Notes: generated from the letters alone by a model not told the origin. Positions 1-45,817 are shown, counted from the first letter of the stretch. The stretch is 45,817 bases of DNA from Actinomycetota bacterium (GCA_030841035.1 JAVEDI010000081.1:1-45817); one strand, 5' to 3'. Program-made: numbers and translations.

Positions 1-666
1 CATGACCTCGAGCTCGAACTCCTTCCATCCGGCGATCGACCGCTCGAGGAGGATCTCGCTGATCGGGCTGGCATCCAGGCCATGCACGGCAGCGCGCTCG
101 AGCTCTTCCGGCGTTGATGCGATGCCGGTGCCCTTGCCGCCCAGAATGAACGCGGGACGGATGACGACCGGCAGCCCGATGCGGGCGATGACCTCGCGGG
201 CCTCCTCGAGCGTGTGGGCTATGCCCGACGCCGGCACGGAGAGGCCGATCTCCTGCATCGCCACCTTGAACTGCTCGCGATCCTCGGCGGTCGCGATGGC
301 AATGGCGTTGGCTCCGATCATCTCGGGCGTTCCGGGAACACCAATGACCTGGCGCTCGTACAGCGCCATGGCCAGGTTCAGCGCCGTCTGCCCGCCGAGC
401 GTCGGCAATACGGCGTCGGGCCGTTCTCGCTCGATGATCTGCGTGAGGATGTCGACGTCCAGAGGCTCGATGTACGTGGCGTCGGCGAAATCCGGATCCG
501 TCATGATCGTCGCCGGGTTCGAGTTGGCGAGGATCACGCGGTACCCCTCCTGACGCAGCACACGACACGCTTGCGTGCCGGAGTAGTCGAACTCGCAGGC
601 CTGCCCGATCACGATCGGGCCCGAGCCGATCACGAGCACGCTGGAGATGTCGGTGCGTCTCGGCAT
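1..666 (-). CDS. carB: Carbamoyl-phosphate synthase large subunit, N-terminal part (cut by window edge)
   Basis: The large subunit makes carbamoyl phosphate from bicarbonate, ATP and ammonia passed from CarA, for pyrimidine and arginine synthesis. The 222 visible residues begin [19 protein letters not shown]. They continue with the N-terminal ATP-grasp signature including [28 protein letters not shown] and [10 protein letters not shown]. The ATG at 664-666 directly follows the carA stop with no gap, so the two subunits are translationally coupled. The frame is open through base 1, so the C-terminal four fifths of the usual roughly 1100 residues lie outside. The family assignment is certain; only the truncation, which is the window edge and not a mutation, limits the description. 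Confidence 0.97.
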
Positions 667-1782
667 CTAGCCCCTCCCCTCGAGCAGCTCGGTGAAGCGG
701 TGGAACAGGTGCGCCGCGTCGTGCGGGCCGGCCGCCGCCTCGGGGTGGTACTGCACCGAGAAGGCCGGCACGTCGTGGCAGCGCAGCCCCTCGACCACGC
801 CGTCGTTGAGGCAGACGTGTGACACCTGCGCGGCGCCGAACGGGGTCTGGAACACACCGCTCGTCGGGGCGTCCACCGCGAAGCCGTGGTTGTGCGAGGT
901 GATCTCGACCTTGCCGGTGGCGCGGTCCTGCACCGGCTGGTTGATGCCCCGGTGGCCGTAGCGCAGCTTGTAGGTGCCCAGGCCCAGGGCCCGGCCGAGC
1001 ACCTGGTTGCCGAAGCAGATGCCGAACACCGGCACCCGCGCGCCCAGCAGGTCGCGGGTCAACGCCACCGCGTCGTCGGCCGCCGCGGGGTCGCCGGGGC
1101 CGTTGGAGAGGAACACGCCGTCGGCGCCGGTGGCGCGTACGTCGTCGACGGTGGCCGTCGACGGCAGGACGTGCACCTCGATGCCCTGCTCGGCCAGGTG
1201 CACCGGCGTCATCCGCTTGATGCCCAGGTCGAGCGCTGCGACGGTGAAGCGGTGCTCGCCGCGGGCGGGGACGACGTACGCCGTGTCGGTGCTGACCTCA
1301 CGGGCCAGGTCGGCGCCGGCCATCACGGGCGCCGCGAGCACTCGTTCGAGCAACGCCCGCTCGTCGGTCTCCACCGAGGACACACCGACCCGCATCGCGC
1401 CGCGCTCCCGCAGGTGGCGGGTGAGGGCGCGGGTGTCGACGCCCGAGACGCCCACGACGCCCTGCGCGGCGAGCTCCTCCTGCAGGCTGCGGCGCGCCCG
1501 CCACGACGAGACGCGCCGGGCGGGGTCGCGCACGACGTACCCGCTCACCCAGATGCGCCCCGACTCGGCGTCCTCGTCGTTGACGCCGGTGTTGCCGACG
1601 TGCGGAGCCGTCATCACGACGACCTGCCGGTGGTAGGACGGGTCGGTCAGGGTCTCCTGGTAACCGGTCATGCCGGTGGCGAACACCGCCTCGCCGAACG
1701 TCTCACCCGGCGCCCCGTAGGAGTCACCCCGAAACGTTCGGCCGTCCTCGAGCACCAGCAACGCGGGCGTCGACCGGCTCAT
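667..1782 (-). CDS. carA: Carbamoyl-phosphate synthase small (glutaminase) subunit
   Basis: CarA hydrolyses glutamine and channels ammonia to CarB. The 371-residue product has the N-terminal small-subunit domain ([28 protein letters not shown]) and a C-terminal class I glutamine amidotransferase domain. That domain has the nucleophile motif GICFGNQ and the histidine-glutamate part of the triad in QYHPE. The GICFGNQ form, with Asn in place of the His of GICLGHQ, is usual in actinobacteria. I start at the ATG at 1782, because a GGGGGA ribosome binding site lies just upstream; an ATG six codons earlier (1800) lacks one. It follows pyrC by about 106 bases. In some relatives an extra membrane-protein gene sits between pyrC and carA; here there is none. 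Confidence 0.96.
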
Positions 1783-1888
1783 CCGGCGTCCCCCCGGCAT
1801 GCGGCTGCGCGAACATCGGACGGTTGACTGGTTTGCAGGTGCCCCAACACGTATCCCATCCTAGGAAGCGGCGAGCGGGCAGCCGCGG

Positions 1889-3192
1889 TCACTGGAGCTT
1901 CCCGTCGAGCACGGTCGGGACACCGCGCAGGAAGGTGGCGACCACGGCGCCGGGCAGCTCGCGTCCCGCGTACGGCGTGTTCCGGCTGCGGGAGGCGAGC
2001 GCGAACGGGTCGATCGTGCGCCGCGCCGCGGGGTCCAGCAGCACCAGGTTCGCGGGGGCCCCTGCCTCCAAGGCGTGACCGTGGCCGTCGAGCAGGCCGA
2101 TGCGCGCGGGCCGCGACGACATGCGGTCGGCGACACCGGCCCAGTCGAGCAGCCCGGTCTCGACCATCGCCTCCTGCACGACCGACAGCGCCGTCTCCAG
2201 TCCGAGCATCCCCATCGCAGCCGCGGCCCACTCGCAGTCCTTGTCCTCGTGGGAGTGCGGTGCGTGATCGGTGGCGACCGCGTCGATGGTGCCGTCGGCG
2301 AGCGCCTCGCGCAGCGCCAGGACGTCTTCACCGGTGCGCAGCGGGGGGTTCACCTTGAACAGCGGGTCGTAGGAGGTCGCCAGCGCGTCGGTGAGCAGCA
2401 GGTGGTGCGGCGTCACCTCGGCGGTGACGTTCCAGCCCTTGCTCTTGGCCCAGCGCAGGATCTCGACCGAGCCCGCGCTCGACACGTGGCAGACGTGCAG
2501 CCGCGAGCCCACGTGGGCGGTGAGCAGGACGTCGCGGGCGATGATCGCCTCCTCGGCGACCGCGGGCCAGCCGGCCAGCCCGAGCACCCCGGACAGCTCG
2601 CCCTCGTTCATCTGCGCGCCCTGCGTCAGCCGCGGCTCCTGCGCGTGCTGGGCGACGACGCCGCCGAACGCCTTGACGTACTCCAGCGCCCGGCGCATCA
2701 GCACCGCGTCGGACACGCAGGCGCCGTCGTCGGAGAAGACCCGCACGCGCGCCGCCGACTCGGCCATGGCGCCCAGCTCCGCGAGCCGTTCCCCCGTCAG
2801 CCCCACCGTCACCGCACCGACCGGGTGTACGTCGCAGTGGCCCGCCTCGCGACCCAGCCGCCACACCTGCTCGACGACGCCGGCCGTGTCGGCCACCGGG
2901 TCGGTGTTGGCCATCGCGTGCACCGCAGTGAACCCGCCGAGGGCCGCCGCGGCCGTGCCCGTCTCGACCGTCTCGGCGTCCTCGCGGCCCGGCTCCCGCA
3001 GGTGGGTGTGCAGGTCGACCAGGCCGGGCAGCGCGACCAGGCCGTCGGCGTCGACCACCTCGGCACGCCCGCGCGCCAGCCCGGGGCCGACCTCGGCCAC
3101 GACACCGTCCTCGAGGAGCAGGTCGGTGGGCTCGCGACCCAGCACGCGCGCGCCGGTGACGACGTACCGCCCGGTGGTCGTGGGCGTGGTCC

Positions 3193-3196
<4 letters not shown>
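1889..3196 (-). CDS. pyrC: Dihydroorotase
   Basis: Dihydroorotase closes N-carbamoyl-aspartate to dihydroorotate, the third step of pyrimidine synthesis. The 435-residue protein is a class I amidohydrolase. The first metal motif is [10 protein letters not shown], followed by metal-binding histidines in [10 protein letters not shown] and [13 protein letters not shown]. The catalytic Asp is in [12 protein letters not shown]. Length and motifs fit the long bacterial form that pairs with aspartate transcarbamoylase. The ATG at 3196 overlaps the pyrB stop as ATGA. A longer open frame upstream of this start runs inside pyrB and is not used. It lies third in the pyr operon and should be regulated with it through PyrR. 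Confidence 0.97.
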
Positions 3197-4906
<1,710 letters not shown>

Positions 4907-5003
4907 TCACCGTGCACGCTACCAGGGCCGCCGGGACGGTCCGCGCTGCGCCATGCGGGTGACCGGCGGCCGGCAAGTTTTGCCATTCTCTGACTTTTGT
5001 CTG

Positions 5004-5016
5004 TGACTCTGCGTAA
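5004..5016. promoter_or_regulatory. BldD box 1 (bldD/pyrR intergenic region)
   Basis: TGACTCTGCGTAA agrees at every fixed position with the published BldD consensus TNACNC(A/T)GNGTNA. It lies 97 bases before the bldD start and 152 bases before the divergent pyrR start. BldD is known to bind its own promoter in Streptomyces. Confidence 0.8.
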
Positions 5017-5018
5017 CG

Positions 5019-5031
5019 TAACGCAGGGTCA
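5019..5031. promoter_or_regulatory. BldD box 2 (bldD/pyrR intergenic region)
   Basis: TAACGCAGGGTCA is a second full match to TNACNC(A/T)GNGTNA, with its centre 15 bases from box 1. Two adjacent perfect boxes suggest cooperative binding of two cyclic-di-GMP-bridged BldD dimers over the bldD promoter. The same DNA is upstream of the pyr operon. Confidence 0.8.
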
Positions 5032-5112
5032 CCACGTTGACGGGGTGGGCGGTGGGCGTCCGGCCTTGCCGCGGGTGAATCACGAGCTGTAACCGTGGGG
5101 GAAGGACCCGAG

Positions 5113-5601
5113 ATGCCATCGGACTACGCGCGAGCCCTGGGCGGGCGCCTGCGAGCCATCCGCACCCAGCAGAACCTGTCGCTGCACGGGGTGGAGGAGA
5201 AGTCGCAGGGCCGGTGGAAGGCCGTCGTGGTGGGCTCCTACGAGCGCGGCGACCGTGCCGTGACCGTGCAGCGGCTCGCCGAGCTGGCGGACTTCTACGG
5301 CGTGCCGGTCAGCGAGCTGCTGCCCGACAGCAGCCCATCGGGGGCCGCCGAGCCGCCGCCCCGGCTGATCCTCGACCTCGAGGCGCTGCAGGTGGTGCCC
5401 GCCGAGCGCGCCGGGCCCCTGGCGCGGTACGCCGCGACCATCCAGGCCCAGCGCGGCGACTACAACGGGCGGGTGCTGTCCATCCGCCAGGACGACCTGC
5501 GGACGCTGGCCGTGATCTACGACGAGTCGCCGTCCCAGCTGACCGAGCAGCTGATCTCCTGGGGCGTGCTGAACCCCGAGGCGCGCCGCGCCCTCGACTG
5601 A
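5113..5601 (+). CDS. bldD: BldD-family cyclic-di-GMP-responsive transcription regulator
   Basis: BldD is the master developmental repressor of Streptomyces; a cyclic-di-GMP tetramer joins two C-terminal domains to give a DNA-binding dimer. The 162-residue product has an N-terminal helix-turn-helix (residues 5-70, with HGVEEKSQGRWKAVVVGSYE). The C-terminal domain carries the full ligand signature RXD-X8-RXXD: R114, D116, R125 and D128, the same numbering as the characterised protein. I chose the ATG at 5113 because GGGGGAAGGA precedes it and because known BldD proteins start at this point. An upstream GTG at 5095 would add six residues. Two BldD boxes upstream predict autorepression. The gene stands alone, divergent from pyrR. 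Confidence 0.95.
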   Translation: MPSDYARALGGRLRAIRTQQNLSLHGVEEKSQGRWKAVVVGSYERGDRAVTVQRLAELADFYGVPVSELLPDSSPSGAAEPPPRLILDLEALQVVPAERAGPLARYAATIQAQRGDYNGRVLSIRQDDLRTLAVIYDESPSQLTEQLISWGVLNPEARRALD

Positions 5602-5636
5602 CCCGCCGGCCGGCGTGCTGGGCGTCGACCCGGCAG

Positions 5637-5664
5637 GTCAAGTGCGTGCGGGCGCTGTCGATAC
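5637..5664 (+). promoter_or_regulatory. Weak sigma-28-like promoter candidate before the membrane protein gene
   Basis: GTCAA, 15 bases, then GTCGATAC. It resembles the pilus promoter series in this window but has one -35 mismatch and a spacer shorter by one. The predicted transcript start falls at about 5671, the GTG of the following gene, which would make that mRNA leaderless. Confidence 0.25.
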
Positions 5665-5670
5665 AGAAGG

Positions 5671-7056
5671 GTGCCTACCACCACCCTCGCCTCTCCAGCT
5701 CTGGGGCAACGCGCGGCACAGTCCCTCGAGCGGGTCGCCATGTCGGGACGCGCAACGTGGCTCGGCGTGTTCGGCTTCGTCGGTGTGGTCTTCGTGCTCA
5801 CCTCGCACTGGTGGACCGGTCAGAACGCCGACGGCGTGGCGGCGGCGTGGCCCGCCTGGCAGCTGGTCCATCACGGCATGTTCGACCTCTCCGGCCTCCC
5901 GGGGCTGCCGCCCGACCACTGGTTCGTCCGCGCCGGGGACGCGCTGGTGAGCAACCGGACGCCGGGCGTCATCCTCGCCGGCGTACCGGCCAATCTGCTC
6001 CTGTTCTGGACGCATCTCGCCCCGGAGAAGCTCGCGGCATGGACGGCGGCGCTGTTCAGCGCGGGGGCCGTCGCCAACATCGCTGTGCTGCTGCGCGGAC
6101 TGGTGTCGCCGCGGCTGGCCATTGCCGCCAGCGGCGTGCTGGCGTTCGGGACCGCGATGTGGACCGTGGCGTCGGCCGAGCTGTGGACGCACGGCCCCGA
6201 CGCGTTCTGGCTGTCGCTGGGACTGCTGTTCGTCTCCCGCCGCCGCTACGCCCTCTCCGGCCTGGCGATGGCACCGCTGGTCCTGACCAGACCTCATCTC
6301 GCGGTCGTCATCGCTGTGCTCGGCATCTGGGAGGCCGTCATCCGGCGGAGCCTGCGTCCCTGCCTGGCGATGGGGGCACCCGCTGCGCTCGCCATGGTGG
6401 CCCTGCTGCTGTGGAACAGGTGGATGTTCCACGCGGCGAGCATCGGCGGTGGCTACACCTATGCGGCGGACAACGCAACCCGCTCCCCGTGGACCGGGAT
6501 GGAGCAGTTCGGCGAGAACGTCGCAGGCGCGTTGGTGTCCGGCTGGTGCGGGGTCCTGCTGTACAGCCCCGTGCTGCTCGCCCTCGCCTGTGCACTGCCC
6601 GCGGGTTGGCGCGAGGCGCCGTCCTGGGCCAGGGCCGCACTGGTCGGGGGCCTGGCCTACCAGGTCGTGCAGTTCCGCATCAACGGCTTCAACGGCGGCG
6701 GCGAGTTCTACGGGAACCGACTTGTCCTGGAGCTGTTCGTCCTGGCCACCCCGGTGCTGACCGTCGGCTATGGCAGGTGGTCCGCAGGCCGGCCGCGCCG
6801 GGTGGTCGTGACGACGATGCTCGCAGCGCTCAGCGTCGCCATCTACGGCACCGGCGCCCTGCTTGCCGACTACTGGGTCGGTGGCACCTTCAGCGACTGG
6901 ACGACGTGGTACCCGCAGCGGGTCGTGCAGGCGGCCGGCTTCTCCGGCCTGCTGCTGGCGGGCTGCGCCCTGTCCGCGGTCCTGCTGACCTCGGTGGCGA
7001 GCGTCAGGTCACGAGGGTGGGCTTCAGCTCCAGCAACCGGGCCAGCAGGCCGTTGA
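5671..7056 (+). CDS. Polytopic membrane protein, possibly a GT-C-type glycosyltransferase
   Basis: I do not recognise a named family. The 461-residue product is strongly hydrophobic with roughly ten predicted membrane segments. The first is at about residues 30-46. It is followed by a loop with an acidic residue (GQNADGVAAAW) and an aromatic-rich stretch (LPPDHWFVRAGD). This arrangement resembles membrane GT-C glycosyltransferases, which use lipid-linked sugars, but I see no decisive motif. Two starts are possible: the GTG at 5671, with no well-placed ribosome binding site but perhaps leaderless, and the ATG at 5740. Its last 53 bases overlap the end of convergent nusB. A weak sigma-28-like promoter precedes it, so it could belong to the pilus regulon, for example in surface glycosylation; that is speculation. 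Confidence 0.7.
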   Translation: MPTTTLASPALGQRAAQSLERVAMSGRATWLGVFGFVGVVFVLTSHWWTGQNADGVAAAWPAWQLVHHGMFDLSGLPGLPPDHWFVRAGDALVSNRTPGVILAGVPANLLLFWTHLAPEKLAAWTAALFSAGAVANIAVLLRGLVSPRLAIAASGVLAFGTAMWTVASAELWTHGPDAFWLSLGLLFVSRRRYALSGLAMAPLVLTRPHLAVVIAVLGIWEAVIRRSLRPCLAMGAPAALAMVALLLWNRWMFHAASIGGGYTYAADNATRSPWTGMEQFGENVAGALVSGWCGVLLYSPVLLALACALPAGWREAPSWARAALVGGLAYQVVQFRINGFNGGGEFYGNRLVLELFVLATPVLTVGYGRWSAGRPRRVVVTTMLAALSVAIYGTGALLADYWVGGTFSDWTTWYPQRVVQAAGFSGLLLAGCALSAVLLTSVASVRSRGWASAPATGPAGR

Positions 7057-7414
7057 CGAAGCTCGGCGACTCGTCGGTCGACAGGTCCCGGGCCAGGGCG
7101 ACGGCCTCGTTGATCGCGACGGCGTCGGGGATGTCGTCGCGCCACAACAGCTCGTAGGCGCCCAGCCGCAGCACCGCGCGGTCGACCGCCGGCATGCGGT
7201 CCAGGGCCCAGCCCTGCGCGTAGGTGGCCAGCAGCTCGTCGATCCGCGGCCGCCGGGCGACGACGCCCTGCACCAGCTCCACGGTGTAGTCCCCCACCGG
7301 CGGCTCACCCGTCGCCACCCGCGCCGCCAGCGTGTCCAACGTGTCGACCTGGCGCTGGTCGGACTCGAAGAGGATGTCCAGTGCGCGCTTGCGGGCCTTG
7401 GTGCGGGCGGCCAC
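7004..7414 (-). CDS. nusB: Transcription antitermination factor NusB
   Basis: NusB, with NusE, binds boxA RNA to prevent premature termination in rRNA operons. The 136-residue protein starts ARTKARKRALDILFESD and carries the all-helical core with DRAVLRLGAYELLWRDD and AINEAVALARDLS, the most conserved stretch of the family. The GTG start at 7414 overlaps the efp stop by one base (TAGTG), so NusB is translated by coupling. Its 3' end overlaps the oppositely directed membrane protein gene by 53 bases. It is the last gene of the aro-efp-nusB run. Length and motifs are normal. Confidence 0.96.
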   Translation of the reverse strand: MAARTKARKRALDILFESDQRQVDTLDTLAARVATGEPPVGDYTVELVQGVVARRPRIDELLATYAQGWALDRMPAVDRAVLRLGAYELLWRDDIPDAVAINEAVALARDLSTDESPSFVNGLLARLLELKPTLVT

Positions 7415-7977
7415 TAGCTCGTCACGCGCCCCAGATAGCTGCCGTCGCGAGTGTCGACCTTGACCTTCTCACCGGTGGTGATGAACAGCGGTACGGCGAT
7501 CTCCGCGCCGGTCTCGAGCGTGGCGGGCTTGGTGCCGCCGGTCGAGCGGTCACCCTGCATCCCCGGCTCGGTGTAGGAGATCGTCAGCTCGACCGAAGCC
7601 GGCAGCTCGACGTACAGCGGGGTGCCCTCGTGCAGCGCCACCACCGCGTCCTGGTTCTCGAGCAGGTACGCCGACACGTCCCCGAGCGTCGCGGCCGGGA
7701 CATGGATCTGGTCGAAGGACTGCATGTCCATGAACACGAAGTCCTCACCCTCCTTGTAGAGGTACTGCATGTCGCGCTTGTCGACCGTCGCCGTCTCTAC
7801 CTTCGTGCCCGCGTTGAACGTCTTGTCGACGACCTTGCCCGAGAGCACGTTCTTGAGCTTGGTGCGCACGAACGCCCCGCCCTTGCCGGGCTTGACGTGC
7901 TGGAACTCCACGACTGACCACAGCTGGCCGTCGAGGTTGAGCACCAAGCCGTTCTTCAGGTCGTTCGTGGTGGCCAC
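7414..7977 (-). CDS. efp: Translation elongation factor P
   Basis: EF-P enters the ribosomal E site and relieves stalling at polyproline. The 187-residue product has the three beta-barrel domains. The domain I tip loop is [10 protein letters not shown] with Lys at position 32. Actinobacterial EF-P usually keeps this Lys unmodified, and no epmA, ymfI or earP-type modification gene lies nearby. The domain II/III signature in [15 protein letters not shown] and the C-terminal [16 protein letters not shown] are intact. Several proteins in this window have Pro-rich tracts (PilT N-terminus, DUF349 protein) that could depend on it. It follows the peptidase gene by 25 bases. Confidence 0.97.
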
Positions 7978-8002
7978 GTGGAGGGTCCTTCGTTTCGTGG
8001 GC

Positions 8003-9082
8003 CTAGAGGACCAGCAGGTCCTTGGGCGTCGTGGTCAACAGTTCGGGCCCGCTCTCGTCGACGACGAGGGTGTCCTCGATGCGGACTCCGCCGCGCCCGG
8101 CGAGGTAGATCCCCGGTTCGACGGTGACAGGCGTGCGAGCGCTGATGGTACCCGCTGCGGAGCAGCCGAGCGCCGGTGCCTCGTGGATCTCGAGGCCCAC
8201 CCCGTGGCCCAGGCCGTGGCTGAACTGCTCGCCGTAGCCGGCCGACTTGACCACGTCACGGGCGGCGGAGTCGATCTGGCGCAGGCCGGCCCCCGGTGCC
8301 AAGGCGCGCCGGCCCGCGCGCTGCGCCTCGCGCACGACGTCGAAGATCTCGCGCTGCCATGTCTCGGGCTCGCGCCCCACCACGAAGGTGCGGGTGCAGT
8401 CGGCGTGGTAGCCGTGGTGGAGAGCACCGAAGTCGATCTTGAGGAGGTCTCCGACCGCGATCTCCCGGTCGGTCGGACGGTGGTGCGGGATGGCGCTGTT
8501 CGGGCCGGTCGCAACGATGGTCTGGAACGCCACGCCGTCTGCGCCCAGGTCGAGCATGCGGTTCTCCAGGTCGCGGGCGACCTCGCGCTCGGTGCGCCCG
8601 GGGGCGATGACCGGGAGCAGCTGCTCGAGGGCGTGGCAGCTGATGGCGCACGCCCGCCGGATCAGCTCGATCTCACCGTCGTCCTTGACGGTGCGCAGCC
8701 GCTCGACCAGACCACCCGTCACGGCCAGGTCGGGCGCGCGGTCGCGGCCGCGAAGCGTCGCGTGGGTGGCGACGCTGAGGTCGTGCTCCTCGAAGCCCAG
8801 CCGGCGTACGCCGGTTTCGCCGGCCAGCGTGGTCAGGGCCTCGGCGCAGGCCCGGTCGATGACCCGCTCGACGTCGGGTGCCTGCGCCTCGGACTGGGTG
8901 GTGTAGCGCCCGTCGGTCGCCAGCACGGTGCGGTCGGGCGTCACCAGAAGAGCAGCGTTGGAGCCGGTGAAACCGGTCAGGTAGCGGACGTTCGCCAGTC
9001 GGGTGACCAGCAGCGCGTCGACCTCCGCCGGGCCGAGGAGCGACCGCAACCGCTGGCGGCGTACGTGGTGGTTCTCGGGCAT
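8003..9082 (-). CDS. pepQ: M24-family Xaa-Pro peptidase
   Basis: A dinuclear-metal aminopeptidase or prolidase that cleaves next to proline. The 359-residue protein has a creatinase-like N-terminal domain (to about residue 125) and a pita-bread catalytic domain. All five metal ligands are visible: D217 and D228 ([18 protein letters not shown]), H293 ([12 protein letters not shown]), E322 (VEPGIY) and E336 (RIEDT). The ATG at 9082 is the only reasonable start; the open frame continues upstream without a start codon close by. It lies between aroQ and efp, the usual actinobacterial arrangement. Sequence alone does not separate prolidase from aminopeptidase P, so the symbol is provisional. Confidence 0.9.
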
Positions 9083-9108
9083 GGTCCGAGCGTAGCCACC
9101 GGGGTCGG

Positions 9109-9540
9109 TCAGGGCTGGGCGGCGAGAGCCCGTAGGGCCAGGCGGTAGGAGTCGATCCCGAAGCCGGCGACGGTCCCCGTGGCGACGCCCGCCACGACCG
9201 AGGTGTGGCGGAACTCCTCGCGCGTCGCCGGGTTGGTGAGGTGGACCTCGACGAGCGGGGCGCGCAGCTGCGCGCACGCGTCACGCAGGGCGTAGGAGTA
9301 GTGCGTGAAGGCCGCCGGGTTCAGCAGCACGGGGATGGCGCCGTCGGCCGCGTCGTGCAGCCACCCCACCAGCTCCGACTCGTCGTCGGTCTGCCGGACG
9401 TCGACGTCGAGCCCCAGCTCGGCGGCGGTGGCCCGGCACGCGGCCACGAGCTCGTCATAGCTCGTCGTCCCGTAGACATCGGGCTCGCGTGACCCCAGCC
9501 GGGACAGGTTCGGGCCGTTCAGCACCAGTACGCGCCTCAC
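9109..9540 (-). CDS. aroQ: 3-dehydroquinate dehydratase, type II
   Basis: The third shikimate-pathway step, dehydration of 3-dehydroquinate, by the small dodecameric type II enzyme. The 143-residue protein begins [20 protein letters not shown]. It shows the lid Arg and catalytic Tyr region ([14 protein letters not shown]), the substrate-binding [12 protein letters not shown] loop and the catalytic His segment VEVHLTNP...EEFRHTS. The start is GTG at 9540, overlapping the aroB stop as GTGA. A longer open frame through aroB is not real. It is the fourth gene of aroC-aroK-aroB-aroQ. Confidence 0.96.
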
Positions 9541-10616
9541 GCGCTCACCTCCGCGTACGCCAGCTCCAGCAACGACTCGTCGGGGTCCTCGAGCAGCCCG
9601 GGCCGCCCGAGGCCGTCGAGGACCACGAACCGCAACCGCTCGCCGCGAGACTTCTTGTCGATGGTCATCGCCTCGCGCAGAGCGGGCCACGCGTCGTGAC
9701 GGTAGCTCGTGGGCAGCCCCAGCGCGCCCAGCACGCTCCGGTGCCGCAGGACCTCGTCGGCGCCGAGGCGGCCCGTCACCGCCGCGAGCTCGGCGGCGAA
9801 GACCAGCCCGACGCTCACCGCGTCGCCGTGACGCCAGCGGAACGACTCCACCTTCTCGATGGCGTGCCCCAACGTGTGCCCGTAGTTGAGGATCTCGCGG
9901 CCACCGTGCTCGCGCAGGTCGCCCGCCACCACGTCGGCCTTGAAGCGCACTGCTCGCTCCACCAGCTCGCGCAGCTCGGGTCCGCGCGGGTCCAGCGCTC
10001 GGGCCGGGTCCGCCTCGACCAGCTCGAGGATCGCGCCGTCGCGCAGGAAGCCGGCCTTGACCACCTCGGCCATGCCGCTGGCCAGCTCCCCGCGCGGGAG
10101 GGTGGTCAGCGTGGTCAGGTCGCAGAGGACACCTGCCGGCGGGTAGAAGGCGCCGACGAGATTCTTGCCCTCGGCGGTGTTGACCGCTGTCTTGCCGCCG
10201 ACCGCGGCGTCGACCATGCCGAGCAGCGTCGTGGGCACGTGCACCACACGCACGCCGCGCAGCCACGAGGCGGCGACGAAGCCGGCGAGGTCGGTGACGG
10301 CGCCCCCGCCGACCGACACGACCGCGTCGGAGCGAGTGAAGCCGCGGCGGCCGAGCAGCGACCAGACGTCGGCGCAGACGTCCACCGTCTTGGCCGCCTC
10401 TCCGTCGGGCACGACAGCCTTCGTGACCTCGATACCGGCCTGCAGCAGAGCACCCGCCACGTCCGCCGCCAGCTCGGCCACCACGGGCGAGTGCACGACG
10501 AGGACCTGGCGCGGCCGCATGGACAGCAGCGCAGGCAGCTCCCCCAGCGCTCCCGCGCCGACCACGACGTCGTACGGCGAGACCCCGCCCACCGTGATCC
10601 GCGTCGGCGCCGTCAT
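9537..10616 (-). CDS. aroB: 3-dehydroquinate synthase
   Basis: AroB converts DAHP to 3-dehydroquinate using NAD and a divalent metal. The 359-residue product has the NAD-binding [14 protein letters not shown] motif (about residue 100) and the [19 protein letters not shown] substrate loop. The metal-site segments are [23 protein letters not shown] and [21 protein letters not shown] near the C-terminus is also typical. The ATG at 10616 overlaps the aroK stop as ATGA, and the stop overlaps the aroQ start, so the whole run is translationally coupled. Confidence 0.97.
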
Positions 10617-11116
10617 CGCCGTACCGCCTGGACGACCGCGTCGGCCACCTCGTCGGGCGTCTTCCCGTCGGTCACCACCGTGGCGGTCGCCACCTGCTCG
10701 TACAGCGGGCGGCGGGACTCCATCAGCCGGATCCACTGCGCTCGGGGGTTACCGAGCAGCAAGGGGCGGTCCCGGTTGAGGCCGATGCGCTTGGCCGCAT
10801 CGCCGATCGTCACGTCGAGGAACACGACGGTGTGACCGGCAAGCTGCTCTCGGGAGTGCGCGTCGAGCACCGCACCGCCACCGAGCGCGAGCACCCCGTC
10901 GTGCTCGGCGAGCGCTGTCGTCACCGCGGCGCGTTCCAGTGCGCGGAACCGCTCCTCGCCGCGCTCGACGAAGATGTCGGAGATCGTGCTGCCCGCGACT
11001 ACCTCGACGTCGTCGTCGGTGTCGCGCCACGAGGCCCCCAGCCGGGCGGCGACCAGCCTGGCGGCCGTCGACTTGCCGGAACCCGGCGGCCCCACCAGCA
11101 CGACACGTGGTGCCAT
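10613..11116 (-). CDS. aroK: Shikimate kinase
   Basis: Shikimate kinase phosphorylates shikimate at O3. The 167-residue protein has Walker [10 protein letters not shown] (residues 9-17), the shikimate-binding DTDDDVE segment (Asp-rich, residues 32-38), the GEERFRALE motif, LALGGGAV and the lid RDRPLL. Length is typical. Its start shares one base with the aroC stop (TGATG). The substrate must come from a shikimate dehydrogenase gene outside the window, since aroE is not present in this cluster. Confidence 0.97.
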
Positions 11117-12297
11117 CAGCGGACCTGCAGGTGATCGAGGTAGCCCTGCACGTTGCGACGCGTCTCGGCGACCGAGTCACCACCGAACTTCTCCAGCGCC
11201 GCGTCGGCGAGCACCAGGGCCACCATCGCCTCTGCCACGATGCCCGCAGCGGGAACCGCGCAGACGTCGCTGCGCTGACTGATGGCCTGCGCGGCCTCGC
11301 CGGTCGCGACATCGACGGTGTCCAGCGCCCGCGGCACCGTCGAGATGGGCTTCATGGCGGCGCGCACGCGCAAGGGGTCGCCCGTCGACATGCCGCCCTC
11401 GATGCCGCCGGCGCGCGCTGTGCGCCGGTGGATCCGTCCGTCGGCACTGCGCTCGATCTCATCGTGGGCCCGGGAACCGGGCCGACGGGCGGTGCGGAAC
11501 CCGTCACCGACCTCGACGCCCTTGATGGCCTGGATGCCCATCAGCGCCCCCGCCAGCCGGGAGTCGAGGCGCCGGTCCCAGTGCACGTGGCTGCCCAGCC
11601 CGGGGGGCAGCCCGTAGCAGAGCACCTCGACGACACCTCCGAGGGTGTCCCCGGCTCTGCGCGCCGCGTCGATCTCGGCGACCATCGCAGCGCTCGCGGC
11701 GGGGTCCAGGCAGCGCACGGGGTCCGCGTCGAGCCGCGCGACGTCCTCGGGAGTCGGCCAGACGCCGTCGGGAGCATCGGCCTCACCGATGGCGACCACG
11801 TGGCTGACCAGCCGAGCACCGAGGGTCTGCTCGAGCAGCTGCCGGACCACGGCGCCCAGCGCGACGCGGGCCGCGGTCTCCCGCGCGCTCGCCCGCTCGA
11901 GCACGGGGCGGGCGTCGTCGAAGCCGTACTTCTGCATGCCGGCGAGGTCCGCGTGACCCGGGCGGGGCCGCGTCAACGCGGCGTTGCGGGCGAGGCCCTC
12001 GAGCTCCGCCTCGCCGACCGGGTCGGGGGACATGACGGTGGCCCACTTCGGCCACTCGGTGTTCCCGACGCGTACGGCGACCGGTCCCCCCTGGGTGCGC
12101 CCGTGCCGCACTCCGCCGAGCAGTTCGACCTCGTCGCGTTCGAACGACATCCGGGCGCCGCGACCGTGGCCAAGCCGCCGACGGGCCAGCGCGTCGGCGA
12201 CGACGTCGGTGCTGACCTCGACCCCGGCCGGCAGCCCTTCGATCGTCGCGACGAGGGCAGGGCCGTGTGACTCGCCGGCGGTCAGCCATCGCAGCAT
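11116..12297 (-). CDS. aroC: Chorismate synthase
   Basis: Chorismate synthase makes chorismate from EPSP using reduced FMN. The 393-residue protein opens [21 protein letters not shown]. It carries the flavin and substrate motifs [31 protein letters not shown] and the C-terminal MKPISTVPR plus [12 protein letters not shown]. The ATG at 12297 is preceded by GGAAGGAT, a reasonable ribosome binding site. It is first in the aro-pepQ-efp-nusB run. The pilus gene cluster lies directly upstream, separated by a hairpin at 12328-12360. Relatives often have aroE next to it; here the pilus locus occupies that place. Confidence 0.97.
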
Positions 12298-12327
12298 GGC
12301 GTGATCCTTCCACGGACCGGCACATGC

Positions 12328-12360
12328 GGACGGGCCGCCCGGTGTCCGGACGGCCCGTCC
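12328..12360 (-). terminator. Hairpin terminator after the pilM-N-O-P operon
   Basis: A ten-pair perfect inverted repeat (GGACGGGCCG and CGGCCCGTCC) with a 13-base loop lies 33 bases past the PilP-like stop and 31 bases before aroC. There is no U-tract, which is common for actinobacterial terminators. It separates the pilus operon from the aro genes. Confidence 0.6.
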
Positions 12361-12392
12361 CATCGCTGTGTGCCGGCAGCCCGGCGATGCGG

Positions 12393-13055
12393 CTAGCTCG
12401 AGATCGTCACGGCCTTGGTGCCCGCGATGGTGAACTTCACGTCACCGAACTGGATCACGTTGACCGACCCACCGATGCCGATGACCTTGAAGTACTTGGC
12501 GAAGACCTGGCCCGCCTTCAGGCCCTTGTGCAGGGTGCCGTCGACCTTGATATCGATGGCCTTGTTGTCGGCGGACACCTTGGTCACCTGCACGCGGTAC
12601 GACGGCGAGGCCTGCGGTTGGGCCGGACCGGTGGTGGCCGCTCCGGCTGTCGTGCCGGTCGTGCCCGTCGCCGTGCTGCCGGACGTGCCGGTCGTCGTCC
12701 CGCCGGTAGCGCTCCCGCCCACGGCGGCAGGGGCGATCAGCGGCTTGAAGGGGTCGCGGAAGGCGTGCTGGAGCTTGGCGTCCTTGACCGGGGCGGTCGC
12801 CGCGGGAGTCGGTGCCGTCGTCGGCGCCTCGGCCTGCTGGCTGGGTGCCGCCGTGGGCGCGGCACCCGCTGCCACCGGTGTCGCGTCCTGCCCGCCACCG
12901 GAGAACAGGAGGAACCACGCCAGGATGGCGACGACGATCACGCCGGCTGCTCCCAGCAGGATCAGCAGGCCGCGTCGGCCCTCACCGGGTGACTCTTCCG
13001 GTTCGTTCGGCTCCGTCATCCGGATCTGACCGGGGACGAATGTCGTGTCAGTCAT
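12393..13055 (-). CDS. PilP-like pilus alignment-complex protein
   Basis: The 220-residue product has an acidic cytoplasmic N-terminus, one membrane helix at about residues 29-52, a long Ala/Thr/Pro/Gly linker and a C-terminal beta domain (about 150-220). The linker contains the short motif RDPFKPL, which is characteristic of PilP/GspC-type proteins. The beta domain ([19 protein letters not shown] and [14 protein letters not shown]) looks like the homology region of those families. It is last in pilM-pilN-pilO, 20 bases after pilO, where Gram-negative operons carry pilP. No outer-membrane secretin exists for it to bind, so the partner must differ. The ATG at 13055 is used; an in-frame ATG at 13019 is possible. 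Confidence 0.7.
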
Positions 13056-13075
13056 GATGGGTGTCCGTCCCTGTC

Positions 13076-13768
13076 CTAGTTGACCGCACCGGCGGCGGGT
13101 GCCGTACCAGTGGCCGGTGCTGTGCCGGTGGCGGGTGCTGTGCCGGTGGCGGCGGTCGGCGTGGTGGCAGCCGCGGCGGCGTGCACCATGAAGACACGCC
13201 CGGTGAGGGTCAGGTCGACCACGCTGGACGCCGTGACGGCCGGATCAGTGGTCAACGAGAAGCCGGTCACCATGAGCACCCGCCGCAGCCGCTCCAGCCG
13301 GTCCACGAAGTCCTCGACCTCGCTGTAGCTGCCGGCCACCTTGAGGTTCAGCGGCACCTGCAGGAGCTGCTCGGTCGACGCGGAGGCGGCCGGGGCGGCC
13401 ACGGGCGCGGCGGTCGTGCTGGCGACCAGGGCCACCGGGGTGCCAGGGGCGACCGACGTGAGCTCGGCCCCGGACTGCCGTCCGGCCGCCGTCAGCTGCC
13501 GGACGAGGTCGGGCAACGCGGGGTTGTCCGGGATCTGCCGCCGGATGGCAGCAAACTCCGCCTCCCGCTTGGGCAGCTGCGGTGCCAGCGCCTGCAGCTC
13601 GTGCAGCTTGCTGCGCAGCTGAGCGTTCGCCTCCTGCGCGGAGTCGTTCTGCCTGCCCAGGTCGGCGGCCTCGCTTCGCTTGGGTGCGATGAGAAGGAAC
13701 CAACCGGCGGCGAGGACCGCGAGAACCGCGACCATCGCCACGAGTGACCACTTGCGTGACTCGGTCAT
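13076..13768 (-). CDS. pilO: PilO-like type IV pilus inner-membrane protein
   Basis: PilO pairs with PilN to form the membrane alignment complex linking PilM and PilC to the pilus. The 230-residue protein has a short cytoplasmic start, a membrane helix (residues 9-27), a coiled coil (about 32-75) and a ferredoxin-like C-terminal domain (LNLKVAGSYSEVEDFVDRLERL, then TGFSLTT). The last 25 residues are a low-complexity tail of repeated ATGTAP units, encoded by an 18-base DNA repeat. It begins one base after the pilN stop. The order M-N-O supports the assignment, since PilO sequences diverge strongly. Confidence 0.88.
   Translation of the reverse strand: MTESRKWSLVAMVAVLAVLAAGWFLLIAPKRSEAADLGRQNDSAQEANAQLRSKLHELQALAPQLPKREAEFAAIRRQIPDNPALPDLVRQLTAAGRQSGAELTSVAPGTPVALVASTTAAPVAAPAASASTEQLLQVPLNLKVAGSYSEVEDFVDRLERLRRVLMVTGFSLTTDPAVTASSVVDLTLTGRVFMVHAAAAATTPTAATGTAPATGTAPATGTAPAAGAVN
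13098..13151 (-). repeat. Three tandem 18-base repeats in the pilO 3' end
   Basis: Three adjacent 18-base units (13098-13115, 13116-13133, 13134-13151). The last two are identical and the first has four differences. They encode the hexapeptide ATGTAP type repeat at the PilO C-terminus. Copy number could vary by slippage without a frameshift. Confidence 0.85.
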
Positions 13769-13769
13769 G

Positions 13770-14465
13770 TCAGCTGCCCGCCTTCTGGTCGAAACGCCGC
13801 GACAGCGCGTCCTCGGTGATGGTCACCTGTGACGTGAACGTCTTCGCCGGAACGCCGCTCGGGCCCGTCAGCTGCTCGTCGTCGGTGGAATCGGTGAAGT
13901 AGGCCTGGGTCCAGCCGCGCTCGCGAGCGAGCACCTGCAGCCAGGTGGCGACGTCGTTGTGCCCGTAGGCCTTGCCCTCGAACGTCACCGTGCCGATGCC
14001 AGCGGCCGGGTAGGTTGTGGTCGTGGTCGTCGGCGCACCCGCGACGGGTGCCGCGTCGGTCGTCTGCGTGGCGACCACGTTGGTGAGCCACACCTTCGAG
14101 GGGATGCGCAGGCTCAGGTCGTTGAGATAGAACGACCAGCGGATCTCCTGTGCCATGGCTTGCGACCGCTGCAGCTTGGCGGCGTCGACTTTGGCGATCA
14201 CGGCCGGAACGTCCGCGTACTTGCCGGTCTGCGTCTGGAGCGAGGCTCCTTGCGCCTTGGTGGCGTCGAGATCCTGCTGCGCGCGGGAGACCTGGCTGCC
14301 CGCGGCGACCACGAGCAGGACGACGACACCGACCGCGGCGAGGACACAGCCCGCGAGGCCCCCCTGCAGCTTGCGCAGGCGACGCTGCTCGCCGATCTCC
14401 GGCGGCAGCAGGTTGACGACGGGGAGCGTGCCCACCCCGCTCCGGGTCAAGGTCTGCGTGCTCAT
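13770..14465 (-). CDS. pilN: PilN-like type IV pilus inner-membrane protein
   Basis: PilN binds PilM through its cytoplasmic N-terminal peptide and PilO through its periplasmic-side domain. The 231-residue protein carries the diagnostic PilM-binding peptide VNLLPPEI at residues 17-24. It then has a basic stretch, a membrane helix (about 36-58), a coiled coil and a globular domain with YLNDLSLRIPSKVWLTNV. The ATG at 14465 overlaps the pilM stop as ATGA, so synthesis is coupled. A Thr-rich loop (six consecutive Thr) lies near residue 150. Confidence 0.92.
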   Translation of the reverse strand: MSTQTLTRSGVGTLPVVNLLPPEIGEQRRLRKLQGGLAGCVLAAVGVVVLLVVAAGSQVSRAQQDLDATKAQGASLQTQTGKYADVPAVIAKVDAAKLQRSQAMAQEIRWSFYLNDLSLRIPSKVWLTNVVATQTTDAAPVAGAPTTTTTTYPAAGIGTVTFEGKAYGHNDVATWLQVLARERGWTQAYFTDSTDDEQLTGPSGVPAKTFTSQVTITEDALSRRFDQKAGS

Positions 14466-15523
14466 GATGCGGCTCCCAGAGCTAGGCCGACGGGGACCGC
14501 GGCGAGAGGCTGAACGAAGGCGATCTGTTCCGGCGACAGCCCGGTCTTGCCGAGCGTCAAGGAGTGCATGGGGTTGCCGGGCTCCACCGGGATCCGCGTG
14601 GCGACGCGGAGCCGATCCGCCAGCCGGCTCAGGCGCGCGCCGCCGCCGGTCAGGGTGAGCCTCGCGATCGGGGCGGAGCCGCTGGATGCGAGGTAGTAGT
14701 CCAGCGAACCGCGCACCTCGTCCACGAAGGCTGCCATGGTGGCGTCGACGACCCTGTCGGCCGCCTGAGCGCCGAAGCCGTCGGCCGGCTCGGCCGACAA
14801 CCGCTGCTTCATCGCCTCGGCCTCCTCCTGCGGCACGCCCATCCGCTCGGCGACGGCATCGGTGATGTCCTGGCCACCCATCAGCAGGATCCGGACGAAC
14901 TTCGGGACGCCCCCCTGGTGCACGATGATGTTGGTGATGCGCGCGCCGACGTCCACCAGTGCTTCCACCGGCGCGCCGACGCCCAGGTCGTCGAACGCCG
15001 CAACCGACCGGATCACCGCGAAGGACGTCAGGTCGACCATGACCGGAGTGAGTCCGGCCTTCAGGACCGCGGCAAGGTTCGTGTTGACCATGTCGCGGGA
15101 GGCCGCGACGAGCAGCCCCCGCACGAGCCGCGCCCCGGACTCACCGGTGCGCTCCTCGAGCGGGTGGAAGTCGAGCACTGCTGCCTCGACCGGCATCGGG
15201 ATGAGGTCGCTTACCTGGAAGGCGAGCGACTTCTTGAGCTCGTTCCCCGGCATCCAGGGCAGGTCGACCTGGCGCACGATGACCTTCTGGTTGGCCACCC
15301 CGATGACGACCTTCTTGCTGCTGAACTTGGTGTGCGTCCAGAGCTGTTTGATCGCGGCGGCAACGGCGTCGGCACTGACTACCTCGCCGTCACGGACCGC
15401 ACCGTCAGGAAGGGCCACCTGGCCGAACTTCTCCAGGGTGACTCGTCCCTTGCCAAACGACAGCTCTGCGGCGCGTACGCCCGAGGTCCCGATGTCGAGA
15501 CCGATGGCGGATCGTCCTGCCAC
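14462..15523 (-). CDS. pilM: PilM-like actin-fold pilus assembly ATP-binding protein
   Basis: PilM is a cytoplasmic actin/FtsA-like protein that binds PilN and contacts the pilus motors. The 353-residue product begins MAGRSAIGLDIGTSGVRAAEL, the phosphate 1 motif of the actin fold. It has LVDVGARITNIIV (phosphate 2) and LTLTGGGARLSRLADRL (adenosine motif). The FPMPVEEAV-like segment appears as LIPMPVEAAVLDF. The ATG at 15523 follows GGGAAGGAAG. It is first in pilM-N-O-P and is preceded by a sigma-28-like promoter element at 15589-15617. Confidence 0.95.
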   Translation of the reverse strand: MAGRSAIGLDIGTSGVRAAELSFGKGRVTLEKFGQVALPDGAVRDGEVVSADAVAAAIKQLWTHTKFSSKKVVIGVANQKVIVRQVDLPWMPGNELKKSLAFQVSDLIPMPVEAAVLDFHPLEERTGESGARLVRGLLVAASRDMVNTNLAAVLKAGLTPVMVDLTSFAVIRSVAAFDDLGVGAPVEALVDVGARITNIIVHQGGVPKFVRILLMGGQDITDAVAERMGVPQEEAEAMKQRLSAEPADGFGAQAADRVVDATMAAFVDEVRGSLDYYLASSGSAPIARLTLTGGGARLSRLADRLRVATRIPVEPGNPMHSLTLGKTGLSPEQIAFVQPLAAVPVGLALGAAS

Positions 15524-15588
15524 GATCGCTTCCTTCCCACTGGCGGCTCACACCGCGTGGTGACCCGTTCGGGTCGTGTCAAGGAAGT

Positions 15589-15617
15589 GGATCGACCGCC
15601 CGGGGACGCTCCTTGAG
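15589..15617 (-). promoter_or_regulatory. Sigma-28 (FliA/WhiG)-like promoter of pilM-N-O-P
   Basis: Minus strand CTCAA (15617-15613), 16-base spacer, GTCGATCC (15596-15589). It shares -35, spacer and -10 core with the elements before the second pilin, pilA, pilT and the roadblock operon. The predicted transcript start is near 15582, about 60 bases before pilM. Confidence 0.6.
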
Positions 15618-15625
15618 CGATCGAC

Positions 15626-16420
15626 TCAGGCGAGCACCTGATCGAGGTAAAGGTCTGCCAAAGCGCCGCCGGCAAGGATGGCGGCCAGCGCACCGGCGAG
15701 CATGTAGGGGCCGAACGGGATCTGCGACTTGCGTCCGGCTCGCCGGAGCGCCATCAGCGCCACACCGACGACGCCGCCGAAGAGGAACCCGAGGAAACCG
15801 CCCGTGATGACCTCTCCCCAGCCGAGGTATCCCAGATAGAGGCCCAGGACCCCGGCCAGCTTGACGTCGCCGAAACCCATGCCGGCCGGGTAGACGAAGG
15901 CCAGCAGGAAGTAGAAGCCGAACAGCGCCGTCATTCCCAGCAGCGCCCGCAGGAAGGATCCCGGGTCGTGCTCCCCGAGTGCCGCCAGTCCCAGCAGCCC
16001 CGCGGCGACCGGGTAGGAAGGCAGCACGATGGCGTTGGGCAGCCGCTTGACGTCCAGGTCGATGAGGGTGAGGGCCACCCCGATCGCCCCGAGGTAGAGG
16101 AATGCCGGCAGCTCGCCATGCCCCCCGATGCGCCCGGCGAGCACGGCGAAGACTGCAGCGGTCCCGAGCTCGACCAGCGGGTAGCGGATGCTGATCGGCT
16201 CAGCGCAGTCCCGACAACGGCCTCTCAGCAGCAGCCAGCTCAGCACCGGCACGTTGTCCCGCGCACGTACCCGTGCCTGACAACCCGGACAGCGCGAGGC
16301 CGGCCTCACGACCGACTCGCCACGTGGCACCCGCCAGATGACGACGTTGAGGAAGGACCCCACGAGCAGTCCCAGCAGCGCACATCCACCGATCAGCGCT
16401 ACCAGCACCGCGCGCTCCAT
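15626..16420 (-). CDS. pilD: Prepilin peptidase / N-methyltransferase (A24 family)
   Basis: This membrane aspartyl protease removes the leader after Gly in type IV prepilins and methylates the new N-terminus. The 264-residue protein has the N-terminal methylase domain with its zinc cysteines C44, C47, C69 and C72. The catalytic aspartates are D121 (TLIDLDVKRLP) and D185 in the GMGFGDVKL motif. Six to eight membrane segments are evident. It processes the four or five prepilins encoded just upstream. The ATG at 16420 sits almost on its GAGGA; a GTG four codons later has better spacing. It is separated by 104 bases from the PilX-like gene, where I found no convincing promoter. Confidence 0.96.
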   Translation of the reverse strand: MERAVLVALIGGCALLGLLVGSFLNVVIWRVPRGESVVRPASRCPGCQARVRARDNVPVLSWLLLRGRCRDCAEPISIRYPLVELGTAAVFAVLAGRIGGHGELPAFLYLGAIGVALTLIDLDVKRLPNAIVLPSYPVAAGLLGLAALGEHDPGSFLRALLGMTALFGFYFLLAFVYPAGMGFGDVKLAGVLGLYLGYLGWGEVITGGFLGFLFGGVVGVALMALRRAGRKSQIPFGPYMLAGALAAILAGGALADLYLDQVLA

Positions 16421-16524
16421 TCCTCGACCACCACACCGACGCTTTCATGCTAAGGAGAACCTCGGTGGGCTGGTCTGAGGACTCGCCGTTCGCCGCGGCC
16501 ACGGCTTGTGGTCCGCGCAGGTGC

Positions 16525-18297
16525 TCAGCGGTACTGCGGTGATATCTCGCCCGTGTAGTTGCCGGCCCACTTCGCGTCGGTCCACTGCGGGAAGTACGGC
16601 GGCGATGCGAACCGGAGCCGCTTGTCGTAGCGATAGTCCTTCAGATAGCCGGTGGACGGCGGGTTGCCCTGCCCGACGATCCCGCGCCACTTCTGGGCGA
16701 TCGATCCCCGGACATACAGCTTGCCCTGGTAGGTGCCGTCGTTGTAGGTCTGCACGAAGAAGCTGTGCTGCAGCGTCTGGATGGAGGCCGAGATCTGGAT
16801 CCCCTTGGTCGGGTACGCCACGTTGTTGTTGTCCACGTCGCCATACCTTCTGGGCCATCCCGCCACCTCGTTGGGATTGTCGTCCCAGCCCCAGGTGGTG
16901 CAGTTGCCCCTCCGGTCCCTGGCCTGGCAGTCCCAGGTGTCGACCATCGGGTGGAAGACCTCCACGGAGTTCGCCGCGACCAGGCCGAGCATGTCGGTGC
17001 CCGCCAGGCCGCTGGCGAGGACCACGTCCCCCGTCACGGTGATGGAGTTGGAGGCCGCCAACGTCACACGCCCCTTGACCACGCCCTCGACGTAGACGTT
17101 TCCTTGGCCACAGCGCTGTGTTGCGAGAGTCGCGTTGAGGTCATAGGTGTATGTCGTCGCACTGTTGCCGGTATAGGTGCCGAGTGGCAGGCCGTCCCCG
17201 ATCTCGCCGGACAGGCACTGATGAACGCCGGCAGTGCCGCCCTTGACGTAGATGACCTGGTCGTTGGGCACTGCGACGGTGACGCCCATCGGGTTGTTGC
17301 CGCCGCACGCCGGTGTCGTCAGCGACTCCTTGCTCCAGACCGTCATCTGACCGCTGGCGAGGAACTTGATCCGCGTAGCTCCGGAGTACTGGCAGCCCGG
17401 GTAGTTCTTGAACTGGTCGCTGTTGTCGGGAAGGCTCTTGGTCGCCGCCCACGTCGGCCAGCTGCCCGCGTAGTCGCCGCCGTTGCCCGTACGGTCGCAG
17501 TTGCCATAAGTGCTCGGGTCGCCGGCCTTGGCCTTCTTGCAGTCCGGGTCGCTCGTCTCGAGACCCTGGGCAAACTTGGGCTTCACGCCGCCGACGCTCG
17601 TGAACAGCGGCGTGTCGTTCATGTGAGCGGGGCCGTCGAGCACGTCACCTCCGATGAAGGTGATCTCTCTGCAGCCGGAGCTTGTCGAGTTCGCGTCGCG
17701 CCCGGCCCACCAGTAGGCGGCGCAGTCGGGATCCATCGTTCCCGGGTAGGACTGCTTGTTGTCCGGGTCGGCGTCCTCGTGGTCGGTGTAGTACAGGAAG
17801 TCCGTCGAGCCACCACGGCCGACACCGACCTGCAGCGTCCGGGTTCTGCTGCCGACTCGACCCGTCGAGGTCACCTCGACGACGCCATTGCTCTCGAGCT
17901 GCGACGGGTCGATGTCGTAGTGGAACTCCCCAGCGGCTGCGCTCGCGGAGTCGATGCGCTTCCAGCCCACCGGGGTAGACGAGTTCCAGCCGCAGGTGTT
18001 CGGGCCGGTGTTCGGACCCTTCAGCGCGATGTTCAGGCAGTCGATCGGCGTGCGTGCATAGTTGTCGTTGCGGTTGAGGTAGCCGATGTAGTCGTCCACG
18101 CCCGCCTGCGCAGCGGCCAACGCGCCGTTCCAGTCCTGGTTCGTCCGGGAGAAGCGCTGCGTGTTCATCGCATAACCCAAGGCTGCGAAGGCGAACATGC
18201 TGCCGATGATCATGCAGACGACGACCATGACCAGGGCAAAGCCCTCCTCGTCGCCGGCTCGCCGGCGATCCCACAGCTGCCAGATCATCATCTTCAT
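16525..18297 (-). CDS. Large PilX-like pilus-associated protein (putative tip adhesin)
   Basis: A 590-residue protein with a PilX-type N-terminus: a short basic/acidic leader, DEEG then FALVMVVVCMIIGSMFAF, a class III cleavage site after G19. The Glu normally at mature position 5 is replaced by Met, as in PilX/GspK-type minor pilins. The long C-terminal part has at least a dozen cysteines and short repeated beta-strand stretches such as GNVYVEGVVKGRVTL and NSITVTGDVVLAS, suggesting a beta-helix or bactofilin-like fold. It is the last gene of the minor-pilin operon, and its start overlaps the PilW-like stop as ATGA. By analogy with other pilus tips it may be the adhesin; that is inference. Confidence 0.8.
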   Translation of the reverse strand: MKMMIWQLWDRRRAGDEEGFALVMVVVCMIIGSMFAFAALGYAMNTQRFSRTNQDWNGALAAAQAGVDDYIGYLNRNDNYARTPIDCLNIALKGPNTGPNTCGWNSSTPVGWKRIDSASAAAGEFHYDIDPSQLESNGVVEVTSTGRVGSRTRTLQVGVGRGGSTDFLYYTDHEDADPDNKQSYPGTMDPDCAAYWWAGRDANSTSSGCREITFIGGDVLDGPAHMNDTPLFTSVGGVKPKFAQGLETSDPDCKKAKAGDPSTYGNCDRTGNGGDYAGSWPTWAATKSLPDNSDQFKNYPGCQYSGATRIKFLASGQMTVWSKESLTTPACGGNNPMGVTVAVPNDQVIYVKGGTAGVHQCLSGEIGDGLPLGTYTGNSATTYTYDLNATLATQRCGQGNVYVEGVVKGRVTLAASNSITVTGDVVLASGLAGTDMLGLVAANSVEVFHPMVDTWDCQARDRRGNCTTWGWDDNPNEVAGWPRRYGDVDNNNVAYPTKGIQISASIQTLQHSFFVQTYNDGTYQGKLYVRGSIAQKWRGIVGQGNPPSTGYLKDYRYDKRLRFASPPYFPQWTDAKWAGNYTGEISPQYR

Positions 18298-18995
18298 TCC
18301 TCGTTCGCACGCACGACGGCGTCATGGTTGGGGAGCGCGACGCGCAGGACGTACGTGCTGCCGTTGCCGCCTACGCCGCTCTTCGCCACGGTCACGGAGA
18401 TGTCTATCGAGTCGACGACCTCGAGCTGCGCGGCGGTCAAGGTGGCACCGGTGAGCTTGTTCCCCAGCGCGTCGTAGTAGGTGAAGATCGGGTCCCCGCT
18501 CAGCACCACGCCTCGCGCCAGCACCTTGCTCGGAACGACACAGCCGGGGCCCGGGGCGCAGTAGATGTACACCGGTTTGGTCGGATCAGCGACTGGCATC
18601 GGGCGCTGCACCGTCTGGCTGAGCACCCCGCTTGACACGCTGTAGGTGACCTTGCTCGGTCCGATGGCGTTGTTCGCGTTGTCGATGTTGGCGTAGAACC
18701 GGATGGATGTGGGTGTGGCCTCGATGAAGGCTGCCGTCTCGACTGAGGTGGTGTCGAAGAGCTGGCTCGGCAGGATGGCAGTGCGCAGCGTCCGTCCCAT
18801 CGACGAGATGGCGATGCGACCGTCGTTGATCTCTTCCAGTCGGCCCTGCGTGCCCTTCGTCGTCCGAAGCGAGCCGAGGTACAACGTGGCACACGTCACG
18901 AGCACGATGCTCGTGAGCACCGTGGCGACCATCACCTCGACGAGGGTGATGCCCCTGTCCGCCCCGTCGCGGGCCATCCTGCCGGGGAGACGCAT
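18294..18995 (-). CDS. PilW-like minor prepilin
   Basis: The 233-residue protein has a class III prepilin leader ending DRG, then ITLVEVMVATVLTSIVLVT: cleavage after Gly, Glu at mature position 5, and a hydrophobic helix. The rest is a beta-rich globular domain with two cysteines (YCAPGPGC). The pattern of a helix followed by substitution of short beta strands matches PilW/GspJ-type minor pilins. The correct start is the ATG at 18995, which shares one base with the stop of the gene before it; the same frame stays open far upstream but inside that gene. Four overlapping genes make one minor-pilin operon. Confidence 0.85.
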   Translation of the reverse strand: MRLPGRMARDGADRGITLVEVMVATVLTSIVLVTCATLYLGSLRTTKGTQGRLEEINDGRIAISSMGRTLRTAILPSQLFDTTSVETAAFIEATPTSIRFYANIDNANNAIGPSKVTYSVSSGVLSQTVQRPMPVADPTKPVYIYCAPGPGCVVPSKVLARGVVLSGDPIFTYYDALGNKLTGATLTAAQLEVVDSIDISVTVAKSGVGGNGSTYVLRVALPNHDAVVRANEE

Positions 18996-20329
18996 CAGTC
19001 CACCTCGAAGGTGTAGGTCGTGACGCCGACCGAGGCGGGCGTCAGCGTGGCGGTGGCCGGAAGGAACCGGTAGGTCGTCTGGAGCATCCACTTGCCGTAG
19101 GGCAGCGACGTCTTGAGCTTCCCGCTGCCGTCGGTGGTGCCCAGCGTCAGCATGCGGTCGGGCACCGTGGCACCACAGTTCTGGCTCGTGGCGGTCACGA
19201 CGGCACCGGAGACAGGCACCCCGCCACGGGTCGCGACGGTGAGGTCCAGCGGAGCAAGCCGTGCGTTGACGGAACCGACGCCGCCCGGGGGAAGGACGAC
19301 GACGGCGCCACGGGTGCCACTGGTCGGCAAGCCGGCCGGGTCGGAGTCGTTGCACCCCCCGGGCCACGCGGCGTAGCCGTCCTTGCTCGGCCAGAGACCC
19401 GTCACCCGCGTCGTCGTCCCGGTCGCGGCGACGATCTGTCGTGCGCTGGCAGCCGCAACGTTGGGCTTGATGTAGTTGACCGCCGGCAGGATGCTGGGCA
19501 GCGCGTATCCACCGTCTGTCGTCAGAGTCACGTCCATGCTGGCCATGGCGTCGTAGGTCATCGACAGCCTGACCAGCTGTCCGGCCGTGACGGCAGGAGC
19601 GGTCTTGACCGAACGCTGTGTTCCGGTCTGGTCCACCCAACCGGGCATGTCGAGGGTCACGACGTAGGTGCCGGGACTACCGACCTGGAAGACGGCGCAG
19701 CCGCTGTCGTCCGTGCTGTGAGTGAAGGTGCCGCCCGGTCCCTTCGCCTCGGCCGTCACCCCGACCGCCGCCAAGCCGGCCGCGTTCTGCACCTTGACGG
19801 CGACGAACGCCGTCGACAGGTCGGCGAGGGTGCCCTTCAGCGGCGTCATCAACGTCTCGGCACGCACCGGCTTGGCGGACCGCATGTTCGGCCAGGTGAC
19901 GGTGACGGAGACGTCCAGGCTCGGGTAGTTGACCACGCTGCCGCCGTCGCACGCGCTGACACCGGTGCCTGTCGGGAGCCACTGGACGTCTCGGCGCACC
20001 GTGTACGGCGTACCGTCCACCACGCTGTCACCAGGCGGGCCGAGCGGATTCCCGTTGGTCACCGCGTTGGTCGCCGCGACGGCCATGGCGTCAGCGGTGC
20101 TCGAGGCGAACTTGTTACGCACGATCTCGAGCTCACGGGCGGCCAGGTTGGCGGCGGCCACCCGCTGGCGGCTCACCTTGGAGACGCTCAGGCCGTTCAG
20201 CAGCACGATGCTGAGCGACGCGGCGAACAGCATGAGCACCACCATGGCCACGACCACCTCGACCAAGGAGAAGCCGGCCTCGTCACGCTGCAACCGGCGC
20301 CGGAGCGCAGCGGAGCGTCGCATCAGCAT
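18995..20329 (-). CDS. PilV-like minor prepilin fused to Ig-like/Cna-B-type domains
   Basis: The 444-residue protein starts as a prepilin: basic leader, DEAG then FSLVEVVVAMVVLMLFAASL, Glu at mature position 5. After a pilin-like region of about 150 residues come two domains with the carboxypeptidase-regulatory or Cna-B pattern. One is near residues 165-235 (VAVKVQNAAG, AVFQVGSPGTYVVTLDMPGW) and one is near 355-440 (LDLTVATRGGVPVSGAVVTA, SLPYGKWMLQT). Such beta-sandwich domains act as stalks or ligand-binding modules in surface proteins. Start may be the ATG at 20329 or the one two codons later at 20323, which would share one base with the previous stop like its neighbours. Confidence 0.85.
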   Translation of the reverse strand: MLMRRSAALRRRLQRDEAGFSLVEVVVAMVVLMLFAASLSIVLLNGLSVSKVSRQRVAAANLAARELEIVRNKFASSTADAMAVAATNAVTNGNPLGPPGDSVVDGTPYTVRRDVQWLPTGTGVSACDGGSVVNYPSLDVSVTVTWPNMRSAKPVRAETLMTPLKGTLADLSTAFVAVKVQNAAGLAAVGVTAEAKGPGGTFTHSTDDSGCAVFQVGSPGTYVVTLDMPGWVDQTGTQRSVKTAPAVTAGQLVRLSMTYDAMASMDVTLTTDGGYALPSILPAVNYIKPNVAAASARQIVAATGTTTRVTGLWPSKDGYAAWPGGCNDSDPAGLPTSGTRGAVVVLPPGGVGSVNARLAPLDLTVATRGGVPVSGAVVTATSQNCGATVPDRMLTLGTTDGSGKLKTSLPYGKWMLQTTYRFLPATATLTPASVGVTTYTFEVD

Positions 20330-20781
20330 GTCCCTGCCTCCAGGCCTTGATCGGCGGAGTAGCGGAAGTCCTTGATGTCGCCCATGCGATCAGTCAGCGA
20401 GACGCACCAGGCCTTCGGGTCCCCGAGGTTCGACGACGAACCCGAGCCCGGCACCGCCGTCCCGTTGGTGAGGTTGATGGTCACGGAGTAGGACCCTTCG
20501 GAGAGGACGGCACTGCCGGGGACGCTCGCGTAGTCCAGTGACGGCGTGCCCGTTCCGTCGACGAAGTACGTGGCCAGCTCCTTGCCGACATGGGCGACGT
20601 CGGATCGGGTGGACGCGTCGTGGGCTTTCGCGCGCTGGGTCAGAAAGACTGGAATGGCGATCGCAGCAAGGGTGCCGACGACGATGACGACGACCAGCAT
20701 CTCGATGAGCGTGAAGCCGCCCTCGCGGCCGCGCTGCGCATCGCCTTCCCGCTCGCCAAGGCACCGTGCCATCTCAGTCAC
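20323..20781 (-). CDS. Second type IV pilin (PilA-like), first gene of minor-pilin operon
   Basis: The 152-residue prepilin has leader REGG and mature start FTLIEMLVVVIVVGTLAAI, followed by PVFLTQRAKAHDASTRSDV. It closely resembles the major pilin in this window in helix, in the strand KELATYFVDGTGT and in the C-terminal KAWCVSLTDRMGDIKDFRYS with two cysteines (WC and GTC). It is therefore a paralogue. The GTG at 20781 almost coincides with the predicted transcript start, so translation is either leaderless or begins at the ATG three codons later (20772). The gene is followed by the PilV-, PilW- and PilX-like genes with overlapping ends. Confidence 0.88.
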   Translation of the reverse strand: MTEMARCLGEREGDAQRGREGGFTLIEMLVVVIVVGTLAAIAIPVFLTQRAKAHDASTRSDVAHVGKELATYFVDGTGTPSLDYASVPGSAVLSEGSYSVTINLTNGTAVPGSGSSSNLGDPKAWCVSLTDRMGDIKDFRYSADQGLEAGTC

Positions 20782-20788
20782 GTCAACG

Positions 20789-20817
20789 GTTTCGACAGCG
20801 CAAGGCCGGCCCTTGAG
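20789..20817 (-). promoter_or_regulatory. Sigma-28 (FliA/WhiG)-like promoter of the minor-pilin operon
   Basis: Minus strand CTCAA (20817-20813), 16 bases, GTCGAAAC (20796-20789). Same architecture as the other pilus promoters. It lies between the pilA terminator and the second pilin gene, so the minor-pilin operon can be transcribed apart from pilA. Confidence 0.6.
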
Positions 20818-20870
20818 TCAGCCGCCCGAGTGAAGTCCTTCGGACCCGATCAGGAGCGCTATTCACGGCA

Positions 20871-20910
20871 AAGCGCTGCGGGCGGCCCGTGTGGGGCGCC
20901 CGCAGCGCTT
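20871..20910 (-). terminator. Strong hairpin terminator after pilA
   Basis: A 14-pair perfect stem (20871-20884 with 20897-20910) and a 12-base loop, followed on the minus strand by a short T run (CTTTGCC). It lies 45 bases past the pilA stop. It would cap an abundant monocistronic pilA mRNA and protect it from 3' decay, with some read-through into the minor pilins possible. Confidence 0.8.
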
Positions 20911-20954
20911 CACCTGTGGTTCGCTTTGCTACCTGTCGCGTAGGCCGCCGAGGA

Positions 20955-21446
20955 TCAGGCGGAGCCGGTGCAGGTGCCCGCCGCGAGGCCGTTCGCTGCC
21001 GAGTACTTCCAGTTCTTCTTGTCGCCCTTGGGGTTGGTCACGGAGATACACCAGGCGGAGTCACTGACAATGTTCGTGGCGGTGCCCTGGCCGCTCGGAA
21101 CGGTTACGTTGGCGCTGGCCTTGCCCAGGTCGTAGGTGTAGCCACCCGCCGTCAGGGTGTAGTGGTTGGCCGTGACGGCGTCCGACGTCGCCGAGGCTGC
21201 AGCAGCGGTAGCCGCGATGGTGACCACACCGGAGCCGGTGCCGTCGACGTAGAAGGTGGCGATCTCCTTACCGAGGGTGGAGACGTCGGCCTTGGCCGCG
21301 GAGTCCTGGGCCTTCGCGCGCTGCGAGAGGAAGACCGGGATGGCGATGGCGGCGAGGATACCGATGATGATCATGACAACCAGGAGCTCGATGAGCGTGA
21401 AGCCGCCCTCGTTCTCCTCGCTGGCCTTGCGAAGCCGTGCGAGCAT
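20955..21446 (-). CDS. pilA: Major type IV pilin
   Basis: The pilus subunit. From the ATG at 21446 (AAAGGA eight bases upstream) the 163-residue prepilin has the leader MLARLRKASEENEGG, cleavage after Gly, and mature FTLIELLVVMIIIGILAAIA with Glu at position 5. PVFLSQRAKAQDSAAKADV continues the helix. The globular part has two cysteines (SAWCISVTNP and AAGTC), likely forming the usual disulphide loop. An upstream in-frame start at 21656 would place a basic, Pro-rich stretch before the leader and would translate the regulatory leader, so I reject it. It stands alone between its own promoter, a riboswitch-like leader and a strong terminator, which fits the most highly expressed pilus gene. Confidence 0.95.
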   Translation of the reverse strand: MLARLRKASEENEGGFTLIELLVVMIIIGILAAIAIPVFLSQRAKAQDSAAKADVSTLGKEIATFYVDGTGSGVVTIAATAAAASATSDAVTANHYTLTAGGYTYDLGKASANVTVPSGQGTATNIVSDSAWCISVTNPKGDKKNWKYSAANGLAAGTCTGSA

Positions 21447-21496
21447 CTGCTTCGTCCTTTCAGGACCGTATGGTGAACCACTCCGCCGGTCCCTCG

Positions 21497-21600
21497 CGGC
21501 ACCCGGGGTGGGTGCCGGCCGAGGCAGCTGGGCGGACCGCGATGTGCGGCTCCCTGGCTTTGCGACCCCGCCTCGCGACGGGTGTGCCGTGTCTGGCCGG
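21497..21600 (-). promoter_or_regulatory. Candidate cyclic-di-GMP-I (GEMM)-like riboswitch in the pilA leader
   Basis: On the minus strand the leader reads CCGGCC (21600-21595), then GGCACA, then a six-pair hairpin CCCGUC/GGCGGG with a GCGA (GNRA) tetraloop (21582-21567), then GUCGCAAAG (21566-21558), a second hairpin region, AGCUGCC, and GGCCGG (21520-21515), which pairs with the first strand. The order GCANA, GNRA-capped stem, GNCGCAAAG is the conserved GEMM-I core. A hairpin at 21517-21497 (CGGCACCC/GGGUGCCG) uses part of the closing strand and so competes with it. The 3' half fits the consensus poorly, so the call is provisional. Confidence 0.45.
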
Positions 21601-21621
21601 TGTGGCTCGATGACAGAAGGA

Positions 21622-21650
21622 TTTTCGGCCTCGGGTACCGCGGCCTTTAG
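21622..21650 (-). promoter_or_regulatory. Sigma-28 (FliA/WhiG)-like promoter of pilA
   Basis: Minus strand CTAAA (21650-21646), 16 bases, GCCGAAAA (21629-21622). It differs at one of eight positions from the GCCGATAA -10 consensus of FliA/WhiG sigma factors. The expected transcript start near 21615 lies about 15 bases before the riboswitch-like fold, giving a leader of about 170 bases. Confidence 0.65.
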
Positions 21651-21676
21651 CGCCAAGTCGCGGCTTCTTCGAACCA

Positions 21677-21735
21677 GCCGTTCGGTTTAGGCCGAACGGC
21701 GGATGCCGACCCGTGCTCGGGTCGGCATCCGCCGT
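21677..21735 (-). terminator. Terminator hairpin after pilC, overlapped by a second hairpin
   Basis: A 17-pair perfect stem (21696-21712 with 21719-21735, six-base loop) lies 20 bases past the pilC stop. A nine-pair hairpin (21677-21685 with 21692-21700) shares five bases with it, so only one can form fully. No U-tract. The remaining bases of the 308-base pilC-pilA gap hold the pilA promoter and leader. Confidence 0.7.
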
Positions 21736-21754
21736 CATAAGGCGCCCGCGCTGC

Positions 21755-22981
21755 TTACTGGATGAGCTTGAACACCCCGAAGATCGGCATGTACAAGGCG
21801 ATGATCATGGAGCCGATGATCCCGCCGAGCACCGCAATCATGAGCGGCTCGATCAGCGACGTCAGTGCCTCCGTCGTCGCCTCGACCTCCTGATCGTAGA
21901 AGTCGGAGATCTTGTGCAGCATCGCGTCGAGGGCCCCGGTGTCCTCACCGACGGACATCATCTGCACGACCATCGGGGGGAACACGCTGTGCTGCTCGAG
22001 GGGCTTGGCCAGCGACTCGCCGTTGCGCACACTCTCCTCGACATCCTTGATGGCTCTCTCGAGGACGACGTTGCCTGTCGTGGCCGACACGATCTCCAGC
22101 GACTGCAGGATCGGGACACCCGAGCGCATCATCGTTCCGAGGTTGCGGCTGAAGCGGCTCAGCGCAATCTTCTGGGTCAGCTTGCCGAAGATGGGCGCCT
22201 TGAGCTTGATCGGGTCCAGGACGTTGCGGACCTGCGGCTTGTGCTTGATCTTCGGCCAGGTGAAGAAGAACGCGACGACCGCGACGAGCCCGACCGGCGC
22301 GATGATCTTCATGGCCCCGCTCAGGAAGACCAGCACTCTCGTCGGCGCCGGCAGCGTGCCGCCCAGGTCGTCGAACATGTGGGCGAAGACGGGCACGATG
22401 AACAGCAGCATGCCGACGACAGCCAGGATGGCGATGACGAAGACGACGACGGGGTAGGTCATCGCCGACTTGACCTTGGCTCGCAGCTTCACCTCGGCCT
22501 CGTAGTTCTCGGCCAGCTGCAGGAGCACGGCGTCGAGGAACCCGCCGACCTCACCCGCGCGGATCATGTTGACCATGAGAGGGGGGAAGGCGTTCGGATG
22601 CTTACCCATGGCGGCGGAGAGCGCCAGACCGGCCTCGACGTCGTTGCTGACCTCGTCGAGGACGCGAGACAGCTCCTTGTTCTCGGTCTGCTCGGACAGG
22701 ATGGTCAGGGCGCGAAGGAGCGAGAGACTCGAGTTGATCATCACGGCGAACTGCCGCGACATGACCGCCAGGTCCTTGAGCTTGATCTTCGTACCCATCC
22801 CCGGGATGGAGATCTCGGTGTTCATGCCCCGGCTCTTCTTCTCCGAGACGTGCAGGGGCGCGTACCCCATGGTCTTGAGCTTCTCTACGACCGAGGCTTG
22901 TGACTCTGCGTCGAGCTGTCCCGACACGATCTTTCCGGCCCGGTCGCGCACCGAGTACTGGTAGGTCAAAGTGGCTGCCAT
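21755..22981 (-). CDS. pilC: Type IV pilus inner-membrane platform protein PilC
   Basis: PilC is the membrane platform turned by the PilB and PilT motors. The 408-residue protein has a small N-terminal domain (ATLTYQYSVRDRAGKIVSGQ). Two GspF repeats follow, each with a cytoplasmic helical bundle and membrane segments. The bundles contain LLRALTILSEQTENKEL and ILQSLEIVSATTGNVVL. The conserved QMMSVGEDTGALDAML and FPPLMVNMIRAGEVGGFLD pairs show the internal duplication. It starts 11 bases after pilT and must share its transcript. Start ATG at 22981 follows GAGAGGCAG. Length is normal. Confidence 0.97.
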   Translation of the reverse strand: MAATLTYQYSVRDRAGKIVSGQLDAESQASVVEKLKTMGYAPLHVSEKKSRGMNTEISIPGMGTKIKLKDLAVMSRQFAVMINSSLSLLRALTILSEQTENKELSRVLDEVSNDVEAGLALSAAMGKHPNAFPPLMVNMIRAGEVGGFLDAVLLQLAENYEAEVKLRAKVKSAMTYPVVVFVIAILAVVGMLLFIVPVFAHMFDDLGGTLPAPTRVLVFLSGAMKIIAPVGLVAVVAFFFTWPKIKHKPQVRNVLDPIKLKAPIFGKLTQKIALSRFSRNLGTMMRSGVPILQSLEIVSATTGNVVLERAIKDVEESVRNGESLAKPLEQHSVFPPMVVQMMSVGEDTGALDAMLHKISDFYDQEVEATTEALTSLIEPLMIAVLGGIIGSMIIALYMPIFGVFKLIQ

Positions 22982-22992
22982 TGTTCTGCCTC

Positions 22993-24540
22993 TCACGCTC
23001 TGCCGGCGAGGCGGTTGAAGTCCTCGAGGTGGTGGCACTTCTCCAGGCCGGTCTCATAGGTGATGCGACCGGTCACCACCAGGTCCGCCAGGTGCTGGTC
23101 CATGGTGTGCATGCCGTGCTTCGCGCCAGCCTGCATCGCGGAGTAGATCTGGTGCGTCTTGCCTTCGCGAATCAGGTTCCGGACGGCGGGCGTCGCCACG
23201 AGCACCTCGGTGGCCACCGCACGACCCTTGCCGTCTGCGGTCTTCGCCAGGGTCTGGCAGACCACGCCCTGCAAGGAGCCGGCCAGCTGCACGCGCACCT
23301 GCTGCTGCTGGTGTGGTGGGAAGACGTCGATGATGCGGTCGATGGTCTGGGCCGCGTCGGACGTGTGCAGGGTGGCGAACACGAGGTGACCGGTCTCAGC
23401 CGCGGTGAGCGCGACAGAGATGGTCTCGAGGTCGCGCATCTCACCCACGAGGATGATGTCGGGGTCCTGACGCAGCACATGCTTCAGCGCGCTGCTGAAG
23501 GACCAGGTGTCCTCCCCCACCTCGCGCTGGTTGACGATGCAGCGCTGGTGGCGGTGGAGGAACTCGATCGGGTCCTCGACCGTCATGATGTGCTCGTCGC
23601 GGGTGCGGTTGGCGAGATCGACCAGTGAAGCAAGGGTCGTCGACTTGCCCGATCCGGTCGGTCCGGTGACGAGCACGAACCCGCGGGGCAGCTGTGCGAA
23701 GTTGGCGACAGCCGGCGGGACGCCGAGAGCCTCGAGCTTCTTGATCTCGAACGGGATGATGCGAAACGCCGCGCCGAGGGCATCGCGCTGACGGTAGACG
23801 TTCACCCGGAACCGGGCCCGGCCCGGCACGCTGTAGGAGAAGTCCAGCTCGAGGTTCTCCTCGAACTTCTCGCGCTGCTTCTGCGTCATCGCCGCGTAGA
23901 GCACTCGCTGGATCACCGGCGGCGTGAGCATCGGCTGGTCCTCGAGCTGCCGCAGGGCGCCGTTGAGGCGAATGGCGGGCCGGGCACCCGAGGTGAGGTG
24001 CAGGTCCGACGCGCCGCGCTCGAGAACGGTGAGGAGGAGTCCGTTGAGATCGACCCCTTCCTCGTCAGGGTGGTCCTCCGTGGAGCCTCGGCGGTAGGCG
24101 TCCTCCGAAGCCTCGGACTCCACCACCGCGAGGTGGCCGGTCTCGGCGGGCAGCAGCGACACGACGTCGGCCTGCCAACCGCGACGTGCGGGCGCGACCT
24201 CGTCCGGCACGCGGGTGGGCCCGGCGCCGTACGTCGCCGTGGCTTCCTGCGGGTACGCCGGCACGGTCTCCGTCCCGGGGGGCGCCGCGGGCTCGAGCCC
24301 GAAGTCATAGACCGGCGCAGCGGCCGGAGGGGGGAACGGCGCGGTGAGCGGTTCGAGGGCGACCGTCGGGACCGCCGGGCCGGCAGAGGCCGTCGGGGTC
24401 TCGCCGGTCTCCGCGACGAAGGAGTAGGTCCACCCTCCGGAGCCGCCCTCGGCGGGAGCCGTCGGCGCGGGTGCAGGCGTGAAGCCTCCCGGCTGCTCGG
24501 ACGGTTCCGGTGCGGCCGGCTTGAATCCGGACGTCTCCAC
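22993..24540 (-). CDS. pilT: Pilus retraction ATPase PilT with long low-complexity N-terminus
   Basis: PilT is the hexameric motor that depolymerises the pilus for twitching and surface sensing. The core (about the last 345 residues) has Walker A GPTGSGKST, the Asp box IMTVEDPIEFLH, Walker B ILVGEMRDLETI, the His box TGHLVFATLHTSDA and the PilT-specific retraction motif AVRNLIREGK. Unusually about 165 residues rich in Pro, Ala, Glu and Ser precede the core, where most PilT proteins have almost nothing. I start at GTG 24540 after GAGAGGGG; the frame stays open to a GTG at 24618, but that codon lies inside the predicted promoter. Cotranscribed with pilC. Confidence 0.95.
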   Translation of the reverse strand: METSGFKPAAPEPSEQPGGFTPAPAPTAPAEGGSGGWTYSFVAETGETPTASAGPAVPTVALEPLTAPFPPPAAAPVYDFGLEPAAPPGTETVPAYPQEATATYGAGPTRVPDEVAPARRGWQADVVSLLPAETGHLAVVESEASEDAYRRGSTEDHPDEEGVDLNGLLLTVLERGASDLHLTSGARPAIRLNGALRQLEDQPMLTPPVIQRVLYAAMTQKQREKFEENLELDFSYSVPGRARFRVNVYRQRDALGAAFRIIPFEIKKLEALGVPPAVANFAQLPRGFVLVTGPTGSGKSTTLASLVDLANRTRDEHIMTVEDPIEFLHRHQRCIVNQREVGEDTWSFSSALKHVLRQDPDIILVGEMRDLETISVALTAAETGHLVFATLHTSDAAQTIDRIIDVFPPHQQQQVRVQLAGSLQGVVCQTLAKTADGKGRAVATEVLVATPAVRNLIREGKTHQIYSAMQAGAKHGMHTMDQHLADLVVTGRITYETGLEKCHHLEDFNRLAGRA

Positions 24541-24597
24541 TGACTGACCCCTCTCGGCCTTCGGCGCCACGCAAGCACGTGACACCTCTCCTGCGAT

Positions 24598-24626
24598 CAA
24601 TCGGCCGGACAGCCACACCGCTTGAG
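24598..24626 (-). promoter_or_regulatory. Sigma-28 (FliA/WhiG)-like promoter of pilT-pilC
   Basis: Minus strand CTCAA (24626-24622), 16 bases, GCCGATTG (24605-24598). Six of eight -10 positions match GCCGATAA. The predicted start near 24591 gives a leader of about 50 bases to the pilT GTG. The element occupies the 144-base gap after pilB. Confidence 0.65.
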
Positions 24627-24684
24627 CGACGGAGCGGACCTTGCCAAGCCTTTAGGCGATACAGGGGCCGCGGGGTGGCCAACC

Positions 24685-26349
24685 TCAGACGACCACGCGC
24701 AGGATCTCGTCGAGCGACGTGATCCCGGCGGTCACCTTGGACATGCCGTCCATGCGCAGCGTGACCATGCCCTCCTCGCGAGCCACCTGGTCGATCGTCG
24801 TCGCGGAAGCGTGCTCAACGGCCAGCCGCTCGACCTGCTCGCTGACCACCATGACCTCGTGCAGCGCCAGGCGTCCCTTGTAACCCGTCTTGGAGCAGAC
24901 CGAGCAGCCGACGGGGCGGAACAGCTCGGGCACCGGCTCTCCGTCCTGCCATGGGAAGCGGGCAGCCACGAGTGACTCCGGCGTCGGCGTGTACGCCTCC
25001 TTGCACTTCGAGCAGAGCCGCCGGGCAAGCCGCTGGGCCAGGACGGCGTCGAGCGCGGACCCGACGAGGAAGGGTTCGATGCCCATCTCGGTGAGACGCG
25101 TGATGGCCGAGGGCGCGTCGTTGGTGTGCAGGGTGGACAGGACGAGGTGACCCGTGAGCGCGGCTTCGACGGCGATCTGTGCCGTCTCGTGGTCGCGGAT
25201 CTCACCGATCAGCACGATGTCCGGGTCCGACCGCAGGATCGACCGCAGGGCCGAGGCGAAAGTCAGGCCCGCCTTGACGTTGGTCTGCACCTGGTTGATG
25301 CCGGGCAACCGGTACTCGACCGGGTCCTCGACGGTGATGACGTTGACCTCCGGCCGGCTGATGATGTTCAGCGTGGCGTAGAGCGTCGTCGACTTGCCCG
25401 AGCCCGTCGGGCCGGTGACGAGGATCATCCCGTAGGGCTTGGTGAACGAGCGTGAGTAACGCTCGTAGTTGGAGTCCGAGAAACCGAGGTCTGCCAGGTC
25501 GAGGCGCGCCGTCGAGTTGTCGAGGATACGCATGACGACCTTCTCGCCCCACACCGTCGGCAGGGTCGCCACCCGCAGGTCGACCTTCCTGCCGTGCGCG
25601 TTGACCGACAGCCGGCCGTCCTGCGGGATGCGGCGCTCGGCGATGTTGATGTCGGACATGATCTTCAGTCGGCTGATGACACCCGACTGGATCGCCTTGG
25701 GTGAGCGCATCACCTCGTGCAGCACACCGTCGATGCGGAACCTGACCCTCAGGTCCGTCTCCGTCGGCTCGAGGTGGATGTCCGACGCGCGGTCCTGGAT
25801 CGCCTGAGTGATCAACAGGTTGACGTACTTGACGATCGGCGCGTCTTCGACGATCTCCTTGACCTTGCTGAGGTCCTCCTCCTCCTCTGCGGAGTCGAGG
25901 ACGCTGGTCAGGTCGTCGAGGTCGGAGTCGGCCCGGTAGTAGCGGTCGATGGCCGCTGCCACGTCGGCACGCGTCGCGACGACGGGTTTGACGTCGATAC
26001 CGGTGAGCGAGCGGATGTCGTCGATCGCGAAGACGTTTGCCGGGTCGGCCATGGCGACCAGCAGCTTGCCTTCTTCGAACCCGATCGGGATGGCGGAGTG
26101 CCGGCGGCAGACGGTGCCGGGCACACGCCCCACGGCCGAGCCGTCGACGGGGAACTCCGACAGATCGACGAAGCGCAGACCGATCTGGGTGGCGAGCGCG
26201 GCGACCAGCTGCGACTCGGTCAGGACGCCCTGTTCGATCAGCACGCGCCCGAGGGCACGCCCGACCCGCTCCTGCTCCCGGTACGCGGCCTCCAGCTGGG
26301 TGGGGCTCACCAGGCCGCCCTCCAGCAGGATGTCGCCCAGCTGCTTCAC
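24685..26349 (-). CDS. pilB: Pilus extension ATPase PilB
   Basis: PilB powers pilus polymerisation. From GTG 26349 (GAGGAG upstream) the 554-residue product has an MshEN-like N-terminal domain of two helical repeats (QLGDILLEGGLV and ALGRVLIEQGVL, each ending in Gln). The catalytic core follows, with Walker A GPTGSGKST, Asp box TVEDPVEYRL, Walker B VLIGEIRDHETA and TGHLVLSTLHTNDAPSA. A tetracysteine zinc motif (CSKC then CSVC) identifies PilB rather than PilT. In proven cyclic-di-GMP binders the MshEN repeats start with Arg; here they start with Gln and Ala, so binding is uncertain. It may be read from the upstream GTPase operon or from its own weak promoter. Confidence 0.97.
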   Translation of the reverse strand: MKQLGDILLEGGLVSPTQLEAAYREQERVGRALGRVLIEQGVLTESQLVAALATQIGLRFVDLSEFPVDGSAVGRVPGTVCRRHSAIPIGFEEGKLLVAMADPANVFAIDDIRSLTGIDVKPVVATRADVAAAIDRYYRADSDLDDLTSVLDSAEEEEDLSKVKEIVEDAPIVKYVNLLITQAIQDRASDIHLEPTETDLRVRFRIDGVLHEVMRSPKAIQSGVISRLKIMSDINIAERRIPQDGRLSVNAHGRKVDLRVATLPTVWGEKVVMRILDNSTARLDLADLGFSDSNYERYSRSFTKPYGMILVTGPTGSGKSTTLYATLNIISRPEVNVITVEDPVEYRLPGINQVQTNVKAGLTFASALRSILRSDPDIVLIGEIRDHETAQIAVEAALTGHLVLSTLHTNDAPSAITRLTEMGIEPFLVGSALDAVLAQRLARRLCSKCKEAYTPTPESLVAARFPWQDGEPVPELFRPVGCSVCSKTGYKGRLALHEVMVVSEQVERLAVEHASATTIDQVAREEGMVTLRMDGMSKVTAGITSLDEILRVVV

Positions 26350-26403
26350 GCGCGCTCCTCGTCCCCGTGTGTCGTAGTGCGGCAAGGTCCGCTCTCACAC
26401 CAT

Positions 26404-26432
26404 CCATCGGGCGGAACGGGCCGCTCCTGAAG
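26404..26432 (-). promoter_or_regulatory. Weak sigma-28-like promoter candidate of pilB
   Basis: Minus strand CTTCA (26432-26428), 16 bases, CCCGATGG (26411-26404). The spacer and -10 core match the series, but the -35 differs at two positions. The 145 bases between the 56-residue ORF and pilB hold nothing else I can identify. Confidence 0.35.
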
Positions 26433-26494
26433 GCCTCCCCCGGTCTCGGCGAGATCTGCCGGGCCGCTGTGCACGTCGGCGCAGCCGGTGTGGC

Positions 26495-26665
26495 TCACCA
26501 GTCGGCGAGCAGCACGGCGAGGTGGCAGATCGAGCTGCCGACCGGGGATTCCGGACCGAAGCTCACCTCGCCGCCGTCGGCGAAGACGAGGTGTACGACG
26601 GCATGTGGGTCGACCCGTCGATGCCGCCCGGTGGTACCGCCGTACACGGTGGTGGTGTCCACCAC
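26495..26665 (-). CDS. Small hypothetical protein (56 aa) directly after the GTPase
   Basis: An open frame starting at GTG 26665 (or the next GTG) and ending TGA at 26495. It encodes 56 residues: VVDTTTVYGGTTGRH, then HAVVHLVFADGGEVSFG, then SSICHLAVLLADW. Alternating hydrophobic residues suggest a small beta-rich domain ending in a helix, and composition looks protein-like rather than random high-GC shadow. It starts immediately after the GTPase TAG and in the same reading frame, so it would be made by re-initiation, or as a C-terminal extension if the TAG is read through. I do not recognise a family. Confidence 0.55.
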   Translation of the reverse strand: MVDTTTVYGGTTGRHRRVDPHAVVHLVFADGGEVSFGPESPVGSSICHLAVLLADW

Positions 26666-27241
26666 CTACACCCGGACCGCCGCTGCCTCGACATCGTCGA
26701 GGACGGCGTAGAGCAATGCCAGCAGCACCTTCTTGACCGACTCCTTGTCGGTCGCGTCGCACGACAGGATCGCCACGTCGCCCGGGATCTGCAGCCGGGT
26801 GCGAACACGTTCGACCAGCGCGTGGTCGTCACCCGAGCTGCGGTTGAGAGCCACCACGTAGGGCACGCGAGCCATCCGGCGGAACGCCTCGTGGATGCCG
26901 GCGGCCTCCTCGATGGAGTCCTCCCGCTCGGCGTCGATCAGCACCAGGTACCCGATCATGCCCTCGCCGAGGATCTCCCACATGAAGTCGAAGCGTTCCT
27001 GGCCGGGCGTGCCGAAGAGGTACAGCACGAGGTCCCGGTCGATCGTGATCCGGCCGAAGTCCATCGCCACGGTCGTCTCGGCCTTGCGGCGACGGGTCGA
27101 GTCGGTGACGTCACGCTCGGTGGAGAGCACCGTGATCTCGCTGATCGTGCGGATCAGGGTCGTCTTCCCGGCTGCGAACGGCCCGGTCACGACGACCTTG
27201 ACCGCCTGGCCGCCGCGTCGTCGGGTGCGGGGGGGTGCCAT
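26666..27241 (-). CDS. Ras-like small GTPase of the conservon (CvnD) type
   Basis: The 191-residue protein has P-loop GPFAAGKTT (residues 20-28), a Thr-rich switch I region (KAETTVAMDFG), G3/switch II FGTPGQERFDF (76-86), G4-like ALNRSSGDD (131-139) and G5-like LSCDATD. This is the pattern of actinobacterial CvnD GTPases, relatives of MglA. These are normally encoded with a roadblock/LC7 partner (CvnB), a DUF742 protein and a sensor kinase. Here the roadblock partner is two genes upstream and a DUF4388 protein replaces the others. The start abuts the preceding stop with no gap. Position beside pilB suggests a switch that controls pilus motors; this is inference. Confidence 0.9.
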   Translation of the reverse strand: MAPPRTRRRGGQAVKVVVTGPFAAGKTTLIRTISEITVLSTERDVTDSTRRRKAETTVAMDFGRITIDRDLVLYLFGTPGQERFDFMWEILGEGMIGYLVLIDAEREDSIEEAAGIHEAFRRMARVPYVVALNRSSGDDHALVERVRTRLQIPGDVAILSCDATDKESVKKVLLALLYAVLDDVEAAAVRV

Positions 27242-28531
27242 CTAGAGCCCCCTCACGCCGGCGATCAGGCGCAGCATGAGGCTGCGGTTGACGTGCGGGT
27301 CCCGCTCGATCACCGAAGCCAGCTCGGGGTCGATGGCCGTAGCGGTCGCCCCCATGGCGTCACCGGCCGCCCCCCCGGAGCGACCCGGCAGGGAGGGGCG
27401 GTGCGCGGGCGGGGCGAGGGTCTCCTCGAAGTCGGCCTGCCGCTTGGGCAGGAAGGGCTCGGGCCGCGGCGGCACGACGTCACCGGGCACGTGGGCGCCG
27501 CCGAGCATGCCGGGGCCCTCCGAGGTGGACACGGTCACCAGCTGCGCGTCGTCGCCCGTGAGCGCGGGCGAGGCGGTCTCCTGGTTGCCCAGGCCGAACC
27601 CCGGCTGCGGTGCCGGCGCCGTCGCATCCGCGCGGGCAGCGGCGACGGGTGAGTTGCGCGCAGGCGCGGCAGGTGAGGTCGCAGGCGTGGCGGGCTCGAC
27701 CGCTGTCTCGGCTACCGCCTCGGCCGGACTGGTGGCGGCCACCGCGACCGTCGTGAACGGCGCATCCTCGAGGGCGCTCAGGATGCGGTGCCGACGTAGG
27801 ACCACGTTGACGTGGTCGGCGACTGCGTCCTCAGGGTCGCGTACGTCGAGCAGGCCGCGGGTCACGAGGCCGGCGAGCAGCGACACGACGGCGAACTGTC
27901 CGCTTCCGGTCAGGTCGACGAGCTCCGCGACGGTGCGACGACCGTCTACCAGCGCCAGCAGCGACCACTCCTCGCGGGAGACGTCGGGGTCGGCGGGCAG
28001 CACGACCGGCATGGCGAGCACGGCCTTGGTGGAGGGCACGATCTGTGACACGGCCTCCCAGGAGGTCTGGCGCGCGTTCGCTTCGGCCAGCACGGTCTCC
28101 ACCGACATGGCGACACCGACGTCGTCAGGGTTCCCCTCGCCCATGACGAACGCGAAGTCACCCTCGCTCCAACGCAGCAGGTCGAACACCGCATCGACCG
28201 ACTGGTCGGTGACGGCCTGCTGCACCATGTCGGCCTCGATGGCCGACCGGTCGAGCAGCGCTCTCGCGACTCCGACGCCCGCGCCCTCGGCTGCGGTCTC
28301 GACCGCGGCGCTGAGCGAGTCGTCGTCGACCACGCCGGCGCCGATCAGTCGGCGGGCCAGCGGTTGGCGGGAGGTGTCCGCCGACGCGCCCGTGACCTGG
28401 CCGTCGAGGAAGAAGACGACGCCGTCGTAGCCCTCGCTGGCCAGGTGCAGCCCGCCGGTCTTCTTGGTGAAGCTCAGCAGCTGGAAGACGTCCGGCAGAC
28501 CGAAGGCGTCCAGCGAACCCTCTAGTTTCAT
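27242..28531 (-). CDS. DUF4388 (PATAN) domain protein
   Basis: The 429-residue protein starts with a DUF4388/PATAN domain (MKLEGSLDAFGLPDVFQLL, TKKTGGLHL, VVFFLDGQVTGA). A helical region and a winged-helix-like segment near residues 195-245 (WSLLALVDGRRTVAELVDLT) follow. After that come about 140 low-complexity residues and a conserved-looking C-terminal tail (ELASVIERDPHVNRSLMLRLI). PATAN domains of Synechocystis response regulators bind PilB and set pilus activity, so this protein is a candidate adaptor between the GTPase pair and PilB. There is no receiver domain. It lies one base after the roadblock gene. Confidence 0.85.
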   Translation of the reverse strand: MKLEGSLDAFGLPDVFQLLSFTKKTGGLHLASEGYDGVVFFLDGQVTGASADTSRQPLARRLIGAGVVDDDSLSAAVETAAEGAGVGVARALLDRSAIEADMVQQAVTDQSVDAVFDLLRWSEGDFAFVMGEGNPDDVGVAMSVETVLAEANARQTSWEAVSQIVPSTKAVLAMPVVLPADPDVSREEWSLLALVDGRRTVAELVDLTGSGQFAVVSLLAGLVTRGLLDVRDPEDAVADHVNVVLRRHRILSALEDAPFTTVAVAATSPAEAVAETAVEPATPATSPAAPARNSPVAAARADATAPAPQPGFGLGNQETASPALTGDDAQLVTVSTSEGPGMLGGAHVPGDVVPPRPEPFLPKRQADFEETLAPPAHRPSLPGRSGGAAGDAMGATATAIDPELASVIERDPHVNRSLMLRLIAGVRGL

Positions 28532-28532
28532 G

Positions 28533-29204
28533 TCAGCTCCAGCTCGCGACGTCGGCGGCGTCCGGCCCGCTGTCCGGCAGGATGGTGTCGGCGGCGTACC
28601 AGGTGCCGGCCGTGGAGGCGGCTACCGACGCGGCCGCAGCAGGCCCCTGAGCCGCGGAAGCCGCCGGGGTCGGCGAGGGCTCGAAGGCCTCGGCGCCCGC
28701 GTGGTACGTCGGCTCGGGTGCTGCGTGCAGCAGCGGCTCGGCGTGCCGCGGTGCGGCCACGTCGTCGTACGCCGGCTGGGTCACGTCGTTGAGCAACGGT
28801 TCGACGCGCAACACCTCGGCGACAGCCGTGGCGGCCCGGCGGACCTCGAACAGCATCAGGCCGACCTTCGCACCCTTGGCCGTGACCGCGACGAGGACGG
28901 CCTCGTCCTCGGCGGAGACCAGGAAGACCGTCCCTTCGTCACCTTCGACGTAGACCTGCGACAGCTCGCCACGGCCGAGGCCCTCGGCAGCCCGCTCGCC
29001 CAGCGACAGGAGCGCCGCGCTCATCGCGGCAACCCGGTCTTCCTCCATGCCAGGGGGAAGGGCGGCGGCCATGGGCAGGCCGTCGAACGACACGACGGAC
29101 GCCGCCTCGATCTCGGGCACCTGCGCCACCAGCTCGGTCAGGACGTGGCCCAGCCGGATCGATCGGCTCAGACCGCTCTGAGGGTGTCCGTGCGCGCGCG
29201 TCAT
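28533..29204 (-). CDS. Roadblock/LC7 domain protein (MglB/CvnB-like)
   Basis: Residues 15-130 form a roadblock/LC7 domain: LGHVLTELVAQVPEIEAASVVSFDGLPMAAALP, then AAMSAALLSLGERAAEGLG, then VFLVSAEDEAVLVAVTAKGAKVGLMLFEVRRAA. Such proteins bind Ras-like GTPases; MglB, for example, is the activating protein of MglA. A tail of about 90 residues, Ala/Pro rich, follows and is unusual for the family. It is the first gene of a tight operon with the DUF4388 protein, the GTPase and the 56-residue ORF. The ATG at 29204 follows GAGGTGGAG. A clear sigma-28-like promoter stands upstream. Confidence 0.9.
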   Translation of the reverse strand: MTRAHGHPQSGLSRSIRLGHVLTELVAQVPEIEAASVVSFDGLPMAAALPPGMEEDRVAAMSAALLSLGERAAEGLGRGELSQVYVEGDEGTVFLVSAEDEAVLVAVTAKGAKVGLMLFEVRRAATAVAEVLRVEPLLNDVTQPAYDDVAAPRHAEPLLHAAPEPTYHAGAEAFEPSPTPAASAAQGPAAAASVAASTAGTWYAADTILPDSGPDAADVASWS

Positions 29205-29262
29205 CGCTCCACCTCGAGGTACCAGCGGTTTCCGGGTACCTCACCCGGCCCGCCTCATTAGC

Positions 29263-29291
29263 CCATCGGCGTGACGGTCGCGGGGCTTGAG
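29263..29291 (-). promoter_or_regulatory. Sigma-28 (FliA/WhiG)-like promoter of the roadblock-DUF4388-GTPase operon
   Basis: Minus strand CTCAA (29291-29287), 16 bases, GCCGATGG (29270-29263). This is one of the two best matches in the window and lies 59 bases before the roadblock start. It ties the GTPase module to the pilus transcription units. Confidence 0.65.
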
Positions 29292-29303
29292 GCCCTATCA
29301 GCG

Positions 29304-29509
29304 GCCGGTCACCACGGCGTCCCCGCAGACGTCCGCCGACCCCCCAGACCCGTGATCGTGAGGGAAACCAGCACCGATCCCGTGCCGAACCCCCTCACGA
29401 TCACCCGCCGGTCACCACGGCCTCCCCCGCAGGCGTCCACCGACACCCCAGACCCGTGATCGTGAGGGAAACCAGCACCGATCCCGTGCCGAACCCCCTC
29501 ACGATCACC
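29304..29509. repeat. Two tandem palindromic repeats of about 103 bases
   Basis: Two direct copies (about 29304-29405 and 29407-29509). Their last 55 bases are identical; the first halves differ by a few substitutions and one indel. Each contains a 13-pair inverted repeat GTGATCGTGAGGG/CCCTCACGATCAC (29352-29364 with 29392-29404, and 29456-29468 with 29496-29508). They fill most of the 349-base gap between mltG and the roadblock gene. They could terminate mltG transcripts and insulate the pilus regulon, or belong to a dispersed REP-like family. Confidence 0.85.
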
Positions 29510-29553
29510 GGGAAGGGGTCGCGCCACCCACAGGAGGCAGCCGGCTGCCCGGG

Positions 29554-30663
29554 TCACTGGTTGGACTTGAGCTCCTTCTTGAACTTCAGGAACTCGCTGT
29601 ACTGACCGGTGAACTTGGTCTCGCCCGTCTTGGGGTTGGTGGTGACGAAGTACAGCCAGTCCCCGGGGGCCGGGTTGACCGCGGCCTCCATCGCGGCCCG
29701 CCCGGGTGAGTTGATCGGCCCCGGGGGCAGGCCGGGGTGCTTGTAGGTGTTGTACGGCGAGTTCACCCCGAGGTCCTGGTGGGTGACGATCTGCTTGTCG
29801 GCGTTCAGGGCGTAGTTGACCGTGGAGTCGAACTGCAGGGGCATGCCCTGGGCGAGCCGGTTGTAGACGACCCGGGCGACCTTGCCGTAGTCCGCGGCGT
29901 GGCGAGCCTCGGCCTCCACCAGGCTGGCGATCGTCATGATCTCGTAGGGCGGCCGCTTGGTGCGCTCGACGCCGGCCTCTCCGGCCGCCAGCCCATAGCT
30001 GGCGAACAGCTGCTTGAGCACGCCCGCAGCGGTCGCCTTCGGGGGTACGTCGTAGGTCGCCGGGAACAGGAACCCCTCGGCGTTCACCTTCGCGTAGGAG
30101 GGCAGGCCCAGGCCCCGGGCGTCCTTGAGCGCCTTCTCGTAGTCGGCCAGCGTGATCGTGGTGCCCGACGCCAGCCGCTTGAGCGTCTCGTCCAGGCGTA
30201 GGCCCTCGGGGAGCGTGACGCGCGACTGGATGCGGGCGGACGGGTCGAGGAGCGCGGCCAGCGCGTCCCCGGCGGACATCTTGTGGTGCATGCCGTAGAA
30301 GCCCGGCTGCACGGAGGAGGACTCCTTGTCGGCGTTGGCGACCAACAGGAAGGCGTCCAGGCTCTTGATGACGTCCTGGGCCTTGAGGGTGCGCCCGATG
30401 TCGGCGACCGACTGGCCGGTCTTCACCTCGATCTGCACGTTGCCGCTGCCCGGGCCGGGGTAGTCCGGCGCGTTCGAGGAGCTGAACGCGCCCTTGACCT
30501 TGGAGCCGAGGCCGAGCACCAGGGCGGTCGCGCCGCCGAGGACCACCAGGAACAGGACCAGCGCCAGGACGACGGCGAGGCCGCCCTTGTGGTCCTTCTT
30601 CTTCCGGCGGCTGCGCCGACCGGTGGGCCGCTGGTCCTGGGTCCAGACGGACAGCTCAGTCAT
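29554..30663 (-). CDS. mltG: Endolytic murein transglycosylase MltG
   Basis: MltG cuts nascent glycan strands in the membrane and sets their length. The 369-residue protein has a basic cytoplasmic N-terminus (about 25 residues), one membrane helix (residues 28-50), a LysM-like segment (IEVKTGQSVADIGRTLKAQ) and the YceG catalytic domain. The catalytic Glu is in TIASLVEAEAR, and the family motifs MPLQFDSTVNYAL, SPYNTYKHPGLPPGPI and TGQYSEFLKFK are intact. Its start overlaps ruvX by eight bases. In many actinobacteria aroE follows; here the stop is followed by the palindromic repeats. Confidence 0.96.
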   Translation of the reverse strand: MTELSVWTQDQRPTGRRSRRKKKDHKGGLAVVLALVLFLVVLGGATALVLGLGSKVKGAFSSSNAPDYPGPGSGNVQIEVKTGQSVADIGRTLKAQDVIKSLDAFLLVANADKESSSVQPGFYGMHHKMSAGDALAALLDPSARIQSRVTLPEGLRLDETLKRLASGTTITLADYEKALKDARGLGLPSYAKVNAEGFLFPATYDVPPKATAAGVLKQLFASYGLAAGEAGVERTKRPPYEIMTIASLVEAEARHAADYGKVARVVYNRLAQGMPLQFDSTVNYALNADKQIVTHQDLGVNSPYNTYKHPGLPPGPINSPGRAAMEAAVNPAPGDWLYFVTTNPKTGETKFTGQYSEFLKFKKELKSNQ

Positions 30664-31168
30664 CCCTCTTCCTTCGCGTCGGCGCCGGCTCCCCCGGCAC
30701 CTGCGTCACCCTGCTGCCGTCCCCGACTACTCTGCCCGGCGCGGTGCCCGTCGCCCGTTCGGCGTCAAGTGCGCCCTGGAGGATGACGACAGCGGCAGCC
30801 TGGTCGATCACCTTACGACCTCTGCGGGTGTCTACCCCACTCGCGTGCAGTCCACGCTGCGCCCCGACGGTGCTCAGTCGCTCGTCGACCAGCCGCACAG
30901 TTACCGTCGGTAACCGAGCCGCCACGGTCTCGGCGTAGTCGCTGGCGGCGACCGCTGCCGAGCCCTCCCGCCCTGCCAGGGTACGCGGCAGCCCGATCAC
31001 GACCTCCAGGACCTGGTGCTCGACGGCGAGCTCGACCAGCGCCGCGAGATCGCCCTTGCCCCGGCGCAGCGTCGTGAGCGGCGTCGCGAGCACGCCGGAC
31101 GGGTCGCAGCGGGCGACGCCGACCCGCACCGTCCCGACATCGACGCCCAGGCGCACCCCGGGTCTCAT
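30656..31168 (-). CDS. ruvX: RuvX/YqgF-type Holliday junction resolvase-like nuclease
   Basis: RuvX is an RNase H-fold protein linked to Holliday junction resolution and 16S rRNA 5' processing. The 170-residue product has the first catalytic Asp in RLGVDVGTVRVGVA, the Glu region in VVIGLPRTLAGREG, DERLSTVGAQ and the late Asp in VIDQAAAVVILQ. The C-terminal 35 residues are a polar tail. The ATG at 31168 has GAGGAG just upstream; the open frame continues above it without a good start. It lies between alaS and mltG, the standard order. Confidence 0.93.
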   Translation of the reverse strand: MRPGVRLGVDVGTVRVGVARCDPSGVLATPLTTLRRGKGDLAALVELAVEHQVLEVVIGLPRTLAGREGSAAVAASDYAETVAARLPTVTVRLVDERLSTVGAQRGLHASGVDTRRGRKVIDQAAAVVILQGALDAERATGTAPGRVVGDGSRVTQVPGEPAPTRRKRDD

Positions 31169-31203
31169 CCGGCTCCTCGTGACCTGACAGGCCCCGGGGG
31201 GCG

Positions 31204-33939
31204 TCAGGCGCTCCCCGTGACGCGCTGGCCGACGACGTGCTCGACCTGCCGCAGCGCCTCGTCCGCCTTGGACGGGTCGCTGCCGCCGCCGGAAGCGACG
31301 TCGTCCTTCCCGCCGCCACCGCCGCCGAGCACCGTGGCGGCCACCCGCACCAGCTCGCCGGCCTTGATGCCCCACTCCCGGCCCTTGTCGTTGACCGCGA
31401 CGACGACCACCGGACGTTCCTTGGTGACGGCCAGCCCGGCGACGACGGCCGGTCGGTCGCCGGGCATGCGGGCGCGTACGTCGACCACGAGCCGGCGCAG
31501 GTCGTCGGCACCGGTGCCCGCCGGCGCCCGGTGGGTGACCACCGCGACGCCGAACACGTCCGTGGGGCTCGACGCCAGGGCGCCGGCCGCCTGGAGCACC
31601 TGCGCCGAACGGAGCCTCTCCAGGTCCTTCTCCACCTCGCGCAGCCGCGTGGTCAGGCCCGCGACGCGGTCGGGCAGCTCCTCGGGCCGGACCTTCAGCG
31701 CGTCGGTCAGCTGGGCGACCAGGGCGTGCTCGCGGGCGAGGAACTGAAACGCGTCGACACCCACCAGGGCCTCGACGCGGCGTACGCCCGCGCCGATCGA
31801 CGACTCGCCGAGGACCTTGACCAGGCCGAGCTGCCCCGAGCGCTGGGCGTGCGTGCCGCCGCAGAGCTCGCGGGCCCAGTCGCCGACCGAGACCACGCGC
31901 ACCTGGTCGCCGTACTTCTCGCCGAAGAGCGCCATCGCCCCGGCCGCGCGCGCCTGCTCCTGGGTCATCACCTCGGCGTGCACGGCCAGATCGGCGGCGA
32001 GGACCTCGTTGACCTCCTGCTCGACGTCGCGCAGCACGGTGGGCGGCACGGGGCTGGAGGAGGAGAAGTCGAACCGGAAGCGGCCGGGCGCGTTCTCGGA
32101 ACCTGCTTGGGTCGCGGTCTCGCCCAGCGAGAGCCGGAACGCCTTGTGCACCAGGTGGGTCGCGGTGTGCGCCCGGCTGATGGCGCGGCGGCGTTCGACG
32201 TCGACCTCGGCGAGCGCCGGGGCGCCGCGCAGCACCTCGCCCCGCCGCACGGCGCCGCGGTGCATGATCAGTCCGGGCAGCGGGGTCTGGACGTCGAGGA
32301 CCTCGATCTCGGCGCCGTCGGTAAGCCGGATGCGGCCCTGGTCGGCGAGCTGGCCGCCGCCCTCGGCGTAGAAGGGGGTGCGGTCGAGCACCACCTCCAC
32401 GTCGTCGCCCTCGCGGACCGCGCCGACGTCGGCGCCCCCGACGAGCAGACCGACGATGCGCGCCTCGGTCGCCACCTCGTCGTACCCGGTGAACGTCGAG
32501 GTGCCCGACGTGTCGAGCACCGACCGGTAGGCCGACAGATCGGCGTGACCGGTCCGGCGGGCCTTGGCCGCCGCCTGGGCACGCTCGCGCTGCTCGCGCA
32601 TCAGCCGGCGGAAGCCGGCCTCGTCCACCGAGATGCCCTGCTCCTGCGCCATCTCGAGCGTCAGCTCGATCGGGAAGCCATACGTGTCGTGAAGCTGGAA
32701 CGCCTGCGCGCCCGTCAGGCCCCGACGGCGCTCGGGCCGCTCACTGCCCGGTGCGTCGGCCGGTGGCTCGCCGAGCGGCGGGGCGTCCTCCAGTGCCTGC
32801 TGGACGAACTGGTCGAAGATCGTCGTGCCCGCGCGCAGCGTCTGGCGGAACGTCTCCTCCTCGGCGTAGGCGATGGCGCTGATGCGCTCGAACCCGCTTG
32901 CCACCTCGGGATAGGAGGGGGCCATCGCGTCGCGGCTCACCGGCAGCAGCTCGGGCAGCACCGGGTCGTCGACGCCCAGCAGGCGCATCGAGCGAACGGT
33001 GCGCCGCAGCAGCCGCCGGAGCACGTACCCGCGCGCCTCGTTGCTCGGCGTGACACCGTCGCTGATGAGCATGAGGGCGCTGCGCACGTGGTCGGCGACC
33101 ACCCGCAGCCGTACGTCGTCCGCATGCTCGCTGCCGTACTTCTTGCCGGCCAGGTCGGCGGCCCGGCCCAGCACGGGGAAGACCTCGTCGATCTCGTAGA
33201 GGTTGTCGACGCCCTGCAGCAGGAAGGCGACGCGCTCGAGCCCCATGCCGGTGTCGATGTTCTTGGCCGGCAGGTCGCCAAGGATCGGGAAGTCGGTCTT
33301 GCCTGAGCCCTCGCCGCGGACGTACTGCATGAAGACGAGGTTCCAGAACTCGAGATAGCGGTCGCCCGCACCCTCGACGTCGCCCTCCGGGCCGAACTCC
33401 GGGCCGCGGTCGATGAGGATCTCGCTGCACGGGCCGCACGGACCCGGCACGCCCATCGACCAGAAGTTCTCCTTCTTGCCGAGCCGCACGATGCGCTCCT
33501 CGGGCAGCCCGGAGATGCTCTTCCAGAGCCGGAACGCCTCGTCGTCCTCCTCGTAGACGCTGGCCAGCAGCTTGGACTCGGGGAACCCGAAGCCGCCCTC
33601 GCTCTGTGGCCTGGTCACCAGCTCCCAGGCAAGCTCGATCGCGCCCTGCTTGAAGTAGTCGCCGAAGGAGAAGTTGCCGTTCATCTGGAAGAAGGTGCCG
33701 TGCCGGGTGGTCAGCCCGACCTCCTCGATGTCGAGGGTGCGTACGCACTTCTGCACGCTGGTGGCCCGCCGGAACGGCGGGGTCTCCTGGCCCAGGAAGT
33801 AGGGCTTGAACGGCACCATCCCGGCGTTGACGAACAGCAGATTGGGGTCGTCGAGCAGGAGGGAGGCCGACGGCACGATGGCGTGGTCCCGCTTGCCGAA
33901 GAAGTCCAACCACCGACGCTTGATCTCGGCGGTCTCCAT
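31204..33939 (-). CDS. alaS: Alanyl-tRNA synthetase
   Basis: AlaRS charges tRNA-Ala. The 911-residue protein contains the class II catalytic domain (motif 1 in PFKPYFLG, motif 2 [30 protein letters not shown], motif 3 in [17 protein letters not shown]). The tRNA-recognition domain follows, then the editing domain with zinc-binding HTATHLVH and CGGTH. The C-terminal DHHA1-like domain is intact, with a Gly-rich [14 protein letters not shown] segment. Length is slightly above average because of an insert near residues 385-410 (Pro/Arg rich). The start shares a base with the stop of the small gene upstream. Confidence 0.98.
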
Positions 33940-34226
33940 CAGCCCGTGCTCCTCCGGTGACGCGTGGGATGTTCGATCAGCTCCGCCGCGGCCCCCGGCG
34001 GCAGGTCACCACGGGCGTCGTCGAGGCCCAGCGCGTCGCGCAGCTCGATCTCCCGGGTGACCATGCCGGCGCGCACCTCGTCGGCGAAGCGACGGAGGGT
34101 CGCGAGGCTGCCGTCGGCACGGTCGGCGAGACCGGCGGGCGTGTAGGAACGGGCAGCCTTCTGCACCTTGCGCACGACGAGCACGCCGGCGGTTGCCCCC
34201 AGGGCGACGTAGAAAACCCGTCTCAC
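33939..34226 (-). CDS. Small conserved membrane-anchored protein (DUF6167-like)
   Basis: The 95-residue product begins [30 protein letters not shown], a single N-terminal membrane helix followed by a basic patch, then an amphipathic helix ([26 protein letters not shown]). This pattern fits a small actinobacterial family found between the DUF948 gene and alaS; I assign DUF6167 from memory with moderate certainty. The GTG start overlaps the preceding stop (GTGA), and its own stop shares a base with the alaS start. Function unknown. Confidence 0.8.
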
Positions 34227-34654
34227 GAGGCGGCACCCCGGCGGCGCGCCTTGGCCGCGGCCCGCTCGCTCTTCAGCTGCGACCGGACGCGCTTCTGCAC
34301 GGCGTCGCGGTTGCGGTTGGACAGGGCGCTGCGCACCCCGTAGGTGAACGCCGCGACCTTCACGACCGGGCTGCCGAGGGTGGCCGCGAACAGGCTGGTC
34401 AGCGCCGAGACGTTGGTCGTGGCGCTCTGCACGTTCGCGGTGATCGCGTCGACCCGCACCAGCTGCGCGTTGGTCGTCGTCACCGTGGTCGTCACCTCGC
34501 TGAGCAGCGGGACCGTCTCGTCGGAGACGCCCTTGATCATGCTGCGCGTCTCGTCGAGGACGCCGCCGAGCTTGATCAGCGGCACCGCGAGGACGCCCAC
34601 GAGCAGCACGAACGCGACAGCAGCGACGAGGCCCGCGATCTCTCCAGCCGACAT
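34223..34654 (-). CDS. DUF948 family membrane protein
   Basis: The 143-residue protein starts MSAGEIAGLVAAVAFVLLV, an N-terminal membrane helix. A long helical region with regularly spaced Leu/Val and Thr (GVLDETRSMIKGVSDETVPLLSEV) follows, as in the DUF948 family. A basic C-terminus (QKRVRSQLKSERAAAKARRRG) comes last. I use the ATG at 34654; the frame is open 21 codons upstream but without a ribosome binding site and into the rarA side. It is coupled to the next two genes by overlapping stops and starts. No established function. Confidence 0.85.
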   Translation of the reverse strand: MSAGEIAGLVAAVAFVLLVGVLAVPLIKLGGVLDETRSMIKGVSDETVPLLSEVTTTVTTTNAQLVRVDAITANVQSATTNVSALTSLFAATLGSPVVKVAAFTYGVRSALSNRNRDAVQKRVRSQLKSERAAAKARRRGAAS

Positions 34655-34685
34655 GCCGACGACCCTATACGCTCCGCCGCTCCCC

Positions 34686-36026
34686 TCAGGACTTCTGGCT
34701 GCCTCGGACCAGCGCACGCACCGTGTCCCACAGGTCGGCGAGGCGTGCCTCGGCGCCGTACCGGGTGGGCCGGTAGTAGGTGCGCCCGGCGACGACGTCG
34801 GGCGCGTACTGCTGCGCGGCGACCGCGCCCGGTACGTCGTGCGGGTAGACGTAGCCGCGGCCGTGCCCGATCTGCCCGGCTGCCTTGTAGTGGGCGTCCC
34901 TCAGGTACGGCGGCACCGGACCCGCCAGCCCCCGGCGTACGTCGTCGAGCGCCGCCTCGACCGCCATGACCACCGCGTTGGACTTGGGCGCCAGCGCCAG
35001 ATGGATCACCGCCTGGGCCAGGTTGATGCGTCCTTCGGGCATCCCGACGAGCGCCACCGCCTCGGCGGCGGCCACGGCGACCGGCAGAGCGCTCGGGTCG
35101 GCCAGGCCCACGTCCTCCGAGGCGAGGATCACCAGCCGCCGGGCGATGAACCGCGGGTCCTCGCCGGCCTCGATCATGCGGGCCAGGTAGTGCAGCGCCG
35201 CGTCGACGTCGGAGCCGCGCAGCGACTTGATGAACGCCGAGATCACGTCGTAGTGCTGGTCGCCGTCCCGGTCGTAGCGCAGCGCGGCCCGGTCGACCGC
35301 GCGCTCGAGCGTCTCGACGTCCAGAGCCGTCTCCCCGACAGCGAGCGCCGCCCCGGCCCCGGCCTCCAGCGCGGTGAGCGCACGCCGCGCGTCACCGCCG
35401 GCGACCCGCACCAGGTGAGCCATCGCCGCGTCGGTCACCGTCACCGCGCCGGCGAGGCCGCGCGCGTCGAGCACCGCGCGGCGCACCACCTCCTCGACCC
35501 CCGCGTCGTCCAGCGGCGCCAGGGTCAGAAGCAGCGACCGCGACAGCAGCGGCGAGATGATCGAGAAGTAGGGGTTCTCGGTGGTCGCCGCCACCAGGGT
35601 CACCACCCGGTTCTCGACGGCGGGCAGCAGCGCGTCCTGCTGGGTCTTGGAGAACCGGTGCACCTCGTCGATGAACAGCACCGTCTGGCGACCGGACATC
35701 CCGCTGCGCCGGCGGGCACCCTCGAGGACGGCACGCACCTCCTTCACCCCCGCGTTGACGGCCGACAGCTCGGTGAACTCCCGGCCGGTGGCCGAGGACA
35801 CGAGGTAGGCCAGCGTGGTCTTGCCCGCGCCGGGTGGTCCCCACAGGATCAGCGACGCCGGGCCGGCGACCCCGCCGTCGCCGTCGACCAGTCGACGCAG
35901 CGGTGACCCGGGCACCAGCAGGTGGTCCTGCCCGACCACCTCGTCGAGGGTGCGGGGACGCATGCGCACGGCGAGAGGGGCGTGTGCCGCGCTCGCGTCG
36001 TCGGCCGCCGCCTGGAACAGGTCCAC
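34686..36026 (-). CDS. rarA: Replication-associated recombination AAA+ ATPase RarA (MgsA)
   Basis: RarA acts on stalled replication forks with SSB and RecA. The 446-residue protein has the N-terminal linker ([20 protein letters not shown]), Walker [10 protein letters not shown], Walker [16 protein letters not shown], sensor 1 ATTENPYF and the Arg finger region LSRSLLL. The C-terminal tetramerisation and RarA-specific parts are [33 protein letters not shown] and [10 protein letters not shown]. The likely start is GTG 36026 ([10 protein letters not shown]); it has no clear ribosome binding site and may be leaderless. It is divergent from the GNAT gene. Confidence 0.95.
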
Positions 36027-36141
36027 ACCGCGACCGTAGTCGGGGGCTGCGTCATCATGGACGGGTGCTCGCCCTGCTCGGCCGCCTCCGCCTGCGCCAG
36101 CCACCCGGGGCCGCCGGCACCGAGACCGCCGCGGGCGCACG

Positions 36142-36939
36142 GTGAGCGCTCAGCCCGAGCACGACCACGGCGTACGTCGGTTGGCCGGTGCGGCCGAGCT
36201 GCTCGCGCTCACCGCACCCGGCGGCTACGCCCGGGCGGAGGTGCAGCCCGGCCGCGTCGACTCGTGCTGGGCCGGCCCCGGCGACGCGCTGGGCTGGGTC
36301 GTCCCCTCCCGACGGGTGCCGGGCGCGGCCCATCTCGTCGGGCTCGGCGAGCCGCGTGCGGCCGCGGCCCTGCTGCGAGCACTCCTCGAGCGGCACGGCC
36401 TGCAGATCGGCTCCGTCACCCTGCCCCGCGACGCCGACCGTCACCTGGGGCCGGCGTACCGGTTGGCGCCGCGCAACGACTGGGAGTGGTTCGTCACCAC
36501 GGCCGAGCCGCCGCAGCAGCCGCGAGAGGGCACCGTGCACTGGCTGCGCGAGGACGCCGTGGGCGACATCGGGCAGCTGCTCGAGGCATGGTCGGGGCGG
36601 CACCACGCGATGCCCGGTGACGAGGGCGTGCTGCGCTGGGCCGGGGTGCGCGAACAGGACGGGCGCCTCCTCGCCGTCGCGGCCCACACCGAGCACCGTC
36701 GCGGCGTCCCGCACCTCGCCTCGGTCGCCACGCACGGCGACGTACGCGGCCAGGGCTACGGCGGTGCCGTCACCGCGTGGCTGACCCGCCGGCTGCTCGC
36801 GGAGGGCGCCGAGTGCGTGACCCTCGGCATGTACAGCGACAACGACGTGGCCCGCCGGCTCTACCTGCGGCTGGGTTACCGCGTCGCCGAGCACTTCACC
36901 AGCGGCCGCCTCGTCCGCGCCGCGGCCCCCGGCGGCTAG
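36142..36939 (+). CDS. GNAT-family N-acetyltransferase
   Basis: The 265-residue product has its GNAT domain in the C-terminal half. The acetyl-CoA loop is [20 protein letters not shown] (about residues 200-220), preceded by a beta strand [29 protein letters not shown] segment typical of motif B follows. The N-terminal half (about 120 residues) is a degenerate GNAT-like region, common in actinobacterial double-GNAT proteins. The GTG start at 36142 overlaps the stop of a 26-codon open frame. Its stop directly abuts the convergent aspS stop. Substrate cannot be told. Confidence 0.85.
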
Positions 36940-38763
<1,824 letters not shown>

Positions 38764-38803
38764 GGCAGTCTCCTCGTACGTCGTGCCGGGTGCACGCGCT
38801 TGG

Positions 38804-40165
38804 TCAGTCCGCGGCCGCAGCTGCGGTCCGGGTCGTGGCGGGGCGGAGGTCCGCGTCGGGCGGCGCCCAGGACGCGGGGTCGGCAGCTGCTTGCTCCGCC
38901 GAGCGGATGTCGCGGACCTGATGGGAACCGTCGGGCTGAGGGAACCAGACGAAGGGGATGCCGCGTCGCTCGGCGTACCGGATCTGCTTGCCGTACTTCG
39001 AGGCGGTCGGGGAGACCTCGGTGGCGATGCCGCGGCGGCGCAGCGCCGAGGCTACCGCGGTGCACGCCGCACGCTCTTCCTCCGACGGCAGCGCGACCAG
39101 CACCGCGGTGGGCGTGCTGCGCGATGCGGTGAGCAGCCCGCGGGAGAACAGCGGTGCGAGGGTCCGGGTGACCCCGAGGGAGATGCCCACTCCCGGGTAG
39201 GTGGTGCGCCCGTCGGTGGCCAGGGAGTCGTAGCGACCACCGGAGCAGATCGATCCCACGTGCTCGAAGCCCTGCATGCGGGTCTCGAAGACCGTGCCGG
39301 TGTAGTAGTCGAGGCCGCGCGCGATCGCCAGATCGGCGACGACGGTGAAGGTGTCGCTGCGCAGCGCTGCGGTGCCTTCGAGCACGCTGACGAGCACCGC
39401 GAGTCCCTCGTCGAGCAGCGGGTGGGTGACGCCCAGCGCGGCCACCTGCTCGGCGATCGTGGCGTGGTCGCCGGTGATCTCTGCGAGCGCCAGCGCACCC
39501 CGTGCCTGCTCGGTCGAGGCGCCCAGGTCGTCGACCATCGCCTTCTCGACGCCTGCCCGGCCGATCTTGTCGAGCTTGTCGACGACACGCATCACCGCCT
39601 CGACCTCGACGATGCCGAGTCCTCGGTAGTAGCCCTCGATGAGCCTGCGGTTGTTGACCTGCATGCGTACGGGCGGCAGCGGCAGCCTGCCGAAGACGTC
39701 CGCCATGACCTGGGCGATCTCCACCTCGTGGTGGACCGACAACGTGTCGCGGTCGACGATGTCGACGTCGGCCTGCACGAACTCGCGGTAGCGGCCCTCC
39801 TGCGGCCGCTCCCCGCGCCACGCCGGCTGGATCTGGTAGCGCCGGAAGGGGAACTGCAGGTGGCCCGCGTTCTCGAGCACGTACCGGGCGAAGGGCACCG
39901 TCAGGTCGAAGTGCAGCCCGAGTGCGGAGGCCTGGTCGCCGCTGTCCTCGGCCGCATCCGCCTGCAGGCGCCGCAGCGTGTAGACCTCCTTGGAGGTCTC
40001 CCCCTTGCGCAGCAGCTGCTCCAGCGGCTCCACGGCGCGGGTCTGGACCGAGGCGAACCCGTGCAGCTCGAACACCTCGCGCAGGATGTCGAGGACCTGC
40101 TGCTCCACGATGCGCTCGGCCGGCAGCCACTCGGGGAACCCGCTGATGGGGGTCGGCTTGCTCAC
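38804..40165 (-). CDS. hisS: Histidyl-tRNA synthetase
   Basis: HisRS charges tRNA-His. The 453-residue protein has the class II core with TSKEVYTL and [13 protein letters not shown] (motif 1-2 region), [23 protein letters not shown] (motif 2), the HisA signature [13 protein letters not shown] and motif 3 [14 protein letters not shown]-terminal anticodon domain is present, plus an Ala/Thr tail of about 30 residues. The open frame runs far upstream into the MBL gene, but the natural start is GTG 40165 ([13 protein letters not shown]), 13 bases after the MBL stop. Together MBL-hisS-aspS look like one operon. Confidence 0.97.
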
Positions 40166-40178
40166 GTCGCCGGCTCCG

Positions 40179-40892
40179 TCACAGCCCTCGCCGCGGCTGC
40201 GGCGCATCGGAGGCTCCCGTGGCCAGACCCTGGAGATACGGGTTGGTCGCACGCTCCCGCCCGATGGTCGTCCGCGGTCCGTGGCCGGGAAGCACCACGA
40301 CCTCGTCGCGCAGCGGAAGGATCTTGGCCGCCAGGCTGCGCAGCATGACGGCGTGGTCGCCGCCGGGCAGGTCCGTCCGGCCGATCGAGCCGGCGAAGAG
40401 CACGTCACCGGAGAGGCAGACCTCCGGCAGCTGCCCACCGGGATCCTCCGGGAGCCGGAAGAGCACCGAACCGCGGGTGTGGCCCGGCGCGTGGTCGACG
40501 GCGAGCTCCAGGCCGGCCACCTGCAGCACCGCCCCGTCGGCCAGCGCGCGCACGTCCTCGGGCTCCGACCACTCGAGGCGGCCGCCGAACATCGACCGCG
40601 TCTGCGCCGACAGACCGCTCATCGGGTCGGCGAGCAGTCCCTTGTCGTCCGGGTGGAGGTAGGCGGGGATCCCGCGCGCCCCGCACACGGGCGTGACAGA
40701 GAACGTGTGGTCGAGGTGACCATGCGTCAGCAGGACGGCCATCGGCTGCAGGCGGTGCTCGGCCAGCAGCTCGTCGAGCTGGGCGGTCACCTCGATGCCC
40801 GGGTCGACCACCACGCACTCCGTCCCCGGCCCGGTCGCCACGACATAGCAGTTCGTGCCGAAGGCCGCTGCCGGAAATCCGGTGATGAGCAC
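40179..40892 (-). CDS. MBL-fold hydrolase (glyoxalase II-like)
   Basis: A metallo-beta-lactamase fold protein of 237 residues with the metal motif THGHLDH (about residues 56-62), HAPGHTRGS, CLSGDVLFAGSIGRTDLPGG and the final LPGHGPRTTIG. These give the full two-metal site. It resembles hydroxyacylglutathione-hydrolase-type proteins, and in actinobacteria this position upstream of hisS is conserved, but the substrate is unknown. Start is GTG 40892 with only a weak ribosome binding site. It is divergent from the cyclophilin gene across 155 bases in which I see no certain promoter. Confidence 0.9.
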   Translation of the reverse strand: MLITGFPAAAFGTNCYVVATGPGTECVVVDPGIEVTAQLDELLAEHRLQPMAVLLTHGHLDHTFSVTPVCGARGIPAYLHPDDKGLLADPMSGLSAQTRSMFGGRLEWSEPEDVRALADGAVLQVAGLELAVDHAPGHTRGSVLFRLPEDPGGQLPEVCLSGDVLFAGSIGRTDLPGGDHAVMLRSLAAKILPLRDEVVVLPGHGPRTTIGRERATNPYLQGLATGASDAPQPRRGL

Positions 40893-41047
40893 GGGTTAGC
40901 CACGCTTCCGGAGGGGAGGGACAGGGCTTCCGAGACTACCGGCGGGCCGCAATGACCGGCGAACCCCCACCCCTCGCCTCCTAGACTGTCCCTCCGACGC
41001 GCGCGTTCGCAGAACACGAGCCGCACCGGGCGCACAGGAGGAGCACA

Positions 41048-41932
41048 GTGGCGGGCAGTGCAAAGCGGGAGAGGCAGTTGGCGCGCGAGCACTACCTGCG
41101 CCAGCAGCAGCGGCGTGCCGCGGCCGCGGCGCGCCGGCGACGCACGCAGCAGGTCAGCGCTGTGGTGCTGGCCGTCGTCCTCGTGGTGGGCGGTGTCGCC
41201 GTACTCGCCTCCGTCCTCAGAGGCAACGGCAACGACCTCGCAACACTGCCCACGACCAAGGCCACCGACACCGGCGGTACGTCGGCCTCCGCCAGCTCGT
41301 CTGCCTCCCCCTCCCCCTCCGCCTCGCCGTCGGCCAAGAACGTCGCGGGCGACTGCACCTACACCAAGACCTCCCAGGGGGCCGTGAAGAGCGCGGGACT
41401 GCCGGCGTACGACAAGTCCAAGGCGGCCAGCTATCGCAAGCCGTTCACCGCGACCATCAGGACCAACCTCGGTGACATCTCGGTGCTGCTCGCTGCACAG
41501 AAGGCGCCCTGCACGGCCAACAGCTTCAAGCACCTGGCGCTCGCGACGTTCTACGACAAGACGGGATGCCACCGGCTCACGACCCAGGGCATCTTCGTGC
41601 TCCAGTGCGGTGACCCCTCCGGCACGGGCAACGGCGGACCGGGCTATCAGTTCGGTGTCGAGAACGCACCGCCGAACGGCAGCTACCCGGCGGGCACGCT
41701 CGCCATGGCGCGCACGAGCGACCCCAACAGCAACGGCAGCCAGTTCTTCATCGTCTACAAGCAGACGAGCCTGCCCGACCCCAACGGCTACACGGTCTTC
41801 GGCAAGGTGACCAAGGGCCTTGACATCGTGACCAAGGTTGCGGCCGCCGGAACCGACGACTCCAACGGGACGGGTGACGGCAAGCCCAAGGAGAAGGTCA
41901 CCATCACGTCCGTCACCATCGGAAAGGGCTGA
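41048..41932 (+). CDS. Membrane-anchored cyclophilin-type peptidyl-prolyl isomerase
   Basis: The 294-residue protein has a very basic cytoplasmic N-terminus (residues 1-34), one membrane helix (about 35-57), a Ser/Ala/Pro linker and an extracellular cyclophilin domain (about 130-292). The domain shows TIRTNLGDISVLL, NSFKHLA, the catalytic Arg in CHRLTTQGIFVLQCGDP, and the substrate-site SNGSQFFIVY. Two extra cysteine pairs (C155, C174, C187 and others) may form disulphides. GTG 41048 has AGGAGG seven bases upstream. The next gene starts four bases after its stop. Confidence 0.93.
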   Translation: MAGSAKRERQLAREHYLRQQQRRAAAAARRRRTQQVSAVVLAVVLVVGGVAVLASVLRGNGNDLATLPTTKATDTGGTSASASSSASPSPSASPSAKNVAGDCTYTKTSQGAVKSAGLPAYDKSKAASYRKPFTATIRTNLGDISVLLAAQKAPCTANSFKHLALATFYDKTGCHRLTTQGIFVLQCGDPSGTGNGGPGYQFGVENAPPNGSYPAGTLAMARTSDPNSNGSQFFIVYKQTSLPDPNGYTVFGKVTKGLDIVTKVAAAGTDDSNGTGDGKPKEKVTITSVTIGKG

Positions 41933-41936
41933 TCCG

Positions 41937-43463
41937 GTGAGCGAGCAGCGCCCCGACGAGCAGGACCCGAGCGCGGGCGGACCAGAGGAGCCGGCCGAGG
42001 CGGCCGTTCCCGCACCCGGCCCGGTGCCCACGCCGGGCCCGGGGCCCGTGCCCGGACCTCCCACAGAGCCCGTGCCCGGACCTGTCACAGAGCCCGTGCC
42101 CGCCGCGGAGCCGGTGCCCGCCGCGGAGCCGGTGCCGTCTGCGGAGCCGCCGGTCCCCTCAGCACCCCAGCCCGCCCCGGGCACCCCGTCCGGAGCGGCC
42201 CCCGCTGCGGCGAGCGAGTCGGTGGCCGACGCCGCAGCCCGCGGCGCCGCGTGGGGCCGGGTGGCCGAGGACGGCACGGTCTACGTCCGGACGGGCGACG
42301 GCGAGCGCGCCGCCGGCTCCTACCCGGGGGCCGGCCCGGACGACGCGCTGGCCTACTTCGTGCGCAAGTTCGACGAGCTGGAGGGACAGGTCCTCCTGCT
42401 CGAGCAGCGGGTCGAGGCCGGTGGGGTCTCGCCCAAGGACGCCGAGACCTCCATCGGGCACCTGCGCGAGATGCTCGCCGACGCCCACGCGGTGGGTGAC
42501 CTGGCCGCGCTGGCGCGACGGCTCGACGGCCTGGTCGAGCGGGTCGCCAGCCGGCGCAAGGAGGCGGATGCCGCTCGCGCCGCCGCCCGGGAACAGGCTC
42601 GCGCGGTCAAGGAGCGGATCGTCGCCGAGGCGGAGGGCCTGGCCGAGTCCACCGAGTGGAAGAAGAGCGGCGACCGGCTCCGTGCGCTGCTGGACGACTG
42701 GAAGAAGGCGCCGCGGCTGGACCGCAAGACCGACGACGCACTGTGGAAGCGCTTCAGCCACGCACGTACCTCGTTCGACAAGCGGCGCCGGACCCACTTC
42801 GCGGAGCTCGACACCCAGCGGTCCACCGCGGCGGAGCGCAAGGAGCAGCTGATCAGGGAGGCAGAGGAGCTGTCCTCCTCCACCGACTGGGGCCCCACGG
42901 CGCGCCGCTACCGCGATCTGATGAGCGAATGGAAGGCCGCGGGTCGCGCGCGCCGCGACATCGAGGACCAGCTCTGGGCACGGTTCCGCGCAGCGCAGGA
43001 CGCCTTCTTCGCCGCCCGCACCGGGGTGTTCACCGCTCGTGACGCGGACCTCGCGGTCAACCTCGAGAGGAAGACGGCGCTGCTGGCCGAGGCCGAGGCC
43101 CTGCTTCCGGTCACGGACGTCCGGGCAGCCCGCGGCGCCCTTCGCTCGCTGCACGACCGGTGGGAGGCCGCGGGCCACGTGCCGAGGGCCGACAGGGACG
43201 CGGTCGAAGGGCGGCTGCGCAAGGTTGACGAGGCGGTGCGCTCCGCCGAGGAGACCGAGTGGAAGCGTTCCAACCCCGAGGCCCGCGCTCGCGCCGAGGC
43301 GACCGTCACCCAGCTGCGTGCGTCCATCGACTCGCTCGACGCGGAGGCGAGCGCCGCTGACTCCTCCGGCGAGACCGCCAAGGCGGTCAAGGCCCGCGAG
43401 GCCGCTGCGGCGCGACGGGAGTGGCTTGCCGAGGCGGAGCGGACCCTCGCGGAGTTCTCCTAG
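41937..43463 (+). CDS. DUF349 domain protein with Pro-rich N-terminus
   Basis: The 508-residue protein begins with about 90 residues of Pro/Glu/Ala repeats (such as EPVPAAEPVPAAEPVPSAEP), also visible as near-perfect DNA repeats at 42060-42140. A short domain with WGRVAEDGTVYVRTGDGER follows. The remainder is coiled coil carrying three DUF349 modules, each with the pattern W-x-x-x-x-R/Y-R-x-L-x-x-W-K (for example STEWKKSGDRLRALLDDWKK). The start GTG 41937 lies four bases past the cyclophilin stop. DUF349 proteins are common beside relA in actinobacteria; their role is not settled. Confidence 0.88.
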   Translation: MSEQRPDEQDPSAGGPEEPAEAAVPAPGPVPTPGPGPVPGPPTEPVPGPVTEPVPAAEPVPAAEPVPSAEPPVPSAPQPAPGTPSGAAPAAASESVADAAARGAAWGRVAEDGTVYVRTGDGERAAGSYPGAGPDDALAYFVRKFDELEGQVLLLEQRVEAGGVSPKDAETSIGHLREMLADAHAVGDLAALARRLDGLVERVASRRKEADAARAAAREQARAVKERIVAEAEGLAESTEWKKSGDRLRALLDDWKKAPRLDRKTDDALWKRFSHARTSFDKRRRTHFAELDTQRSTAAERKEQLIREAEELSSSTDWGPTARRYRDLMSEWKAAGRARRDIEDQLWARFRAAQDAFFAARTGVFTARDADLAVNLERKTALLAEAEALLPVTDVRAARGALRSLHDRWEAAGHVPRADRDAVEGRLRKVDEAVRSAEETEWKRSNPEARARAEATVTQLRASIDSLDAEASAADSSGETAKAVKAREAAAARREWLAEAERTLAEFS

Positions 43464-43491
43464 GTCGGCCGGCTCCCGGGTCGGTCTCCGG

Positions 43492-43725
43492 TCAGTGCCC
43501 GCGGCGGGTCAGCCGCGCCACGTCCTGCTGCTGCAGCAGGCGCACCACCTGCTCAGCCTCCGCGGCGCTGTGCCGGGCGATGATCATGTCGAGCTCGAGC
43601 CGCGCCGACACGGTGTCGTAGTCCGCCAGCTCGCGGGCCAGCTGACGGGTCTGCTTGCGCGCCTCCCGCCGTGATTGCAACCGGGTCAGGAGCGAAGGTG
43701 CCAGTGCGGTGCGGGTGTTCGTCAT
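43492..43725 (-). CDS. Small helical hypothetical protein
   Basis: The 77-residue product (ATG 43725 with GAGGA upstream) is highly charged and helical: SLLTRLQSRREARKQTRQLARELADYDTVSARLELDMIIARH, ending AEQVVRLLQQQDVARLTRRGH. Similar short basic helical proteins are widespread in actinobacteria, but I cannot name the family. It stands alone, convergent with the DUF349 gene (28 bases between stops). Confidence 0.7.
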   Translation of the reverse strand: MTNTRTALAPSLLTRLQSRREARKQTRQLARELADYDTVSARLELDMIIARHSAAEAEQVVRLLQQQDVARLTRRGH

Positions 43726-43855
43726 CAGAGTCCTCGATAGCGGCAGGTGACACGGCGCTCCGGCCACCACCTCTATTGTCGGACGTCTTTCGGCGGCGCT
43801 TGCCCCGTGGGCCTGTGACGTTGGTCGCATCTCGCTGCGCGGAGGGGACCCGGCC

Positions 43856-44953
43856 TCACCCGCCGGGCGCGGGTTCGTCGTACTCGTACCGGACTCCGGC
43901 CGGTTCGCGGAGCGCTCGCAGCGCGACCGGCAACCCGGCACGCCATGATGCATCGGCCGCTGAGGCCAGCTCGAAGGCCGCAAGCGCGTCTCGACCGGTC
44001 ACCCGCGGCGCGCTGTCATCGCGCACACAGGTGGCGAAGGCCTCCAGCTCCAGTGCGTACGCCGTCGGATAGCGCTGCTCGAAGTCGCGGGGCAGCTCGT
44101 GCGCCGCCCAACCGGGCGTGCGCCACTCGTAGTTTCGCGCCCGGGGGTTGTCGATCCTGGCGGTGGCCGAGCTGCCCATGATCTCTGTCGAGCACTCGTA
44201 GCCGTAGCCGGCGGACCGGCTGTTGTCGATGACGCCGAGTGCGCCGTTCTCGAAGTGCAGCACGACGACTGCAGTGTCCACGTCACCGATCTCTGCGAAG
44301 CCCGGGTCGGACAGCCCGACGCCGTGCGCCGAGATCTGCACGATCTCGCCGACCAGCCAACGTGCGACGTCCAGGTCGTGGATCGTGACGTCGAGGAAGA
44401 AGCCGCCCGAGCCGGCGAGGTACTCGACCCGCGGTGCGCGCATGTCTCTCAGGCTGGTCCGGAACAGGTAGGGGCGGCCCAGCTCGCCGGCGACGATACG
44501 GTCGTGCACGGCAGCCCAGTCGGGGTCGAAGCGCCTGTGGAAGCCGACCTGCAGCTTGACCCCCGCAGTCTCCACGGCCTCGAGGGCACTCAACGTCGCC
44601 GACCGCTGCAACGACAGCGGCTTCTCACAGAAGACGTGCTTGCCGGCGCGCGCGGCACGGACCACGAGATCGGCGTGCGTGGCGGTCGGTGTAGCGAGGA
44701 CCACCGCTGGCACCGTGGGGTCCTCGAGCAGACCGTCGACACTGCTGCTCCAGGGCACGGCGCACCGAGCGGCTACGTCGGCGGCACGTTTCCCGTCGGC
44801 GTCGACGACACATGCCAGCTCCGCCGAGGGACAGCGCGAGCTCAGCGCGGTGGCGTGGATCTGTCCCATGCGACCGAGACCGATGAGCCCCATGCGGACT
44901 CGCCGCCCACCGGCGGACGCGGTCACGGACCGCGCGGCGCTTACCGTGGCCAT
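43856..44953 (-). CDS. Gfo/Idh/MocA oxidoreductase, inositol 2-dehydrogenase-like
   Basis: The 365-residue protein has an N-terminal Rossmann domain (GLIGLGRMGQIH, residues 22-33). The EKP motif (110-112, Lys 111 being catalytic) and the C-terminal domain signature GSGGFFLDVTIHDLDVARW (D188 and H192 being the usual catalytic residues) follow. This DVxIHDxD form is typical of myo-inositol 2-dehydrogenases. Start ATG 44953 follows AAGGAGGA; an ATG at 44893 would trim 20 residues. It lies 39 bases after a sugar-phosphate isomerase-like gene, so both probably act in inositol or sugar catabolism. Confidence 0.9.
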   Translation of the reverse strand: MATVSAARSVTASAGGRRVRMGLIGLGRMGQIHATALSSRCPSAELACVVDADGKRAADVAARCAVPWSSSVDGLLEDPTVPAVVLATPTATHADLVVRAARAGKHVFCEKPLSLQRSATLSALEAVETAGVKLQVGFHRRFDPDWAAVHDRIVAGELGRPYLFRTSLRDMRAPRVEYLAGSGGFFLDVTIHDLDVARWLVGEIVQISAHGVGLSDPGFAEIGDVDTAVVVLHFENGALGVIDNSRSAGYGYECSTEIMGSSATARIDNPRARNYEWRTPGWAAHELPRDFEQRYPTAYALELEAFATCVRDDSAPRVTGRDALAAFELASAADASWRAGLPVALRALREPAGVRYEYDEPAPGG

Positions 44954-44992
44954 CTTCCTCCTTCGTCGGCGCAGCCCGGCCGGGTGCCGTAA

Positions 44993-45817
44993 CTAGACCT
45001 GCGCCGCGGCCTTGAGCAGCGTGTCGGCCGCCAGGCGCAGCCCCTCCATCTGGTCGAGCTCCTGGTCCTCGTGCTCGATGTTGACCGCCATGTCGGGGTC
45101 CACCCTGTTGAGCGCCTGCAGGAACGCGCTCCACCAGGCGACATCGTGACCTCGACCGACGGCGACGAAGTCCCACGACGCGTCCTGTGGCCAGCGGCTC
45201 AGTGTGTAGCGACCACCCAGCGACACCGCACCCTGCGCGTCCGGAGCGACCCGGCCGAACCGGTCGTCGAGGACGCCGTTGACCCTGGCAGCGTCGTTGA
45301 TGCGGGTGTCCTTGGCGGCGGCGTTGAAGACCAGGCTGCCGAGCTTGTCCACGGCCGCAACGGGGTCGATGCCCTGCCAGAACAGATGGCTCGGGTCCAG
45401 CTCGGCCCCGACGTGGGTCGCGTCGATCTCGGTCGCCAGCCGCTCCATGGTCGCCGGGTTGTAGACGACGTTATGGGGGTGCATCTCGATGCACACCTTG
45501 ACGTCGGCATCACTCGCCCGAGCCTGGATGTCCTTCCAGTACGGGACGGCCACGTCGTTCCACTGGTAGTCGCGCGCATCGAGGTAGGCGCTGTCCCAGG
45601 GCAGCACCGTCCATGACGGCAATCGACCACCGGCATCAGCGGCAGGTAGCCCGGACATGGTGACCACGCGCTTGACGCCCAGCAGCGCCGCCAGCTCGAT
45701 GGCGCGTCGAACGTCCTGACCGTGTCTCTCTCGCACCTCCGGATCAGGGTGCAAGGGATTCCCGTTGCAGTTCAGGGCCGTCAACGTGACGCCGGCGGAG
45801 GCGAACTGCTCCAGGTA
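44993..45817 (-). CDS. Sugar phosphate isomerase/epimerase (AP endonuclease 2 fold), 5' end outside window
   Basis: The frame is open to the window edge, so the N-terminus is missing; 274 residues are visible. The TIM-barrel pattern of xylose-isomerase-like proteins is clear, with likely metal ligands in KVCIEMHPHNVVY, VGAELDPSHLFWQG and MAVNIEHEDQEL, and the opening strand segment VTLTALNCNGNPLHP. Proteins of this family (IolE, IolI-like and related) usually neighbour Gfo/Idh dehydrogenases, as here. The exact sugar is not determinable. Confidence 0.88.
   Translation of the reverse strand, partial: YLEQFASAGVTLTALNCNGNPLHPDPEVRERHGQDVRRAIELAALLGVKRVVTMSGLPAADAGGRLPSWTVLPWDSAYLDARDYQWNDVAVPYWKDIQARASDADVKVCIEMHPHNVVYNPATMERLATEIDATHVGAELDPSHLFWQGIDPVAAVDKLGSLVFNAAAKDTRINDAARVNGVLDDRFGRVAPDAQGAVSLGGRYTLSRWPQDASWDFVAVGRGHDVAWWSAFLQALNRVDPDMAVNIEHEDQELDQMEGLRLAADTLLKAAAQV

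Follow-up and report, generated by a model that had tools for sequence, protein, structure and literature searches.

This locus raises the question of why a small GTPase, a roadblock protein and a PATAN (DUF4388) protein should be encoded together in front of pilB, the gene of the type IV pilus extension ATPase, in an actinobacterium. To our knowledge, type IV pili of actinobacteria have been little studied. The window, that is the whole stretch of 45,817 nucleotides that was analysed, belongs to a genome of 3.95 Mb in 120 contigs (99.8% complete). Coordinates refer to the window, and all of its genes discussed here lie on the minus strand.

Gene content and promoters of the locus

The trio starts with a roadblock/LC7 gene (28533..29204) for an MglB/CvnB-like protein of 223 aa, which was matched by Robl_LC7 (PF03259) with 66.7 bits. 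It is followed by the gene of the PATAN protein (27242..28531; 429 aa; PF14332, 86.3 bits at a cut-off of 25) and that of a small Ras-like GTPase (26666..27241), which gave an ATP_bind_1/Ras match and contains the motifs GPFAAGKTT, ETTVAMDFGR and FGTPGQ. The three genes abut, each stop codon lying at most about 1 base from the start of the next gene. A 56-aa ORF (26495..26665) comes next; its presence at this position is confined to the host's own family, where it was kept in four relatives with 44-56% identity. The pilus genes then follow as pilB (24685..26349, GTG start at 26349; TIGR02538, 665 bits), pilT (22993..24540, with a Pro/Ala-rich N-terminal extension of ~165 aa), pilC (21755..22981, T2SSF), a pilA-like major pilin gene (20955..21446) and, between 13076 and 20781, minor pilins, a 590-aa protein, pilD, pilM, pilN and pilO. 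The whole series is preceded by alaS, ruvX and mltG and followed by aroC. The pilus cluster is type IVa-like, with PilB, PilT, PilC, a prepilin peptidase, PilM/N/O and class III pilins all present, and the N-terminus of PilB retains the c-di-GMP-binding MshEN motif (NF053729, 60.4 bits, cut-off 38). An earlier note, made from the sequence alone, had the coordinates and gene content right, as profile matches for the roadblock, DUF4388, GTPase and PilB proteins and the presence of the 56-aa ORF confirmed. Elsewhere in the host genome there is one more DUF4388 gene, and the roadblock gene is the only Robl_LC7 match; the trio is therefore not one of several conservons.

A WhiG/FliA-type (sigma-28) promoter, CTCAAG-N15-GCCGAT, was located 5' of the roadblock gene at 29265..29291 (minus strand). 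Promoters of the same type precede pilT (24600-24626), pilA (21624-21650), a minor pilin gene (20791-20817) and pilM (15591-15617), which bears out the suggestion that the trio and the pilus genes have a promoter type in common. Across the class, the element [CT]TCAAG-N15-GCCGA[TA], with small variations allowed, was found 14-90 bp 5' of the roadblock gene in 31/31 trio loci, against 0.3 expected from shuffles. The same element occurs before pilA in 16/17 and before pilT in 13/26 class loci. It is absent before the roadblock gene of a conservon locus (L063), and most of the loci checked outside the class (Coriobacteriia and others) did not show it there either. A search of the 3.95-Mb host genome with CTMAAG-N15-GYCGAW returned 11 sites, compared with 0 for the reversed control pattern. 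All 11 precede a plausible start codon at a distance of 8-177 bp, and 5 lie inside this pilus cluster. A sigma factor of the FliA/WhiG family (286 bits) is encoded by the host within the gene order xerC-whiG-rpsB-tsf-pyrH-frr, the setting of whiG in Streptomyces; flagellin was not found in the host genome. Both sequence-level marks of a WhiG regulon, a WhiG-type sigma factor and matching promoters, are thus present. There is precedent for sigma-28-type promoters in an actinobacterial pilus cluster: WhiG promoters have been described in that of Rubrobacter, and sigma factors of the FliA family for the pili of Actinoplanes (PMC8325347). Unlike the present locus, the Rubrobacter system comes without mention of a roadblock protein or GTPase in the text of its paper.

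Linkage of the trio to pilB

Two surveys were done, one of 148 genomes of the class and an independent one of the phylum Actinomycetota. GTPase matches in the class survey formed two groups separated by a gap, one at about 61% identity or above and one at 52% or below. The upper, orthologue group was present in 32/148 genomes; the lower group is conservon-like. A close pilB (at least 71% identity) was found in 29 of the 32 trio genomes, lying downstream of the GTPase gene within 1.5 kb in 20, at 8-16 kb in six and on another contig in three. In the three trio genomes that yielded no pilB, the trio is at or near a contig end. Twelve genomes have pilB and no trio, giving co-occurrence counts of 29/3/12/104 (Fisher p = 6e-18, a value that ignores phylogeny). 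The phylum survey contributed 23 further genomes from other classes, in 20 of which pilB follows on the same strand after 33-2328 bp; the remaining three GTPase matches sit at contig ends. In total, the GTPase gene is upstream of pilB in 46/46 evaluable genomes (40 within 2.4 kb, six at 8-16 kb), and because the association recurs in every one of them it is not attributed to chance. The earlier note had suggested this co-occurrence search, and its outcome is that the full trio is not equally frequent away from pilus genes.

Several natural variants of the locus were found. The alaS-ruvX-mltG...pilB backbone is intact with no trio gene in four genomes, so a pilus cluster can exist without the trio. 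The trio of family f13 is found after uvrC-rapZ-yvcK-whiA in several genomes, still 5' of pilB where the contig is long enough. Coriobacteriia and related classes have a second PilB-like gene 5' of the trio, and one Solincola genome has three roadblock genes in tandem. In three genomes the PATAN gene lies directly 5' of pilB with no adjoining GTPase gene; one of these (G216) carries a fragment of a GTPase gene on a different contig. That the trio is linked to pilB wherever this could be judged in actinobacterial genomes, has the promoter type of the pilus genes, and can be missing from an intact pilus cluster points to a pilus-dedicated module, as had been proposed, and we hold this sequence-based assignment with high confidence. 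Given so tight a tie, the trio very probably controls the pili of many actinobacteria.

Comparison with conservons and other GTPase systems

Conservon-type signalling is known mainly from Streptomyces and Mycobacterium. Like the conservon (CvnA-B-C-D; Mfp), the trio is actinobacterial, has the order roadblock, C-like protein, D-like GTPase, and has a winged helix and a C-terminal helix encoded immediately before the GTPase. Unlike the conservon, it has mltG and pilB as its flanks and no CvnA-type histidine kinase, lies within a type IV pilus cluster with WhiG-type promoters, shows a PATAN domain instead of a Pfam DUF742 match at the C position, and has a GTPase from a separate clade. The lack of the kinase had been remarked on before and is upheld by these flanks and by this being the sole roadblock locus in the genome. 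The roadblock protein itself matches the cvnB5 structure 3leq in sequence (E = 6e-10); its C-terminal tail is variable and Pro/Ala-rich, and in most relatives ends near a tryptophan.

GTPases were compared in a quick tree of 115 sequences with a midpoint root. A long, fully supported branch split 19 CvnD proteins from 96 relatives of the window GTPase, and the clade of the latter takes in proteins from Coriobacteriia, Geothermincolia-type bacteria and Chloroflexota. The label 'CvnD-type' given in the earlier note was therefore dropped: the window protein is related to CvnD, yet in this quick tree it falls outside the CvnD clade, in a sister clade. A phmmer search of the window GTPase against PDB chains produced IFT22 as its sole match (E = 9e-4), and no match to MglA. 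In Chloroflexota, a PATAN gene adjoins the GTPase gene in essentially every locus whose contig extends that far. A roadblock gene is nearby in 3/55 of these loci, pilus genes were not found near them, and PilB is absent from 28/29 Chloroflexota genomes tested. The PATAN-GTPase pair is thus broader than pili, and PATAN need not bind PilB. The full trio, unlike the pair, is by its gene neighbourhoods tied to pili in Actinomycetota.

The PATAN protein was modelled with AlphaFold2. Residues 1-235 are confident and form the PATAN domain (28055..28522) and then a winged helix (residues ~163-235; 27827..28045); the chain is mostly disordered from 235 to ~405, with a low-confidence helix at 412-426. 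The PATAN domain has a helical insert (model residues 55-113). The insert resembles the c-di-GMP-binding domains of MshE/PilF with Z ~5, a value that a widespread arrangement can also give; the MshEN of PilB is itself matched weakly by the DUF4388 model. With motif positions set by eye, the Gln of MshEN is replaced by A/V/S in 28/28 and the Gly by A or V in 21/28. The insert was rejected as a c-di-GMP sensor on account of the missing Gln and mostly missing Gly.

The winged helix was matched to that of CvnC by hhalign with E = 4e-6, or 2e-4 with a narrower alignment. MarR_2 also matches this domain, and no match with E <= 0.001 was returned by Foldseek. NPRL2 of GATOR1, the best VIA match (Z = 10, 11% identity), was taken as a generic winged helix. 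The likeness to CvnC could be generic too; this is made less likely by the position between roadblock and GTPase and by a match in the C-terminal tail. The last 14-18 residues of the PATAN protein are the most conserved stretch of the alignment beyond the folded core, and correspond in the window protein to a helix at residues 412-429 (27245..27298; ...PHVNRSLMLRLIAGVRGL). Tails with this amphipathic pattern are also seen in Coriobacteriia, Solincola and Chloroflexota. A weight matrix was built from those tails, with no conservon sequence, and was tested on PATAN proteins left out of it. It found the tail at the extreme C-terminus of 8/8 held-out GTPase-adjacent PATAN proteins (scores of 10.8 to 30.4; background maximum 8.7) and in 0/16 complete PATAN proteins whose genes have no GTPase gene beside them (scores of 1.0 or less). 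With the same matrix, 16/19 CvnC C-termini scored higher than every one of 200 background C-termini. The claim that no DUF742 protein is present stands as far as Pfam is concerned; it falls short for the rear half of the PATAN protein, which resembles CvnC in its winged helix and tail. On these patterns the tail likely engages the GTPase, although it could bind the membrane or the roadblock protein instead. Among PATAN proteins without a neighbouring GTPase, L230 is faintly tail-like. The trio as a whole looks like a pared-down and re-tooled cousin of the conservon.

Other systems share single features with the trio. MglA/MglB of Myxococcus and Thermus likewise combine a small GTPase with a roadblock partner and are linked to type IV pili; here, in contrast, the GTPase appears distant from MglA in sequence, the PATAN protein replaces partners such as RomR and SgmX, and the genes form a fixed operon with pilB. 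PixE, PixG and LsiR of Synechocystis also have a PATAN domain, but the PATAN protein of the trio has no receiver domain and has instead a winged helix and a GTPase-associated tail. The component families are known already, and Wuichet and Sogaard-Andersen (2014; PMC4316618) described GTPases of Groups 1 and 5 of the MglA family, in Actinobacteria and Chloroflexi, that occasionally have a PATAN gene nearby; the pilB tie, the WhiG promoter and the shared tail are not reported in the part of that paper considered here. The literature searched contained no description of the fixed pilB tie, the WhiG-type promoter, the kinase-less B-C'-D layout or the PATAN/CvnC tail, nor of any small-GTPase system tied to actinobacterial type IV pili.

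A candidate switch on PilB and its alternatives

Roles for the trio were assigned by analogy with conservon homologues, among which MfpD (CvnB) is a GAP and MfpC (CvnC) has been reported as a GEF for MfpB (PMC13343842, PMC13015309). The roadblock protein would accordingly be compared with MglB and MfpD and is probably the GAP for the GTPase, while the winged helix and tail would be the GTPase-facing part of the PATAN protein. The latter would serve as a two-faced adaptor. Its winged helix and C-terminal helix would bind the GTPase and may promote nucleotide exchange, as reported for MfpC, and its N-terminal PATAN head would dock on the pilus motor PilB. PATAN proteins are tied to cyanobacterial pilus motors, and Synechocystis PixE, the precedent for such docking, was reported to bind PilB1 (PMC7690835). 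With the GTPase and PilB bridged in this way, GTP loading is proposed to set when or where PilB extends pili. A c-di-GMP signal could enter separately through the MshEN motif of PilB and perhaps also through WhiG. As many pilus clusters do without the trio, the module would be an accessory layer. We favour this accessory switch of GAP, adaptor and GTPase with moderate confidence overall. Its parts differ in strength: contact between the PATAN head and PilB is slightly favoured on the cyanobacterial precedent and on the three actinobacterial genomes whose PATAN gene adjoins pilB and no GTPase gene, a GEF function of the rear half falls just short of an even chance, and spatial (polar) instead of temporal control is rather doubtful. 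As output, the module would most likely control either how active PilB is or where it is placed.

A different use of the same proteins would be an MglA-like polarity switch, in which the GTP-bound GTPase marks a pole, the roadblock protein keeps it from other sites, and the PATAN protein acts only as an effector, analogous to SgmX or FrzS, that brings PilB there, and not as an exchange factor. MglA/MglB do control polar type IV pilus formation in Myxococcus (PMC11580455), a roadblock protein and a GTPase are both present here, and the PATAN gene remains beside pilB where the GTPase gene is not adjacent. The polarity switch is nevertheless unlikely, with a GTPase that appears distant from MglA, to which the PDB sequence search gave no match, a CvnC-like rear that indicates a regulator role for the PATAN protein, and no counterparts of RomR, SgmX or Frz noticed within the window.

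The tail might also be an amphipathic membrane anchor and not a GTPase-binding element. The window protein and its Chloroflexota counterparts have an amphipathic, basic tail (calculated D of 1.2-2.5), and the tail comes after a long disordered linker. Several Coriobacteriia tails, however, are not basic but neutral or acidic, with D as low as -0.19, the presence of the tail follows the neighbouring GTPase and not the PATAN domain, and CvnC has it as well; an anchoring role is judged improbable.

Rated lower still is conservon-like signalling with gene expression or surface glycan as its main output and the pilus as one co-regulated target. Six genomes have an island of 8-16 kb between the GTPase gene and pilB, and the island genes examined concern glycan or polysaccharide, including glycosyltransferases, a flippase, a DegT aminotransferase, a sulfotransferase, a methyltransferase and a 2OG oxygenase. 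The conservon Cvn8 acts on specialized metabolism (PMC8510531), and DNA binding by the winged helix is conceivable. Against this, the trio has no adjoining histidine kinase, shares the promoter class of the pilus genes, and has pilB within 2.4 kb in 40/46 genomes. That the trio is a passenger, near pilB merely through the alaS-ruvX-mltG-aroE-pil backbone, can practically be dismissed: this backbone is indeed conserved both with and without the trio, but the relocated f13 trio is again found 5' of pilB, separated from it by a glycan island, the linkage holds in other classes of the phylum, and PilB is present in 29/32 trio genomes.

The accessory switch on PilB is thus the reading retained. A bolder form of it, offered as a rather improbable speculation, would make the trio a distinct class of G-protein module. 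One protein would join a GEF-like rear to a PATAN head set on the pilus motor through its MshEN-like insert, so that the GTPase state and, through the MshEN of PilB, c-di-GMP would be read on one ATPase ring; the PATAN-GTPase pair would be an older core shared by two phyla, from which conservons and the pilus trio both descend.

The tail common to PATAN proteins and CvnC hints at the way in which a conservon GTPase and its CvnC partner may recognise each other. A compact three-gene switch that occurs across classes of the phylum would offer a route to the wiring between GTPase and pilus motor outside Myxococcus, and the natural losses and natural two-part dissections of the trio would help to address that wiring.

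Repeat element between mltG and the roadblock gene

Two copies of an 85-bp palindromic repeat (29321-29405 and 29425-29509) were located in the gap between mltG and the roadblock gene, in direct orientation, 96% identical and 104 bp apart. Strong folding was predicted for the element (z = -5.3). Genome-wide, 95 partly overlapping matches were found on both strands, and pairs with a spacing of roughly 80-190 bp were common among them. The element is classed as a dispersed REP/MITE-like repeat.

WhiG-type promoter sites outside the pilus cluster

Six WhiG-type promoter sites of the host genome were located outside the pilus gene cluster, on other contigs (loci L189, L190, L191, L197, L198 and L199). 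The genes 3' of these sites encoded three secreted products (CAP-like, nuclease-like and GH26 proteins), a receiver-GAF protein, a small membrane protein and a cysteine-containing protein of 110 residues. Products lacking a Pfam match were named by reading the sequence.

PilT and the surroundings of the trio in relatives

PilT carries a Pro/Ala-rich N-terminal extension of about 165 residues ahead of the ATPase core (24045-24540), and a long PilT N-terminus was also found in several relatives. In Coriobacteriia and relatives (loci L102, L103, L117, L121, L123 and L149) a second PilB-like ATPase gene lies immediately upstream of the roadblock gene, so that the trio (roadblock, PATAN protein and GTPase) is flanked by two pilB-like genes. 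Solincola-type genomes (L107, 5253-6495; L201, L202 and L204-L206) contained three tandem roadblock genes followed by a PATAN protein of roughly 1,000 residues. The PATAN-GTPase pair of some Chloroflexota (L111, L145 and L124, about 9,000-12,700) was followed by a gene read from sequence as alpha/beta-hydrolase-like or V4R-like. Where examined, the GTPase gene and pilB were separated by glycan or polysaccharide genes in six genomes (L043, L045, L046, L050, L055 and L056); these genes possibly represent pilin glycosylation or exopolysaccharide functions under the same promoter.
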